From Desulfobacteraceae bacterium (GTDB lineage: Bacteria; Desulfobacterota; Desulfobacteria; Desulfobacterales; JAABTS01): a DNA stretch of 38,061 nt. The translations under genes and the position numbers were made by a program. Where the stretch lies: contig JAABTS010000042.1 of NCBI GenBank assembly GCA_011389735.1, positions 1 to 38,061 of the forward strand, read 5' to 3'. Positions 1 to 38,061 of this stretch are shown here, piece by piece. How positions within the stretch are numbered: position 1 is the stretch's first letter; the number at the start of each line of letters is the position of its first letter. The notes under the pieces were generated by a model, which saw nothing but the letters and a program-made list of their open reading frames with translations, was not told the DNA's origin and searched no databases.

Positions 1-116
1 CCGCACTTCGTAAGTCGCGGGTTACAAACCCGCTCAGAGCAAGAGACCCGTTCAGAGGGGGTTTGCAACCCCCGGCTTACCCTGGCGGCGCTCCGGCCGA
101 TCTTAGAATCAAGCCC
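1..116 (-). repeat. Family C repeat, copy C1 (cut by window start)
   Basis: Reverse-orientation copy of the element seen at 30825-31141 and 31463-31631. It ends with the terminal inverted repeat TTAGAATCAAGCCC at 103-116 and contains the same internal hairpins (gcgggtt...aacccgc and ggggttt...aaccccc). The other end lies outside the window. Bases 117-264 hold nothing I recognise. Confidence 0.8.
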
Positions 117-264
117 GATTTACGGAATGGATATTTTTGCGGGTGTGCGCGAATTGCACCGGTAGAGAATTTTGTTGAAAATTCCGATTGTTATCCATCA
201 AGGTTTTTGTAATACAAGTTCAACGGCGGAACAATCCTATGCCGGAGGCCTGAACCTGTAATTT

Positions 265-828
265 TTATTTGGCGCAGGCGGCCCCGATTTCGAGAGCGGC
301 GATGTTTTGCGCCGATTGTTTTTGATCGGATGAGAATCGGTTATGAATGACGTTTCGAATGTCATCCATGCTGCAAAACAACCGCTTGGCCGGCGTCATG
401 TTTTGAGATACTCCGACGGCGAATCCCAACAGAACCAGGTTGGCCGCTTTTGGCGAACCCGATTTTTGCGCTCCGCCGACAGCGTCGATATAAAATGTTG
501 ACCGGTCTGAATCCGTAGAATGGAGACTCGGGGAATTGATCGCTTTTATTGCTTCCGGTTTCAGGAACACTGAATCTAAGGGGGCGGTGTTCGGATCGAG
601 CGCCAGAAGCAGATCGCCCTGGCGGGGTCGGATCAGAGGGCTATGGTATCCGCCGGTTTTCAGATGGGACACCACGTTACCGCCTCGTTGGGCCATTCCG
701 TGGGTCTCCGATGTCAGAACCGGGATTCCTTTCATAACCGCCGCTTCCGCCAAAAGGCGGGTAATAAACAGAACGCCCTGGCCGCCCAGGCCGCTGATGA
801 TAATTTGCCGTTTTTCATGATTATCCAT
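265..828 (-). CDS. iorB: Indolepyruvate ferredoxin oxidoreductase, beta subunit
   Basis: A 187-residue protein of the pyruvate/2-oxoacid ferredoxin oxidoreductase gamma-type fold. With IorA it oxidatively decarboxylates indolepyruvate and other aryl-pyruvates to aryl-acetyl-CoA, passing electrons to ferredoxin in the cytoplasm. The N-terminus carries the family motif GLGGQGVLF (about residues 13-21), followed by SETHGMAQRGG (about 40-50). Length is typical for IorB. It starts 12 bases after the iorA stop, so the two are surely one transcript. No strong ribosome-binding site is visible, and translational coupling to iorA is plausible. In related organisms an aryl-CoA ligase gene often follows; none is visible before the window edge. 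Confidence 0.93.
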   Translation of the reverse strand: MDNHEKRQIIISGLGGQGVLFITRLLAEAAVMKGIPVLTSETHGMAQRGGNVVSHLKTGGYHSPLIRPRQGDLLLALDPNTAPLDSVFLKPEAIKAINSPSLHSTDSDRSTFYIDAVGGAQKSGSPKAANLVLLGFAVGVSQNMTPAKRLFCSMDDIRNVIHNRFSSDQKQSAQNIAALEIGAACAK

Positions 829-840
829 AGATTTTGCCTG

Positions 841-2670
841 TCAGCCCGGATTTGTGTTTTTTTCGACTATAGCCCCTTTTGGGCAGACCTCGATACATAC
901 GCCGCACCCGGAACAGAGGACGGAGTCGATCATTGTCCGGCCTTCTCCGCCGCTTATAAGCGCCGGACATTCAAAATGAGTCGTACAGTATTCGCATTCG
1001 TCGCATTCGTCGGTTATTTCAACTTCGACGGGCGTAAAAGGGGCTGGCCCCGGATTTTTATCCAGGAGGCACCGCCCTTTTGCAATCACAACCGCCGGCC
1101 CCCGGCCATTACAAAACTGAACCGCTTCTTTCAAGAGGGCGATCGTCGGCTTCAATTCATAAGGGTTCACGGTGCGGCAAAATGCGACGCCGCATCCGTT
1201 TACCAGAGATTCAATGTCCACATGAGGAAGCGGTTCCCCGAATGCTCCGAAACCGGACGCCGGCGTCGGCTGATTGCCGGTCATGGCGGTCGTTCCGTTA
1301 TCGAGTATGACCAGGACGAATTCTACCTGTTGAACCACCGCATCCAGTAAAGCGGGAACGCCTGAATGGAAAAACGTTGAATCGCCGATTGTTGCAATAA
1401 TAGGGGATCGTTTTTTCGTTTGCTTGAATGCATGGTGAAATCCCGCCGCCTGGCTGATCGACGCTCCCATGCAAAGTACGGTGTCCACCGCGTTAAGATT
1501 GAGCCCCAGAGTATAACAACCGATATCGCCGGTGTAAATCGCTTTGGGCGCGGCTCGCTTGATCGCGTAAAAAGCGGCCCGGTGCATACAACCGGCGCAG
1601 AGCGTGGGGCGTTTGCCGGGAACGGACGGTTTTTCCACCGATAGCGATTCCAGATGCGTAAATTTTCGTATTATGTTCTCTACGATTTCGGGAAGGAGTT
1701 CGCCGGCGCCAGGGACATGGCCGCTCATCCTGCCTTTTACCCGTCGGCGGTCAGCGAACTGAGTCTCTATAACGCCTGTGGTTTCTTCCAGGATCAGGAT
1801 CTCTTCGTATGTTGACAAAATCAAATCGATAAACGCGGAATGCAGCGGATAAGGTTGAATCACCCGATACATGGGGATTGAATCGAAAAGGCCCAATTCC
1901 TGAAGAATTTCCATCGCATGCGCCGACGCCACGCCCGACGCGATGATGACGCGGGACGATCTTTTAGTCGCCCTGGTTTCGTTTACCATCGCCGGGGCGG
2001 TTTGTTCAAACAAGGCGATTTTCAGGAGCTTTTCTTCGAGCAGCCTGTGCAATTGAAACCGGAATTTCGGAGTAGCCGCCCATCGGCCCGGATTTTTTTC
2101 GAATTCGGGTTCCTGGAACGACTCCGGAAAGGCGTGTTGTTCGATATCCTGCCTTGCATGGCATATGCGAGTGGTCGGCCGGATCATGACAGGGATTTCA
2201 AAGGCCTCCGAAAGCGCAAAGGCGACCCCGGTCATTTCTTTGGCGGTTGAAGGCGAATCCGGGTCCAGAACCGGAATTTTGGCAAGCATGGCCATCAATC
2301 GGCTGTCCTGCTCGGTCTGAGACGAATGGGGGCCCGGATCGTCGGCGCTGATAACGATAAATCCGCCTTTGGTCCCCATGTAGGAAGCGCTCATCAGAGG
2401 ATCCGACGCGACATTCAAACCTACCTGTTTCATGGACACCGCACATCGAAGACCGGAAATAGCCCCTGCATACGCTATCTCAAAAGCGATTTTTTCATTC
2501 ACGGCCCATTGTACATGCACAGGCAGGTTATATCGATTTTTAAAAAATGCGGCGGCGGATAAAATTTCGGACGCCGGCGTTCCCGGATACGATGTAACGA
2601 TCCGGCATCCGTTTTCCAGGAGGCCTCGTGCGATCGTCTCATTTCCCAATAACAGTTTACGTTCGTTCAC
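841..2670 (-). CDS. iorA: Indolepyruvate ferredoxin oxidoreductase, alpha subunit
   Basis: A 609-residue catalytic subunit of the aryl-pyruvate:ferredoxin oxidoreductase, used in fermentation of aromatic amino acids. Visible parts in order: an N-terminal pyrimidine-binding domain with GNETIARGLLE and SYPGTPASEI; a middle domain; a thiamine-diphosphate domain with CAGCMHR and GDIGCYTLG; and a C-terminal ferredoxin domain with CDECEYC and CSGCGVCIEVCP, enough cysteines for two [4Fe-4S] clusters. Length is normal for the family. The start is a GTG at 2668-2670, placed so that the protein begins MNERKLLLGNETIARG as family members do; no clear Shine-Dalgarno precedes it. Repeat copy A1 lies immediately upstream, so the promoter must lie within or beyond that repeat. 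Confidence 0.95.
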   Translation of the reverse strand: MNERKLLLGNETIARGLLENGCRIVTSYPGTPASEILSAAAFFKNRYNLPVHVQWAVNEKIAFEIAYAGAISGLRCAVSMKQVGLNVASDPLMSASYMGTKGGFIVISADDPGPHSSQTEQDSRLMAMLAKIPVLDPDSPSTAKEMTGVAFALSEAFEIPVMIRPTTRICHARQDIEQHAFPESFQEPEFEKNPGRWAATPKFRFQLHRLLEEKLLKIALFEQTAPAMVNETRATKRSSRVIIASGVASAHAMEILQELGLFDSIPMYRVIQPYPLHSAFIDLILSTYEEILILEETTGVIETQFADRRRVKGRMSGHVPGAGELLPEIVENIIRKFTHLESLSVEKPSVPGKRPTLCAGCMHRAAFYAIKRAAPKAIYTGDIGCYTLGLNLNAVDTVLCMGASISQAAGFHHAFKQTKKRSPIIATIGDSTFFHSGVPALLDAVVQQVEFVLVILDNGTTAMTGNQPTPASGFGAFGEPLPHVDIESLVNGCGVAFCRTVNPYELKPTIALLKEAVQFCNGRGPAVVIAKGRCLLDKNPGPAPFTPVEVEITDECDECEYCTTHFECPALISGGEGRTMIDSVLCSGCGVCIEVCPKGAIVEKNTNPG

Positions 2671-2699
2671 AATATGTTTTTAACCCAATTGATCGGTTT

Positions 2700-2866
2700 G
2701 TAAAAGCGGCGGGCCCGGGATATACGAATTTTATTATGTTGAATGTGAGTTTCCCCATTTAGCATTTAACATTTAGCATTCAACATAAATAATTTAGCAT
2801 TGAACACAAAATTCAACAATCCCGGGCCTGCCGCCTTATGAAATTTAATTCCTGAAAAACTATAAT
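2700..2866 (-). repeat. Family A palindromic repeat, long form, copy A1
   Basis: Inverted arms ...gcggcgggcccggga and tcccgggcc...gccttatgaaatttaa...ctata surround an AT-rich core of TTGAATG/TTAAATG-type heptamers (gttgaatg, catttagcatttaac). The outer tip of the left arm is degenerate. It fills the gap between the lipoprotein unit and iorA. Confidence 0.85.
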
Positions 2867-2972
2867 AGTACACGCAGTGTTTCTCCAGCCGGTAACTCAC
2901 TGAAATTGAATATTTGAAGGCTATACAATGCCCCGCCTGTTTTTGTCAAGCATCGAGTTTGCCGGAGGAATG

Positions 2973-3977
2973 TCAGCGCCGGGCGCAAAAGACATGAATT
3001 CGGCAGATTCTCCGCCGCTGGTCGGGAATCGGATAAGGGGGGCGAACATCCGGCGGCGGATCTTCGCCTCGCCCCACGGCCTCCGTGATCAATGTGAATC
3101 TTCCGGCTTTCCCGGTTTTAATCCGCAGGCCCGCAAAATCGATATATTCGGCGACCGCCCGGGCTCTCATTTTCGAAAGGCGTCGGTTTAAAAACCGCCT
3201 CCGTTCCGGTCCGCTTTCCGGCGGCCGGTCATCGATTTGGTTCAGGACGGTTTTCAATAACGGGGATTCTTTTCCAAAATCCAACTGGTCGGTGTATCCG
3301 ATCACTTTAAACCGTATTTCCACGAATTCGAAGGGCGTTTCGGATGCAATGGAAACGGCTTTTGATATCAAATCGCGGATGATCCGGCGTCCGTTTTCAG
3401 ACAATTCACAGCTTTGCCTGGTAAACAGCTCGTCCACCGAAAGCGTTTCAGTAAAAGCGGACCTGAGATCAGAACTCGTTTCCAAAACCGTATCGATATC
3501 GTCGATCACGCGGCTGACGGCTGAAAATGCGTCTTGGTGAGGGTGAATGGCGGGTTCCTGTTTTATGTTTTCAAGAGCGGATGTTTGTTGCTTCGGCAAC
3601 GCCATCGAATCGAATCCGCCGAGTTCGCTGATTTCTTTTTCCAACCGCTGAGCGGCGGGACTGAGAAATTCCCGGTAGTACCGGTTTGTAAGATGCCTGC
3701 ATAAGGCGAGACAGATATCCGCGGCGCGGCAGGCCCCGGCAATTTCGTCAGCTTCCAAATTCAGCCTTATTTGACCGGCGACGATTTCGATCTGCTTGAA
3801 TTCATCCGTATATTGCCGGTCGGCTCCCAAATGTTTGAGGAATTGAACGTAATCTTTTGAAAATTCCACTTTGGAATAGATCCGGCAGTTTTTTTCAGAT
3901 CCGCCTGAAAGCGCGCAACCGGACGCAGCCAGGCAGGTTATAAGGATCAAAGATCGTATGAATAGCGTTTTTCGCAT
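2973..3977 (-). CDS. OmpA-like outer-membrane lipoprotein
   Basis: A 334-residue predicted lipoprotein. Residues 1-21 form a lipoprotein signal peptide with the lipobox-like LAASGC, cysteine 21 being the likely lipid-modified residue. The middle is helical without a recognised domain. The last 150 residues look like an OmpA/MotB peptidoglycan-binding domain: IGYTD near residue 225, then LSKMRARAVAEYI, a GRGE turn, and a basic RRRICRIHV end, with an insertion between the first and second motifs. That fold typically ties the outer membrane or an envelope complex to peptidoglycan. It starts six bases after the stop of the PEGA-repeat gene, so the two are co-transcribed and probably work together. 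Specific function unknown. Confidence 0.75.
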   Translation of the reverse strand: MRKTLFIRSLILITCLAASGCALSGGSEKNCRIYSKVEFSKDYVQFLKHLGADRQYTDEFKQIEIVAGQIRLNLEADEIAGACRAADICLALCRHLTNRYYREFLSPAAQRLEKEISELGGFDSMALPKQQTSALENIKQEPAIHPHQDAFSAVSRVIDDIDTVLETSSDLRSAFTETLSVDELFTRQSCELSENGRRIIRDLISKAVSIASETPFEFVEIRFKVIGYTDQLDFGKESPLLKTVLNQIDDRPPESGPERRRFLNRRLSKMRARAVAEYIDFAGLRIKTGKAGRFTLITEAVGRGEDPPPDVRPPYPIPDQRRRICRIHVFCARR

Positions 3978-3983
3978 GTTTTT

Positions 3984-5654
3984 TTACGCCGCCTTGTTCA
4001 TCCGGACGCCGATTTCCTTTTCAAGCCGTTTCCGGGCGGCTTTGACCCGGCCGACTTTTGGTTTCATGCGGACCTCGAAGTCCGCCAGTTCTTCATACAG
4101 GATTTCAACTTTCCGCATGGTTTCGATCAGATCGGCCAGAACCGAGATAAGCTCGTCGGCGACGTTCTTTTTATCTTGAAGCTCGATTCGTTTCAATGTT
4201 TCGTACCGCTCCAGACGACGGAGCAACGCCTCCTTTTGATGCGCAAGCCGGTGTACGGCCAGTTTGTGGTTCGCGGCCTGCAACCGGGAACGAATGTTGG
4301 CGGCGCCGGGCGGCTCATTGTGATCCGGCTCCGATTCGGAACGAATTTCAATGATTTTCAGATATTGGCCGTAATAATATTTTGAAAGCGCGTAATTGGC
4401 CTCCGAATAGGCTTTCTCGCCCATAGACCGGCAGTATTCCATCATGTTTCCGATTTTTTGTATCGCTTTTTGATTCTCCGGAGAAATGGTAAGGATATCG
4501 AGATAATACCTCAATGCGTTTTCCTTTTCGGGCGTGACAAAGTGTTCCGTGTCGAACAGCGTGTCCGCTTTTTCGAACAGGCGGCTGATAAATGTGAATC
4601 GGTCGATTTTGAGATCGAGCGCCGCAAGCTTCCGTTCCAACTTTTGATCGCCGCCGCGGGCCAGCACAAATTTAGAGAGTTCCGCGGCTTTCCGATAATG
4701 GGCGGCCGCCTGATCGGGTTTCACGGGAGCGTCTTCGTTACCCCATTTTATGTAATTGTTTATCATCCTTCGAATTCGCCGGATTGCGCGATCATTTTCC
4801 GGATCGATCTCCAGAATGGCTTTACAGGCGTCAAAGGCGTTTTCATCGGCGGGGGTTGTGTAATGTTTTCTCTTGAAACAGGCCTCAGCGATTTTATCAA
4901 GCCGGCTTATCTGTTCATGTTTTAATTCCAATTCGTTCAGCCTGTTTTTTATTTTTTCGATCTGACCTGAAAGGATCGGATCGCCGATCACTTTGAGCGC
5001 ATATTCCGCAATAAACAGGTATTGCTGATATGCAAAAACCATACGTCCGAAATTCGCGCCGCGATATTCTTCAGCCAGTTCCAGGTATTTTTTCATCATG
5101 TCGTTGATTTTTTCACGAGCCCTGGAATTGCCCGGATCTTTTTCCAACACCGCCTTATAAATACCAAAGGCGTTTTTTTCATACGGCGTGGTGTATCGTT
5201 CACGCTTGAAATAGTCGTCGCCTTTCTCAAGCAATGTCTCGACGGACGGCGAATTCTCCTTTCGATCTTCATCCGGCGGCGCGTCAATCTTCCTGGTGAC
5301 AGTGGTCCGGCTGTTAAAATTAAATTCCACCTCGGCTGTTTCATTGTGTTTTATCGTGATTTTTTTGCGCTCCGGAGGGTAACCTTTAGTTTTCGCTTCG
5401 ACTACGACGACGCCGATAGGAAAATACCGGCGCTCCAAAGGGTGAGCCGGATGCGCCAGACCTTCGGGCTGGCCGTCAATGGCGATTTTGACATTGGGAA
5501 CATCCACAACGACGCGAATATGGCCCGCTTCATCGTTTTCATCGCCCGAGTCCTCCGTTAGCCGCACGGATACGCAAGTGTCCGGATGCGAAAAAAACAC
5601 AAATTGTATCGCAATTAGAAACGGAATTAAAACGCCGTGCGCGATTCGTATCAT
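3984..5654 (-). CDS. PEGA-domain protein with three long helical repeats
   Basis: A 556-residue exported or membrane-anchored protein. Residues 1-25 are a hydrophobic export signal. Residues about 43-113 resemble a PEGA domain (KIAIDGQPEG, then a PIGVVVVEAKTKGY strand pair). Three repeats follow, each built on YTTP-x4-NAF-x3-KAxLExDPxN-x2-A-x2-I-x2-MM-like signatures. The YTTP/FVTP motifs fall at residues 154, 265 and 372, a period of about 110. The region is probably TPR-like helical. Residues about 460-556 are strongly charged and likely coiled coil. First gene of a unit with the OmpA-like lipoprotein. No enzyme signature is seen; a scaffold or envelope-complex role is an inference. Confidence 0.7.
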   Translation of the reverse strand: MIRIAHGVLIPFLIAIQFVFFSHPDTCVSVRLTEDSGDENDEAGHIRVVVDVPNVKIAIDGQPEGLAHPAHPLERRYFPIGVVVVEAKTKGYPPERKKITIKHNETAEVEFNFNSRTTVTRKIDAPPDEDRKENSPSVETLLEKGDDYFKRERYTTPYEKNAFGIYKAVLEKDPGNSRAREKINDMMKKYLELAEEYRGANFGRMVFAYQQYLFIAEYALKVIGDPILSGQIEKIKNRLNELELKHEQISRLDKIAEACFKRKHYTTPADENAFDACKAILEIDPENDRAIRRIRRMINNYIKWGNEDAPVKPDQAAAHYRKAAELSKFVLARGGDQKLERKLAALDLKIDRFTFISRLFEKADTLFDTEHFVTPEKENALRYYLDILTISPENQKAIQKIGNMMEYCRSMGEKAYSEANYALSKYYYGQYLKIIEIRSESEPDHNEPPGAANIRSRLQAANHKLAVHRLAHQKEALLRRLERYETLKRIELQDKKNVADELISVLADLIETMRKVEILYEELADFEVRMKPKVGRVKAARKRLEKEIGVRMNKAA

Positions 5655-6233
5655 GTCGGTTCGTTTAACCTTGAACGGGTTGTTTCGTGCCGGAACGAAA
5701 ACTTCCTTGCCGCCCGAACACCGTGTTGGATGCGAAATCCGGAAGACGATAGCTGAAAAATCCTATAATATATCAAACGATCCCGGGAATCAAGGAGGAG
5801 TTCAAATTCTCTCCCAATCCACTGAAAAGACAAGAGATCGCCACGGAATAAAGGTTTTGGGAAATTAAATTGCGCAAGGCGGCGGCTTTGAGATATAGCT
5901 TTTCAGATAATTAATATCACTGCGTTGTCGGATCAGGGGATATACGAATTTTATTATGTTGAATGTGAGCCCCCCATTTAACATTTAGCATTCAACATAA
6001 ATAATTCAGCATTCAACACAAAATGCAACTATCCCGGGCCTGCCGTCTTGTGAATTTTTATTTCCGGAAGACTATAGAAGGGGAAACAACCCAGGTCGTG
6101 GTTCGCTGAAGGATAAGGCGCTGAAAGTCAATAGTTGAGGAACTGTATCGATCATATTTTGTCGAATCCTGGTTTCCTCATATGATAAATTCTATTTGCC
6201 CTCGTTATATTCTAAATGATAATTACCCTTCTA
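5655..6233. other. Intergenic stretch, mostly repeat-derived
   Basis: No convincing gene. Short open frames here lack ribosome-binding sites and family signals. A fragment of a family A left arm (gaaattaaattgcgcaaggcgg) sits at about 5858-5886, directly followed by the complete copy A2. The region between 6080 and 6233 is AT-rich and otherwise unremarkable. Confidence 0.6.
5894..6077 (-). repeat. Family A palindromic repeat, long form, copy A2
   Basis: Begins tatagcttttcagataatta and ends tttccggaagactata, with the AT-rich heptamer core (gttgaatg...catttagcattcaac) between the GC-rich inner arms. It lies between the divergent PEGA-protein and SH3-protein genes and is preceded by a solo half copy. 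Confidence 0.88.
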
Positions 6234-6262
6234 TTGACAACCATATCAATCCTAAGTATAAT
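6234..6262 (+). promoter_or_regulatory. Sigma-70 promoter for the SH3b gene
   Basis: Exact consensus hexamers TTGACA (6234-6239) and TATAAT (6257-6262) with a 17-base spacer, in an AT-rich region. The start site would be near 6269, leaving a leader of about 175 bases before the SH3b gene at 6444. Confidence 0.8.
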
Positions 6263-6443
6263 TTTTTAAAATTAATTTAACTAGTTGCTATCTTGATAAT
6301 CTATGATTCGGCGATTTTGATGTGTTTCCCCGTGCGTGACCGTTGAACGGAAAGAAAGGCCCTGTTTTCAATGGTAACATGAAAAAAACGAAAGACTGAA
6401 ACATATCACACGCCGGGAAAAAAGACGGTGCGGAGAAAAGACC

Positions 6444-6905
6444 ATGATGAAACCGGTAATTGAAACGACTCCCATGAAACTAACGATTATATTTTTGACG
6501 GCCCTGATCGGTTCGGCGGCTTTCGTCCATGCCGATGAACGGTATTCCGTCCGTGTTCCTATTGCAAATATCAGATCCGGGCCGGGAACCGGCTATTCAG
6601 TGCTATGGAAAGTCGAAAAAAACCACCCGTTGAATATAGTTCAGGTAAAAGGTTCCTGGTGTAGATTCATCGATTTCGAAGGCGATAAAGGGTGGATATA
6701 TAAATCGTTGATCGATACGGTCCCTTCTATTATTATTGTCAAGGACAATTGCAATATCCGGTCGGGCGCGGGAAGGGATTATCCGGTTAAATATACATCC
6801 GACCGCGGTGTTCCGTATCAAGTGCTGGAACGGAAAGATGGCTGGATTCACATTCAACACGCGGACGGCGATAAGGGATGGATTCATGGTGATTTAGCGT
6901 GGTGA
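6444..6905 (+). CDS. Secreted protein with two SH3b domains
   Basis: A 153-residue protein. After a short N-terminal extension, a signal peptide runs to about residue 30 with a likely cut after FVHA. Two bacterial SH3 domains fill the rest: the first has ANIRSGPG (about 41-48) and KGWIYKSL, the second has CNIRSGAG and DKGWIHGDLAW at the very end. Such domains bind cell-wall peptides or serve as protein-binding modules in the periplasm; nothing catalytic is present. GGAG 11 bases before ATG 6444 favours this start, although the ATG at 6474 would give a more usual signal peptide. Single gene behind the promoter at 6234. Confidence 0.85.
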   Translation: MMKPVIETTPMKLTIIFLTALIGSAAFVHADERYSVRVPIANIRSGPGTGYSVLWKVEKNHPLNIVQVKGSWCRFIDFEGDKGWIYKSLIDTVPSIIIVKDNCNIRSGAGRDYPVKYTSDRGVPYQVLERKDGWIHIQHADGDKGWIHGDLAW

Positions 6906-7049
6906 GAGGCAAAAAGCCTTGAATCGCCTGCCGGAAAGCCGATTTCCAGATCCTACTAAACGGGCGGTTTACCGCCGGTTTTATCAGTTGAATAGCGATT
7001 CCGGTTGTCGAGGCCATAGGTTTTTAGATATTAACTTTCAGAAGAACAC

Positions 7050-7152
7050 AGGTTTTCAGAAATTAAATTTCACAAGGCGGACAGGCCTGAAACATACTAT
7101 TCGTAAATCTCAGGCCGGCAAGACAGTGAAATTTCATTTCCGGAAGCGTATA
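7050..7152 (+). repeat. Family A palindromic repeat, short form, copy A3
   Basis: aggttttcagaaattaaa at the left, catttccggaagcgtata at the right. Inner arms caggcctga/tcaggcc flank the small loop containing catactattcg. A partial arm (ataggtttttagatatta) sits just upstream at about 7016-7036. Both lie in the 311-base gap between two plus-strand genes. Confidence 0.9.
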
Positions 7153-7216
7153 ATTATTTATTGTGGGGTTGTGTGAAAAGTAATGAGACGGTTCGGCTTG
7201 ATTCCCGGGAGGGCTA

Positions 7217-7840
7217 ATGACAAACGAAACTGATAGAAAAGGGGAAACATCGATTTCTCTACCAAATCCCTCAGCGTCCGATCTTCGTGGCAGGCAGTCG
7301 GTCAGGGCCACGTTCAAGCTGTCTTCCGGATGTATCGAGGCGATTAACATTGTAGCGGCGCATCTCGGTATAAAACAAAAATCCCTTTTCGATCATCTCG
7401 TGGAAGATATCCAGTTATTAAAAACGATCGCCCGGGAAGTTCAAAACGCTAAAGTGAAAAAGCGGCGGCGGGTCCAAAAAACATATGTCATCAGCCGGAA
7501 ATCTTTGTGTTCGCTGGACGAGGTGTCCAAAAGTTTCAAAGCCCCCCGGGACGCCCTCGTCGAATATTCTGTTCAACGCCTTCTTCCGATTATCACTCAG
7601 GAAAAAGAGAAGCATGAGAGGCGAAAACAGATGCTTGAAAAAATGATCGTTCATTATAAGGAAGGGCTCACATTGCTCAAGCAGGTTGGAGACGGGCTGG
7701 GCAAAGAAGATCCTGTCTACTCTAAACTCGAAGCGGTCATGTCCATGTATGAAAGCGCCAATCGCAGCATTGATTCATATATCGACAGAGGCAGTCTTAT
7801 CGAAGGATTTGATCCTTCGATTATTTCCCGGCTGTATTGA
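7217..7840 (+). CDS. Unknown protein with two possible ribbon-helix-helix motifs
   Basis: A 207-residue protein that I do not recognise by name. Two segments look alike: a strand-like VRATFKLS followed by two helices (about residues 30-65), and QKTYVISRKSL followed by helices ending VEYSVQRLLPII (about 90-130). Each has the strand-helix-helix pattern of ribbon-helix-helix DNA-binding proteins, which would make a tandem, pseudo-dimeric binder; this is an inference from pattern alone. A basic linker (KVKKRRRVQK) separates them. The last 75 residues are helical and charged. A strong GGGAGG lies seven to eight bases before ATG 7217. It has no obvious operon partner. Confidence 0.7.
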   Translation: MTNETDRKGETSISLPNPSASDLRGRQSVRATFKLSSGCIEAINIVAAHLGIKQKSLFDHLVEDIQLLKTIAREVQNAKVKKRRRVQKTYVISRKSLCSLDEVSKSFKAPRDALVEYSVQRLLPIITQEKEKHERRKQMLEKMIVHYKEGLTLLKQVGDGLGKEDPVYSKLEAVMSMYESANRSIDSYIDRGSLIEGFDPSIISRLY

Positions 7841-7896
7841 TTTTTTCGCCGTTTGGAATCAGATTTCCGACCAACGGAGGCGCCTTCCGAAATATG

Positions 7897-7940
7897 GCCT
7901 TTCAGATATTAAATTTCAGTGCGTTATCGGTCGGAGACAT
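7897..7940. repeat. Solo right-arm fragment of family A
   Basis: ctttcagatattaaatttca followed by gtgcgttatcggtcggag matches the right arm of the long family A copies. It directly abuts the complete copy A4. A similar solo arm occurs at 15143-15186. Confidence 0.65.
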
Positions 7941-8151
7941 TATAGCTTTTCAGGAATTAAATTTCATAAGGCGGCGGGCGCGGGATTGTTGAATTTTGTG
8001 TTCAATGCTAAATTATTTATGTTGAATGCTAAATGTTAAATGCTAAATGGGGGAATCACATTCAACATCCAACATTCAACATCCAACATAATAAAATTCG
8101 TATATCCCCGGGCCGACAACGAAATGAAATTAATTATCTGAAAAGCTATAG
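7941..8151 (+). repeat. Family A palindromic repeat, long form, copy A4
   Basis: From tatagcttttcaggaattaa to aattatctgaaaagctata. The core carries ttgaatgctaaatgttaaat and a short array of catycaa heptamers. It lies between the convergent double-motif protein gene and the M42 peptidase gene and could end transcripts from both sides. Confidence 0.9.
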
Positions 8152-8274
8152 GACTGTTACAGTAAAAACACGACCAATATGGCGCCGAACCGTTACAATG
8201 GATGCATAGTGAAATCCGCACCCATTGCGGCAAAGCAGAATACCGACCAAAAGGACGCAGGACAGGTATAATTT

Positions 8275-9357
8275 TTATCCGTGGCTTCCTTTAAAGGGCG
8301 ATAATGTGTTTTCGTCCAAAGATTCGATCAATGCGACGACCAGTTTCAAGGTGTTGTCATAATCGTCCAGGCTTGCGACGCCGACGTGGCTGTGGGCGTA
8401 ACGAACGGGCGCGGCTATGACCATCGTTGGAATTCCGGTTCCGTGAAGATGTATTCGTCCGGCGTCTGTTCCTCCTCCGGTTCTCACCGCCGTTTGGTAG
8501 GGAATTCCGCGTTTTTCAGCAACTTCCATTACAATCCTGCTGAGTTTGCGATCAGTGATCATTGAAGGATCATAGAGCCGGATCTGAGGGCCGCCGCCCA
8601 ACCTCCCCTGGATTTCGTCTTTTGAAACGCCCGGAAGATCGTCGGCCGGAGTTCCTTCGAGAACCAGGGCGATGTCCGGATCGACCAGGGCCGTCGATGT
8701 GGCCGCTCCTCGAAGCCCGACTTCCTCCTGAACCGTGCCGGTTCCGAACACCGTATTGGGGTGGGATCGATCCCGCAGATATTTCATGGAGTCGATCATC
8801 AGCGCTGTTCCGATCCGATTGTCGAAAGCTTTGCCGCAGACGATCCGGGAATTGTTCAGAAAAGTGAATTCGCTGTCTGGAATCACCGGGTCGCCTGGAC
8901 GCACGCCGTAGGTTTGCATCACGTCAGTTTTATCGACAGCTCCGATATCGATAAACATATCTTCAATGGCCAGGTTTTTTTTCATTTCTTCGTTTTTTAG
9001 ATGATGAACCGGTTTGGCTCCGACAACGCCTCGAACAACGCCGGTTGCAGTCCTGATAATCACTCGTTGCGCCAATACGGCGTGGCTCCACCATCCTCCC
9101 AGGGGATGGAATTTGATGAAGCCGTCCGACGTGACATAACGGACGATGAATCCGATTTCATCCATGTGCGCGGCGATCATGATTTTGGGAGCCTCTGCGG
9201 TTCCTTTTTTCATGCAGATCAGACTTCCCAGTCCGTCGTGGCTGAATTCAACGATCCCTTTCAATTCGTTCATAATGATCGATCGAATATCGCCTTCGTC
9301 GCCAGATACGCCGTAGACATTGCTCAGTTTTTCCAGAAGCTGGGCTGAAGTTTCCAT
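8275..9357 (-). CDS. M42-family metallo-aminopeptidase
   Basis: A 360-residue cytoplasmic dinuclear-metal peptidase of the FrvX/glutamyl aminopeptidase/deblocking aminopeptidase group (family M42), which trims N-terminal residues from peptides. Metal-binding and catalytic motifs visible in order: AAHMDEIG (about 62-69), GKAFDNRIG with the bridging Asp, TVQEEVGLRGA with the catalytic and ligand glutamates, VLEGTPAD, and RTGGGTDAGRIH, plus a late YAHSH histidine. Length is typical. ATG 9357 is chosen over the in-frame TTG at 9360; AGGAGG lies nine bases upstream of the ATG. It stands alone downstream of the glnA terminator, so it is probably separately transcribed. Confidence 0.93.
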   Translation of the reverse strand: METSAQLLEKLSNVYGVSGDEGDIRSIIMNELKGIVEFSHDGLGSLICMKKGTAEAPKIMIAAHMDEIGFIVRYVTSDGFIKFHPLGGWWSHAVLAQRVIIRTATGVVRGVVGAKPVHHLKNEEMKKNLAIEDMFIDIGAVDKTDVMQTYGVRPGDPVIPDSEFTFLNNSRIVCGKAFDNRIGTALMIDSMKYLRDRSHPNTVFGTGTVQEEVGLRGAATSTALVDPDIALVLEGTPADDLPGVSKDEIQGRLGGGPQIRLYDPSMITDRKLSRIVMEVAEKRGIPYQTAVRTGGGTDAGRIHLHGTGIPTMVIAAPVRYAHSHVGVASLDDYDNTLKLVVALIESLDENTLSPFKGSHG

Positions 9358-9424
9358 CAAAAAAGGCCTCCTGCTGCAATCAATAATTTTTGTGTCGACG
9401 TTTTCAAGAAAACCGGCTTAAATA

Positions 9425-9544
9425 GCGCCTGAATGAAAAGTCTCAAAATACGGCTCTAAGCGGGTTTGTAACCCGCGTGTCCACCCTCGTGGCCAACGGG
9501 GATTCAAATCCCCCTGGAGCGTGAGAAGGTTTTCGTTCAGCCGC
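9425..9544 (+). repeat. Family B element, copy B1
   Basis: About 120 bp with inverted ends GCGCCTGAATGAAAA and TTTTCGTTCAGCCGC, flanked on both sides by TAAATA (9419-9424 and 9545-9550), which looks like a 6-bp target duplication. The interior holds two hairpins, gcgggtttgtaacccgc and ggggattcaaatcccc. A second copy is at 15914-16034. Confidence 0.8.
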
Positions 9545-9551
9545 TAAATAC

Positions 9552-9585
9552 AAAAAGCCGGCCTGCTTATGACAGGCAGGCCGGC
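9552..9585 (-). terminator. Intrinsic terminator of the amt-glnB-glnA unit
   Basis: On the minus strand a perfect 10-bp stem, GCCGGCCTGC pairing with GCAGGCCGGC around a 9-base loop, is followed by CTTTTTG-type T-rich sequence. It lies 27 bases after the glnA stop codon. Confidence 0.85.
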
Positions 9586-9612
9586 GGCAAGGAGAGAGGG
9601 CCGAGAAAGACG

Positions 9613-11025
9613 TTAAATATCGTAATACAGGTAAAATTCGTGGGGATGCGGTCTCAGTCTGATCGGATTGATTTCGCTTTCGGTCTTGTATTCGATCCAC
9701 TTATCGATCGCGTCCTGAGTGAACACCTCGCCTTTCAAGAGGAACTCCGAATCCGCTTTCAGGGCGTCGAGCGCCTGGTCCAGCGATCCCGGAGCCGATT
9801 CCACTTCAGCCAGTTCCTCGGGCGGAAGGTCGTAAATATTCTTGTCCAGGGGGTCGCCCGGATCGATCTTGTTCTGAATACCGTCCATAACCGCCATCAG
9901 AATGGCTGAAAAGGCGAGATATCCGTTGCACGACGGATCGGGAGTTCTAAATTCGATCCGTTTCGCTTTAGGAGAATCCGAATACATGGGAATTCTCACC
10001 GCTGCGCTCCGGTTACGGCTCGAATAAGCCAGATTGACCGGCGCTTCGAATCCTGGAACCAGACGTTTGTACGAATTCGTGGTCGGGTTGGTGAAGGCGC
10101 AGAGCGCTTTACAATGTTTCAAAATGCCGCCGATACCGTAGAGGGCTTCCCGTGAAACGCCCGCATATTGATCTCCGGCGAAGACAGGGGAGCCGTCTTT
10201 CCAGATACTGATGTGGGTGTGCATGCCCGATCCGTTGTCTTCAAAAATGGGCTTGGGCATGAAAGTGACCGTTTTATTGTGTCGATATGCTACGTTTTTA
10301 AGGACATATTTGAACCACTTCAACTGATCCGACATCTCTAAGAGCGGTTTGAACCGCATGTCGATTTCGGCCTGGCCTGCGGTGGCCACCTCGTGGTGGT
10401 GGGCTTCGATGTTGATGCCCAGAGCTTCGAGGATGAGAACCATTTCCGTTCGAATATCCTGGTATTTATCCATGGGCGGCGCCGGAAAGTATCCTTCTTT
10501 GGGCCTTGGCTTGTACCCCAGGTTGGGGCCTTCTTCCCGGCCGGTGTTCCATGTGCCTTCGATGGAATCGATAGCGTAAAAGGCGCTGTGGCCCTTCGAT
10601 TCGAATCGAATGTCGTCAAAGATAAAGAATTCGGCTTCGGGGCCGATGAAGGCGGTGTCTCCAATCCCCGAACTCTTCAGATAAGCCTCCGCTTTTTTTG
10701 CTATATACCGGGGATCGCGCGAATAGGGTTCCCGGGTGATAGGGTCGGTGATATTGCCTATTAAAACAAGGGTCGGCTCCTTGAAAAACGGATCCATTTT
10801 GGCGGTGCCCGGTTCGGGAGTGACAAGCATGTCGCTGGCGTTGATCGGCTGCCAGCCCCGGATACTTGATCCGTCAAACCCGAATCCGTCCTCGAAAACC
10901 GATTCTGTAAGTTCAGCGATGGGAAAGGAACAATGCTGCCAGGTTCCCGGAAAATCCATAAATCTGATATCCAGCATTTTGGCCCCGTTTTCTTTTGCAA
11001 ACTCCAATACGTCTTTAGGTTTCAT
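9613..11025 (-). CDS. glnA: Glutamine synthetase type I
   Basis: A 470-residue GSI enzyme joining ammonia to glutamate at the cost of ATP; it works as a cytoplasmic dodecamer. Signature elements: [16 protein letters not shown] near residue 50, the glutamate-rich [29 protein letters not shown], and NRSAAVRIP. Tyr398 in NIYDLPPEE matches the site adenylylated by GlnE in GSI-beta enzymes (Tyr397 in E. coli), so covalent regulation is likely. AGGAGG precedes ATG 11025. Last gene of a unit with amt and glnB, followed by an intrinsic terminator. The gap to glnB (196 bases) holds repeat A5. Confidence 0.97.
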
Positions 11026-11067
11026 TGGTGTTTTCCTCCTTTGGAATAATTAAATTTTTTTTATTAC

Positions 11068-11170
11068 AGGTTTTTCAAAAATTCAATTTCACAAGGCGGC
11101 GGGCCCGGGAGCATACTATTGGCATATCCCGGGCCCGCAAAGCATTGAAATTTAATTTCTGAAGACTATA
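11068..11170 (+). repeat. Family A palindromic repeat, short form, copy A5
   Basis: aggtttttcaaaaattcaat at the left and aatttaatttctgaagactata-type sequence at the right, with inner arms gcggcgggcccggga and tcccgggcccgc. It lies between glnB and glnA, inside the presumed operon. Confidence 0.9.
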
Positions 11171-11221
11171 TATACGATATTTCCCGGTTTGTCATGCGTG
11201 TTCGATAAAAATTCGATTGAA

Positions 11222-11687
<466 letters not shown>

Positions 11688-11712
11688 GGAACCGAATATC
11701 CGTATGTTTCAA

Positions 11713-13014
11713 TTATATATCACCGATTTCAAAAGCCCGTTCTCCGTGGAAGGTGTTGTCGAGGCCGTCGATTTCTTCACTGCTTTCAATCCGCAATCCG
11801 CCGCTCAAAAAACTGGTCAGATAGACCACGGCCAGAGTCGCTACGCCGGTGTAAGCCGCTGTTGCTATTACGGATATCAACTGAATCCATAACTGGCCGG
11901 GATTACCGTAAATCAGGCCGCTTACGCCGTCATTGACCGAGGGGTTGGCGAATAAGCCCGTGGCCAGCGCTCCCCAGATTCCACAAATCCCATGCACCCC
12001 GAATGCGTCCAGGGAATCGTCATAACCGATCCGACGTTTGATCATGGTGACGCTGAAAAATCCAAAAAGTCCACTGCCGAAACCAATGGCCAGTGACGCC
12101 GGAATTCCAACGAATCCCGCAGCCGGCGTAATGCCGACAAGTCCCGCCACGATTCCGGATGCAATACCGAGTACAGTTGGCTTTTTACTGAAAAACCATT
12201 CAGCGAACATCCAGGTCAGAGCCCCCATTGACGCCGACGTGTTTGTCACAATGAAAGCGTTCGCCGCAACGCCGTCCACCGCAAGCTGGCTACCGGCGTT
12301 AAATCCGAACCACCCAAACCAGAGCAGCGCAGCGCCCAGCGCCGTCAAAGCCACGCTGGAAGGAAACATAGGCTCTTTGCCGTATCCGATTCGTTTGCCG
12401 AGCACCAGCGCCAGAACCAGGCCCGCAACACCAGCGTTGATATGAACCACCGCGCCGCCCGCAAAATCAAGCGCACCCATACTGGCCATCCATCCGCCGC
12501 CCCACACCCAGTGGGCGATCGGACAATACACAATGGTAAGCCACAAAATCGTGAACACGATCCACGCTGAAAATTTCAGCCGGTCCACGATCGATCCAAG
12601 AACCAAAGCCACCGTAATGCCCGCGAACGTCATCTGAAATGCAGCGAATATATAGGTGGGAATGGTTCCGGAAATCGAATGAACCGTAATACCCTTGAAA
12701 AATAAATGATCCAATCCTCCGATAACTCCCCCGTGATCAGGCCCGAACGCCAGCGTGTACCCCCATAAAATCCAGAGAATACTCGCCAGGCAATAGGCCA
12801 CAAAAGTCATGGCCACGGTGTTCAACAAATTTTTATACCGGGACATTCCGCCGTAAAACAAAGCCAATCCCGCCGGGGTCATCATCATGACAAGAGCCGT
12901 GGAAACAATGATCCAGGATGTATCCCCGGAGTCTATCGCGTCGTTTGCAAATGCGGTGAATGGAAATAAACACATCATCAGAATCAATAATACAATACGA
13001 ATTTCAGGTTTCAT
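11713..13014 (-). CDS. amt: Ammonium transporter (Amt/Rh family)
   Basis: A 433-residue inner-membrane ammonium channel. A cleavable signal peptide (residues 1-23, ending AFA) precedes about 11 membrane helices, as in AmtB. Family landmarks: ALFYGGMSRYKNLLNT, WVWGGGWM, DFAGGAVVHINAG with the first pore histidine, and DAFGVHGICGIWGALATG with the second. A cytoplasmic tail (about 25 residues, many acidic) follows. ATG 13014 is chosen over an upstream in-frame start because AGGAGGAGG lies just before it and the signal peptide then starts correctly. First gene of the amt-glnB-glnA unit, 66 bases downstream of a perfect sigma-54 promoter. Confidence 0.96.
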   Translation of the reverse strand: MKPEIRIVLLILMMCLFPFTAFANDAIDSGDTSWIIVSTALVMMMTPAGLALFYGGMSRYKNLLNTVAMTFVAYCLASILWILWGYTLAFGPDHGGVIGGLDHLFFKGITVHSISGTIPTYIFAAFQMTFAGITVALVLGSIVDRLKFSAWIVFTILWLTIVYCPIAHWVWGGGWMASMGALDFAGGAVVHINAGVAGLVLALVLGKRIGYGKEPMFPSSVALTALGAALLWFGWFGFNAGSQLAVDGVAANAFIVTNTSASMGALTWMFAEWFFSKKPTVLGIASGIVAGLVGITPAAGFVGIPASLAIGFGSGLFGFFSVTMIKRRIGYDDSLDAFGVHGICGIWGALATGLFANPSVNDGVSGLIYGNPGQLWIQLISVIATAAYTGVATLAVVYLTSFLSGGLRIESSEEIDGLDNTFHGERAFEIGDI

Positions 13015-13079
13015 GAGTATCCTCCTCCTTGTCAGATTCGTTGTCATTGTTATTACACCGGCGCGTATGTAAGTTTATA

Positions 13080-13094
13080 GCAACTTGTGTGCCA
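13080..13094 (-). promoter_or_regulatory. Sigma-54 promoter for amt-glnB-glnA
   Basis: Read on the minus strand the sequence is TGGCAC, five bases, TTGC: a perfect match to the -24/-12 promoter bound by RpoN. The expected start site is near 13068, about 54 bases before the amt start codon. NtrC-type activation under nitrogen shortage is inferred; no clear NtrC site pair was found upstream. Confidence 0.85.
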
Positions 13095-13367
13095 AAACCC
13101 GGAAGATGATCGAAATAGCAATTAAATGAAATGGTTGGATCGAATCAAGAGCATGGGCAAAGGAGTGGCGATGAGTACAATAATGTAATTTTATAATTCA
13201 AAACTTACAAAATTGTAGCTTAACGTTTCAGGATTTCAGTTTTTATACGGTTTGGGCCGAAACCCATACGGCGTTGCCTTTCAGAATTTATAGGAAGCGT
13301 CTTGACCGGAGGGATCACCCGATTCAGGGACAATCGGGTTTGTACAGGTTTTCAGAAAAATGTTTAG
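13095..13367. other. Intergenic region upstream of the nitrogen promoter
   Basis: No gene seen. It contains an inverted pair TACAAT (13176-13181) and ATTGTA (13211-13216) in AT-rich sequence, and a perfect hairpin CCCGATT/AATCGGG at 13318-13338. Either could belong to an activator or termination site, but nothing ties them to one. Confidence 0.35.
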
Positions 13368-13465
13368 CCTACAATTAAGTCCAATACCCGTGAATGGATA
13401 CCATTCAGCCGGTTTCAATCCCGTAGAACAGGCGTCCTTGCCTGTTTCGCCCTACAATTAAGTCC
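13368..13465 (+). repeat. Family D insertion D1 with 15-bp direct repeats
   Basis: A 68-bp insert (13383-13450) begins aatacccgtgaatggata and contains the hairpin gaacaggcgtccttgcctgtt. It is flanked by the perfect 15-bp direct repeat CCTACAATTAAGTCC at 13368-13382 and 13451-13465. It matches the first half of D2 (30843 onwards) and then stops. Confidence 0.8.
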
Positions 13466-13564
13466 GGAAACGCAATGCCGGAAAAATAATAGATATCGGA
13501 ACAACGCCCGCAGAAAGATGACAAAAACGTAATATTTTAATAAAAGGGAGCCAAAAATGAAATT

Positions 13565-14089
13565 TTATATACCGCGATCACGACTAAAAACAGAGGTTAC
13601 ATATGAAAACGTGGACTTTACCCGCGCCGCCGTAACGAATCGGGCCAGCTTTCGGAATCCTTTTCGCAAAGAACGGATTTCCTGTTTGACCGGAGCGTCG
13701 TCGTCGCAAAACGTGGCGATACAGGTAAACGGCCGGATATCGGAAGGAAAAATGCAGGGACCGGATCCGTTTTTCAGGAAAACGCAGTCAGACGTAAAAA
13801 GGGGATCTTCGTGGGCCAGACATTGGAAAATGGTTGACGACATTTCAGGTCTTGAGGCAAGGATAAAAACGCAGTCCCAGAGGTTGATAACGGCGTCTGT
13901 ATAGATATTGCGGCAGCAGATTCCGCCGCAGTGAACCGCGCAGGACTTCATCAGATCATCGGCCTGAATCAAAAGGGCGTTTTCCCGGCGCCGGATTTCC
14001 AGGCACAGGAATTCAAGTTCCTCCATGGTTTCCGAATTGAACCCATCGATGATCTTCCCCGCAAATTTGAATTTCCCTTTCACCCCCAT
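13565..14089 (-). CDS. YkgJ-like cysteine-cluster protein
   Basis: A 174-residue protein with the cysteine pattern of the YkgJ/CxxCxxCC family (putative zinc- or iron-binding): C-x3-C-x3-CC around residues 50-59, then DCVFL, GPCIFP and RPFTC near residues 100-125. Members are small cytoplasmic proteins of poorly defined role. The N-terminal 45 residues are helical and charged, the C-terminal part basic. No Shine-Dalgarno is visible before ATG 14089, so the start is uncertain. It lies alone, minus strand, between D1 and a 500-base gap. Confidence 0.75.
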   Translation of the reverse strand: MGVKGKFKFAGKIIDGFNSETMEELEFLCLEIRRRENALLIQADDLMKSCAVHCGGICCRNIYTDAVINLWDCVFILASRPEMSSTIFQCLAHEDPLFTSDCVFLKNGSGPCIFPSDIRPFTCIATFCDDDAPVKQEIRSLRKGFRKLARFVTAARVKSTFSYVTSVFSRDRGI

Positions 14090-14536
14090 AATAACAATGA
14101 ATTCGTTTTATTCGGAATTATAGATCCTTCTGAAAGCCGAATTATTGAATCCATTATACCGTTTCTTGGGAAATAATTCAACCAATTTCAGAAATTGAAA
14201 GGAAATTTGAAAAACCAGAGGGCGGAGTGGATTGGTTGCCGATCTTCCCTGCTTTCGCGTATGAAAAAGGTGTTCACATTTAGTTTGCGCTAACGAGCAG
14301 GTTTTGTTTGCTGCGACGGACCGGCTGCGCCGCCTGGAGTGCGCAAATGAAACGTTGAGTATACTTTCGCATTTTCGATAAAAATATCAATGGGGAACAT
14401 GGTGTATTAAAGGGGGGGGAGATTCCTACTTTTAAAATCGAATCCCGGGCCGTCGGTTTGGAATCGTTCGGTTTTTCGGGGATTGTCTTGAATTTTGTGT
14501 TAAACCGGTTTTTTAACAAAAAAATGGTTTACAATT
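14090..14536. other. Intergenic region with palindrome and possible folded RNA
   Basis: No gene with support. A perfect palindrome CAATTTCAGAAATTG lies at 14183-14197. A 64-base segment at 14284-14347 is closed by TTTGCGC/GCGCAAA and contains two smaller GC-rich stem candidates. A run of eight G lies at about 14412-14419. The minus-strand open frame across 14280-14519 has no ribosome-binding site and low-complexity composition, so I do not call it. Confidence 0.4.
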
Positions 14537-14565
14537 TTGAATGTCCCTCAAAAATGTGGTATGAA
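14537..14565 (+). promoter_or_regulatory. Possible sigma-70 promoter for the 104-residue protein
   Basis: TTGAAT (14537-14542), 17 bases, TATGAA (14560-14565). It lies about 50 bases upstream of the ATG at 14614. Confidence 0.4.
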
Positions 14566-14613
14566 AGGGTTTCAAGACGGCCGGCCTCGCCGGTATAAGA
14601 AAAAGGAGGATAA

Positions 14614-14928
14614 ATGACGGCGTTTTTGACAGCTATTGTACTGATATCATTTTTCGGCGCCTTGACATATATGGCGAAAGATCTTGTGGGTAAAAACAAG
14701 GAAACTGGAAAACAGGCGAAGCCGAAAGCAACCAGGGATGTAAAACCGGTAAGGAAGTTGATAGCGCATGATGTCCGGAGGATCACGGATAGTGTTCCCG
14801 ACAGCAAGCCTATCGCCGCCAAAGAAGAAATTCTGCAATTTTGGACGGAAATCATGAATGATCCGAAACATGATATGGAAACGCGGCTCAAAGCATCCGA
14901 ACTTTTAGGAATATACTATTCCGATTAA
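14614..14928 (+). CDS. Small membrane-anchored protein with terminase-small-subunit-like tail
   Basis: A 104-residue protein of unknown role. Residues 1-20 form one hydrophobic segment (FLTAIVLISFFGALTYMA), followed by a lysine-rich stretch (about 22-50), suggesting an N-in or tail-exposed membrane anchor. The last 35 residues (KEEILQFWTEIMNDP, then RLKASELLG) strongly resemble a helical segment found in many phage terminase small subunits. A strong AAGGAGG lies just before ATG 14614. There is no phage gene nearby, so this is more likely a shared helical module than a terminase. It stands alone between promoter-like sequences. Confidence 0.7.
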   Translation: MTAFLTAIVLISFFGALTYMAKDLVGKNKETGKQAKPKATRDVKPVRKLIAHDVRRITDSVPDSKPIAAKEEILQFWTEIMNDPKHDMETRLKASELLGIYYSD

Positions 14929-15033
14929 ACGCCTTGCGATTCCGTAGGTTATAACCGGATCAGGGCAAAACGTTTTTGCCGAATTTATATCCTTGAAATA
15001 ACGGGAAATACGAAAATAACCGGGCAAAACCGT

Positions 15034-15061
15034 TTGACATTCGATTCCATCGCGATATACA
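15034..15061 (+). promoter_or_regulatory. Sigma-70 promoter upstream of the 64-residue protein
   Basis: TTGACA (15034-15039), a 16-base spacer, TATACA (15056-15061). Transcription would start near 15068, leaving a leader of about 265 bases before ATG 15333. A solo family A arm lies in that leader. Confidence 0.55.
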
Positions 15062-15142
15062 TAGAGGCATGAACGGCTACATTATATATTGGTTTTCAAG
15101 CATGATAGATAACCAGGCCGCATGCCCGCACCGGGCGTATTG

Positions 15143-15186
15143 TCTTTCGGATATTCACTTTCAGTACGATATCGGTCGGAGGGATA
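15143..15186. repeat. Solo right-arm fragment of family A
   Basis: ctttcggatattcactttca followed by gtacgatatcggtcggaggg closely follows the fragment at 7897-7940. No matching second arm is present. Confidence 0.55.
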
Positions 15187-15332
15187 CGACTGTTTGCCGG
15201 ATCTTCTTCCGTTTCTGAAATATAAAATTTGAAAACAGCGGCGACGGCGTGCGTTTCAGCGAAACTGATTTTCTGAAAAGCCGTCTGATCATTTCATCGG
15301 CGTCTGATCGGATAGGTAAAGGAGGAACATGA

Positions 15333-15527
15333 ATGGAAGGGTTGACGAAAAAGTTCACGATCAACATTGTCGACCGGCGGCTCATGATTGGAAAGATCGA
15401 TGAAGGCCAGAAAAAAATCTTACACTTTGAGCCTCAAGAGGCGATCGAACTGCTTCAACATCTCAAGAGAAAAGAATCCCGGCTTAGGGAGATCGCTGAG
15501 GAGGAAAAAGCCGCTCACGCCGAATAA
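15333..15527 (+). CDS. Small protein of unknown function, 64 residues
   Basis: The predicted product has a strand-rich first half (KKFTINIVDRRLMIGKI) and an amphipathic helix in the second (residues about 35-60, rich in Glu, Lys and Arg). No signal peptide, membrane segment or family motif is visible. AAAGGAGG lies eight bases before ATG 15333, a strong site that supports real translation. Nearest promoter candidate is at 15034. Isolated, with no operon partner; function not assigned. Confidence 0.6.
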   Translation: MEGLTKKFTINIVDRRLMIGKIDEGQKKILHFEPQEAIELLQHLKRKESRLREIAEEEKAAHAE

Positions 15528-15729
15528 AAAATTTCCATCCGGTTGACGATGATCAACCCTCGCTGAAATCCACGGCGCGAAAAATTTTTGCGCGTCTTGA
15601 ACCGACCCGGATACAACGCGTCGATGAACGTAACGCCTTAAGATACTGCATCGGACATTTCTTAACGCCGAACCGGCTTGAGCGTCTCATATTTCAACCG
15701 CCGTTTTTCAAATTTCAAGCCGTCAATAC

Positions 15730-15833
15730 AGGTTTTCAGAAATTGTTTTTCACAAGGCGGCGAACCTGTGATAATACTGTTCGTATATCCCGGGCCCACA
15801 ACACAGTAAAATTAAATTTCCGGAAGGCTATAG
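15730..15833 (+). repeat. Family A palindromic repeat, short form, copy A7
   Basis: aggttttcagaaattgtttt at the left, aaattaaatttccggaaggc followed by tata at the right. The inner left arm is diverged (gcgaacctgtga) against the intact right arm (tcccgggccc), so the palindrome is partly decayed. Confidence 0.88.
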
Positions 15834-15865
15834 GTCACTTCATATTGACAAACGGGAAAATAATG

Positions 15866-15893
15866 TTGAAAAAAACAATACTTGTTCTATAAA
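15866..15893 (+). promoter_or_regulatory. Possible sigma-70 promoter for the giant kinase
   Basis: TTGAAA (15866-15871), 16 bases, TATAAA (15888-15893). If used, the leader to ATG 16271 is about 370 bases and contains elements B2 and A8. Confidence 0.35.
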
Positions 15894-15913
15894 TTTCCGG
15901 AAATCTATATATA

Positions 15914-16034
15914 GTGATTGAACGAAAAACCGCAAAATAGGGCTCTAAGCGGGTTTATAACCTGCGTCTCCTTATCGTAGCCAACGGGGATTGTAAATCC
16001 CCCGGGAGCGTGAGGAGGTTTTTCGTTCAGCCGC
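15914..16034 (+). repeat. Family B element, copy B2
   Basis: About 121 bp with inverted ends; the inner 13 bp TGAACGAAAAACC (15919-15931) pair perfectly with GGTTTTTCGTTCA (16017-16029). TATATA flanks both sides (15908-15913 and 16035-16040), consistent with a 6-bp target duplication. The interior hairpins match B1. The right flank overlaps the first bases of A8. Confidence 0.85.
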
Positions 16035-16036
16035 TA

Positions 16037-16144
16037 TATAGGTTTTCAGAGATTGGATATCACAAAGCGGCGGGCCCGTGATAATACTATTCATATATTC
16101 CGGCGCCCGCAATGCAGTGAAATTTTATTTCCGGAAAACGATAG
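16037..16144 (+). repeat. Family A palindromic repeat, short form, copy A8
   Basis: tataggttttcagagattgg at the left, aattttatttccggaaaacg then atag at the right, inner arms gcgggcccg/cggcgcccgc. Its left TATA is shared with the right flank of B2, so the two elements touch at a TA step. Confidence 0.88.
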
Positions 16145-16270
16145 CCGATTACATCACCGTTGGGGTGGTGATTCGAGTATTTAAAGAATGTCTGTTGCGG
16201 GCGTAAATGTTATAATACCCGGCTATAACAGACTTATCAGGAAAGTTCAGATTCAAAAGGCCGCAGCCGT

Positions 16271-19200
16271 ATGGATTCGATCCAGGGGTATGATATTGTT
16301 CAAGAAATCGAAGCAACCAAATGGTTTTCGGTTTATCGCGGCAAAACGAAAGACGACGCCCAAACGGTGATGATCAAGGTTTTAAAAACCGGAAACCCCA
16401 CTCCCGCCGAAATCGCCCGATTTAAAAAAGAATATGAAATTATAAAGGAAATCGATATTGACGGCGTCCTCAAAATCATCGACATCCATATCCAGGACGG
16501 CGTCGCCGCCCTGATCCTCGAAGATTTCAACGGCGCGCCATTGCCGCAAATCAGCCATGATCTTAAACGGGATCTAAAGGCTTTTTTCCGTATGGCCGCC
16601 GATTTGTCAAACATATTGGGCGATCTGCATAAATCAGGCGTCACTCACTATGATATCAAGCCCCGAAACATTCTCGCAGCCGCCGGCGGCGAAATCCTGA
16701 AAATAACGGGTTTCGGCGCTGATTCTTTGTTGACTCGGGAAAAAGCCGATATCTATGATCCTGAATTCCTTTCGGAGACACTGGCCTATATGTCCCCCGA
16801 GCAGACCGGAAGAACCAACCGGCCCGTGGATTACCGGACGGATCTGTATTCCCTGGGGATTATATTCTACGAAATCCTGACCGGCCGTCCGCCGTTCATA
16901 TCGTCGAATCCGCTGGAAATGATTCACGGACACATTGCCGTCCCGCCAAAATCGCCTCATGAGTTGGATCAATTAATTCCGCGGGCGGTTTCGGACATAA
17001 GCATGAAATTGGTGTTAAAAACGGCTGAGGACCGCTATCAGAGCGGTTACGGTCTGGCGCGTGATTTACAGCGCTGCGGGGAACAACTGGCCGAAACCGG
17101 GAGGATCGAACCGTTTCCACTCGGCGAACAGGATATCTCGTTAAAGCTCGATATCAATTTCAAGTTTATCGGCCGCGGGGATCAACTGGAGCGGCTGAAG
17201 AACTCTTTTGATCGGGTTTGCCGGGGAGAGCCGGCGGCGAGCCTTATCGCCGGACCGCCTGGATCCGGTAAAACGGCTCTGGTCAGGGAATTTCAAAAAA
17301 CCGTTATTGGAAGCGGCTGCCATTTTTTGATGGGTAAATTCGAATCGTTCCGAGAAGGCGAACCTTACAGCGCGATGATCCAGGCGATCAGCGGCCTGAT
17401 TCACCGGATTCTTTCCCGAAACGAATCGGGCGTCGAGTTCTGGAAAAACGCCATATTAAAAGCTGTAACCCCCAACGCCGGGATTATCACCGACGTGGCG
17501 CCGGCGCTCAAACTGGTTATCGGCGAGCAGCCGGAGGTGATAGAACTTGGACCCGAAGAATCCCAAAATCGATTTAACCATGTGTTCCAAAAATTCGTGA
17601 AAGTGTTCGCGACTCCGGAAACACCGGTGGTGCTGGTGCTGGACGATCTTCAGTGGGCCGATTATGCAAGCCTGGATCTTTTACAAACGCTCCTGAACGC
17701 GCATGACATGCGGTATTTCTATTTTATCGGAACCTTCAGGGATTCTGAGGAAAACCATATCGCCAGATTGGAACACGTCGCGGAAAATGTTTCCAATTCA
17801 GGCGTTCGGATGGAGAGGATCGATGTCACGCCGTTGACGGGCGTGGATGTGGAGAAGATGGTTCAAAGCTTATTGAGGAACCAGAGTGCGGAGTCCAAAG
17901 ACCTTGCATCGCTGATTTATAAAAAAACAGCGGGTAATCCTTTTTTCATTCATCGATTCATAAAGGCGCTGTATGAGGAAAATCTTCTGGTTCCTGATCC
18001 CAGGGCGGGATGGATCTGGAATATGGATGCAATTGCGGGGATGGATATCACAGACAACGTGGTTACGCTGATGACGCGCAAAATCGGCCGTCTCGATCCG
18101 ATGCTCCGCAAAACCCTGTCGGCGGCGGCGTGTATCGGAACCGGATTTGATCTTGAGATGGCGGCCGCGTTGACGGATTTGTCCATCGGTGAAACATTGA
18201 CCGTTCTTAAAGACGCTGTGGACGAGGGACTGCTTACGATATCCGGGGAACGTTATCAATTTTCCCATGACCGGGTTCAGGAAGTGGTGAGCGCCTGTAT
18301 TTCCGATTCCGAGAAAGCTAAATTGCATCTCAAAACGGCGAAATATCTGGACCGGCCGGAGATTCTCACGGGGCCTAAAGAAAATTTATTTGCCGTGGTC
18401 AACCATTATAATCATGGAATTGCGCTTTTGAGCGACGAAGAAGCAAAACGGCGGGCGGCGGAACTGAATCTGTCCGCAGCCAAAACCGCCAAAAATACAG
18501 CAGCTTATGAACCGGCTTTCCGATATGCTCGAACAGGAATAAACATCGTTGAATCGATATGCGAGGCCGATGAATCGAAGCGCGAGAAATATTACGATCT
18601 GATTCTCGAACTGAATTTGGAGGCGGCTCAGGCTGCTTACCCAGGCACGTTTTACGATGAATCGGAACATATCACGGATACGATTTTGAAACACGCCCGG
18701 TCGGTGCAAGACAAAATGCGGGCCCATCAAATACGAGTACAAACTCGAATGGCGAGGAACAAGCTTTGGGACGCCATATCGACTGGAATGGAGGGGCTCA
18801 GCCTGATGGGCGTGTCATTTCCCAAAAAACCTGGAAATCTTCGCGTTCTGGCGTCGCTTGTAAAAATAAAACTGCTTATCCTGCGTAAACAGGAAAAAGG
18901 CCTGACCGGTATGCCTCGGATGACCGACCCTGATATTACGGCGGCCATGCGGATTTTGTGTTGTGTGTCATCCGCGGCTTACTGGGCGTCGCCCAATCTG
19001 CTGGCGATGATCGTGTTTAAAATGATCGAGCTTTCCATCCGGCACGGCAACGCCCATAGCTCTCCCTATGCCTACGCGCTCTATGGCCTTATTCTATGTA
19101 GTATCAACGATATCGAAACTGGGTACAGGTTCGGTGAAATCGCCATCGAACTCAAAAACCGCTTGAACGCTCAAGAATACGCGGCCAGAACCATATTTGT

Positions 19201-22200
19201 GGTGAATTGCTTTATCAAACATTGGAAAAACCATATTCGAGATACGTTGGAGGCGTTTGAACAGGCTTACGCTTACGGGCTTGAAACCGGGGACGTTGAA
19301 TTCGCGGCGCACAGCGCCATGGCCTGCTCATATCATCCTTATATGATAGGGACTCCGCTCGCGGAAGTCGAAGCCATGATGGAGACGTACGGAGCAGCCG
19401 CGGAAAGATTGAAACAGATGAGCCCGTTATGGGTTATCCGGATTTATCATCAGGCGGTGCGTATTCTTGTGAACAGGGAGGTTTATTCTCAGGAACTGGA
19501 GGGGCCGGGATATTCGGAAGCGGTGATGCTGCCGGTTCATCTGAAGGCCGGGGATCACACGTCACTTTTTACCTTGTATTTCAACAAGTTAATATTAGCT
19601 TATCTGTTCGGTGACCTGGAAGGCGCCCGGACGTTTTCCGATTTGACCGAACGGGAATGCGATGCTGTAGTTGGGACGGTGGTGTTCGCCGGATACTATT
19701 TTTACGATTCACTGGTTCGTCTTGCGCTATACGACGGCGCGGATCTGCTCGGCCGGATCTCCATACGGCGAAGGGTTCGTCGCAATCAGCGGAAAATCAA
19801 GCGTTGGGCGAAATTCGCGCCAATGAATTATCTGCATAAATTTCATCTCATCGAGGCTGAACGGCGTCGGATCGACGGTGATTGCGAAGGGGCGTTCCAT
19901 TTTTATGAAAAGGCGGCCGAGGGAGCCGTTCAATACGGCTATACCCAGGATGCGGCCATAGCCTATCATCTGGCGGGGGAATACTGTCTTTCGCGCGGTT
20001 TTTCAAAATTCGCCGCGCTTTATTTTCAAAGCGTGCTGGACGCCTATGCCGAATGGGGGGCCCACGCCCTGGCGGATCGTCTGCTTTGCCTGCGCAGCGA
20101 TCAAATTCCGATTCAACGGACCGTTCAGAACGGCCCGTCTTCGGACACGCCTGAACCGCTTTCGGAATCATCGGGAAACAATTTCCAAATCCTGGATTTA
20201 TCCACCATGATCATGGCTTCCCAGGCCTTATCCGAGGAAATTGTTCTCAAACATCTGATGATCAAATTTATGCAGCTTACGCTCAAGAGCGCCGGGGCGC
20301 GAAAATGTTTTATGATTCTTGAAACGGACGGGCGGATGGAGGTGAAGGCCGAAGGCCGGATGAACCGTGACGGGAGCATTACATCCACCGCGGGTTCCGT
20401 TCCTTTGGAATCGCATCGCGAACTTGCGGCGTCGGTGGTCAATTATGCGAGGAGGACGAGTTCCGACCTGATTTTGAACGATCCGGCGGCCGGAGAGGAT
20501 TTTTCCAACGATCCATATATAAAAGAACACCGGCCGGGATCGATTCTTTGTATTCCTATTATCCACAAATCAAAGTTTACGGGTGTATTGTATCTTGAGA
20601 ACGATCTGACAAGCGGCGCTTTTTCGGCGGGGCGGATCGAAGTGTTGAAAGTGCTGTCCACACAGGCGGCCATTTCCATTGAAAACGCGCTGCTGTATGA
20701 AAATTTGAAGCAGGCCGGGACGGCGCTGGCCGAATCCGAGCAGAAATACCGCCTTCTTGCCGAAAACGTGACGGACGTGATCTGGACCATGGATCCAAAA
20801 ACCTTCCGGTTTACTTATGTATCGCCGTCCATTTTGAAAAATACCGGGTATACTCCGGAGGAGACGACCGGGTTGTTCATGAAAGACATATTGACGCCGG
20901 AATCCGGGGCGATCGCACTGAAATCGGTATATGAAGGCGTATACAGGGCAAGCAAAGAAATGGTGGTGAAGCCCAGGCCCATTGAACTCGAGGTCGTTCG
21001 CAAAGACGGATCTACGATTTGGATGGAAGTGTCCACAAATGTATACAAGGACGGAAACGGCGAGTTCACGGGAGTGATCGGCGTCAGCCGTGATATTACG
21101 ATCCGGAAAAGTATCGAAGAAGAGATTCGCCAATTGAACGAAGATCTGGAAAACCGGGTGGCCGAACGCACCGCCCAGCTCGAAGCCGCCAATGAAAAAT
21201 TACGGACGGCGATTGCCCGGGCGCGAAGTCTGGCCAGAGAAGCCGAAGCGGCGAACCGGGCAAAAAGCGAATTTCTGGCCAATATGAGCCATGAAATAAG
21301 GACTCCGATGAACGGGGTGATCGGCATGGCCGAACTGGCGCTTGACTCGGAACCCGCCGGTGAAATGAAAGACTATTTCCTGGTGATTCTAAATTCCGCC
21401 AAATCCCTCCTTCGCGTTATCAATGACATTCTGGATTTTTCAAAGATCGAAGCGGGAAAACTGGCGCTCGAGATGACGGATTTCGAGCCCCGGCCGCTGG
21501 TGGAAAGTATCGCGGATCTGTTTGTCGATGAAGTCAATAAAAAAGGGCTGGAGATGGTGGTGCATATCGATCCGCGAATTCCCGGACGACTGGTGTCCGA
21601 TCCGCTTAGAATTCGACAGGTTCTTTTGAATTTGGCGTCAAACGCCGTGAAATTCACAGAGACGGGCGAAATCGACATTATCTGCGAAAGATCCGCCGTT
21701 CAGGAAAGTGAATCGACCATACCGTCAGGCGATCCTGGGAAATGCATTCTGGCGTTTTCCGTTTCGGACACGGGAATCGGGATCGCTCCGGACATGAAAG
21801 ACAAAATTTTTGAGGCGTTCACTCAGGCGGACAGCTCGACAACTCGAAAATACGGCGGCACCGGCCTGGGCCTGGGAATCTGCAAACGAATCGTGGACAT
21901 GATGGGCGGACGGCTTGTTTTGGAAAGCGAACCGGGGTTGGGAACGGTCTTTCGTTTCAGCGTCGTGTCTGAAATTCCCGAGGACGGTGGGGAAAACGAA
22001 GCCGGGCGTATCATGGAAAAACAGTTCGACGGGTATCGCGCGGCGATTATTGATCCTGCGGTCCGATCATCGGCTTCTATCAAGGAATATCTTGAATATT
22101 TCGGGTTCGAGACCACTGTCGTGAATCGGCCCGAAGATATCCGGGCGAACGTTGATCCCGAATCGTTTAGATTGCTTATAATGAATTCGGGCGCAAAGAA

Positions 22201-23518
22201 TGTGGATGATATTGACGCATTTTTCCGTATCGGGACCGATCCTGCGTTCGCGTCCGCCAAACTGATTCTGTGCCGGGCGGAAACAGGACGGTGTCAATCG
22301 GAACATAGCGGCGGGATTCACGCAGTGATTTCCAGACCGGTCTATATGGAACGGCTCTATAACACGCTGGCGGAGTGCTTCAATCTTCCGGCGCTTACAA
22401 CGGAACCGGCGGGCCGGGAATTGAAATACGCAGGCGCATTCAGAGGCGTCCGGGTGCTGCTCGCCGAAGATCATCCGGTAAACCGTAGAATCGCTTCGGA
22501 ATTGCTCCTGAAGTCGGGTGTCGAGGTCGATACGGCTTCGGAAGGTTTTGAAGCCGTAGACGCTTTTCAGAAGGAAGAATACGATCTAATCCTGATGGAC
22601 GTTCAAATGCCGGGCATGGACGGCATCGAAGCGACCATGCGAATCCGGGATATTGAAAGGCGCAGGAAAACGGACGGCGCGCGGGTTCCCCGGATTCCGA
22701 TCATCGCACTTACCGCATACGCCATGTCCGGAGACCGGGCCCGATGCCTTCGGGCAGGAATGGACGACTATATCTCAAAACCCATTGACCGGAAACAATT
22801 GTTCGAGGCTCTTATGCGGAATCTGGCGGAAGATCCCGGCCGGATTTCCGAAGCATGCCTCGACGACGGTTGCTCCCTGGACGAAACCGATGACCCGGAA
22901 GTGGAGTCGGGGACCATATCCGGCGTGGATTTGAAATCCGGCCTCGCCAGAGTCGGTAATGATCAGGCATTGTTTTTGAGCATCGCCGGAGAGTTTTGTA
23001 ATATACATGCTTCGTTTCCTCTTGAATGCAGCAGGCTTCTTGAAGCCGGAGATTTCAAGGCAATTGAGATGAAAGCCCACGCCATAAAAGGCGCTGCGGC
23101 GAATCTTTCGGCGGGAGGCATTGCCGCGGCGTCGGCGGATCTTCAGGATGCGGCCCGTAATCAAAACGAGGGCCGGTGCATGTTCTTGATCGGAGATATC
23201 GAGAAGATGCTGGCGCGGATGGCCGAAGATGTCGGGACGTATAACGCCGCCGGCGCCGCTCCCGCCAACGCCAATAGCGGCGAACCGTTTGATCCTTCGG
23301 AAACAGCCGGACTACTGAAAGATTTGGACGACGCTCTGGTCGATTTCGATCCCGTGGCGTCAGTCGAATTGATCGGAAAATTGAAATCGTGCCCCGATAT
23401 GAAATCCCGGACTTCCGAACTGGACCGGCTTGGCGGATATATTCATGATTACCGGTTTGACGAGGCGCGGAAGATCCTAGACCGGCTCGCCGGGGCTAAA
23501 TCCAATAGCCGTGAATGA
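16271..23518 (+). CDS. Giant kinase-like/AAA/GAF/PAS hybrid histidine kinase with HPt
   Basis: A 2415-residue cytoplasmic signalling protein. In order: a serine/threonine-kinase-like domain (about 5-265) with Lys36, HYD (Asp128) in place of HRD, and GFG (Gly147) where DFG is required, so phosphotransfer by this domain is doubtful; an AAA/ORC-like ATPase (about 297-600) with Walker A GPPGSGKTA (Lys334) and Walker B DDLQWAD (Asp458-459); a long TPR-like helical region to about 1290; GAF (about 1307-1480); PAS (1486-1605); coiled coil; HisKA with His1674; HATPase with DTGIGI and GGTGLGLG; a degenerate receiver with Asn1972 at the acceptor position; an intact receiver with Asp2110; and HPt with His2270. 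Shorter relatives occur in cyanobacteria and myxobacteria. The last codons come from repeat D3. Only a weak ribosome-binding site is seen. Confidence 0.93.
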   Translation: MDSIQGYDIVQEIEATKWFSVYRGKTKDDAQTVMIKVLKTGNPTPAEIARFKKEYEIIKEIDIDGVLKIIDIHIQDGVAALILEDFNGAPLPQISHDLKRDLKAFFRMAADLSNILGDLHKSGVTHYDIKPRNILAAAGGEILKITGFGADSLLTREKADIYDPEFLSETLAYMSPEQTGRTNRPVDYRTDLYSLGIIFYEILTGRPPFISSNPLEMIHGHIAVPPKSPHELDQLIPRAVSDISMKLVLKTAEDRYQSGYGLARDLQRCGEQLAETGRIEPFPLGEQDISLKLDINFKFIGRGDQLERLKNSFDRVCRGEPAASLIAGPPGSGKTALVREFQKTVIGSGCHFLMGKFESFREGEPYSAMIQAISGLIHRILSRNESGVEFWKNAILKAVTPNAGIITDVAPALKLVIGEQPEVIELGPEESQNRFNHVFQKFVKVFATPETPVVLVLDDLQWADYASLDLLQTLLNAHDMRYFYFIGTFRDSEENHIARLEHVAENVSNSGVRMERIDVTPLTGVDVEKMVQSLLRNQSAESKDLASLIYKKTAGNPFFIHRFIKALYEENLLVPDPRAGWIWNMDAIAGMDITDNVVTLMTRKIGRLDPMLRKTLSAAACIGTGFDLEMAAALTDLSIGETLTVLKDAVDEGLLTISGERYQFSHDRVQEVVSACISDSEKAKLHLKTAKYLDRPEILTGPKENLFAVVNHYNHGIALLSDEEAKRRAAELNLSAAKTAKNTAAYEPAFRYARTGINIVESICEADESKREKYYDLILELNLEAAQAAYPGTFYDESEHITDTILKHARSVQDKMRAHQIRVQTRMARNKLWDAISTGMEGLSLMGVSFPKKPGNLRVLASLVKIKLLILRKQEKGLTGMPRMTDPDITAAMRILCCVSSAAYWASPNLLAMIVFKMIELSIRHGNAHSSPYAYALYGLILCSINDIETGYRFGEIAIELKNRLNAQEYAARTIFVVNCFIKHWKNHIRDTLEAFEQAYAYGLETGDVEFAAHSAMACSYHPYMIGTPLAEVEAMMETYGAAAERLKQMSPLWVIRIYHQAVRILVNREVYSQELEGPGYSEAVMLPVHLKAGDHTSLFTLYFNKLILAYLFGDLEGARTFSDLTERECDAVVGTVVFAGYYFYDSLVRLALYDGADLLGRISIRRRVRRNQRKIKRWAKFAPMNYLHKFHLIEAERRRIDGDCEGAFHFYEKAAEGAVQYGYTQDAAIAYHLAGEYCLSRGFSKFAALYFQSVLDAYAEWGAHALADRLLCLRSDQIPIQRTVQNGPSSDTPEPLSESSGNNFQILDLSTMIMASQALSEEIVLKHLMIKFMQLTLKSAGARKCFMILETDGRMEVKAEGRMNRDGSITSTAGSVPLESHRELAASVVNYARRTSSDLILNDPAAGEDFSNDPYIKEHRPGSILCIPIIHKSKFTGVLYLENDLTSGAFSAGRIEVLKVLSTQAAISIENALLYENLKQAGTALAESEQKYRLLAENVTDVIWTMDPKTFRFTYVSPSILKNTGYTPEETTGLFMKDILTPESGAIALKSVYEGVYRASKEMVVKPRPIELEVVRKDGSTIWMEVSTNVYKDGNGEFTGVIGVSRDITIRKSIEEEIRQLNEDLENRVAERTAQLEAANEKLRTAIARARSLAREAEAANRAKSEFLANMSHEIRTPMNGVIGMAELALDSEPAGEMKDYFLVILNSAKSLLRVINDILDFSKIEAGKLALEMTDFEPRPLVESIADLFVDEVNKKGLEMVVHIDPRIPGRLVSDPLRIRQVLLNLASNAVKFTETGEIDIICERSAVQESESTIPSGDPGKCILAFSVSDTGIGIAPDMKDKIFEAFTQADSSTTRKYGGTGLGLGICKRIVDMMGGRLVLESEPGLGTVFRFSVVSEIPEDGGENEAGRIMEKQFDGYRAAIIDPAVRSSASIKEYLEYFGFETTVVNRPEDIRANVDPESFRLLIMNSGAKNVDDIDAFFRIGTDPAFASAKLILCRAETGRCQSEHSGGIHAVISRPVYMERLYNTLAECFNLPALTTEPAGRELKYAGAFRGVRVLLAEDHPVNRRIASELLLKSGVEVDTASEGFEAVDAFQKEEYDLILMDVQMPGMDGIEATMRIRDIERRRKTDGARVPRIPIIALTAYAMSGDRARCLRAGMDDYISKPIDRKQLFEALMRNLAEDPGRISEACLDDGCSLDETDDPEVESGTISGVDLKSGLARVGNDQALFLSIAGEFCNIHASFPLECSRLLEAGDFKAIEMKAHAIKGAAANLSAGGIAAASADLQDAARNQNEGRCMFLIGDIEKMLARMAEDVGTYNAAGAAPANANSGEPFDPSETAGLLKDLDDALVDFDPVASVELIGKLKSCPDMKSRTSELDRLGGYIHDYRFDEARKILDRLAGAKSNSRE

Positions 23519-23658
23519 ATACAAGTCATATTTTTGGACTAAATTACAACGGTGCTTACAGGCTGTTTAAACAGGCAAGGATGCCTGTTCTACGGGGTTA
23601 AAAACAGGCAGGGATGCCTGTTTTACAGGGGTAAAACCGCGAATTCCGGGGCTAAATC
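23490..23658 (-). repeat. Family D insertion D3 with 13-bp direct repeats
   Basis: An insert at 23503-23645 begins caatagccgtgaatgaata and aligns with the reverse complement of D2. It carries two tandem hairpins, aacaggcaaggatgcctgtt (23570-23589) and aacaggcagggatgcctgtt (23603-23622). It is flanked by the perfect 13-bp repeat CCGGGGCTAAATC at 23490-23502 and 23646-23658. Its left end overlaps the last codons of the giant kinase gene; its right end lacks the inverted end seen in D2. Confidence 0.8.
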
Positions 23659-23791
23659 GATTTGAAACAGACGACCGCTTCGATTTGAAATCACAAAGAA
23701 AAACAATTTATCCTTGTTCTGAGCAGGTTCGTGGTGTAAAGGGAAACATAATAAGTGGAACTCAAAGAAAAAACCCGTCAAGGAGGAAACA

Positions 23792-24847
23792 ATGGACGAT
23801 GCGTATAAAAAGCTGGCAAAACATCTGGATTCACTTCCCGGAGGGTTTCCGGAAACGGACACAGGCGTGGAATTACGAATATTGCAACGGCTTTTCAATC
23901 CCGAAGAGGCGAAAATCGCCGCAAACCTGACATTACAGAGCGAAACCCCCGCTGCTGTCGCTCACCGGCTCGGCGGAGACGAAACCGCCCTCGCCGAAAC
24001 CCTTGAAGACATGGCTAAAAAAGGGCTGATCTTCAGATCCACGAAAGGCGGTGAAGTATCTTACATGGCGTCTCAATTCGTCGTCGGTATATGGGAATAC
24101 CAGCTCAACCGGCTCACTGAAGGGCTTATCAAGGATTTCAATGAGTATGTTCCGTTTTTGATGAAAACGCAACTCTCCGCAAAAACCAAACAGCTTAGGG
24201 TTATTCCCGTTTCAAAGACAATCGTCTCAGAAATGCAGGTCATGCCGTATGAAGAAGCGGAAAATATCATCAACTCCCAATCGAAAATCGTGGTAGCGGA
24301 TTGTATTTGCCGCAAGGAACACAGAATGATCGGCGACGGATGCGACCACCCAATCCATGTATGCCTCAGTTTTGGAGCCGGGGCTTATTATTACGAACAG
24401 AATCAGCTCGGCGAGGAAATCTCGACCGGGGAAGCCCTGAAACTTTTAAAACAGGCCGCCGAAGCAGGCCTTGTGCTTCAACCGGGAAATTCCCAAAAAC
24501 CCATGAATATCTGTATGTGTTGCGGATGTTGCTGCCAGATTCTAAAAAATATGAAAACGCTGGAAAAACCGGCCGAATTCGCCTGTTCGAGCTTTTACGC
24601 GGAGATTGACGAAGAACGATGCGCCGCCTGCGGCGACTGCGAAGAAAAGTGCCCTATGGACGCCATCGAGGTCGATGACGTCGCCGCCGTAAATCTCGAC
24701 CGTTGTATCGGCTGCGGCGTTTGCGCCGTTGCCTGTGATTTGGACGCTGTTTCGCTCAAGTTGAAAGAAGAGGAAAAACGCTGGACGCCGCCTCAAAATA
24801 TCGTGGAAACCTATATCAATATCGCCGGCGAGCGGGGATTGATCTGA
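23792..24847 (+). CDS. Winged-helix-like protein with ferredoxin domain and extra cysteine clusters
   Basis: A 351-residue cytoplasmic Fe-S protein. The N-terminal 100 residues look like a winged-helix unit (NPEEAKIAANLTL, then DMAKKGLIF). A middle part carries C171-x-C173, GDGC184 and HVC191. A cysteine-packed CMCCGCCC stretch follows (241-248), and the C-terminal ferredoxin domain has CAACGDCEEKCP and CIGCGVCAVACD, enough for two [4Fe-4S] clusters. This architecture recurs in anaerobes, especially Desulfobacterota, where it is thought to be an electron-transfer or redox-sensing protein; the substrate is unknown. AAGGAGG lies six bases before ATG 23792. It stands alone downstream of D3. Confidence 0.88.
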   Translation: MDDAYKKLAKHLDSLPGGFPETDTGVELRILQRLFNPEEAKIAANLTLQSETPAAVAHRLGGDETALAETLEDMAKKGLIFRSTKGGEVSYMASQFVVGIWEYQLNRLTEGLIKDFNEYVPFLMKTQLSAKTKQLRVIPVSKTIVSEMQVMPYEEAENIINSQSKIVVADCICRKEHRMIGDGCDHPIHVCLSFGAGAYYYEQNQLGEEISTGEALKLLKQAAEAGLVLQPGNSQKPMNICMCCGCCCQILKNMKTLEKPAEFACSSFYAEIDEERCAACGDCEEKCPMDAIEVDDVAAVNLDRCIGCGVCAVACDLDAVSLKLKEEEKRWTPPQNIVETYINIAGERGLI

Positions 24848-24896
24848 ACGATCGGCGCCGATGGTTCCGGAATCCCCATTCTTTGTTCAAGCTCCC

Positions 24897-24931
24897 ATAG
24901 CCTTGTGAAATTGAATTTCCAAAAACCTGTA
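24897..24931. repeat. Solo arm fragment of family A
   Basis: atagccttgtgaaattgaat followed by ttccaaaaacctgta resembles two outer arm tips joined without the GC-rich inner arms. It lies just downstream of the vsr stop codon (on its strand), between convergent genes. Confidence 0.5.
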
Positions 24932-24936
24932 TTCCC

Positions 24937-25344
24937 TCAAGGCTTCTTTTGCAATTGGTTGATGATTGCGTCGATTCCGCGTTCCATATCGCATTCCCAA
25001 ACCACGCATACTCGCCATCCGGAGGATTCCAGCGTGCGCCGATTTCGCCGGTCCCGCTCGACGGTTCGCTCGATTTTTTTCAGCCAGTAATCCTTGTTCG
25101 TTTTCGGGATCCGGGAGCCTCGCTTGCACGAATGGCCGTGCCAGAAACACCCGTTGACGAATACGGCGATTTTTGGGCTTCGAAAGGTTAAATCAGGATT
25201 GCCTGGAAGATGGCCGTTGTCCAGCCGGTGACGGAATCCCATCCGGTGAAGCCGCTTCCTGACCACCAATTCAATGGATGTGTCTTTCCCTTTGACCGCC
25301 GCCATGATACGGCTACGCTTTTCTTTGGTGAATACGTCCGTCAT
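24937..25344 (-). CDS. vsr: Very short patch repair endonuclease (Vsr)
   Basis: A 135-residue T:G-mismatch nicking enzyme that starts repair of deaminated 5-methylcytosine. With ATG 25344 as start, key residues fall on the E. coli Vsr numbers: Asp51 in GNPDLTF, Cys66, His69, His71 and Cys73 in GCFWHGHSC, and a cysteine at 118 (WEC). The E. coli His64 position is Asn. This agreement is why I reject the longer open frame to 25401, whose first residues derive from repeat A9. No cytosine methyltransferase gene is in the window, so the partner methylase, if any, is elsewhere. No Shine-Dalgarno is evident. Confidence 0.92.
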   Translation of the reverse strand: MTDVFTKEKRSRIMAAVKGKDTSIELVVRKRLHRMGFRHRLDNGHLPGNPDLTFRSPKIAVFVNGCFWHGHSCKRGSRIPKTNKDYWLKKIERTVERDRRNRRTLESSGWRVCVVWECDMERGIDAIINQLQKKP

Positions 25345-25384
25345 TCTGTTATCGGTTTCGCGCCGGCGGCGGATATCCGGCATA

Positions 25385-25623
25385 TATAGCTTTCCAGACA
25401 ATTAATTTCACTGTGTTGTCGGCCCGGGGATATACTAATTTTATTATGTTGAATGTTGAATGTTGAATGTTGAATGTTGAATGTTGAATGTTGGATGTTG
25501 GATGTGAGTCCCCCATTTAGCATTTAACATTTAACATTCAACACAAATAATTCAGCATTCAACACAAAATGCAACAATCCCGGGCCTGCCGCCTTGTGAA
25601 ATTTAATTCCTGAGAAACTATAG
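25385..25623 (-). repeat. Family A palindromic repeat, long form with heptamer array, copy A9
   Basis: From tatagctttccagacaatta to atttaattcctgagaaacta plus ta. It has the same inner arms and AT-rich core as A1 and A2, but with an expanded heptamer tract. It fills most of the gap between vsr and fchA. Confidence 0.92.
25448..25503 (+). repeat. Tandem heptamer array inside A9
   Basis: Six copies of GTTGAAT (25448-25489) followed by two of GTTGGAT (25490-25503), no spacers. The other long family A copies hold one to four such units at the same place, so this is a length-variable microsatellite within the element. Confidence 0.95.
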
Positions 25624-25688
25624 CATTGAAAAGATTATTGGAAGGCCCCTTGACTTTTTCTTTCGCCTGAACCGTCACTGGACTGACG

Positions 25689-26306
25689 TTAAAAGTATTC
25701 TTTCAGCAAAGCGGATTCGTCTTTTTTACGGATATCGGCCTCCAGTCGATCCGCTCGTCGCCTCATCGTTTCCCGGAATTCAACGTCATCGATGGCTGAA
25801 AGATTGATTTTAACATTGCAAAGCGCCGAAATAACGGCTGATTTTGCAGTCAATATCGCCACGGCGCTGTCTGAAACCGCATTGGGATTTCCCTTTTCAG
25901 CGACTTCGAAAGCCATACCCATCACATCCGCAGACATCACCGCCACATTCATGGGAACATCCGCCGCCTGTTTGAAAGCATGCCGGATCGCTGTTCGCCG
26001 CGACGCTTTTTCGTCTTCCGTGGATTTCGGCATCCGTAAAGCCGCCATCACCCCGTCATAGGCGCGAGCGTCCTCATCCACGGAATCCATAAGTCGTTTT
26101 CGAAGCGCTTTTACATCATCAACGATCTTCTCAATGTCGCCGGACGACAACGATACATTTTCCCGATTCGCTGAAAGGTTCGCCCCCATTTCCACCAGTC
26201 CCGCCGCAACGGCCCCGTTGAGCGCCGCAACACTCCCTCCGCCCGGCGTCGGCGTCCCGGAAGCGGTCTTTTCGAGAAATTCCTTGATACTCAAATCCGT
26301 CAGCAT
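25689..26306 (-). CDS. fchA: Formimidotetrahydrofolate cyclodeaminase
   Basis: A 205-residue cytoplasmic enzyme that converts 5-formimino-tetrahydrofolate to 5,10-methenyl-tetrahydrofolate, releasing ammonia. The family N-terminus is clear: a short helix ending FLEKTAS, then GTPTPGGGSVAAL (about residues 17-29), followed by the all-helical domain typical of this family, ending in the KKDESALLKEYF helix. Length matches stand-alone FchA. AAGGAG precedes ATG 26306. Last gene of the minus-strand unit DUF362-hutU-ftcD-fchA, 50 bases after ftcD, whose product supplies its substrate. Confidence 0.94.
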   Translation of the reverse strand: MLTDLSIKEFLEKTASGTPTPGGGSVAALNGAVAAGLVEMGANLSANRENVSLSSGDIEKIVDDVKALRKRLMDSVDEDARAYDGVMAALRMPKSTEDEKASRRTAIRHAFKQAADVPMNVAVMSADVMGMAFEVAEKGNPNAVSDSAVAILTAKSAVISALCNVKINLSAIDDVEFRETMRRRADRLEADIRKKDESALLKEYF

Positions 26307-26356
26307 GGAGACTCCTTATGAAAAACACTTTTACGATTATGTTGAATGTTGAGAAA

Positions 26357-27253
26357 TTATTCAAGAAGCCGGTTTTCAAGCACCTGGTTCATGGAAAAGC
26401 CGTCGATCCTCAGAAAATGGGCCGCTGTATCCGCAAGGGCTTCCATGGGTACGATTCCGATGATTTCGCTGCCCACGACCGGGACGCCGTATCGCTTCGC
26501 CTCCGCCAGAACTAAAGAAAAAACGGTTGTGATAGATGTTTTTTTGTAATTGGTGAGATTCATTGACACTTGAACGATCTCTTTATCTTTCAATTCGACG
26601 CCGATTCCTTTGACATAACGGAATCCGCCACTGATATAGCGGACTTTTCGGGCGATCCGGTCAGCGATGGATTTGTCCCGTGTGCCAAGATTCACATTGA
26701 AAGCGATCAGCGGCATTCGGACGCCGATCGCCGTGACGCCGGCCGAAGCATGAGGGGCCTCCGGGCCGTAATCGGGTCTCCATTCCGGTGATTTCATTTT
26801 TTCCGCCATACTTTCGAATTGTCCGGATCGGACGTCGGCGAGGTTTTTTCGTTCCGGAGCGGCGGCGGCCGATTCGTAGAGAAATATGGGCAGATCGAAT
26901 CGTTCGGCGATTTCTCCGGCCACCTCTTTTGCATACACAACCGTGTCATCCACTGCAATCCCTTTGATCGGAACGAAAGGAATCACGTCCACTGCGCCCA
27001 TTCTTGGATGCTCGCCCTTGTGAGATCTCAAATCGATCAGTGCTACGGCTTTTTCAACTGCGTCAATTACCGCGGCTTTTATTTCATCGGGCGATCCAAC
27101 AGCGGTGACCACGCTCCGATGATGATTCCTGTCCGACTGATAGTCAAGCAGCTTGACGTTTTTCCGGTTTCGGAACATATCCACAATGGCTTTTATTTTC
27201 TCCTGATCCCTGCCTTCGCTGAAATTTGGAACGCATTGGATGATCTGATCCAT
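26357..27253 (-). CDS. ftcD: Glutamate formimidoyltransferase
   Basis: A 298-residue enzyme that moves the formimino group from N-formimino-glutamate to tetrahydrofolate, giving glutamate. It begins IIQCVPNFSEGRD, the family signature, and carries DRNHHRSVVTAVG, HKGEHPRMGAVDVIPF (the catalytic-histidine region) and a C-terminal GSEIIGIVP motif. The length fits the single-domain transferase; in animals it is fused to the cyclodeaminase, whereas here the two are separate neighbours. AGGAG lies 11 to 12 bases before ATG 27253. It lies 144 bases after hutU and 50 before fchA. Confidence 0.95.
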   Translation of the reverse strand: MDQIIQCVPNFSEGRDQEKIKAIVDMFRNRKNVKLLDYQSDRNHHRSVVTAVGSPDEIKAAVIDAVEKAVALIDLRSHKGEHPRMGAVDVIPFVPIKGIAVDDTVVYAKEVAGEIAERFDLPIFLYESAAAAPERKNLADVRSGQFESMAEKMKSPEWRPDYGPEAPHASAGVTAIGVRMPLIAFNVNLGTRDKSIADRIARKVRYISGGFRYVKGIGVELKDKEIVQVSMNLTNYKKTSITTVFSLVLAEAKRYGVPVVGSEIIGIVPMEALADTAAHFLRIDGFSMNQVLENRLLE

Positions 27254-27397
27254 ATCGTTAATATCTCCTAATAGAAATTCTCTGAAATCGGGTTATCGGT
27301 TTATGATTTTTTGGGATTATGTAACATATAATCGATGGTTTGAAAAGGGTTTCCAGCTTTTTCAAAGGTTTTACAGGTTTTCGGAATTCCAATACGA

Positions 27398-29419
27398 TTA
27401 TTTTATCAGGCCGTCGATGAGTTGATCCGCGACGATGAACGGCAGTGTAATATGGTCTGATCCTGCTCGGGAATGATTATATGCAGCGGCCGTTTCCACG
27501 GCGTTTTCATTGCCGGCCCAGGATCTTCGGGCGACCCCGCCCATGACATCCCAGAGCATCGATGAACGGATAATGTCGTCTTTTTGGCTCGAACCATCCA
27601 GCACCAGTCCGAATCCGCCGTTGATCGCCTTTCCGATTCCGACGCCGCCGCCGTTGTGCAGCGCCACGAGGCTCATGCCGCGGGCCGCGTTCCCGGCGAA
27701 ACAATGCACCGCCATGTCCGCCGTCACGTTGCTTCCGTCCTTGATATTGGCGGTTTCCCGGAACGGGGAATCCGTTCCCCCCGTATCATGATGATCCCGG
27801 CCCAGCATAATCGGGCCGACTTCGCCCCGGCGAATCATCCGGTTGAATTTCAAAGCGATTTTCATCCGTCCCGCCGCGTCCTGATAGAGAATACGCGCTT
27901 GTGTCCCGACCACCAGTTGATTGCGGCCCGCGTCTCGAATCCACACATGGTTGTCCCGGTCTTGGAACCGGCGATCGGGATCGATACAATCCATGGCCGC
28001 GGTATCGGTTTTTTTGAGATCTTCGGGATCGCCGCTCAAACAAACCCATCGGAACGGCCCATAGCCGTAATCAAACAGAAGCGGCCCCATGAGATCTTCC
28101 ACGTAGGACGGAAATACGAACCCGTCCATGGGATCGCGGCCGTTTTTGCACACTTCCGGGAGCCCGGCGTCAAACACGGCTTTTAAAAAGCTATTGCCGT
28201 AATCGAAGAAAAACGCGCCTCGGATTGACAATTCCTTTATCAGGTTGAAATGCGTTTTCAGGGATTGGTCGACCATCCGGCGAAAGACCGCCCGATCAGT
28301 TCCAAGCAGTTCGGTGCGTTCCTCGAATGTCAATCCCTGCGGACAATAACCTCCGTCATAGGCGACGTGGCAAGATGTCTGATCTGATAACAGATCAATG
28401 TCGATATTTTTTTTGACCGCATAGGCCAAAAGATCGACAATATTACCGTGAAAGGCGATGGTCAGGCTTTTTCTCTCCGATTTAGCCTGCTGCGCGATCG
28501 TAAAGGCTTCCCCCGGATCGCGAGATATCCGGTCGATCCATCCCTGTTGAAACCTTGTGTCGATCCGGGAACCATCGACTTCCGCGATAATTCCCACGCC
28601 GTTGGCGATGGCGACGGCTTTCCCCTGCGCGCCGCTCATGCCTCCCAGGCCGGACGACACGAACAGAATTCCGGAAAGATCTTTGTCCGAAGGAACGCCG
28701 AGTTTGAGCCGGCCGGCGTTGAGCAATGTGCTGTAGGTGCCGTGAACGATTCCCTGGGGGCCGATATACATCCATCCACCGGCCGTCATCTGGCCGTAGC
28801 TGGATACGCCCAAAGCCGCTGCACGGTTCCAGTCCTCGGGATTATCGTACATGCCGATCATCAGTCCGTTGGTGATAATGACCCTGGGAGCCGCCGGCGA
28901 CGACGAAAAGAGCCCGAGCGGATGACCGGAAGCCATCACCAGGGTCTGTTCCCGTGTCATGATTTCCAGATATTGCTTGATGAGGCGGTACTGCATCCAG
29001 TTCCGGCAAACCTGTCCGGTTTCGCCGTAAGTGACGAGTTCATACGGATAGAGGGCGACATCGAAATCGAGGTTGTTGTCGATCATGACCTGAAACGCCC
29101 TGCCTTCGATACATTCGCCATTGTACTGATCAACCGGTTTTCCAGTAATGCAGCCCTCCGGCCTGAATCGATAGCCGTATATTCTGCCCCGGGTTTCGAG
29201 TTCGTTCAGGAATTCCGGAGCCAGTGTGTCATGCCATTTTTCCGGGATATACCGGAGCGCGTTTTTCAACGCCTGTTTTTTTTGATCCGTGAACAGGGTT
29301 ACGGATCTTTTGGGGGCTCGCCGAATCCCTTCGGCGAATTCAGGCGGTTCGGGGAGCCGATCAATCAAAGAATCCAGTCGAACGGTCATGGCGTTTTGAA
29401 TATCGGTGTTGGGAATCAT
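27398..29419 (-). CDS. hutU: Urocanate hydratase, long form
   Basis: A 673-residue NAD-dependent urocanase that hydrates urocanate to imidazolonepropionate. Length and sequence style match the long form known from animals (about 676 residues) rather than the common bacterial HutU (about 555). Visible landmarks: SGLGGMSGAQGKA near residue 258, the NAD-binding glycine motif; FRWVCLSG, which aligns with the active-site cysteine segment; and ALHNGGGVGIGKAINGG near the end. ATG 29419 is chosen because GGAG lies six bases ahead; in-frame TTG 29434 and ATG 29425 are alternatives. Neither hutH nor hutI lies in the window, so the first and third steps are encoded elsewhere or beyond the operon seen here. 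Confidence 0.95.
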   Translation of the reverse strand: MIPNTDIQNAMTVRLDSLIDRLPEPPEFAEGIRRAPKRSVTLFTDQKKQALKNALRYIPEKWHDTLAPEFLNELETRGRIYGYRFRPEGCITGKPVDQYNGECIEGRAFQVMIDNNLDFDVALYPYELVTYGETGQVCRNWMQYRLIKQYLEIMTREQTLVMASGHPLGLFSSSPAAPRVIITNGLMIGMYDNPEDWNRAAALGVSSYGQMTAGGWMYIGPQGIVHGTYSTLLNAGRLKLGVPSDKDLSGILFVSSGLGGMSGAQGKAVAIANGVGIIAEVDGSRIDTRFQQGWIDRISRDPGEAFTIAQQAKSERKSLTIAFHGNIVDLLAYAVKKNIDIDLLSDQTSCHVAYDGGYCPQGLTFEERTELLGTDRAVFRRMVDQSLKTHFNLIKELSIRGAFFFDYGNSFLKAVFDAGLPEVCKNGRDPMDGFVFPSYVEDLMGPLLFDYGYGPFRWVCLSGDPEDLKKTDTAAMDCIDPDRRFQDRDNHVWIRDAGRNQLVVGTQARILYQDAAGRMKIALKFNRMIRRGEVGPIMLGRDHHDTGGTDSPFRETANIKDGSNVTADMAVHCFAGNAARGMSLVALHNGGGVGIGKAINGGFGLVLDGSSQKDDIIRSSMLWDVMGGVARRSWAGNENAVETAAAYNHSRAGSDHITLPFIVADQLIDGLIK

Positions 29420-29464
29420 GGTCATCTCCGTCAAATTGATTGTTCAAAGAAGTTCCGCTTGACG

Positions 29465-30622
29465 TTATACCCGCATCACCCATTGAAATTTTCCCTTTTT
29501 CATCGAAATCGCCGCGTCAGGACAGATTTCCATGCAGCAGAAGCACCGGATACATTTGTCATAATCGTACCGGGGTGTTTTTTTGCGTCCGGCCGCCGCT
29601 GAAACGGCGCCCGCCGGGCAGATGGTCATGCACTGGTAACAGAGCGTGCATTTTTTCGGATCGGGAACGGGCTTTTCGGTGAAGAATTTTTTGGCGATCC
29701 CTGACGTAATTGGGCCTCGCATCACATTTGAAAAAATGCTGTGTCTGGTTTCCCGGTATCCCTGAATATCGAACGATTCCGGACGTTCGCCCCTGATTTC
29801 AATATCATCTTCGGATTTCAGACCATAGGGCCGCGCAAAACCGGATACAATCGTAGGCGCTTTTCGGATATCCAGCCCGGCTGTCCGAACCGCCGCGCAG
29901 TCCACCGCCAGACCGTTTTCTCCGACGATCACCGCGCCGATTTTTCGCGGCGTCCCCGCCGGACCGGGGCCTTCGCCTTCCTGGCCGATCACGGCGTCCA
30001 TCATGTGAATGATGGGTTTCGGCGGATCGAATCCGAACAGGAATGCGCCGTATAAATCAAGCAGAAATTCGGAAAAGGATTCGCTGGTCGGCGCTTTCAT
30101 GTGCATCCGGGACTTATCGAGCCCCGGAATTGATCCGAAGAGGTTTTTGACCGCGCCGGTGATATAGGTGACGCCGTGGGTTTTGAACTTGGGCAGATTG
30201 ACGATGACATCCACATCGAAAAAGGCTTTGGAAATTTCAATCCGTTTATAGGTGCTGGCATCCGGATATTTCAAGGTGGCGGTGGGTTTGACATCGGCGA
30301 TTTCAACGCCTTCTTCCTCAATGATCGGCGTGTATCCGGCCTTTTTGGCAATTTTTTCCAGCGGCGCCACGGCCGGGTTTTCCATCAATACGGGCGTCCC
30401 GCCGAAATGTTTGACCACCTGCACGGCCGCCCGGAAAAATTTCGGATGCGTTACCACCGCCCGGTCAATGGGCGCGCCCATCAGCAGATTAGGTTTTACG
30501 CCGACCCGCGCGCCTTTGAAAACGCCGGTGTCCGTTTCGATATCCGCCAGTCCCTTGAACAGGGCGTCTTTCAACAGTTCATTGGAGTATTCATCGCATT
30601 TTAACAGAGCTACTTTCGGCAT
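29465..30622 (-). CDS. DUF362 protein with C-terminal ferredoxin domain
   Basis: A 385-residue protein. The DUF362 domain (about 1-300) has KPNLLMG near residue 45 and the conserved NLPKFKTHGVTYITGAVKNLFG-region around residue 140-165. The C-terminus holds CTLCYQCMTICP and CIRCFCCMEICP, enough for two [4Fe-4S] clusters. DUF362 ferredoxins are common in anaerobes; their chemistry is not established. It starts the minus-strand unit with hutU (45-base gap), which suggests but does not prove a role linked to histidine breakdown. GGGA lies nine bases before ATG 30622. A GC-rich hairpin with a T-run lies upstream at 30691-30725. Confidence 0.9.
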   Translation of the reverse strand: MPKVALLKCDEYSNELLKDALFKGLADIETDTGVFKGARVGVKPNLLMGAPIDRAVVTHPKFFRAAVQVVKHFGGTPVLMENPAVAPLEKIAKKAGYTPIIEEEGVEIADVKPTATLKYPDASTYKRIEISKAFFDVDVIVNLPKFKTHGVTYITGAVKNLFGSIPGLDKSRMHMKAPTSESFSEFLLDLYGAFLFGFDPPKPIIHMMDAVIGQEGEGPGPAGTPRKIGAVIVGENGLAVDCAAVRTAGLDIRKAPTIVSGFARPYGLKSEDDIEIRGERPESFDIQGYRETRHSIFSNVMRGPITSGIAKKFFTEKPVPDPKKCTLCYQCMTICPAGAVSAAAGRKKTPRYDYDKCIRCFCCMEICPDAAISMKKGKFQWVMRV

Positions 30623-30690
30623 TCTTGTCGTTCCCTTTCTCTGATTGATTACGCTCTAAAAATATCATTCAGAGGTTAACGATGCAATAA

Positions 30691-30725
30691 AAAAGCCGGC
30701 CTTGATTCCGATTTCGGCCGTTTTT
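30691..30725 (-). terminator. Possible intrinsic terminator or attenuator upstream of the DUF362 gene
   Basis: CGGCC (30697-30701) pairs with GGCCG (30716-30720), with an A-run on one side and a T-run on the other, so it could work on either strand. On the minus strand it lies about 70 bases upstream of the DUF362 start codon. The stem is short. Confidence 0.35.
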
Positions 30726-30824
30726 CTTGATTGAAGCAAAACGCTAACATCAGCGAGTCGTTTTCAGGGAACAGGAATACGCTTAAATGCTTAAAAAATA
30801 CGCCGGCCCCAGCTCTTATTTGAT

Positions 30825-31141
30825 GGGCCTGGTTCTAAGATCAATACCCGTGAATGAATACCATTAGGCCGGTTTCAACCCCGTAGAACAGGCATCCTTG
30901 CCTGTTTAAACGGGCTGTCGGCTCCATTTTTAATTTTGTTCAAAAATATGAATTATATTCATTCACGGGTATTGGTTCTAAGATCGGCCGGAGCGCCAGA
31001 GTAAGCCGGGGGTTGCAAACCCCCTCTGAGCGGGTCTCTTACTCTGAGCAGGTTTGCAACCCGCGACTTACGAAGCGCAAGGCTCCGGCTTCGGCGCTCC
31101 GGAGTACCCGAGTAACTATGGCCGCAATTAGAATCAAGCCC
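30825..31141 (+). repeat. Family C repeat, copy C2, interrupted by D2
   Basis: Ends GGGCCTGGTTCTAA and TTAGAATCAAGCCC are inverted. The element is flanked by the perfect 8-bp direct repeat TATTTGAT (30817-30824 and 31142-31149). Element D2 sits inside its left end. The remaining core shares the gggggttgcaaacccc and gcaggtttgcaacccgc hairpins with C1 and C3. Confidence 0.85.
30831..30985 (+). repeat. Family D insertion D2 with 12-bp direct repeats (full length)
   Basis: The insert at 30843-30973 has perfect 18-bp inverted ends, AATACCCGTGAATGAATA at the left and TATTCATTCACGGGTATT at the right (one extra base pattern inside). It contains gaacaggcatccttgcctgtt. The C2 sequence GGTTCTAAGATC is present on both sides (30831-30842 and 30974-30985). 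Confidence 0.85.
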
Positions 31142-31305
31142 TATTTGATCGTAAAATGTACTTCATTACAGGCCCGATTTATTTCAAGCGACGTTCAGAA
31201 ATTGAATGACTGAAAACCTGTAAAAAGTTCCTGAAATGAATCCTTTTGAATTGAAACAAAAAACGGAAAATGGTATATATGTATTATGAGATTAAATGCT
31301 GAAAC

Positions 31306-31414
31306 TATCGGTTTTCAGAAATTAAATTTCACAAGGAGACGGCGGCCCCGGGACCATAGTGTTCTTATATTCCGGGCCGGCAACGCAGTGAAATTTGATT
31401 TCCGGAAGGCCGCA
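31306..31414 (+). repeat. Family A palindromic repeat, short form, copy A10
   Basis: ttttcagaaattaaatttca at the left, gtgaaatttgatttccggaa at the right, inner arms cggccccggga/tccgggccgg. The outermost right tip (ggccgcag) has lost the TATA. A further tip pair (ttcagaaattgaatgactga then aaacctgta) lies at about 31195-31226. Confidence 0.85.
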
Positions 31415-31462
31415 GGAAATAAATATGGCGACCGTAGTGATGCATTGATACTTGAATTCAAA

Positions 31463-31631
31463 GGGCTTGGTTCTAAGATCGGCCGGAGCGCCAGGGTAAG
31501 CCGGGGGTTGCAACCCCCCTCTGAGCGGGTCTCTTGCTCTGAGCGGGTTTGTAACCCGCGACTTACGAAGTGCGGACTCCGGCTTTGGCGCTCCAACCCG
31601 AGAAATTATGGCCGAAATTAGAACCAAGCCC
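31463..31631 (+). repeat. Family C repeat, copy C3
   Basis: A complete 169-bp copy with perfect 14-bp inverted ends GGGCTTGGTTCTAA and TTAGAACCAAGCCC. Flanks are AATTCAAA (31455-31462) and AATTCAAC (31632-31639), seven of eight identical, consistent with an 8-bp target duplication. It ends 82 bases before the PAS kinase gene. Confidence 0.9.
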
Positions 31632-31713
31632 AATTCAACCTATTCGGAGTTTTTATCGTTGCAGTTTGGATCGTGGCTGGTTTTGTCGCAATTCAACGGC
31701 ATGAAAGAGTCTT

Positions 31714-34700
31714 ATGACGCCTGAAAAACCAACTTATGAAGAACTGGAGCAGCGGGTTCGAGAGCTCGAATACGCCGAGTCCATACGTAAGCGGACGGAA
31801 GCGGCAAGCGGACATACATCCGATCTCCTGTCGCTATTCTTGAAGCATTCACCTATCTACGCTTTTTTGAAAGAAGTTTCAACTTCGGCAAGCAAGGTGC
31901 TTTACGTAAGCGACAATTATATCGACATGGTCGGCGTCCCCTCTTCACGGATGATCGGGAAGACAATGCATGAACTGTTTCCTCATGAGCTTGCGGAAAA
32001 AATCACTCGTGACGATATCGATGTCGTTTCCAGAGGCGGCGGCCTGAAATTTGACGAGGAACTCGACGGCAGGCGTTACATTACCTATAAATTCCCGATC
32101 GACTGTGGAGATAAAAAATATTTAGCGGGTTACACTATCGACATCACTGACCGCAAACGAGCGGAGGAAGATTTCATTCAAATATTTACCATGTCTCTGG
32201 ACATGCTTTGTATTGCAGATATAAACACGTCGACCTTCATCAAGGTCAATCCCGCTTTTACGGAAGTCCTCGGATATTCCGAGGAAGCGCTTTTGGAAAA
32301 ATCGTTTTTGGATTTCATTCACCCCGAGGATATCGAAGCAACCCGGACCATAGTTGAAAAAAGGCTTAAGGCGGGAACCAAAGTGATCAACTTTGAAAAC
32401 CGTTATCGTTGCAAGGATGGGAGCTATCGATGGTTGAGCTGGGTAAGCCATCCCAATCCCGAAAAAGGGCTGACTTTTGCCGTCGCACGCGACATCACGG
32501 AAATGAAACTGAACCAGGAAGCGCTTCAAAAAAGCAAATCGCTTCTCGATGCGACAGGGCGTATGGCCAAAGTCGGCGGATGGGAATTAGACCCCGGTAC
32601 ATCGGAAGTCGCCTGGACTGAGGAAATTTATCGTATTCACGAAGTCCCGCCGGATTACAAACCAACCCTTCAGGAAGCGATCGATTTCTTTCATCCTGAA
32701 GACAGACCTCAACTGGAGCGGGCTATTCAGCGGGCAGTTGACCACGGAGAACCATATGACTTGGAGGTGCGGTTCATCACCGCTCGTGGAACGAATTTAT
32801 GGACGCGCACCATATGCCGGCCGGAAATCGCCGATGGAAAGACAGTCAAACTGAAGGGAACCTTTCAGGATATTACGTATCGGAAGAAAGCCGAAAACGC
32901 TTTGATAGAGAGTGAAGCACGGTATAGATCCGTTTTGGATACAATCAACGAGGGAGTAATTTTACAGGCTGCGTCCGGAGAAATTCTGACCTGGAACAAA
33001 GGCGCTGAAGACATCTTTGGGATACTTGCGAAAGATGTTATCGGCAGCATATCCGAAGGCAAGGATTGGCCTGCAATTCAGGCTGACGGATCAAAATATT
33101 CAGCCCAAAACCATCCTTCGATGAATACCCTTCGGACGGGAAAGCCCTGTAGAAATGAGATTATGGGCGTATATCAACCATCAGGGGCCTTGCGCTGGAT
33201 TTCAATCAATACAAACCCTTTGTTTCAAGATAACGGCAAAAAGCCTTATGCAGTCGCAATTTCGTTTTCCGACATTACCGAGTTAAAACGAATCGAGGAT
33301 AATCTGCGTAAAAGTGAAAAAGAACTTCAGCGCACTTTGGACGCTACCGCCGACGGCATTTGGTCATGGAATTTTAAGGCCAATGAGCTTTATTTCAGTC
33401 CACAATATTACAAAATGTTAGGTTATACCCCCAATGAGTTTGAGGCGAATTTTGAAAACTGGCTTAACCTGATCCACCCTGATGACAGGGATAGGGCTTT
33501 GGATGTCGCCGATAAATTTTTAAAAATGAAACCGGATGTATATGAGAATGAATTTCGACTGAAAACCAAAAGCGGTGAATATCGTTGGACGAGAACTGTC
33601 GGGAAGGTGGTTGAAAGAGATGAGAATGGCGACGCCGTTTATATGATCGGCAACCATGAAGATACTACCGAAAGAAAATTGGCGCTGGATGCGTTCATGG
33701 AAGAACGGGAACGTTTTGAACTGGCGATGCGTTCAGTCAACGACGGGCTTTGGGATTGGAACTTGAAAACAAACGAGATTTATTACTCTCCTGTTTGGAA
33801 AAAATTGCTGGGTTATGAAGACCATGAAATTAAGAATGAATTTTCCGAGTGGGAACGCCTGACCAATCCGGAGGATGTCAAAGAGTCCCGGCGGATACTG
33901 AACGAGGTCCTCGAAGGTAAAAGAAAGGGCTTTGAGAATGAATTTAAGATGCTTCACAAGGATGGCCGTTGGGTAAATATCCTTGCAAGGGCGAACGTTA
34001 TTCTGGATGAAACTGGAAAAGCGACGCGGGTTATAGGCACGCATGTTGATATTACGGAACGGAAGCGATTGGAAAAACAGCTCCAGCAGTCTCAAAAAAT
34101 GGAGGCCGTCGGTACGCTGGCGGGCGGAATAGCTCATGATTTCAATAATATGCTTGGTATTATAATCGGGAATATTTCATATGTTCTCAGTAGTTTACAA
34201 CAGGGTGACGAATTATACGAGGTCCTTGGCGATGTGCAAACAGCTTCAAAACAAGCACAAGGTTTGACACATCAACTCCTTACGTTTTCCAAGGGCGGCG
34301 CGCCGATTAAAAAAGCCGCCGATATAAACAAAATAATACGTGAAGCCGCCACTTTTTCGACCAGAGGCGCAAATTCAACATGTAATTTTGAATTATCGAA
34401 TGATTTATGGTCTTCCGAAGTCGATGAAGGCCAGATCAATCAGGTGATCAACAACCTTATGATCAATGCGAATCAAGCAATGCCGAACGGAGGGACGATT
34501 ACTATCCGAACGGAAAACGTAAACATCGACGCCGAAAGCGGTATCCCCTTGCCCTCAGGCCAATACATCAAAATCCTTGTGGAAGATCAAGGCGTCGGTG
34601 TTTCGGAAAAGCATCTTTCAAATATATTTGAACCCTATTTTACCACCAAGCAAAAGGGCGGCGGTCTTGGTTTGGCGACCACATATTCGATCATAAAGAA

Positions 34701-35229
34701 ACATGATGGGCATATTACCGTATATTCCGAAATTGAAAAAGGAACTGTTTTCAGTATCTATCTCCCGGCTTCGCTAAAGTGCGTGAATGAAGACCGCCAT
34801 AAAGCGGAACCTGACCATAAAGGGCAAGGTAAAATCCTGGTCATGGACGATCAAAAACCCATCTTGAAGATGGTCGGAAGAATGCTGAACAGAATGGGAT
34901 ATGAAAACGCCTGCGCCACAGACGGCTCTCAAGCCATTGAAATGTATAAAGAAGCACAATCGGCCGGAAAACCTTTCGACGCCGTCGTTCTCGATCTTAC
35001 AGTCCCCGGCGGTATGGGAGGTTTGAAAACAATCATTGAATTATTGAAAATTGATCCCGATATCAAGGCCGTGGTTTCAAGCGGCTATTCAAACGATCCG
35101 GTCATGTCCAATTATGAGGATTACGGCTTTTGTGCAATCGTGTCAAAGCCGTATACGAAGGCTCAATTAGCCGAAGTTCTAAACAAGCTATTCGGCGAAT
35201 ATGAATCATCGTTCCGGGCGGGTTCTTGA
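31714..35229 (+). CDS. Six-PAS hybrid histidine kinase
   Basis: A 1171-residue cytoplasmic sensor with no membrane segment. An N-terminal coiled coil is followed by six PAS/PAC units (about residues 33-146, 153-266, 275-392, 400-525, 540-655, 668-784), then an NtrB-like HisKA with GGIAHDFNN (phospho-acceptor His808), an HATPase domain with NQAMPNGG, EDQGVGV and GGGLGLATTYSI, and a C-terminal receiver with DDQ and phospho-acceptor Asp1094 (VVLDLTVPGG) and conserved SKPYT. The signal is unknown; several PAS units are of the PAS_3 type with IHPDDR-like motifs. No separate output regulator is adjacent. Only a weak AAAGAG precedes ATG 31714. Confidence 0.95.
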   Translation: MTPEKPTYEELEQRVRELEYAESIRKRTEAASGHTSDLLSLFLKHSPIYAFLKEVSTSASKVLYVSDNYIDMVGVPSSRMIGKTMHELFPHELAEKITRDDIDVVSRGGGLKFDEELDGRRYITYKFPIDCGDKKYLAGYTIDITDRKRAEEDFIQIFTMSLDMLCIADINTSTFIKVNPAFTEVLGYSEEALLEKSFLDFIHPEDIEATRTIVEKRLKAGTKVINFENRYRCKDGSYRWLSWVSHPNPEKGLTFAVARDITEMKLNQEALQKSKSLLDATGRMAKVGGWELDPGTSEVAWTEEIYRIHEVPPDYKPTLQEAIDFFHPEDRPQLERAIQRAVDHGEPYDLEVRFITARGTNLWTRTICRPEIADGKTVKLKGTFQDITYRKKAENALIESEARYRSVLDTINEGVILQAASGEILTWNKGAEDIFGILAKDVIGSISEGKDWPAIQADGSKYSAQNHPSMNTLRTGKPCRNEIMGVYQPSGALRWISINTNPLFQDNGKKPYAVAISFSDITELKRIEDNLRKSEKELQRTLDATADGIWSWNFKANELYFSPQYYKMLGYTPNEFEANFENWLNLIHPDDRDRALDVADKFLKMKPDVYENEFRLKTKSGEYRWTRTVGKVVERDENGDAVYMIGNHEDTTERKLALDAFMEERERFELAMRSVNDGLWDWNLKTNEIYYSPVWKKLLGYEDHEIKNEFSEWERLTNPEDVKESRRILNEVLEGKRKGFENEFKMLHKDGRWVNILARANVILDETGKATRVIGTHVDITERKRLEKQLQQSQKMEAVGTLAGGIAHDFNNMLGIIIGNISYVLSSLQQGDELYEVLGDVQTASKQAQGLTHQLLTFSKGGAPIKKAADINKIIREAATFSTRGANSTCNFELSNDLWSSEVDEGQINQVINNLMINANQAMPNGGTITIRTENVNIDAESGIPLPSGQYIKILVEDQGVGVSEKHLSNIFEPYFTTKQKGGGLGLATTYSIIKKHDGHITVYSEIEKGTVFSIYLPASLKCVNEDRHKAEPDHKGQGKILVMDDQKPILKMVGRMLNRMGYENACATDGSQAIEMYKEAQSAGKPFDAVVLDLTVPGGMGGLKTIIELLKIDPDIKAVVSSGYSNDPVMSNYEDYGFCAIVSKPYTKAQLAEVLNKLFGEYESSFRAGS

Positions 35230-35238
35230 CCGGGTTTG

Positions 35239-35277
35239 GCATAGGTTTTTGGAAAATTTATTTCTAAAACCCTGTAG
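35239..35277. repeat. Imperfect hairpin from family A arm tips between convergent genes
   Basis: aggtttttggaaa pairs with tttctaaaaccct (11 of 13) around a short AT loop. It lies between the stop codons of the PAS kinase and the DUF58 gene and lacks the GC-rich inner arms. It may serve as a two-way terminator. Confidence 0.5.
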
Positions 35278-35285
35278 AAGAGGAG

Positions 35286-36644
35286 TCACCTGAATTCCGA
35301 CAGGCTCGTCTCCACATCAAGCGCATTGACTGTTAAAAAACCGTCGGATAGATTCCCGGCCGGCTCCGGCTCCGGATCGATGCTTGAATCCCCTGTTGTG
35401 ACGACCATGACCCGGGTGGGCAGGTTGGCTCCTTTTAATTGTTCCACAAAGCGTTTTCGTTCTGCGTCCCAGGATAGAAGCACCAGGATGCAGCCGCTCA
35501 AGATTTCATTCCGGGACATGACCTGGTTTTGCAATTCGGAAAAGGATTTGTCCCGGCAAGGCTCAACGGACGCCAGCACTTCGAGTACATGGTCCGTTTC
35601 TCCGGCTCCCCGGCCCGACGAAAAGCAATAGGTCCTGTCTCCCACGAACATGATGTCCAGCATGGAATCCTGAGACCTCGTCATGCAGGCGAACGAGGCG
35701 GCGACCGAGACGGCGGCTTCGAAAATATCGTCGTTTTCTTCCTTCTGGAACGTGTCGAGAATCAGGGCGTGCCTTACGAAATATTCTTCCTGGTGTTCTT
35801 TGATGACCGGACGCCCGGTTTTGGCCCAGGATTTCCAGTGAATCCGGCGGAGCGGATCGCCGGGCCGGTAATCTCTCAGGGACACGAACTCCTCGGATTC
35901 GCCCACCGAAGACGCCAGGGCCACGCCGCCTTTGTGATGTCTACGCTTGCCGGGAAGTTCGTACTGCGGAACCGGATACCGCCGGGGCAGAATCAGGAAG
36001 GTCTGAGGTGTCGGCGCGCGCCGAAGTGCGTTGAACAATCCGAAGGGATCGGGGCGGGCGGCCTCTGTTTCGACCATGCGCAAAAGGCCTCTTTTACGGG
36101 GCGTAAACGATAACCGGACGTCGCATGAACCATAAGGCGGCAGCGCCGGCAGTGGAATTTCTTTAACGTTTGAAACTCCTCTTTTCGACGCATGCCATCT
36201 CCACCGATACACGCCCATCACCTGGTCGAAACGGTTCCGCCGCTCCTCCCCCGGCTCCGGAACCTTTGTGAATTCTCGTTCGGTGGGGAAGGGGACTTCG
36301 GGAACATCAAACAAACAGAGTCCTTTTTGAATCTTGTCGGAATCATTGGATACGGTGATGCGATAGTTCAATGGTTCCCCGGCGGTTCCGAATCTTGGCG
36401 AATGACGCACGAATCGGAACCGGGGCCTGAACCGAAAACAAAAGAGGAGCGAAACGAGCAGTATCGCCAGGAAAAGAGTGAATACCTGATAGGCCATGGT
36501 CATACGTGTGTTCAAGCCCACAATGCAGGCGAAGGCCGTGGCGGTCAGCAGAAAAACGCCTTGTTTACGGATTCGGCGCCGCATTCGATCCCCCCGGACG
36601 GCCGCCCAACAATACAATCTGTACAATAATCGCTGGAATTTCAT
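35286..36644 (-). CDS. DUF58 domain membrane protein
   Basis: A 452-residue protein with two adjacent hydrophobic helices (about 29-45 and 50-70), an extracytoplasmic or beta-rich middle region, and the DUF58 signature EFVSLRDYRPGDPLRRIHWK followed by SWAKTGRP (about 265-295). The C-terminal part has a VWA-like fold outline (ALILDT). DUF58 proteins are almost always encoded with MoxR ATPases and often with VWA and transglutaminase-like proteins; they are thought to act in metal insertion or assembly of surface or periplasmic complexes. It starts 30 bases after moxR, so both are one unit. No Shine-Dalgarno is evident. The usual third gene is missing, since the convergent PAS kinase follows. 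Confidence 0.9.
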   Translation of the reverse strand: MKFQRLLYRLYCWAAVRGDRMRRRIRKQGVFLLTATAFACIVGLNTRMTMAYQVFTLFLAILLVSLLFCFRFRPRFRFVRHSPRFGTAGEPLNYRITVSNDSDKIQKGLCLFDVPEVPFPTEREFTKVPEPGEERRNRFDQVMGVYRWRWHASKRGVSNVKEIPLPALPPYGSCDVRLSFTPRKRGLLRMVETEAARPDPFGLFNALRRAPTPQTFLILPRRYPVPQYELPGKRRHHKGGVALASSVGESEEFVSLRDYRPGDPLRRIHWKSWAKTGRPVIKEHQEEYFVRHALILDTFQKEENDDIFEAAVSVAASFACMTRSQDSMLDIMFVGDRTYCFSSGRGAGETDHVLEVLASVEPCRDKSFSELQNQVMSRNEILSGCILVLLSWDAERKRFVEQLKGANLPTRVMVVTTGDSSIDPEPEPAGNLSDGFLTVNALDVETSLSEFR

Positions 36645-36674
36645 GAATTCATTATGGTTAAAAACGGGCTGCGG

Positions 36675-37637
36675 TCAGGACGGCGCCCGGATTGAATCAA
36701 CAACTTCTCGGACCGTGTTTTCCGCCGTATTGCCCGCAAACCTGGCCTGGGGCTCCATAACCAAGCGGTGCGCCGTTACGGGGACGGCGATTTCCCTGAC
36801 ATGATCCGGGGTGACAAAATTGAGTCCGTCGAACAGAGCCAACGCCTGAGCCGTTTTCATCATGGCCAGGGACGCCCTGGGGCTTGCGCCCAGCCGGACG
36901 CCGGGCGCCGTTCGGGTGCCGGCGACGATATCCACGATATACCGTTTCAATTCATCCGAAATACGCACCTTGCCGATCCGCTTTTTCAATTGAAGAATGT
37001 CGGCTTTGGTCACACACGACGAAATCTGATCCAGGGGGTGAAATTCCCTTTGATCGGACAATATATCCACTTCCTGTTCCGGAGTTACATAGCCGAGGGC
37101 GAATCGTACGGCGAACCGGTCCATTTGGGCTTCCGGCAAAGGATACACTCCGGATGATTCCACCGGATTCTGGGTGGCGACAACGAAGAACAGATCTTCG
37201 AGCGCCCGCAGCTTGCCGTCTATACTCACCTGGGATTCGGCCATGGCCTCCAGAAGCGCGGACTGGGTTCTCGGCGACGCCCGGTTGATTTCATCGGCGA
37301 GCAGAATATTCGTGAACACCGGGCCTCGATGAAACCGAAAAGACCGCGCCGTCTGGTCGAATACGGAAACCCCCAGGATATCCGACGGCAGAAGGTCCGG
37401 AGTGAACTGGATCCGCTTGAAATCCGAATCGATGGATTTTGCCAGAACTTTTGCGAGCGTAGTTTTGCCGGTGCCCGGATAATCTTCCAGAAGAACATGT
37501 CCGGAACCCGCGAAGGCCGACAGAAGCAGCCGCACGGCCCCGGCCTGGCCTCTCATGACCTTTTCGATGTTGTCGGCTATTTTTTTGAAGACGGCCTGGT
37601 ATTCGTGAACGTTTGAGTCGTTTTGAATTGAATTCAT
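36675..37637 (-). CDS. moxR: MoxR-family AAA+ ATPase
   Basis: A 320-residue cytoplasmic AAA+ chaperone-like ATPase. Walker A is DYPGTGKTTLAK (about residues 52-63), Walker B is LLADEINRA (about 112-120), sensor 1 is VVATQNPVE, and a C-terminal lid domain carries LGASPRASLAM with the sensor-2 arginine. MoxR proteins help mature or activate partner proteins, commonly with metal cofactors or VWA domains, and pair with DUF58 proteins as here. First gene of a two-gene minus-strand unit. The upstream gap to the window end is filled by A11 and C4. Confidence 0.95.
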   Translation of the reverse strand: MNSIQNDSNVHEYQAVFKKIADNIEKVMRGQAGAVRLLLSAFAGSGHVLLEDYPGTGKTTLAKVLAKSIDSDFKRIQFTPDLLPSDILGVSVFDQTARSFRFHRGPVFTNILLADEINRASPRTQSALLEAMAESQVSIDGKLRALEDLFFVVATQNPVESSGVYPLPEAQMDRFAVRFALGYVTPEQEVDILSDQREFHPLDQISSCVTKADILQLKKRIGKVRISDELKRYIVDIVAGTRTAPGVRLGASPRASLAMMKTAQALALFDGLNFVTPDHVREIAVPVTAHRLVMEPQARFAGNTAENTVREVVDSIRAPS

Positions 37638-37687
37638 CCGGTCTTTTTACAGCTTTTTGAAAGCGATTGTCAAATGAATGGGCGTTA

Positions 37688-38061
37688 TATAGGTTTTCAA
37701 GAATTAATTTCACAAGACGGCAGGCCCGGGATTGTTGAATGCTGAATTATTTATGTTGAATGCTAAATGTTAAATGCTAAATGGGGGACTCGCTTTCAAA
37801 GGATTGGTTCTAACTTCGGCCATCAGTTTAGTGATTGGGCTTGAAGTTTTTGAATCCAAATCCAAATCCAAATCCAAATCCAAATCGGGATCGGGATCGT
37901 TATCGAAGGATTCAATTTCGATCCCGATACCGATCCCGATATCGATAAATGAAAATGGCCGAAGATAGAACCAAGCTCCGCTTTCAACAATCAACATTCA
38001 ACATAATGAGAAATTATGTATACCCCGGGCCGACAATGCAGTGAAATTAATTATCTGAAAA
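37688..38061 (+). repeat. Family A palindromic repeat, long form, copy A11, interrupted by C4 (cut by window end)
   Basis: Left arm tataggttttcaagaattaa plus caggcccggga; AT-rich core ttgaatgctgaattatttat; right arm ccccgggcc...gtgaaattaattatctgaaaa runs off the window about six bases before its expected end. Element C4 with its own 8-bp duplication lies inside the core. Confidence 0.88.
37800..37980 (+). repeat. Family C-type element C4 with a hexamer-repeat core
   Basis: Inverted ends TTGGTTCTAACTTCGGCC and GGCCGAAGATAGAACCAA resemble C1-C3, and the element is flanked by the perfect 8-bp repeat GCTTTCAA (37792-37799 and 37981-37988). Instead of the usual hairpin core it holds about five AAATCC hexamers (37857-37886), then GGGATC units and a mirror-like gatcccgat tract. 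Confidence 0.82.

Follow-up and report, generated by a model that had tools for sequence, protein, structure and literature searches.

The two genes considered here lie together on the minus strand of a 38,061-nucleotide stretch of DNA, the whole of which we call the window. P1, an ORF at 3984–5654, codes for a predicted exported protein of 556 aa in which a PEGA-like domain is followed by three TPR-like repeats and a C-terminal helical domain, and P2, an ORF at 2973–3977, codes for a 334-aa predicted outer-membrane lipoprotein with an OmpA-type peptidoglycan-binding domain. Six bases (3978–3983) separate the stop codon of P1 from the ATG of P2, which confirms the tightly coupled pair given in a preliminary description of this DNA. 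The promoter scan returned a weak candidate 5′ of P1, a single 9/12 site at 5793–5765 on the minus strand. Upstream of the pair is a divergent gene with an SH3 domain, and 302 bases downstream come genes for POR- and TPP-domain oxidoreductases, which we take to be of the indolepyruvate type. The Pfam domain scan in the window covered 14 of its 22 proteins, the nearest neighbours of the pair included, and the NCBIfam scan of P1 and P2 gave noise only. Both proteins are divergent (19–31% identity to aligned relatives), and the source genome is the sole member of its family among the genomes compared.

Domain architecture of P1 and P2

The predicted model of P1 (pLDDT 86.2, pTM 0.59) shows a small beta domain at residues 43–111, three helical units that are alike, and helices at 451–494, 499–524 and 530–555. 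The beta domain (5322–5528, minus strand) had been called PEGA in the preliminary description, and this is upheld by its predicted fold, which is transthyretin-like (VIA Z 9.7 over 76 residues, rmsd 2.1 to 6hif_Y) with carboxypeptidase D and N domains among the structural matches, but not by its score, which is below the Pfam cut-off for PEGA (PF08308; 11.5 bits against 20.8, E 0.28). The relative at locus L053 reaches 20.4 bits against the same cut-off of 20.8. The repeats occupy residues 138–248 (4911–5243), 249–355 (4590–4910) and 356–462 (4269–4589), all on the minus strand, as placed by self-alignment, the model and a repeat profile. The ungapped self-alignment of P1 scores 124 at a shift of 111, 98 at a shift of 107 and 96 at a shift of 218, whereas 200 shuffles reached no more than 51; the three tandem repeats of about 110 residues therefore exceed chance. 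Also the start and core motifs reported earlier for them were recovered, the starts as YTTP at 154 and 265 and FVTP at 372, and the cores as DPGN at 173, DPEN at 284 and SPEN at 391. Each unit in the model consists of about two hairpins and a long helix common to the next unit.

These repeats are TPR-like, and sequence and fold searches agree on this. The window P1 is below the Pfam TPR cut-offs (best Fis1_TPR_C, 20.3 against 25.3), a relative at L038 clears that of TPR_19 (25.7 against 25), and a profile search matches CTPR-rv4 at E 7.5e-6. Foldseek puts LGN and CTPR at the top and VIA finds P58(IPK) with a Z of 10.0 but an rmsd of 18.2 over 267 residues, and it may be noted for all such fold matches that helical repeats give middling scores against many folds. 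The helical hairpins and the DPxN turn are shared with TPR proteins, LGN, CTPR and P58(IPK) being among the best matches, whereas the 107–111-residue unit, the proline-containing loop (TTPxxxNA) and the long linking helices set the repeats apart. As to the question raised earlier of whether they belong to an ordinary TPR family with a known role, the fold is of the TPR type but we found no known role.

Among the relatives of P1 the repeat number varies from 0 to 4. FHA proteins and Ser/Thr kinases within the order also carry this repeat while standing without P2, and we rejected it as the defining feature for that reason. The N-terminus also varies in the nine aligned P1 rows, of which four have a PEGA-like domain and some others a different domain, Ig-like to the eye, with both present in L053. 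PEGA is missing by alignment from the P1 proteins of L041, L050, L052, L057 and KSB3 (those of L041 and KSB3 have no Pfam PEGA match either), so it was rejected as the defining feature too.

The predicted model of P2 has a pLDDT of 79.2 and a pTM of 0.64, and the P2 alignment has 12 rows, the window included. The lipoprotein signal (3915–3977, minus strand) ends in a lipobox-like LAASGC with Ala at +2, and its Cys21 is invariant in 12 of 12 rows. It is followed in the model by an N-terminal helical part (residues 27–173; 3459–3899, minus strand) and by the OmpA-like domain (residues 174–334; 2976–3458, minus strand), the predicted fold of which matches OmpA_C with a VIA Z of 13.5 over 120 residues (rmsd 2.5 to 4rha) and a Foldseek E of 2.3e-5. 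The window P2 scores below the Pfam OmpA cut-off (15.8 bits against 27.2), the P2 of L033 just above it (27.9 against 27.2), and a PDB sequence search with P2 alone found nothing. Asp230 and Arg271, the latter in LSxxR, are invariant in all 12 rows and stand at diaminopimelate-binding positions, those described for D271 and R286 of A. baumannii OmpA in PMC6572160. P2 is thus a predicted outer-membrane lipoprotein with an OmpA-like fold that probably binds peptidoglycan, in line with the lipoprotein and C-terminal peptidoglycan-binding-like domain described before.

Between Asp230 and Leu267 lie 34–36 residues in 12 of 12 rows, where the usual OmpA spacing between these motifs is about 10 residues. 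The unusual insertion reported between the motifs is therefore real, and it lies at about residues 232–258 (3204–3284, minus strand) as a family-specific element. With OmpA/Pal domains P2 shares the fold and the Asp/Arg pair, and it differs from them by this insertion, by the helical N-terminal part and, for the window P2, by the score below the Pfam OmpA cut-off. The branch of the window protein on the P2 tree is very long, at 2.64 changes per column, which could reflect drift or a changed role, and its placement there is uncertain.

Relatives of the pair and the CT domain

P1 matches were found in 33 of 194 genomes of the order, many of them over the repeats only, and P2 profile matches in 20 of 194. 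With the best 5 candidates scored per genome, the P2 profile matched at least 8 of 395 genomes of the phylum; the window's own genome gave the one strong match, and the other seven reached 19–27 bits on the N-terminal part of P2. The wide P2 profile has 33 rows, rows containing X being left out. A search of genome contigs gave 10 loci, in nine Desulfobacterales or Desulfobacteraceae genomes and one KSB3 genome, while P1 found no relative in viral contigs. The matches listed from open-licence papers held nothing on the P1–P2 pair or on a CT-like partner. For the comparison of neighbourhoods we used 42 loci, all chosen by P1 or P2 similarity, including 20 P1-selected (L032–L051) and 20 P2-selected ones (L092–L111), the latter being 20 of the P2 places found and not all of them.

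The last ~90 residues of P1 are common to 9 of 9 aligned P1 rows. This segment, which we call CT (residues 463–556; 3987–4268, minus strand), is predicted to be helical, and the scans run matched it convincingly to no family; profile matches, a held-out test and a position census support it as the domain that accompanies P2. A leave-one-out CT profile recovers all nine rows at E 2e-11 or better in a one-sequence search. Among 2060 ORFs in the 42 loci, the iterated profile picked out 24 proteins with a domain E no worse than 1e-4, spread over 21 loci. In 20 of these loci, 23 of the proteins precede P2 on its own strand, 0–933 bases away or with a slight overlap. The association is partly built in, since similarity to P1 or P2 guided the choice of loci and P2-selected loci supplied the CT profile rows. 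The 20 CT-P2 loci span 14 of the 194 order genomes, the window's included, and the KSB3 genome. The constant unit is CT plus P2 and not PEGA or the repeats, a finding that is new here. The conserved envelope pair of the preliminary description stands in these 20 loci, but its emphasis on PEGA and the repeats was misplaced, as both vary while CT and P2 are constant.

A longer P1-like protein (233–646 aa) carries CT in 11 of the 20 CT-P2 loci, and a small or Ig-like CT protein in the rest. There are nine small CT proteins of 120–176 aa, found upstream of distant P2 proteins in P2-selected loci (L093, L094, L095, L096, L103, L104, L105, L110 and L111); each of L094–L096 has one large and one small CT protein in a row, and the large proteins of L094 and L095 are Ig-like. 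Pfam gave no match over cut-off for the seven of these nine that were scanned, NCBIfam none for six, and the repeat profile found no repeat in five (best E 0.4). Five that were inspected hold little beyond a signal-like N-terminus and CT, and the small CT proteins seem to be without repeats or PEGA. Since the small-protein CT profile meets the window P1 at an E of 0.11, the link from the window CT to these proteins is transitive, through intermediate sequences.

On dividing the loci by selection, 9 of the 20 P1-selected loci matched the first CT profile, all with P2, and the other 11 were without P2 (p 6e-6, partly in-sample as seven of the nine positives, all except L034 and L038, were CT profile rows). 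The iterated profile adds L043, where a CT protein adjoins a Ser/Thr kinase and a VgrG-like piece with no P2 in the locus, so that P2 is present in 9 of 10 CT-positive P1-selected loci. The P1 relative of L035 has neither CT nor P2, and the contig end truncates L039. CT was found in 9 of the 20 P2-selected loci and not in the other 11, one of which (L092) has just 404 bases of contig above P2; a neighbour in L099 with a CT domain E of 0.016 was not counted. The pairing of a repeat protein with an OmpA-like protein can also occur without CT, as L042 has a one-repeat protein lacking CT and then a 391-aa OmpA-like protein outside the P2 family (OmpA-type score 25.9 against a cut-off of 27.2).

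Gene neighbourhoods

PRTase_2 and StiP enzymes are members of Ter-type clusters. In 6 of the 20 CT-P2 loci PRTase_2 comes directly after P2 (L033, L034, L036, L037, L038 and L050), while L032 and L040 reach the end of their contig close behind P2. StiP is downstream in L034, L037, L038 and L050, the full order P1-P2-PRT-StiP-HAD-LEA2 is present in L034 and L037, and L041 has the order P1-P2-LEA2. Family assignment relied on Pfam for the L037 genes and the StiP of L034, and elsewhere on phmmer. Without the pair, the same enzyme genes adjoin TerD and TerB in L116 and TerB in L114; PMC8115787 relays the view that Anantharaman and colleagues took of Ter in 2012. Of the 10 genomes that have the longer pair, 6 contain StiP, as against 11 of 184 others (p 3e-5, kinship ignored), and on the P2 tree the PRT linkage shows no clustering beyond that of shuffles, 262 of 500 being as low. 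The one LEA2 gene of the window's genome lies apart from the pair, and PRTase_2, StiP and TerD gave no match there at E 0.001; as the genome is 96.9% complete, their lack is likely but not certain. Given the long branch of the window P2, loss of the PRT linkage in this lineage and its never having been there both stand.

Other loci have YfiR. In all 7 of the cases tested P2 is followed by a YfiR-like gene, with the order CT-P2-YfiR in five loci (L103, L104, L105, L110 and L111) and P2 then YfiR, CT being absent, in L101 and L102. In L104 and L105 a hybrid kinase of CHASE8-HAMP-HisKA-HATPase-receiver make-up stands beside these genes on the other strand (2 of 2 tested). By the searches run, the window and KSB3 loci have no PRTase-set, YfiR or Ig-like neighbours. 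The two YfiR genes of the window's genome (DUF4154 matches) are on other contigs, with no P2 or CT near them in the stretches examined, and the scan of 14 of the window's 22 proteins found no CHASE8 near the pair.

Possible role of the pair

One close comparison is the YfiBNR system, for which PMC4655355 describes the sequestration of YfiR at the outer membrane by YfiB, and PMC8294551 describes a YfiBNR-like operon where the YfiN relative is composed of CHASE8-GGDEF. YfiB and P2 (by prediction) are both outer-membrane lipoproteins with an OmpA-like domain, the VIA Z of 11.9 between P2 and YfiB being tied with many OmpA-like domains, and distant P2 proteins have YfiR as a neighbour, joined by a CHASE8 kinase in two of the loci tested. 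P2 differs from YfiB by its helical N-terminal part of ~150 residues and its insertion of ~26 residues, counted against the usual spacing. The systems differ also in the CT protein, which is an extra component, and in the two tested relatives by a hybrid histidine kinase in place of a diguanylate cyclase. The window pair itself has no YfiR or CHASE8 neighbour, and we rejected its membership in a YfiBNR system, there being no YfiR on the contig and no CHASE8 in the window proteins scanned.

The reading that we prefer, tentatively and at a little under even chances, sees the pair as a wall-anchored relay or scaffold akin to YfiB, where CT would serve to dock P1 on P2. P2 would sit in the outer membrane as a lipoprotein and grip peptidoglycan through its OmpA-like domain, and P1 would be periplasmic and dock on P2 via the helical CT, while the TPR-like repeats with PEGA or another N-terminal domain may form an arm of variable length recruiting something else. 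The pair would then act like the YfiB side of the YfiBNR relay, as a wall-anchored assembly reporting or responding to the envelope state, with outputs that may differ by lineage (YfiR and a CHASE8 hybrid kinase, the PRTase-StiP-HAD-LEA2 operon, or large Ig-like proteins). The genes, the repeats, the predicted folds, the conservation of the wall-binding residues, the constant order of CT and P2 and the neighbourhoods are seen directly, and from them we infer secretion, lipidation, wall binding, P1–P2 contact and sensing. What makes us prefer this reading is that CT stays with P2 while the rest varies and that CT-P2 stands with YfiR in five loci. Against it speak the lack of a YfiR or CHASE8 gene beside the window pair, the transitive link to the small CT proteins, the selection built into the loci, the CT protein of L043 with no P2, the CT-free pairing in L042, the 11 P2-selected loci where CT was not found, and the long branch of the window P2.

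As only the core pair and no output genes are visible in the window, a plain scaffold is nearly as likely for the window pair. It would resemble PorE (PG1058) of the type IX secretion system, which PMC5053529 describes as one outer-membrane lipoprotein with TPR, propeller, carboxypeptidase-regulatory-like fold and OmpA_C-like domain and as a proposed scaffold. Here it would be split over two proteins and purely structural, with P2 as anchor and the P1 arm holding a machine or surface assembly, and no signalling. P1 and P2 together do hold three of the four PorE fold types (TPR, carboxypeptidase-regulatory-like and OmpA_C) on what would be a wall-anchored lipoprotein, the repeat number varies while CT and P2 are constant, and no receiver is visible beside the window pair. 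Yet the models of the two proteins have no propeller, no secretion genes were found among the window proteins scanned, and YfiR follows CT-P2 in five loci. We consider this structural reading quite possible though somewhat doubtful, and the new envelope scaffold suggested in the preliminary description plausible but unproven.

It is improbable that the pair is an accessory module of a Ter-associated metabolite pathway, whereby P1, P2 and the LEA2 lipoprotein would act with the PRTase_2, StiP and HAD enzymes and the window pair would be a remnant. The operon neighbours in relatives (PRTase_2 in six loci, StiP in four), the six-gene order of L034 and L037, the co-occurrence with StiP and the position of the same enzyme genes beside TerD and TerB in L116 all speak for it, but PRTase_2, StiP and TerD were without a match in the window's genome at E 0.001, CT-P2 also stands with YfiR or with neither, the enzyme set stands without the pair, and the linkage clusters on the P2 tree no more than shuffles do. 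Two envelope genes adjoining by chance, with no functional link, would suit the divergence of the window proteins and the few genomes with the P2 family (20 of 194 of the order), but 20 loci, that of the KSB3 genome among them, keep CT ahead of P2 in the same orientation; chance adjacency was rejected on this ground, and we hold the lack of any link to be very improbable.

Beyond the YfiB-like relay or scaffold that we prefer, it is conceivable, though we think it unlikely, that CT proteins are a dedicated and undescribed extra component of YfiB-like relays, and that P1–P2 is a modular wall sensor plugged into varied Desulfobacterales outputs that range from the YfiR-CHASE8 hybrid kinase to an operon of the Ter type for nucleoside metabolites; the TPR-like repeats would give it an adjustable reach. 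For a test, the small CT proteins would be a convenient starting point. If the YfiB-like relay is true, it would add a partner to a well-studied scheme of envelope signalling and would suggest how Ter-type cytoplasmic enzymes could learn of the envelope state.

Other features of the window

A sigma-70-like site, TTGACA-17-TATAAT, which matches the consensus at 12 of 12 positions, was found on the forward strand at 6234-6262, in divergent orientation from the gene of P1 (the protein with a PEGA-like domain, three TPR-like repeats and the helical C-terminal part CT); an SH3-domain gene (6444-6905) lies downstream of this site. The window also encodes a hybrid signalling protein of 2415 aa on the forward strand (16271-23518), in which Ser/Thr kinase, AAA_16, GAF, PAS, HisKA, HATPase and receiver domains are present.

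Gene neighbourhoods in relatives

Upstream of the pair, and divergent from it, a UPF0182 membrane protein is present in two relatives (L040:1-2885, assigned by phmmer, and L041:2937-5687, assigned by Pfam). At L093:4198-7847 the neighbours of a pair made of a CT protein and the lipoprotein P2, which carries an OmpA-like domain, are a PP2C phosphatase and a protein that contains 13-14 RCC1 repeats. In three loci (L114, L115 and L116) the PRTase_2-StiP-HAD enzyme genes are present and P1-P2 is absent; by Pfam, these genes have TerB as a neighbour in L114, and both TerB and TerD in L116.

CT, P2 and the P1-type repeat in separate contexts

In L043:1663-6386 a CT protein stands without P2; on one side of it lies a VgrG-like piece, on the other a Ser/Thr kinase. 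P2-like lipoproteins occur in tandem in L101, L102 and L061, followed by a protein of ~170 aa and by a large protein. In L101 and L102 the ~170-aa protein is a YfiR family member and CT is absent; the large protein of L102 is a Cache-MCP. In L042:2436-4360 a CT-less protein with a single repeat precedes an OmpA-like protein that is not of the P2 family. FHA proteins (L044, L046 and L049) and Ser/Thr kinases (L045 and L051) of the same bacterial order also carry the P1-type repeat, in their C-terminal part.
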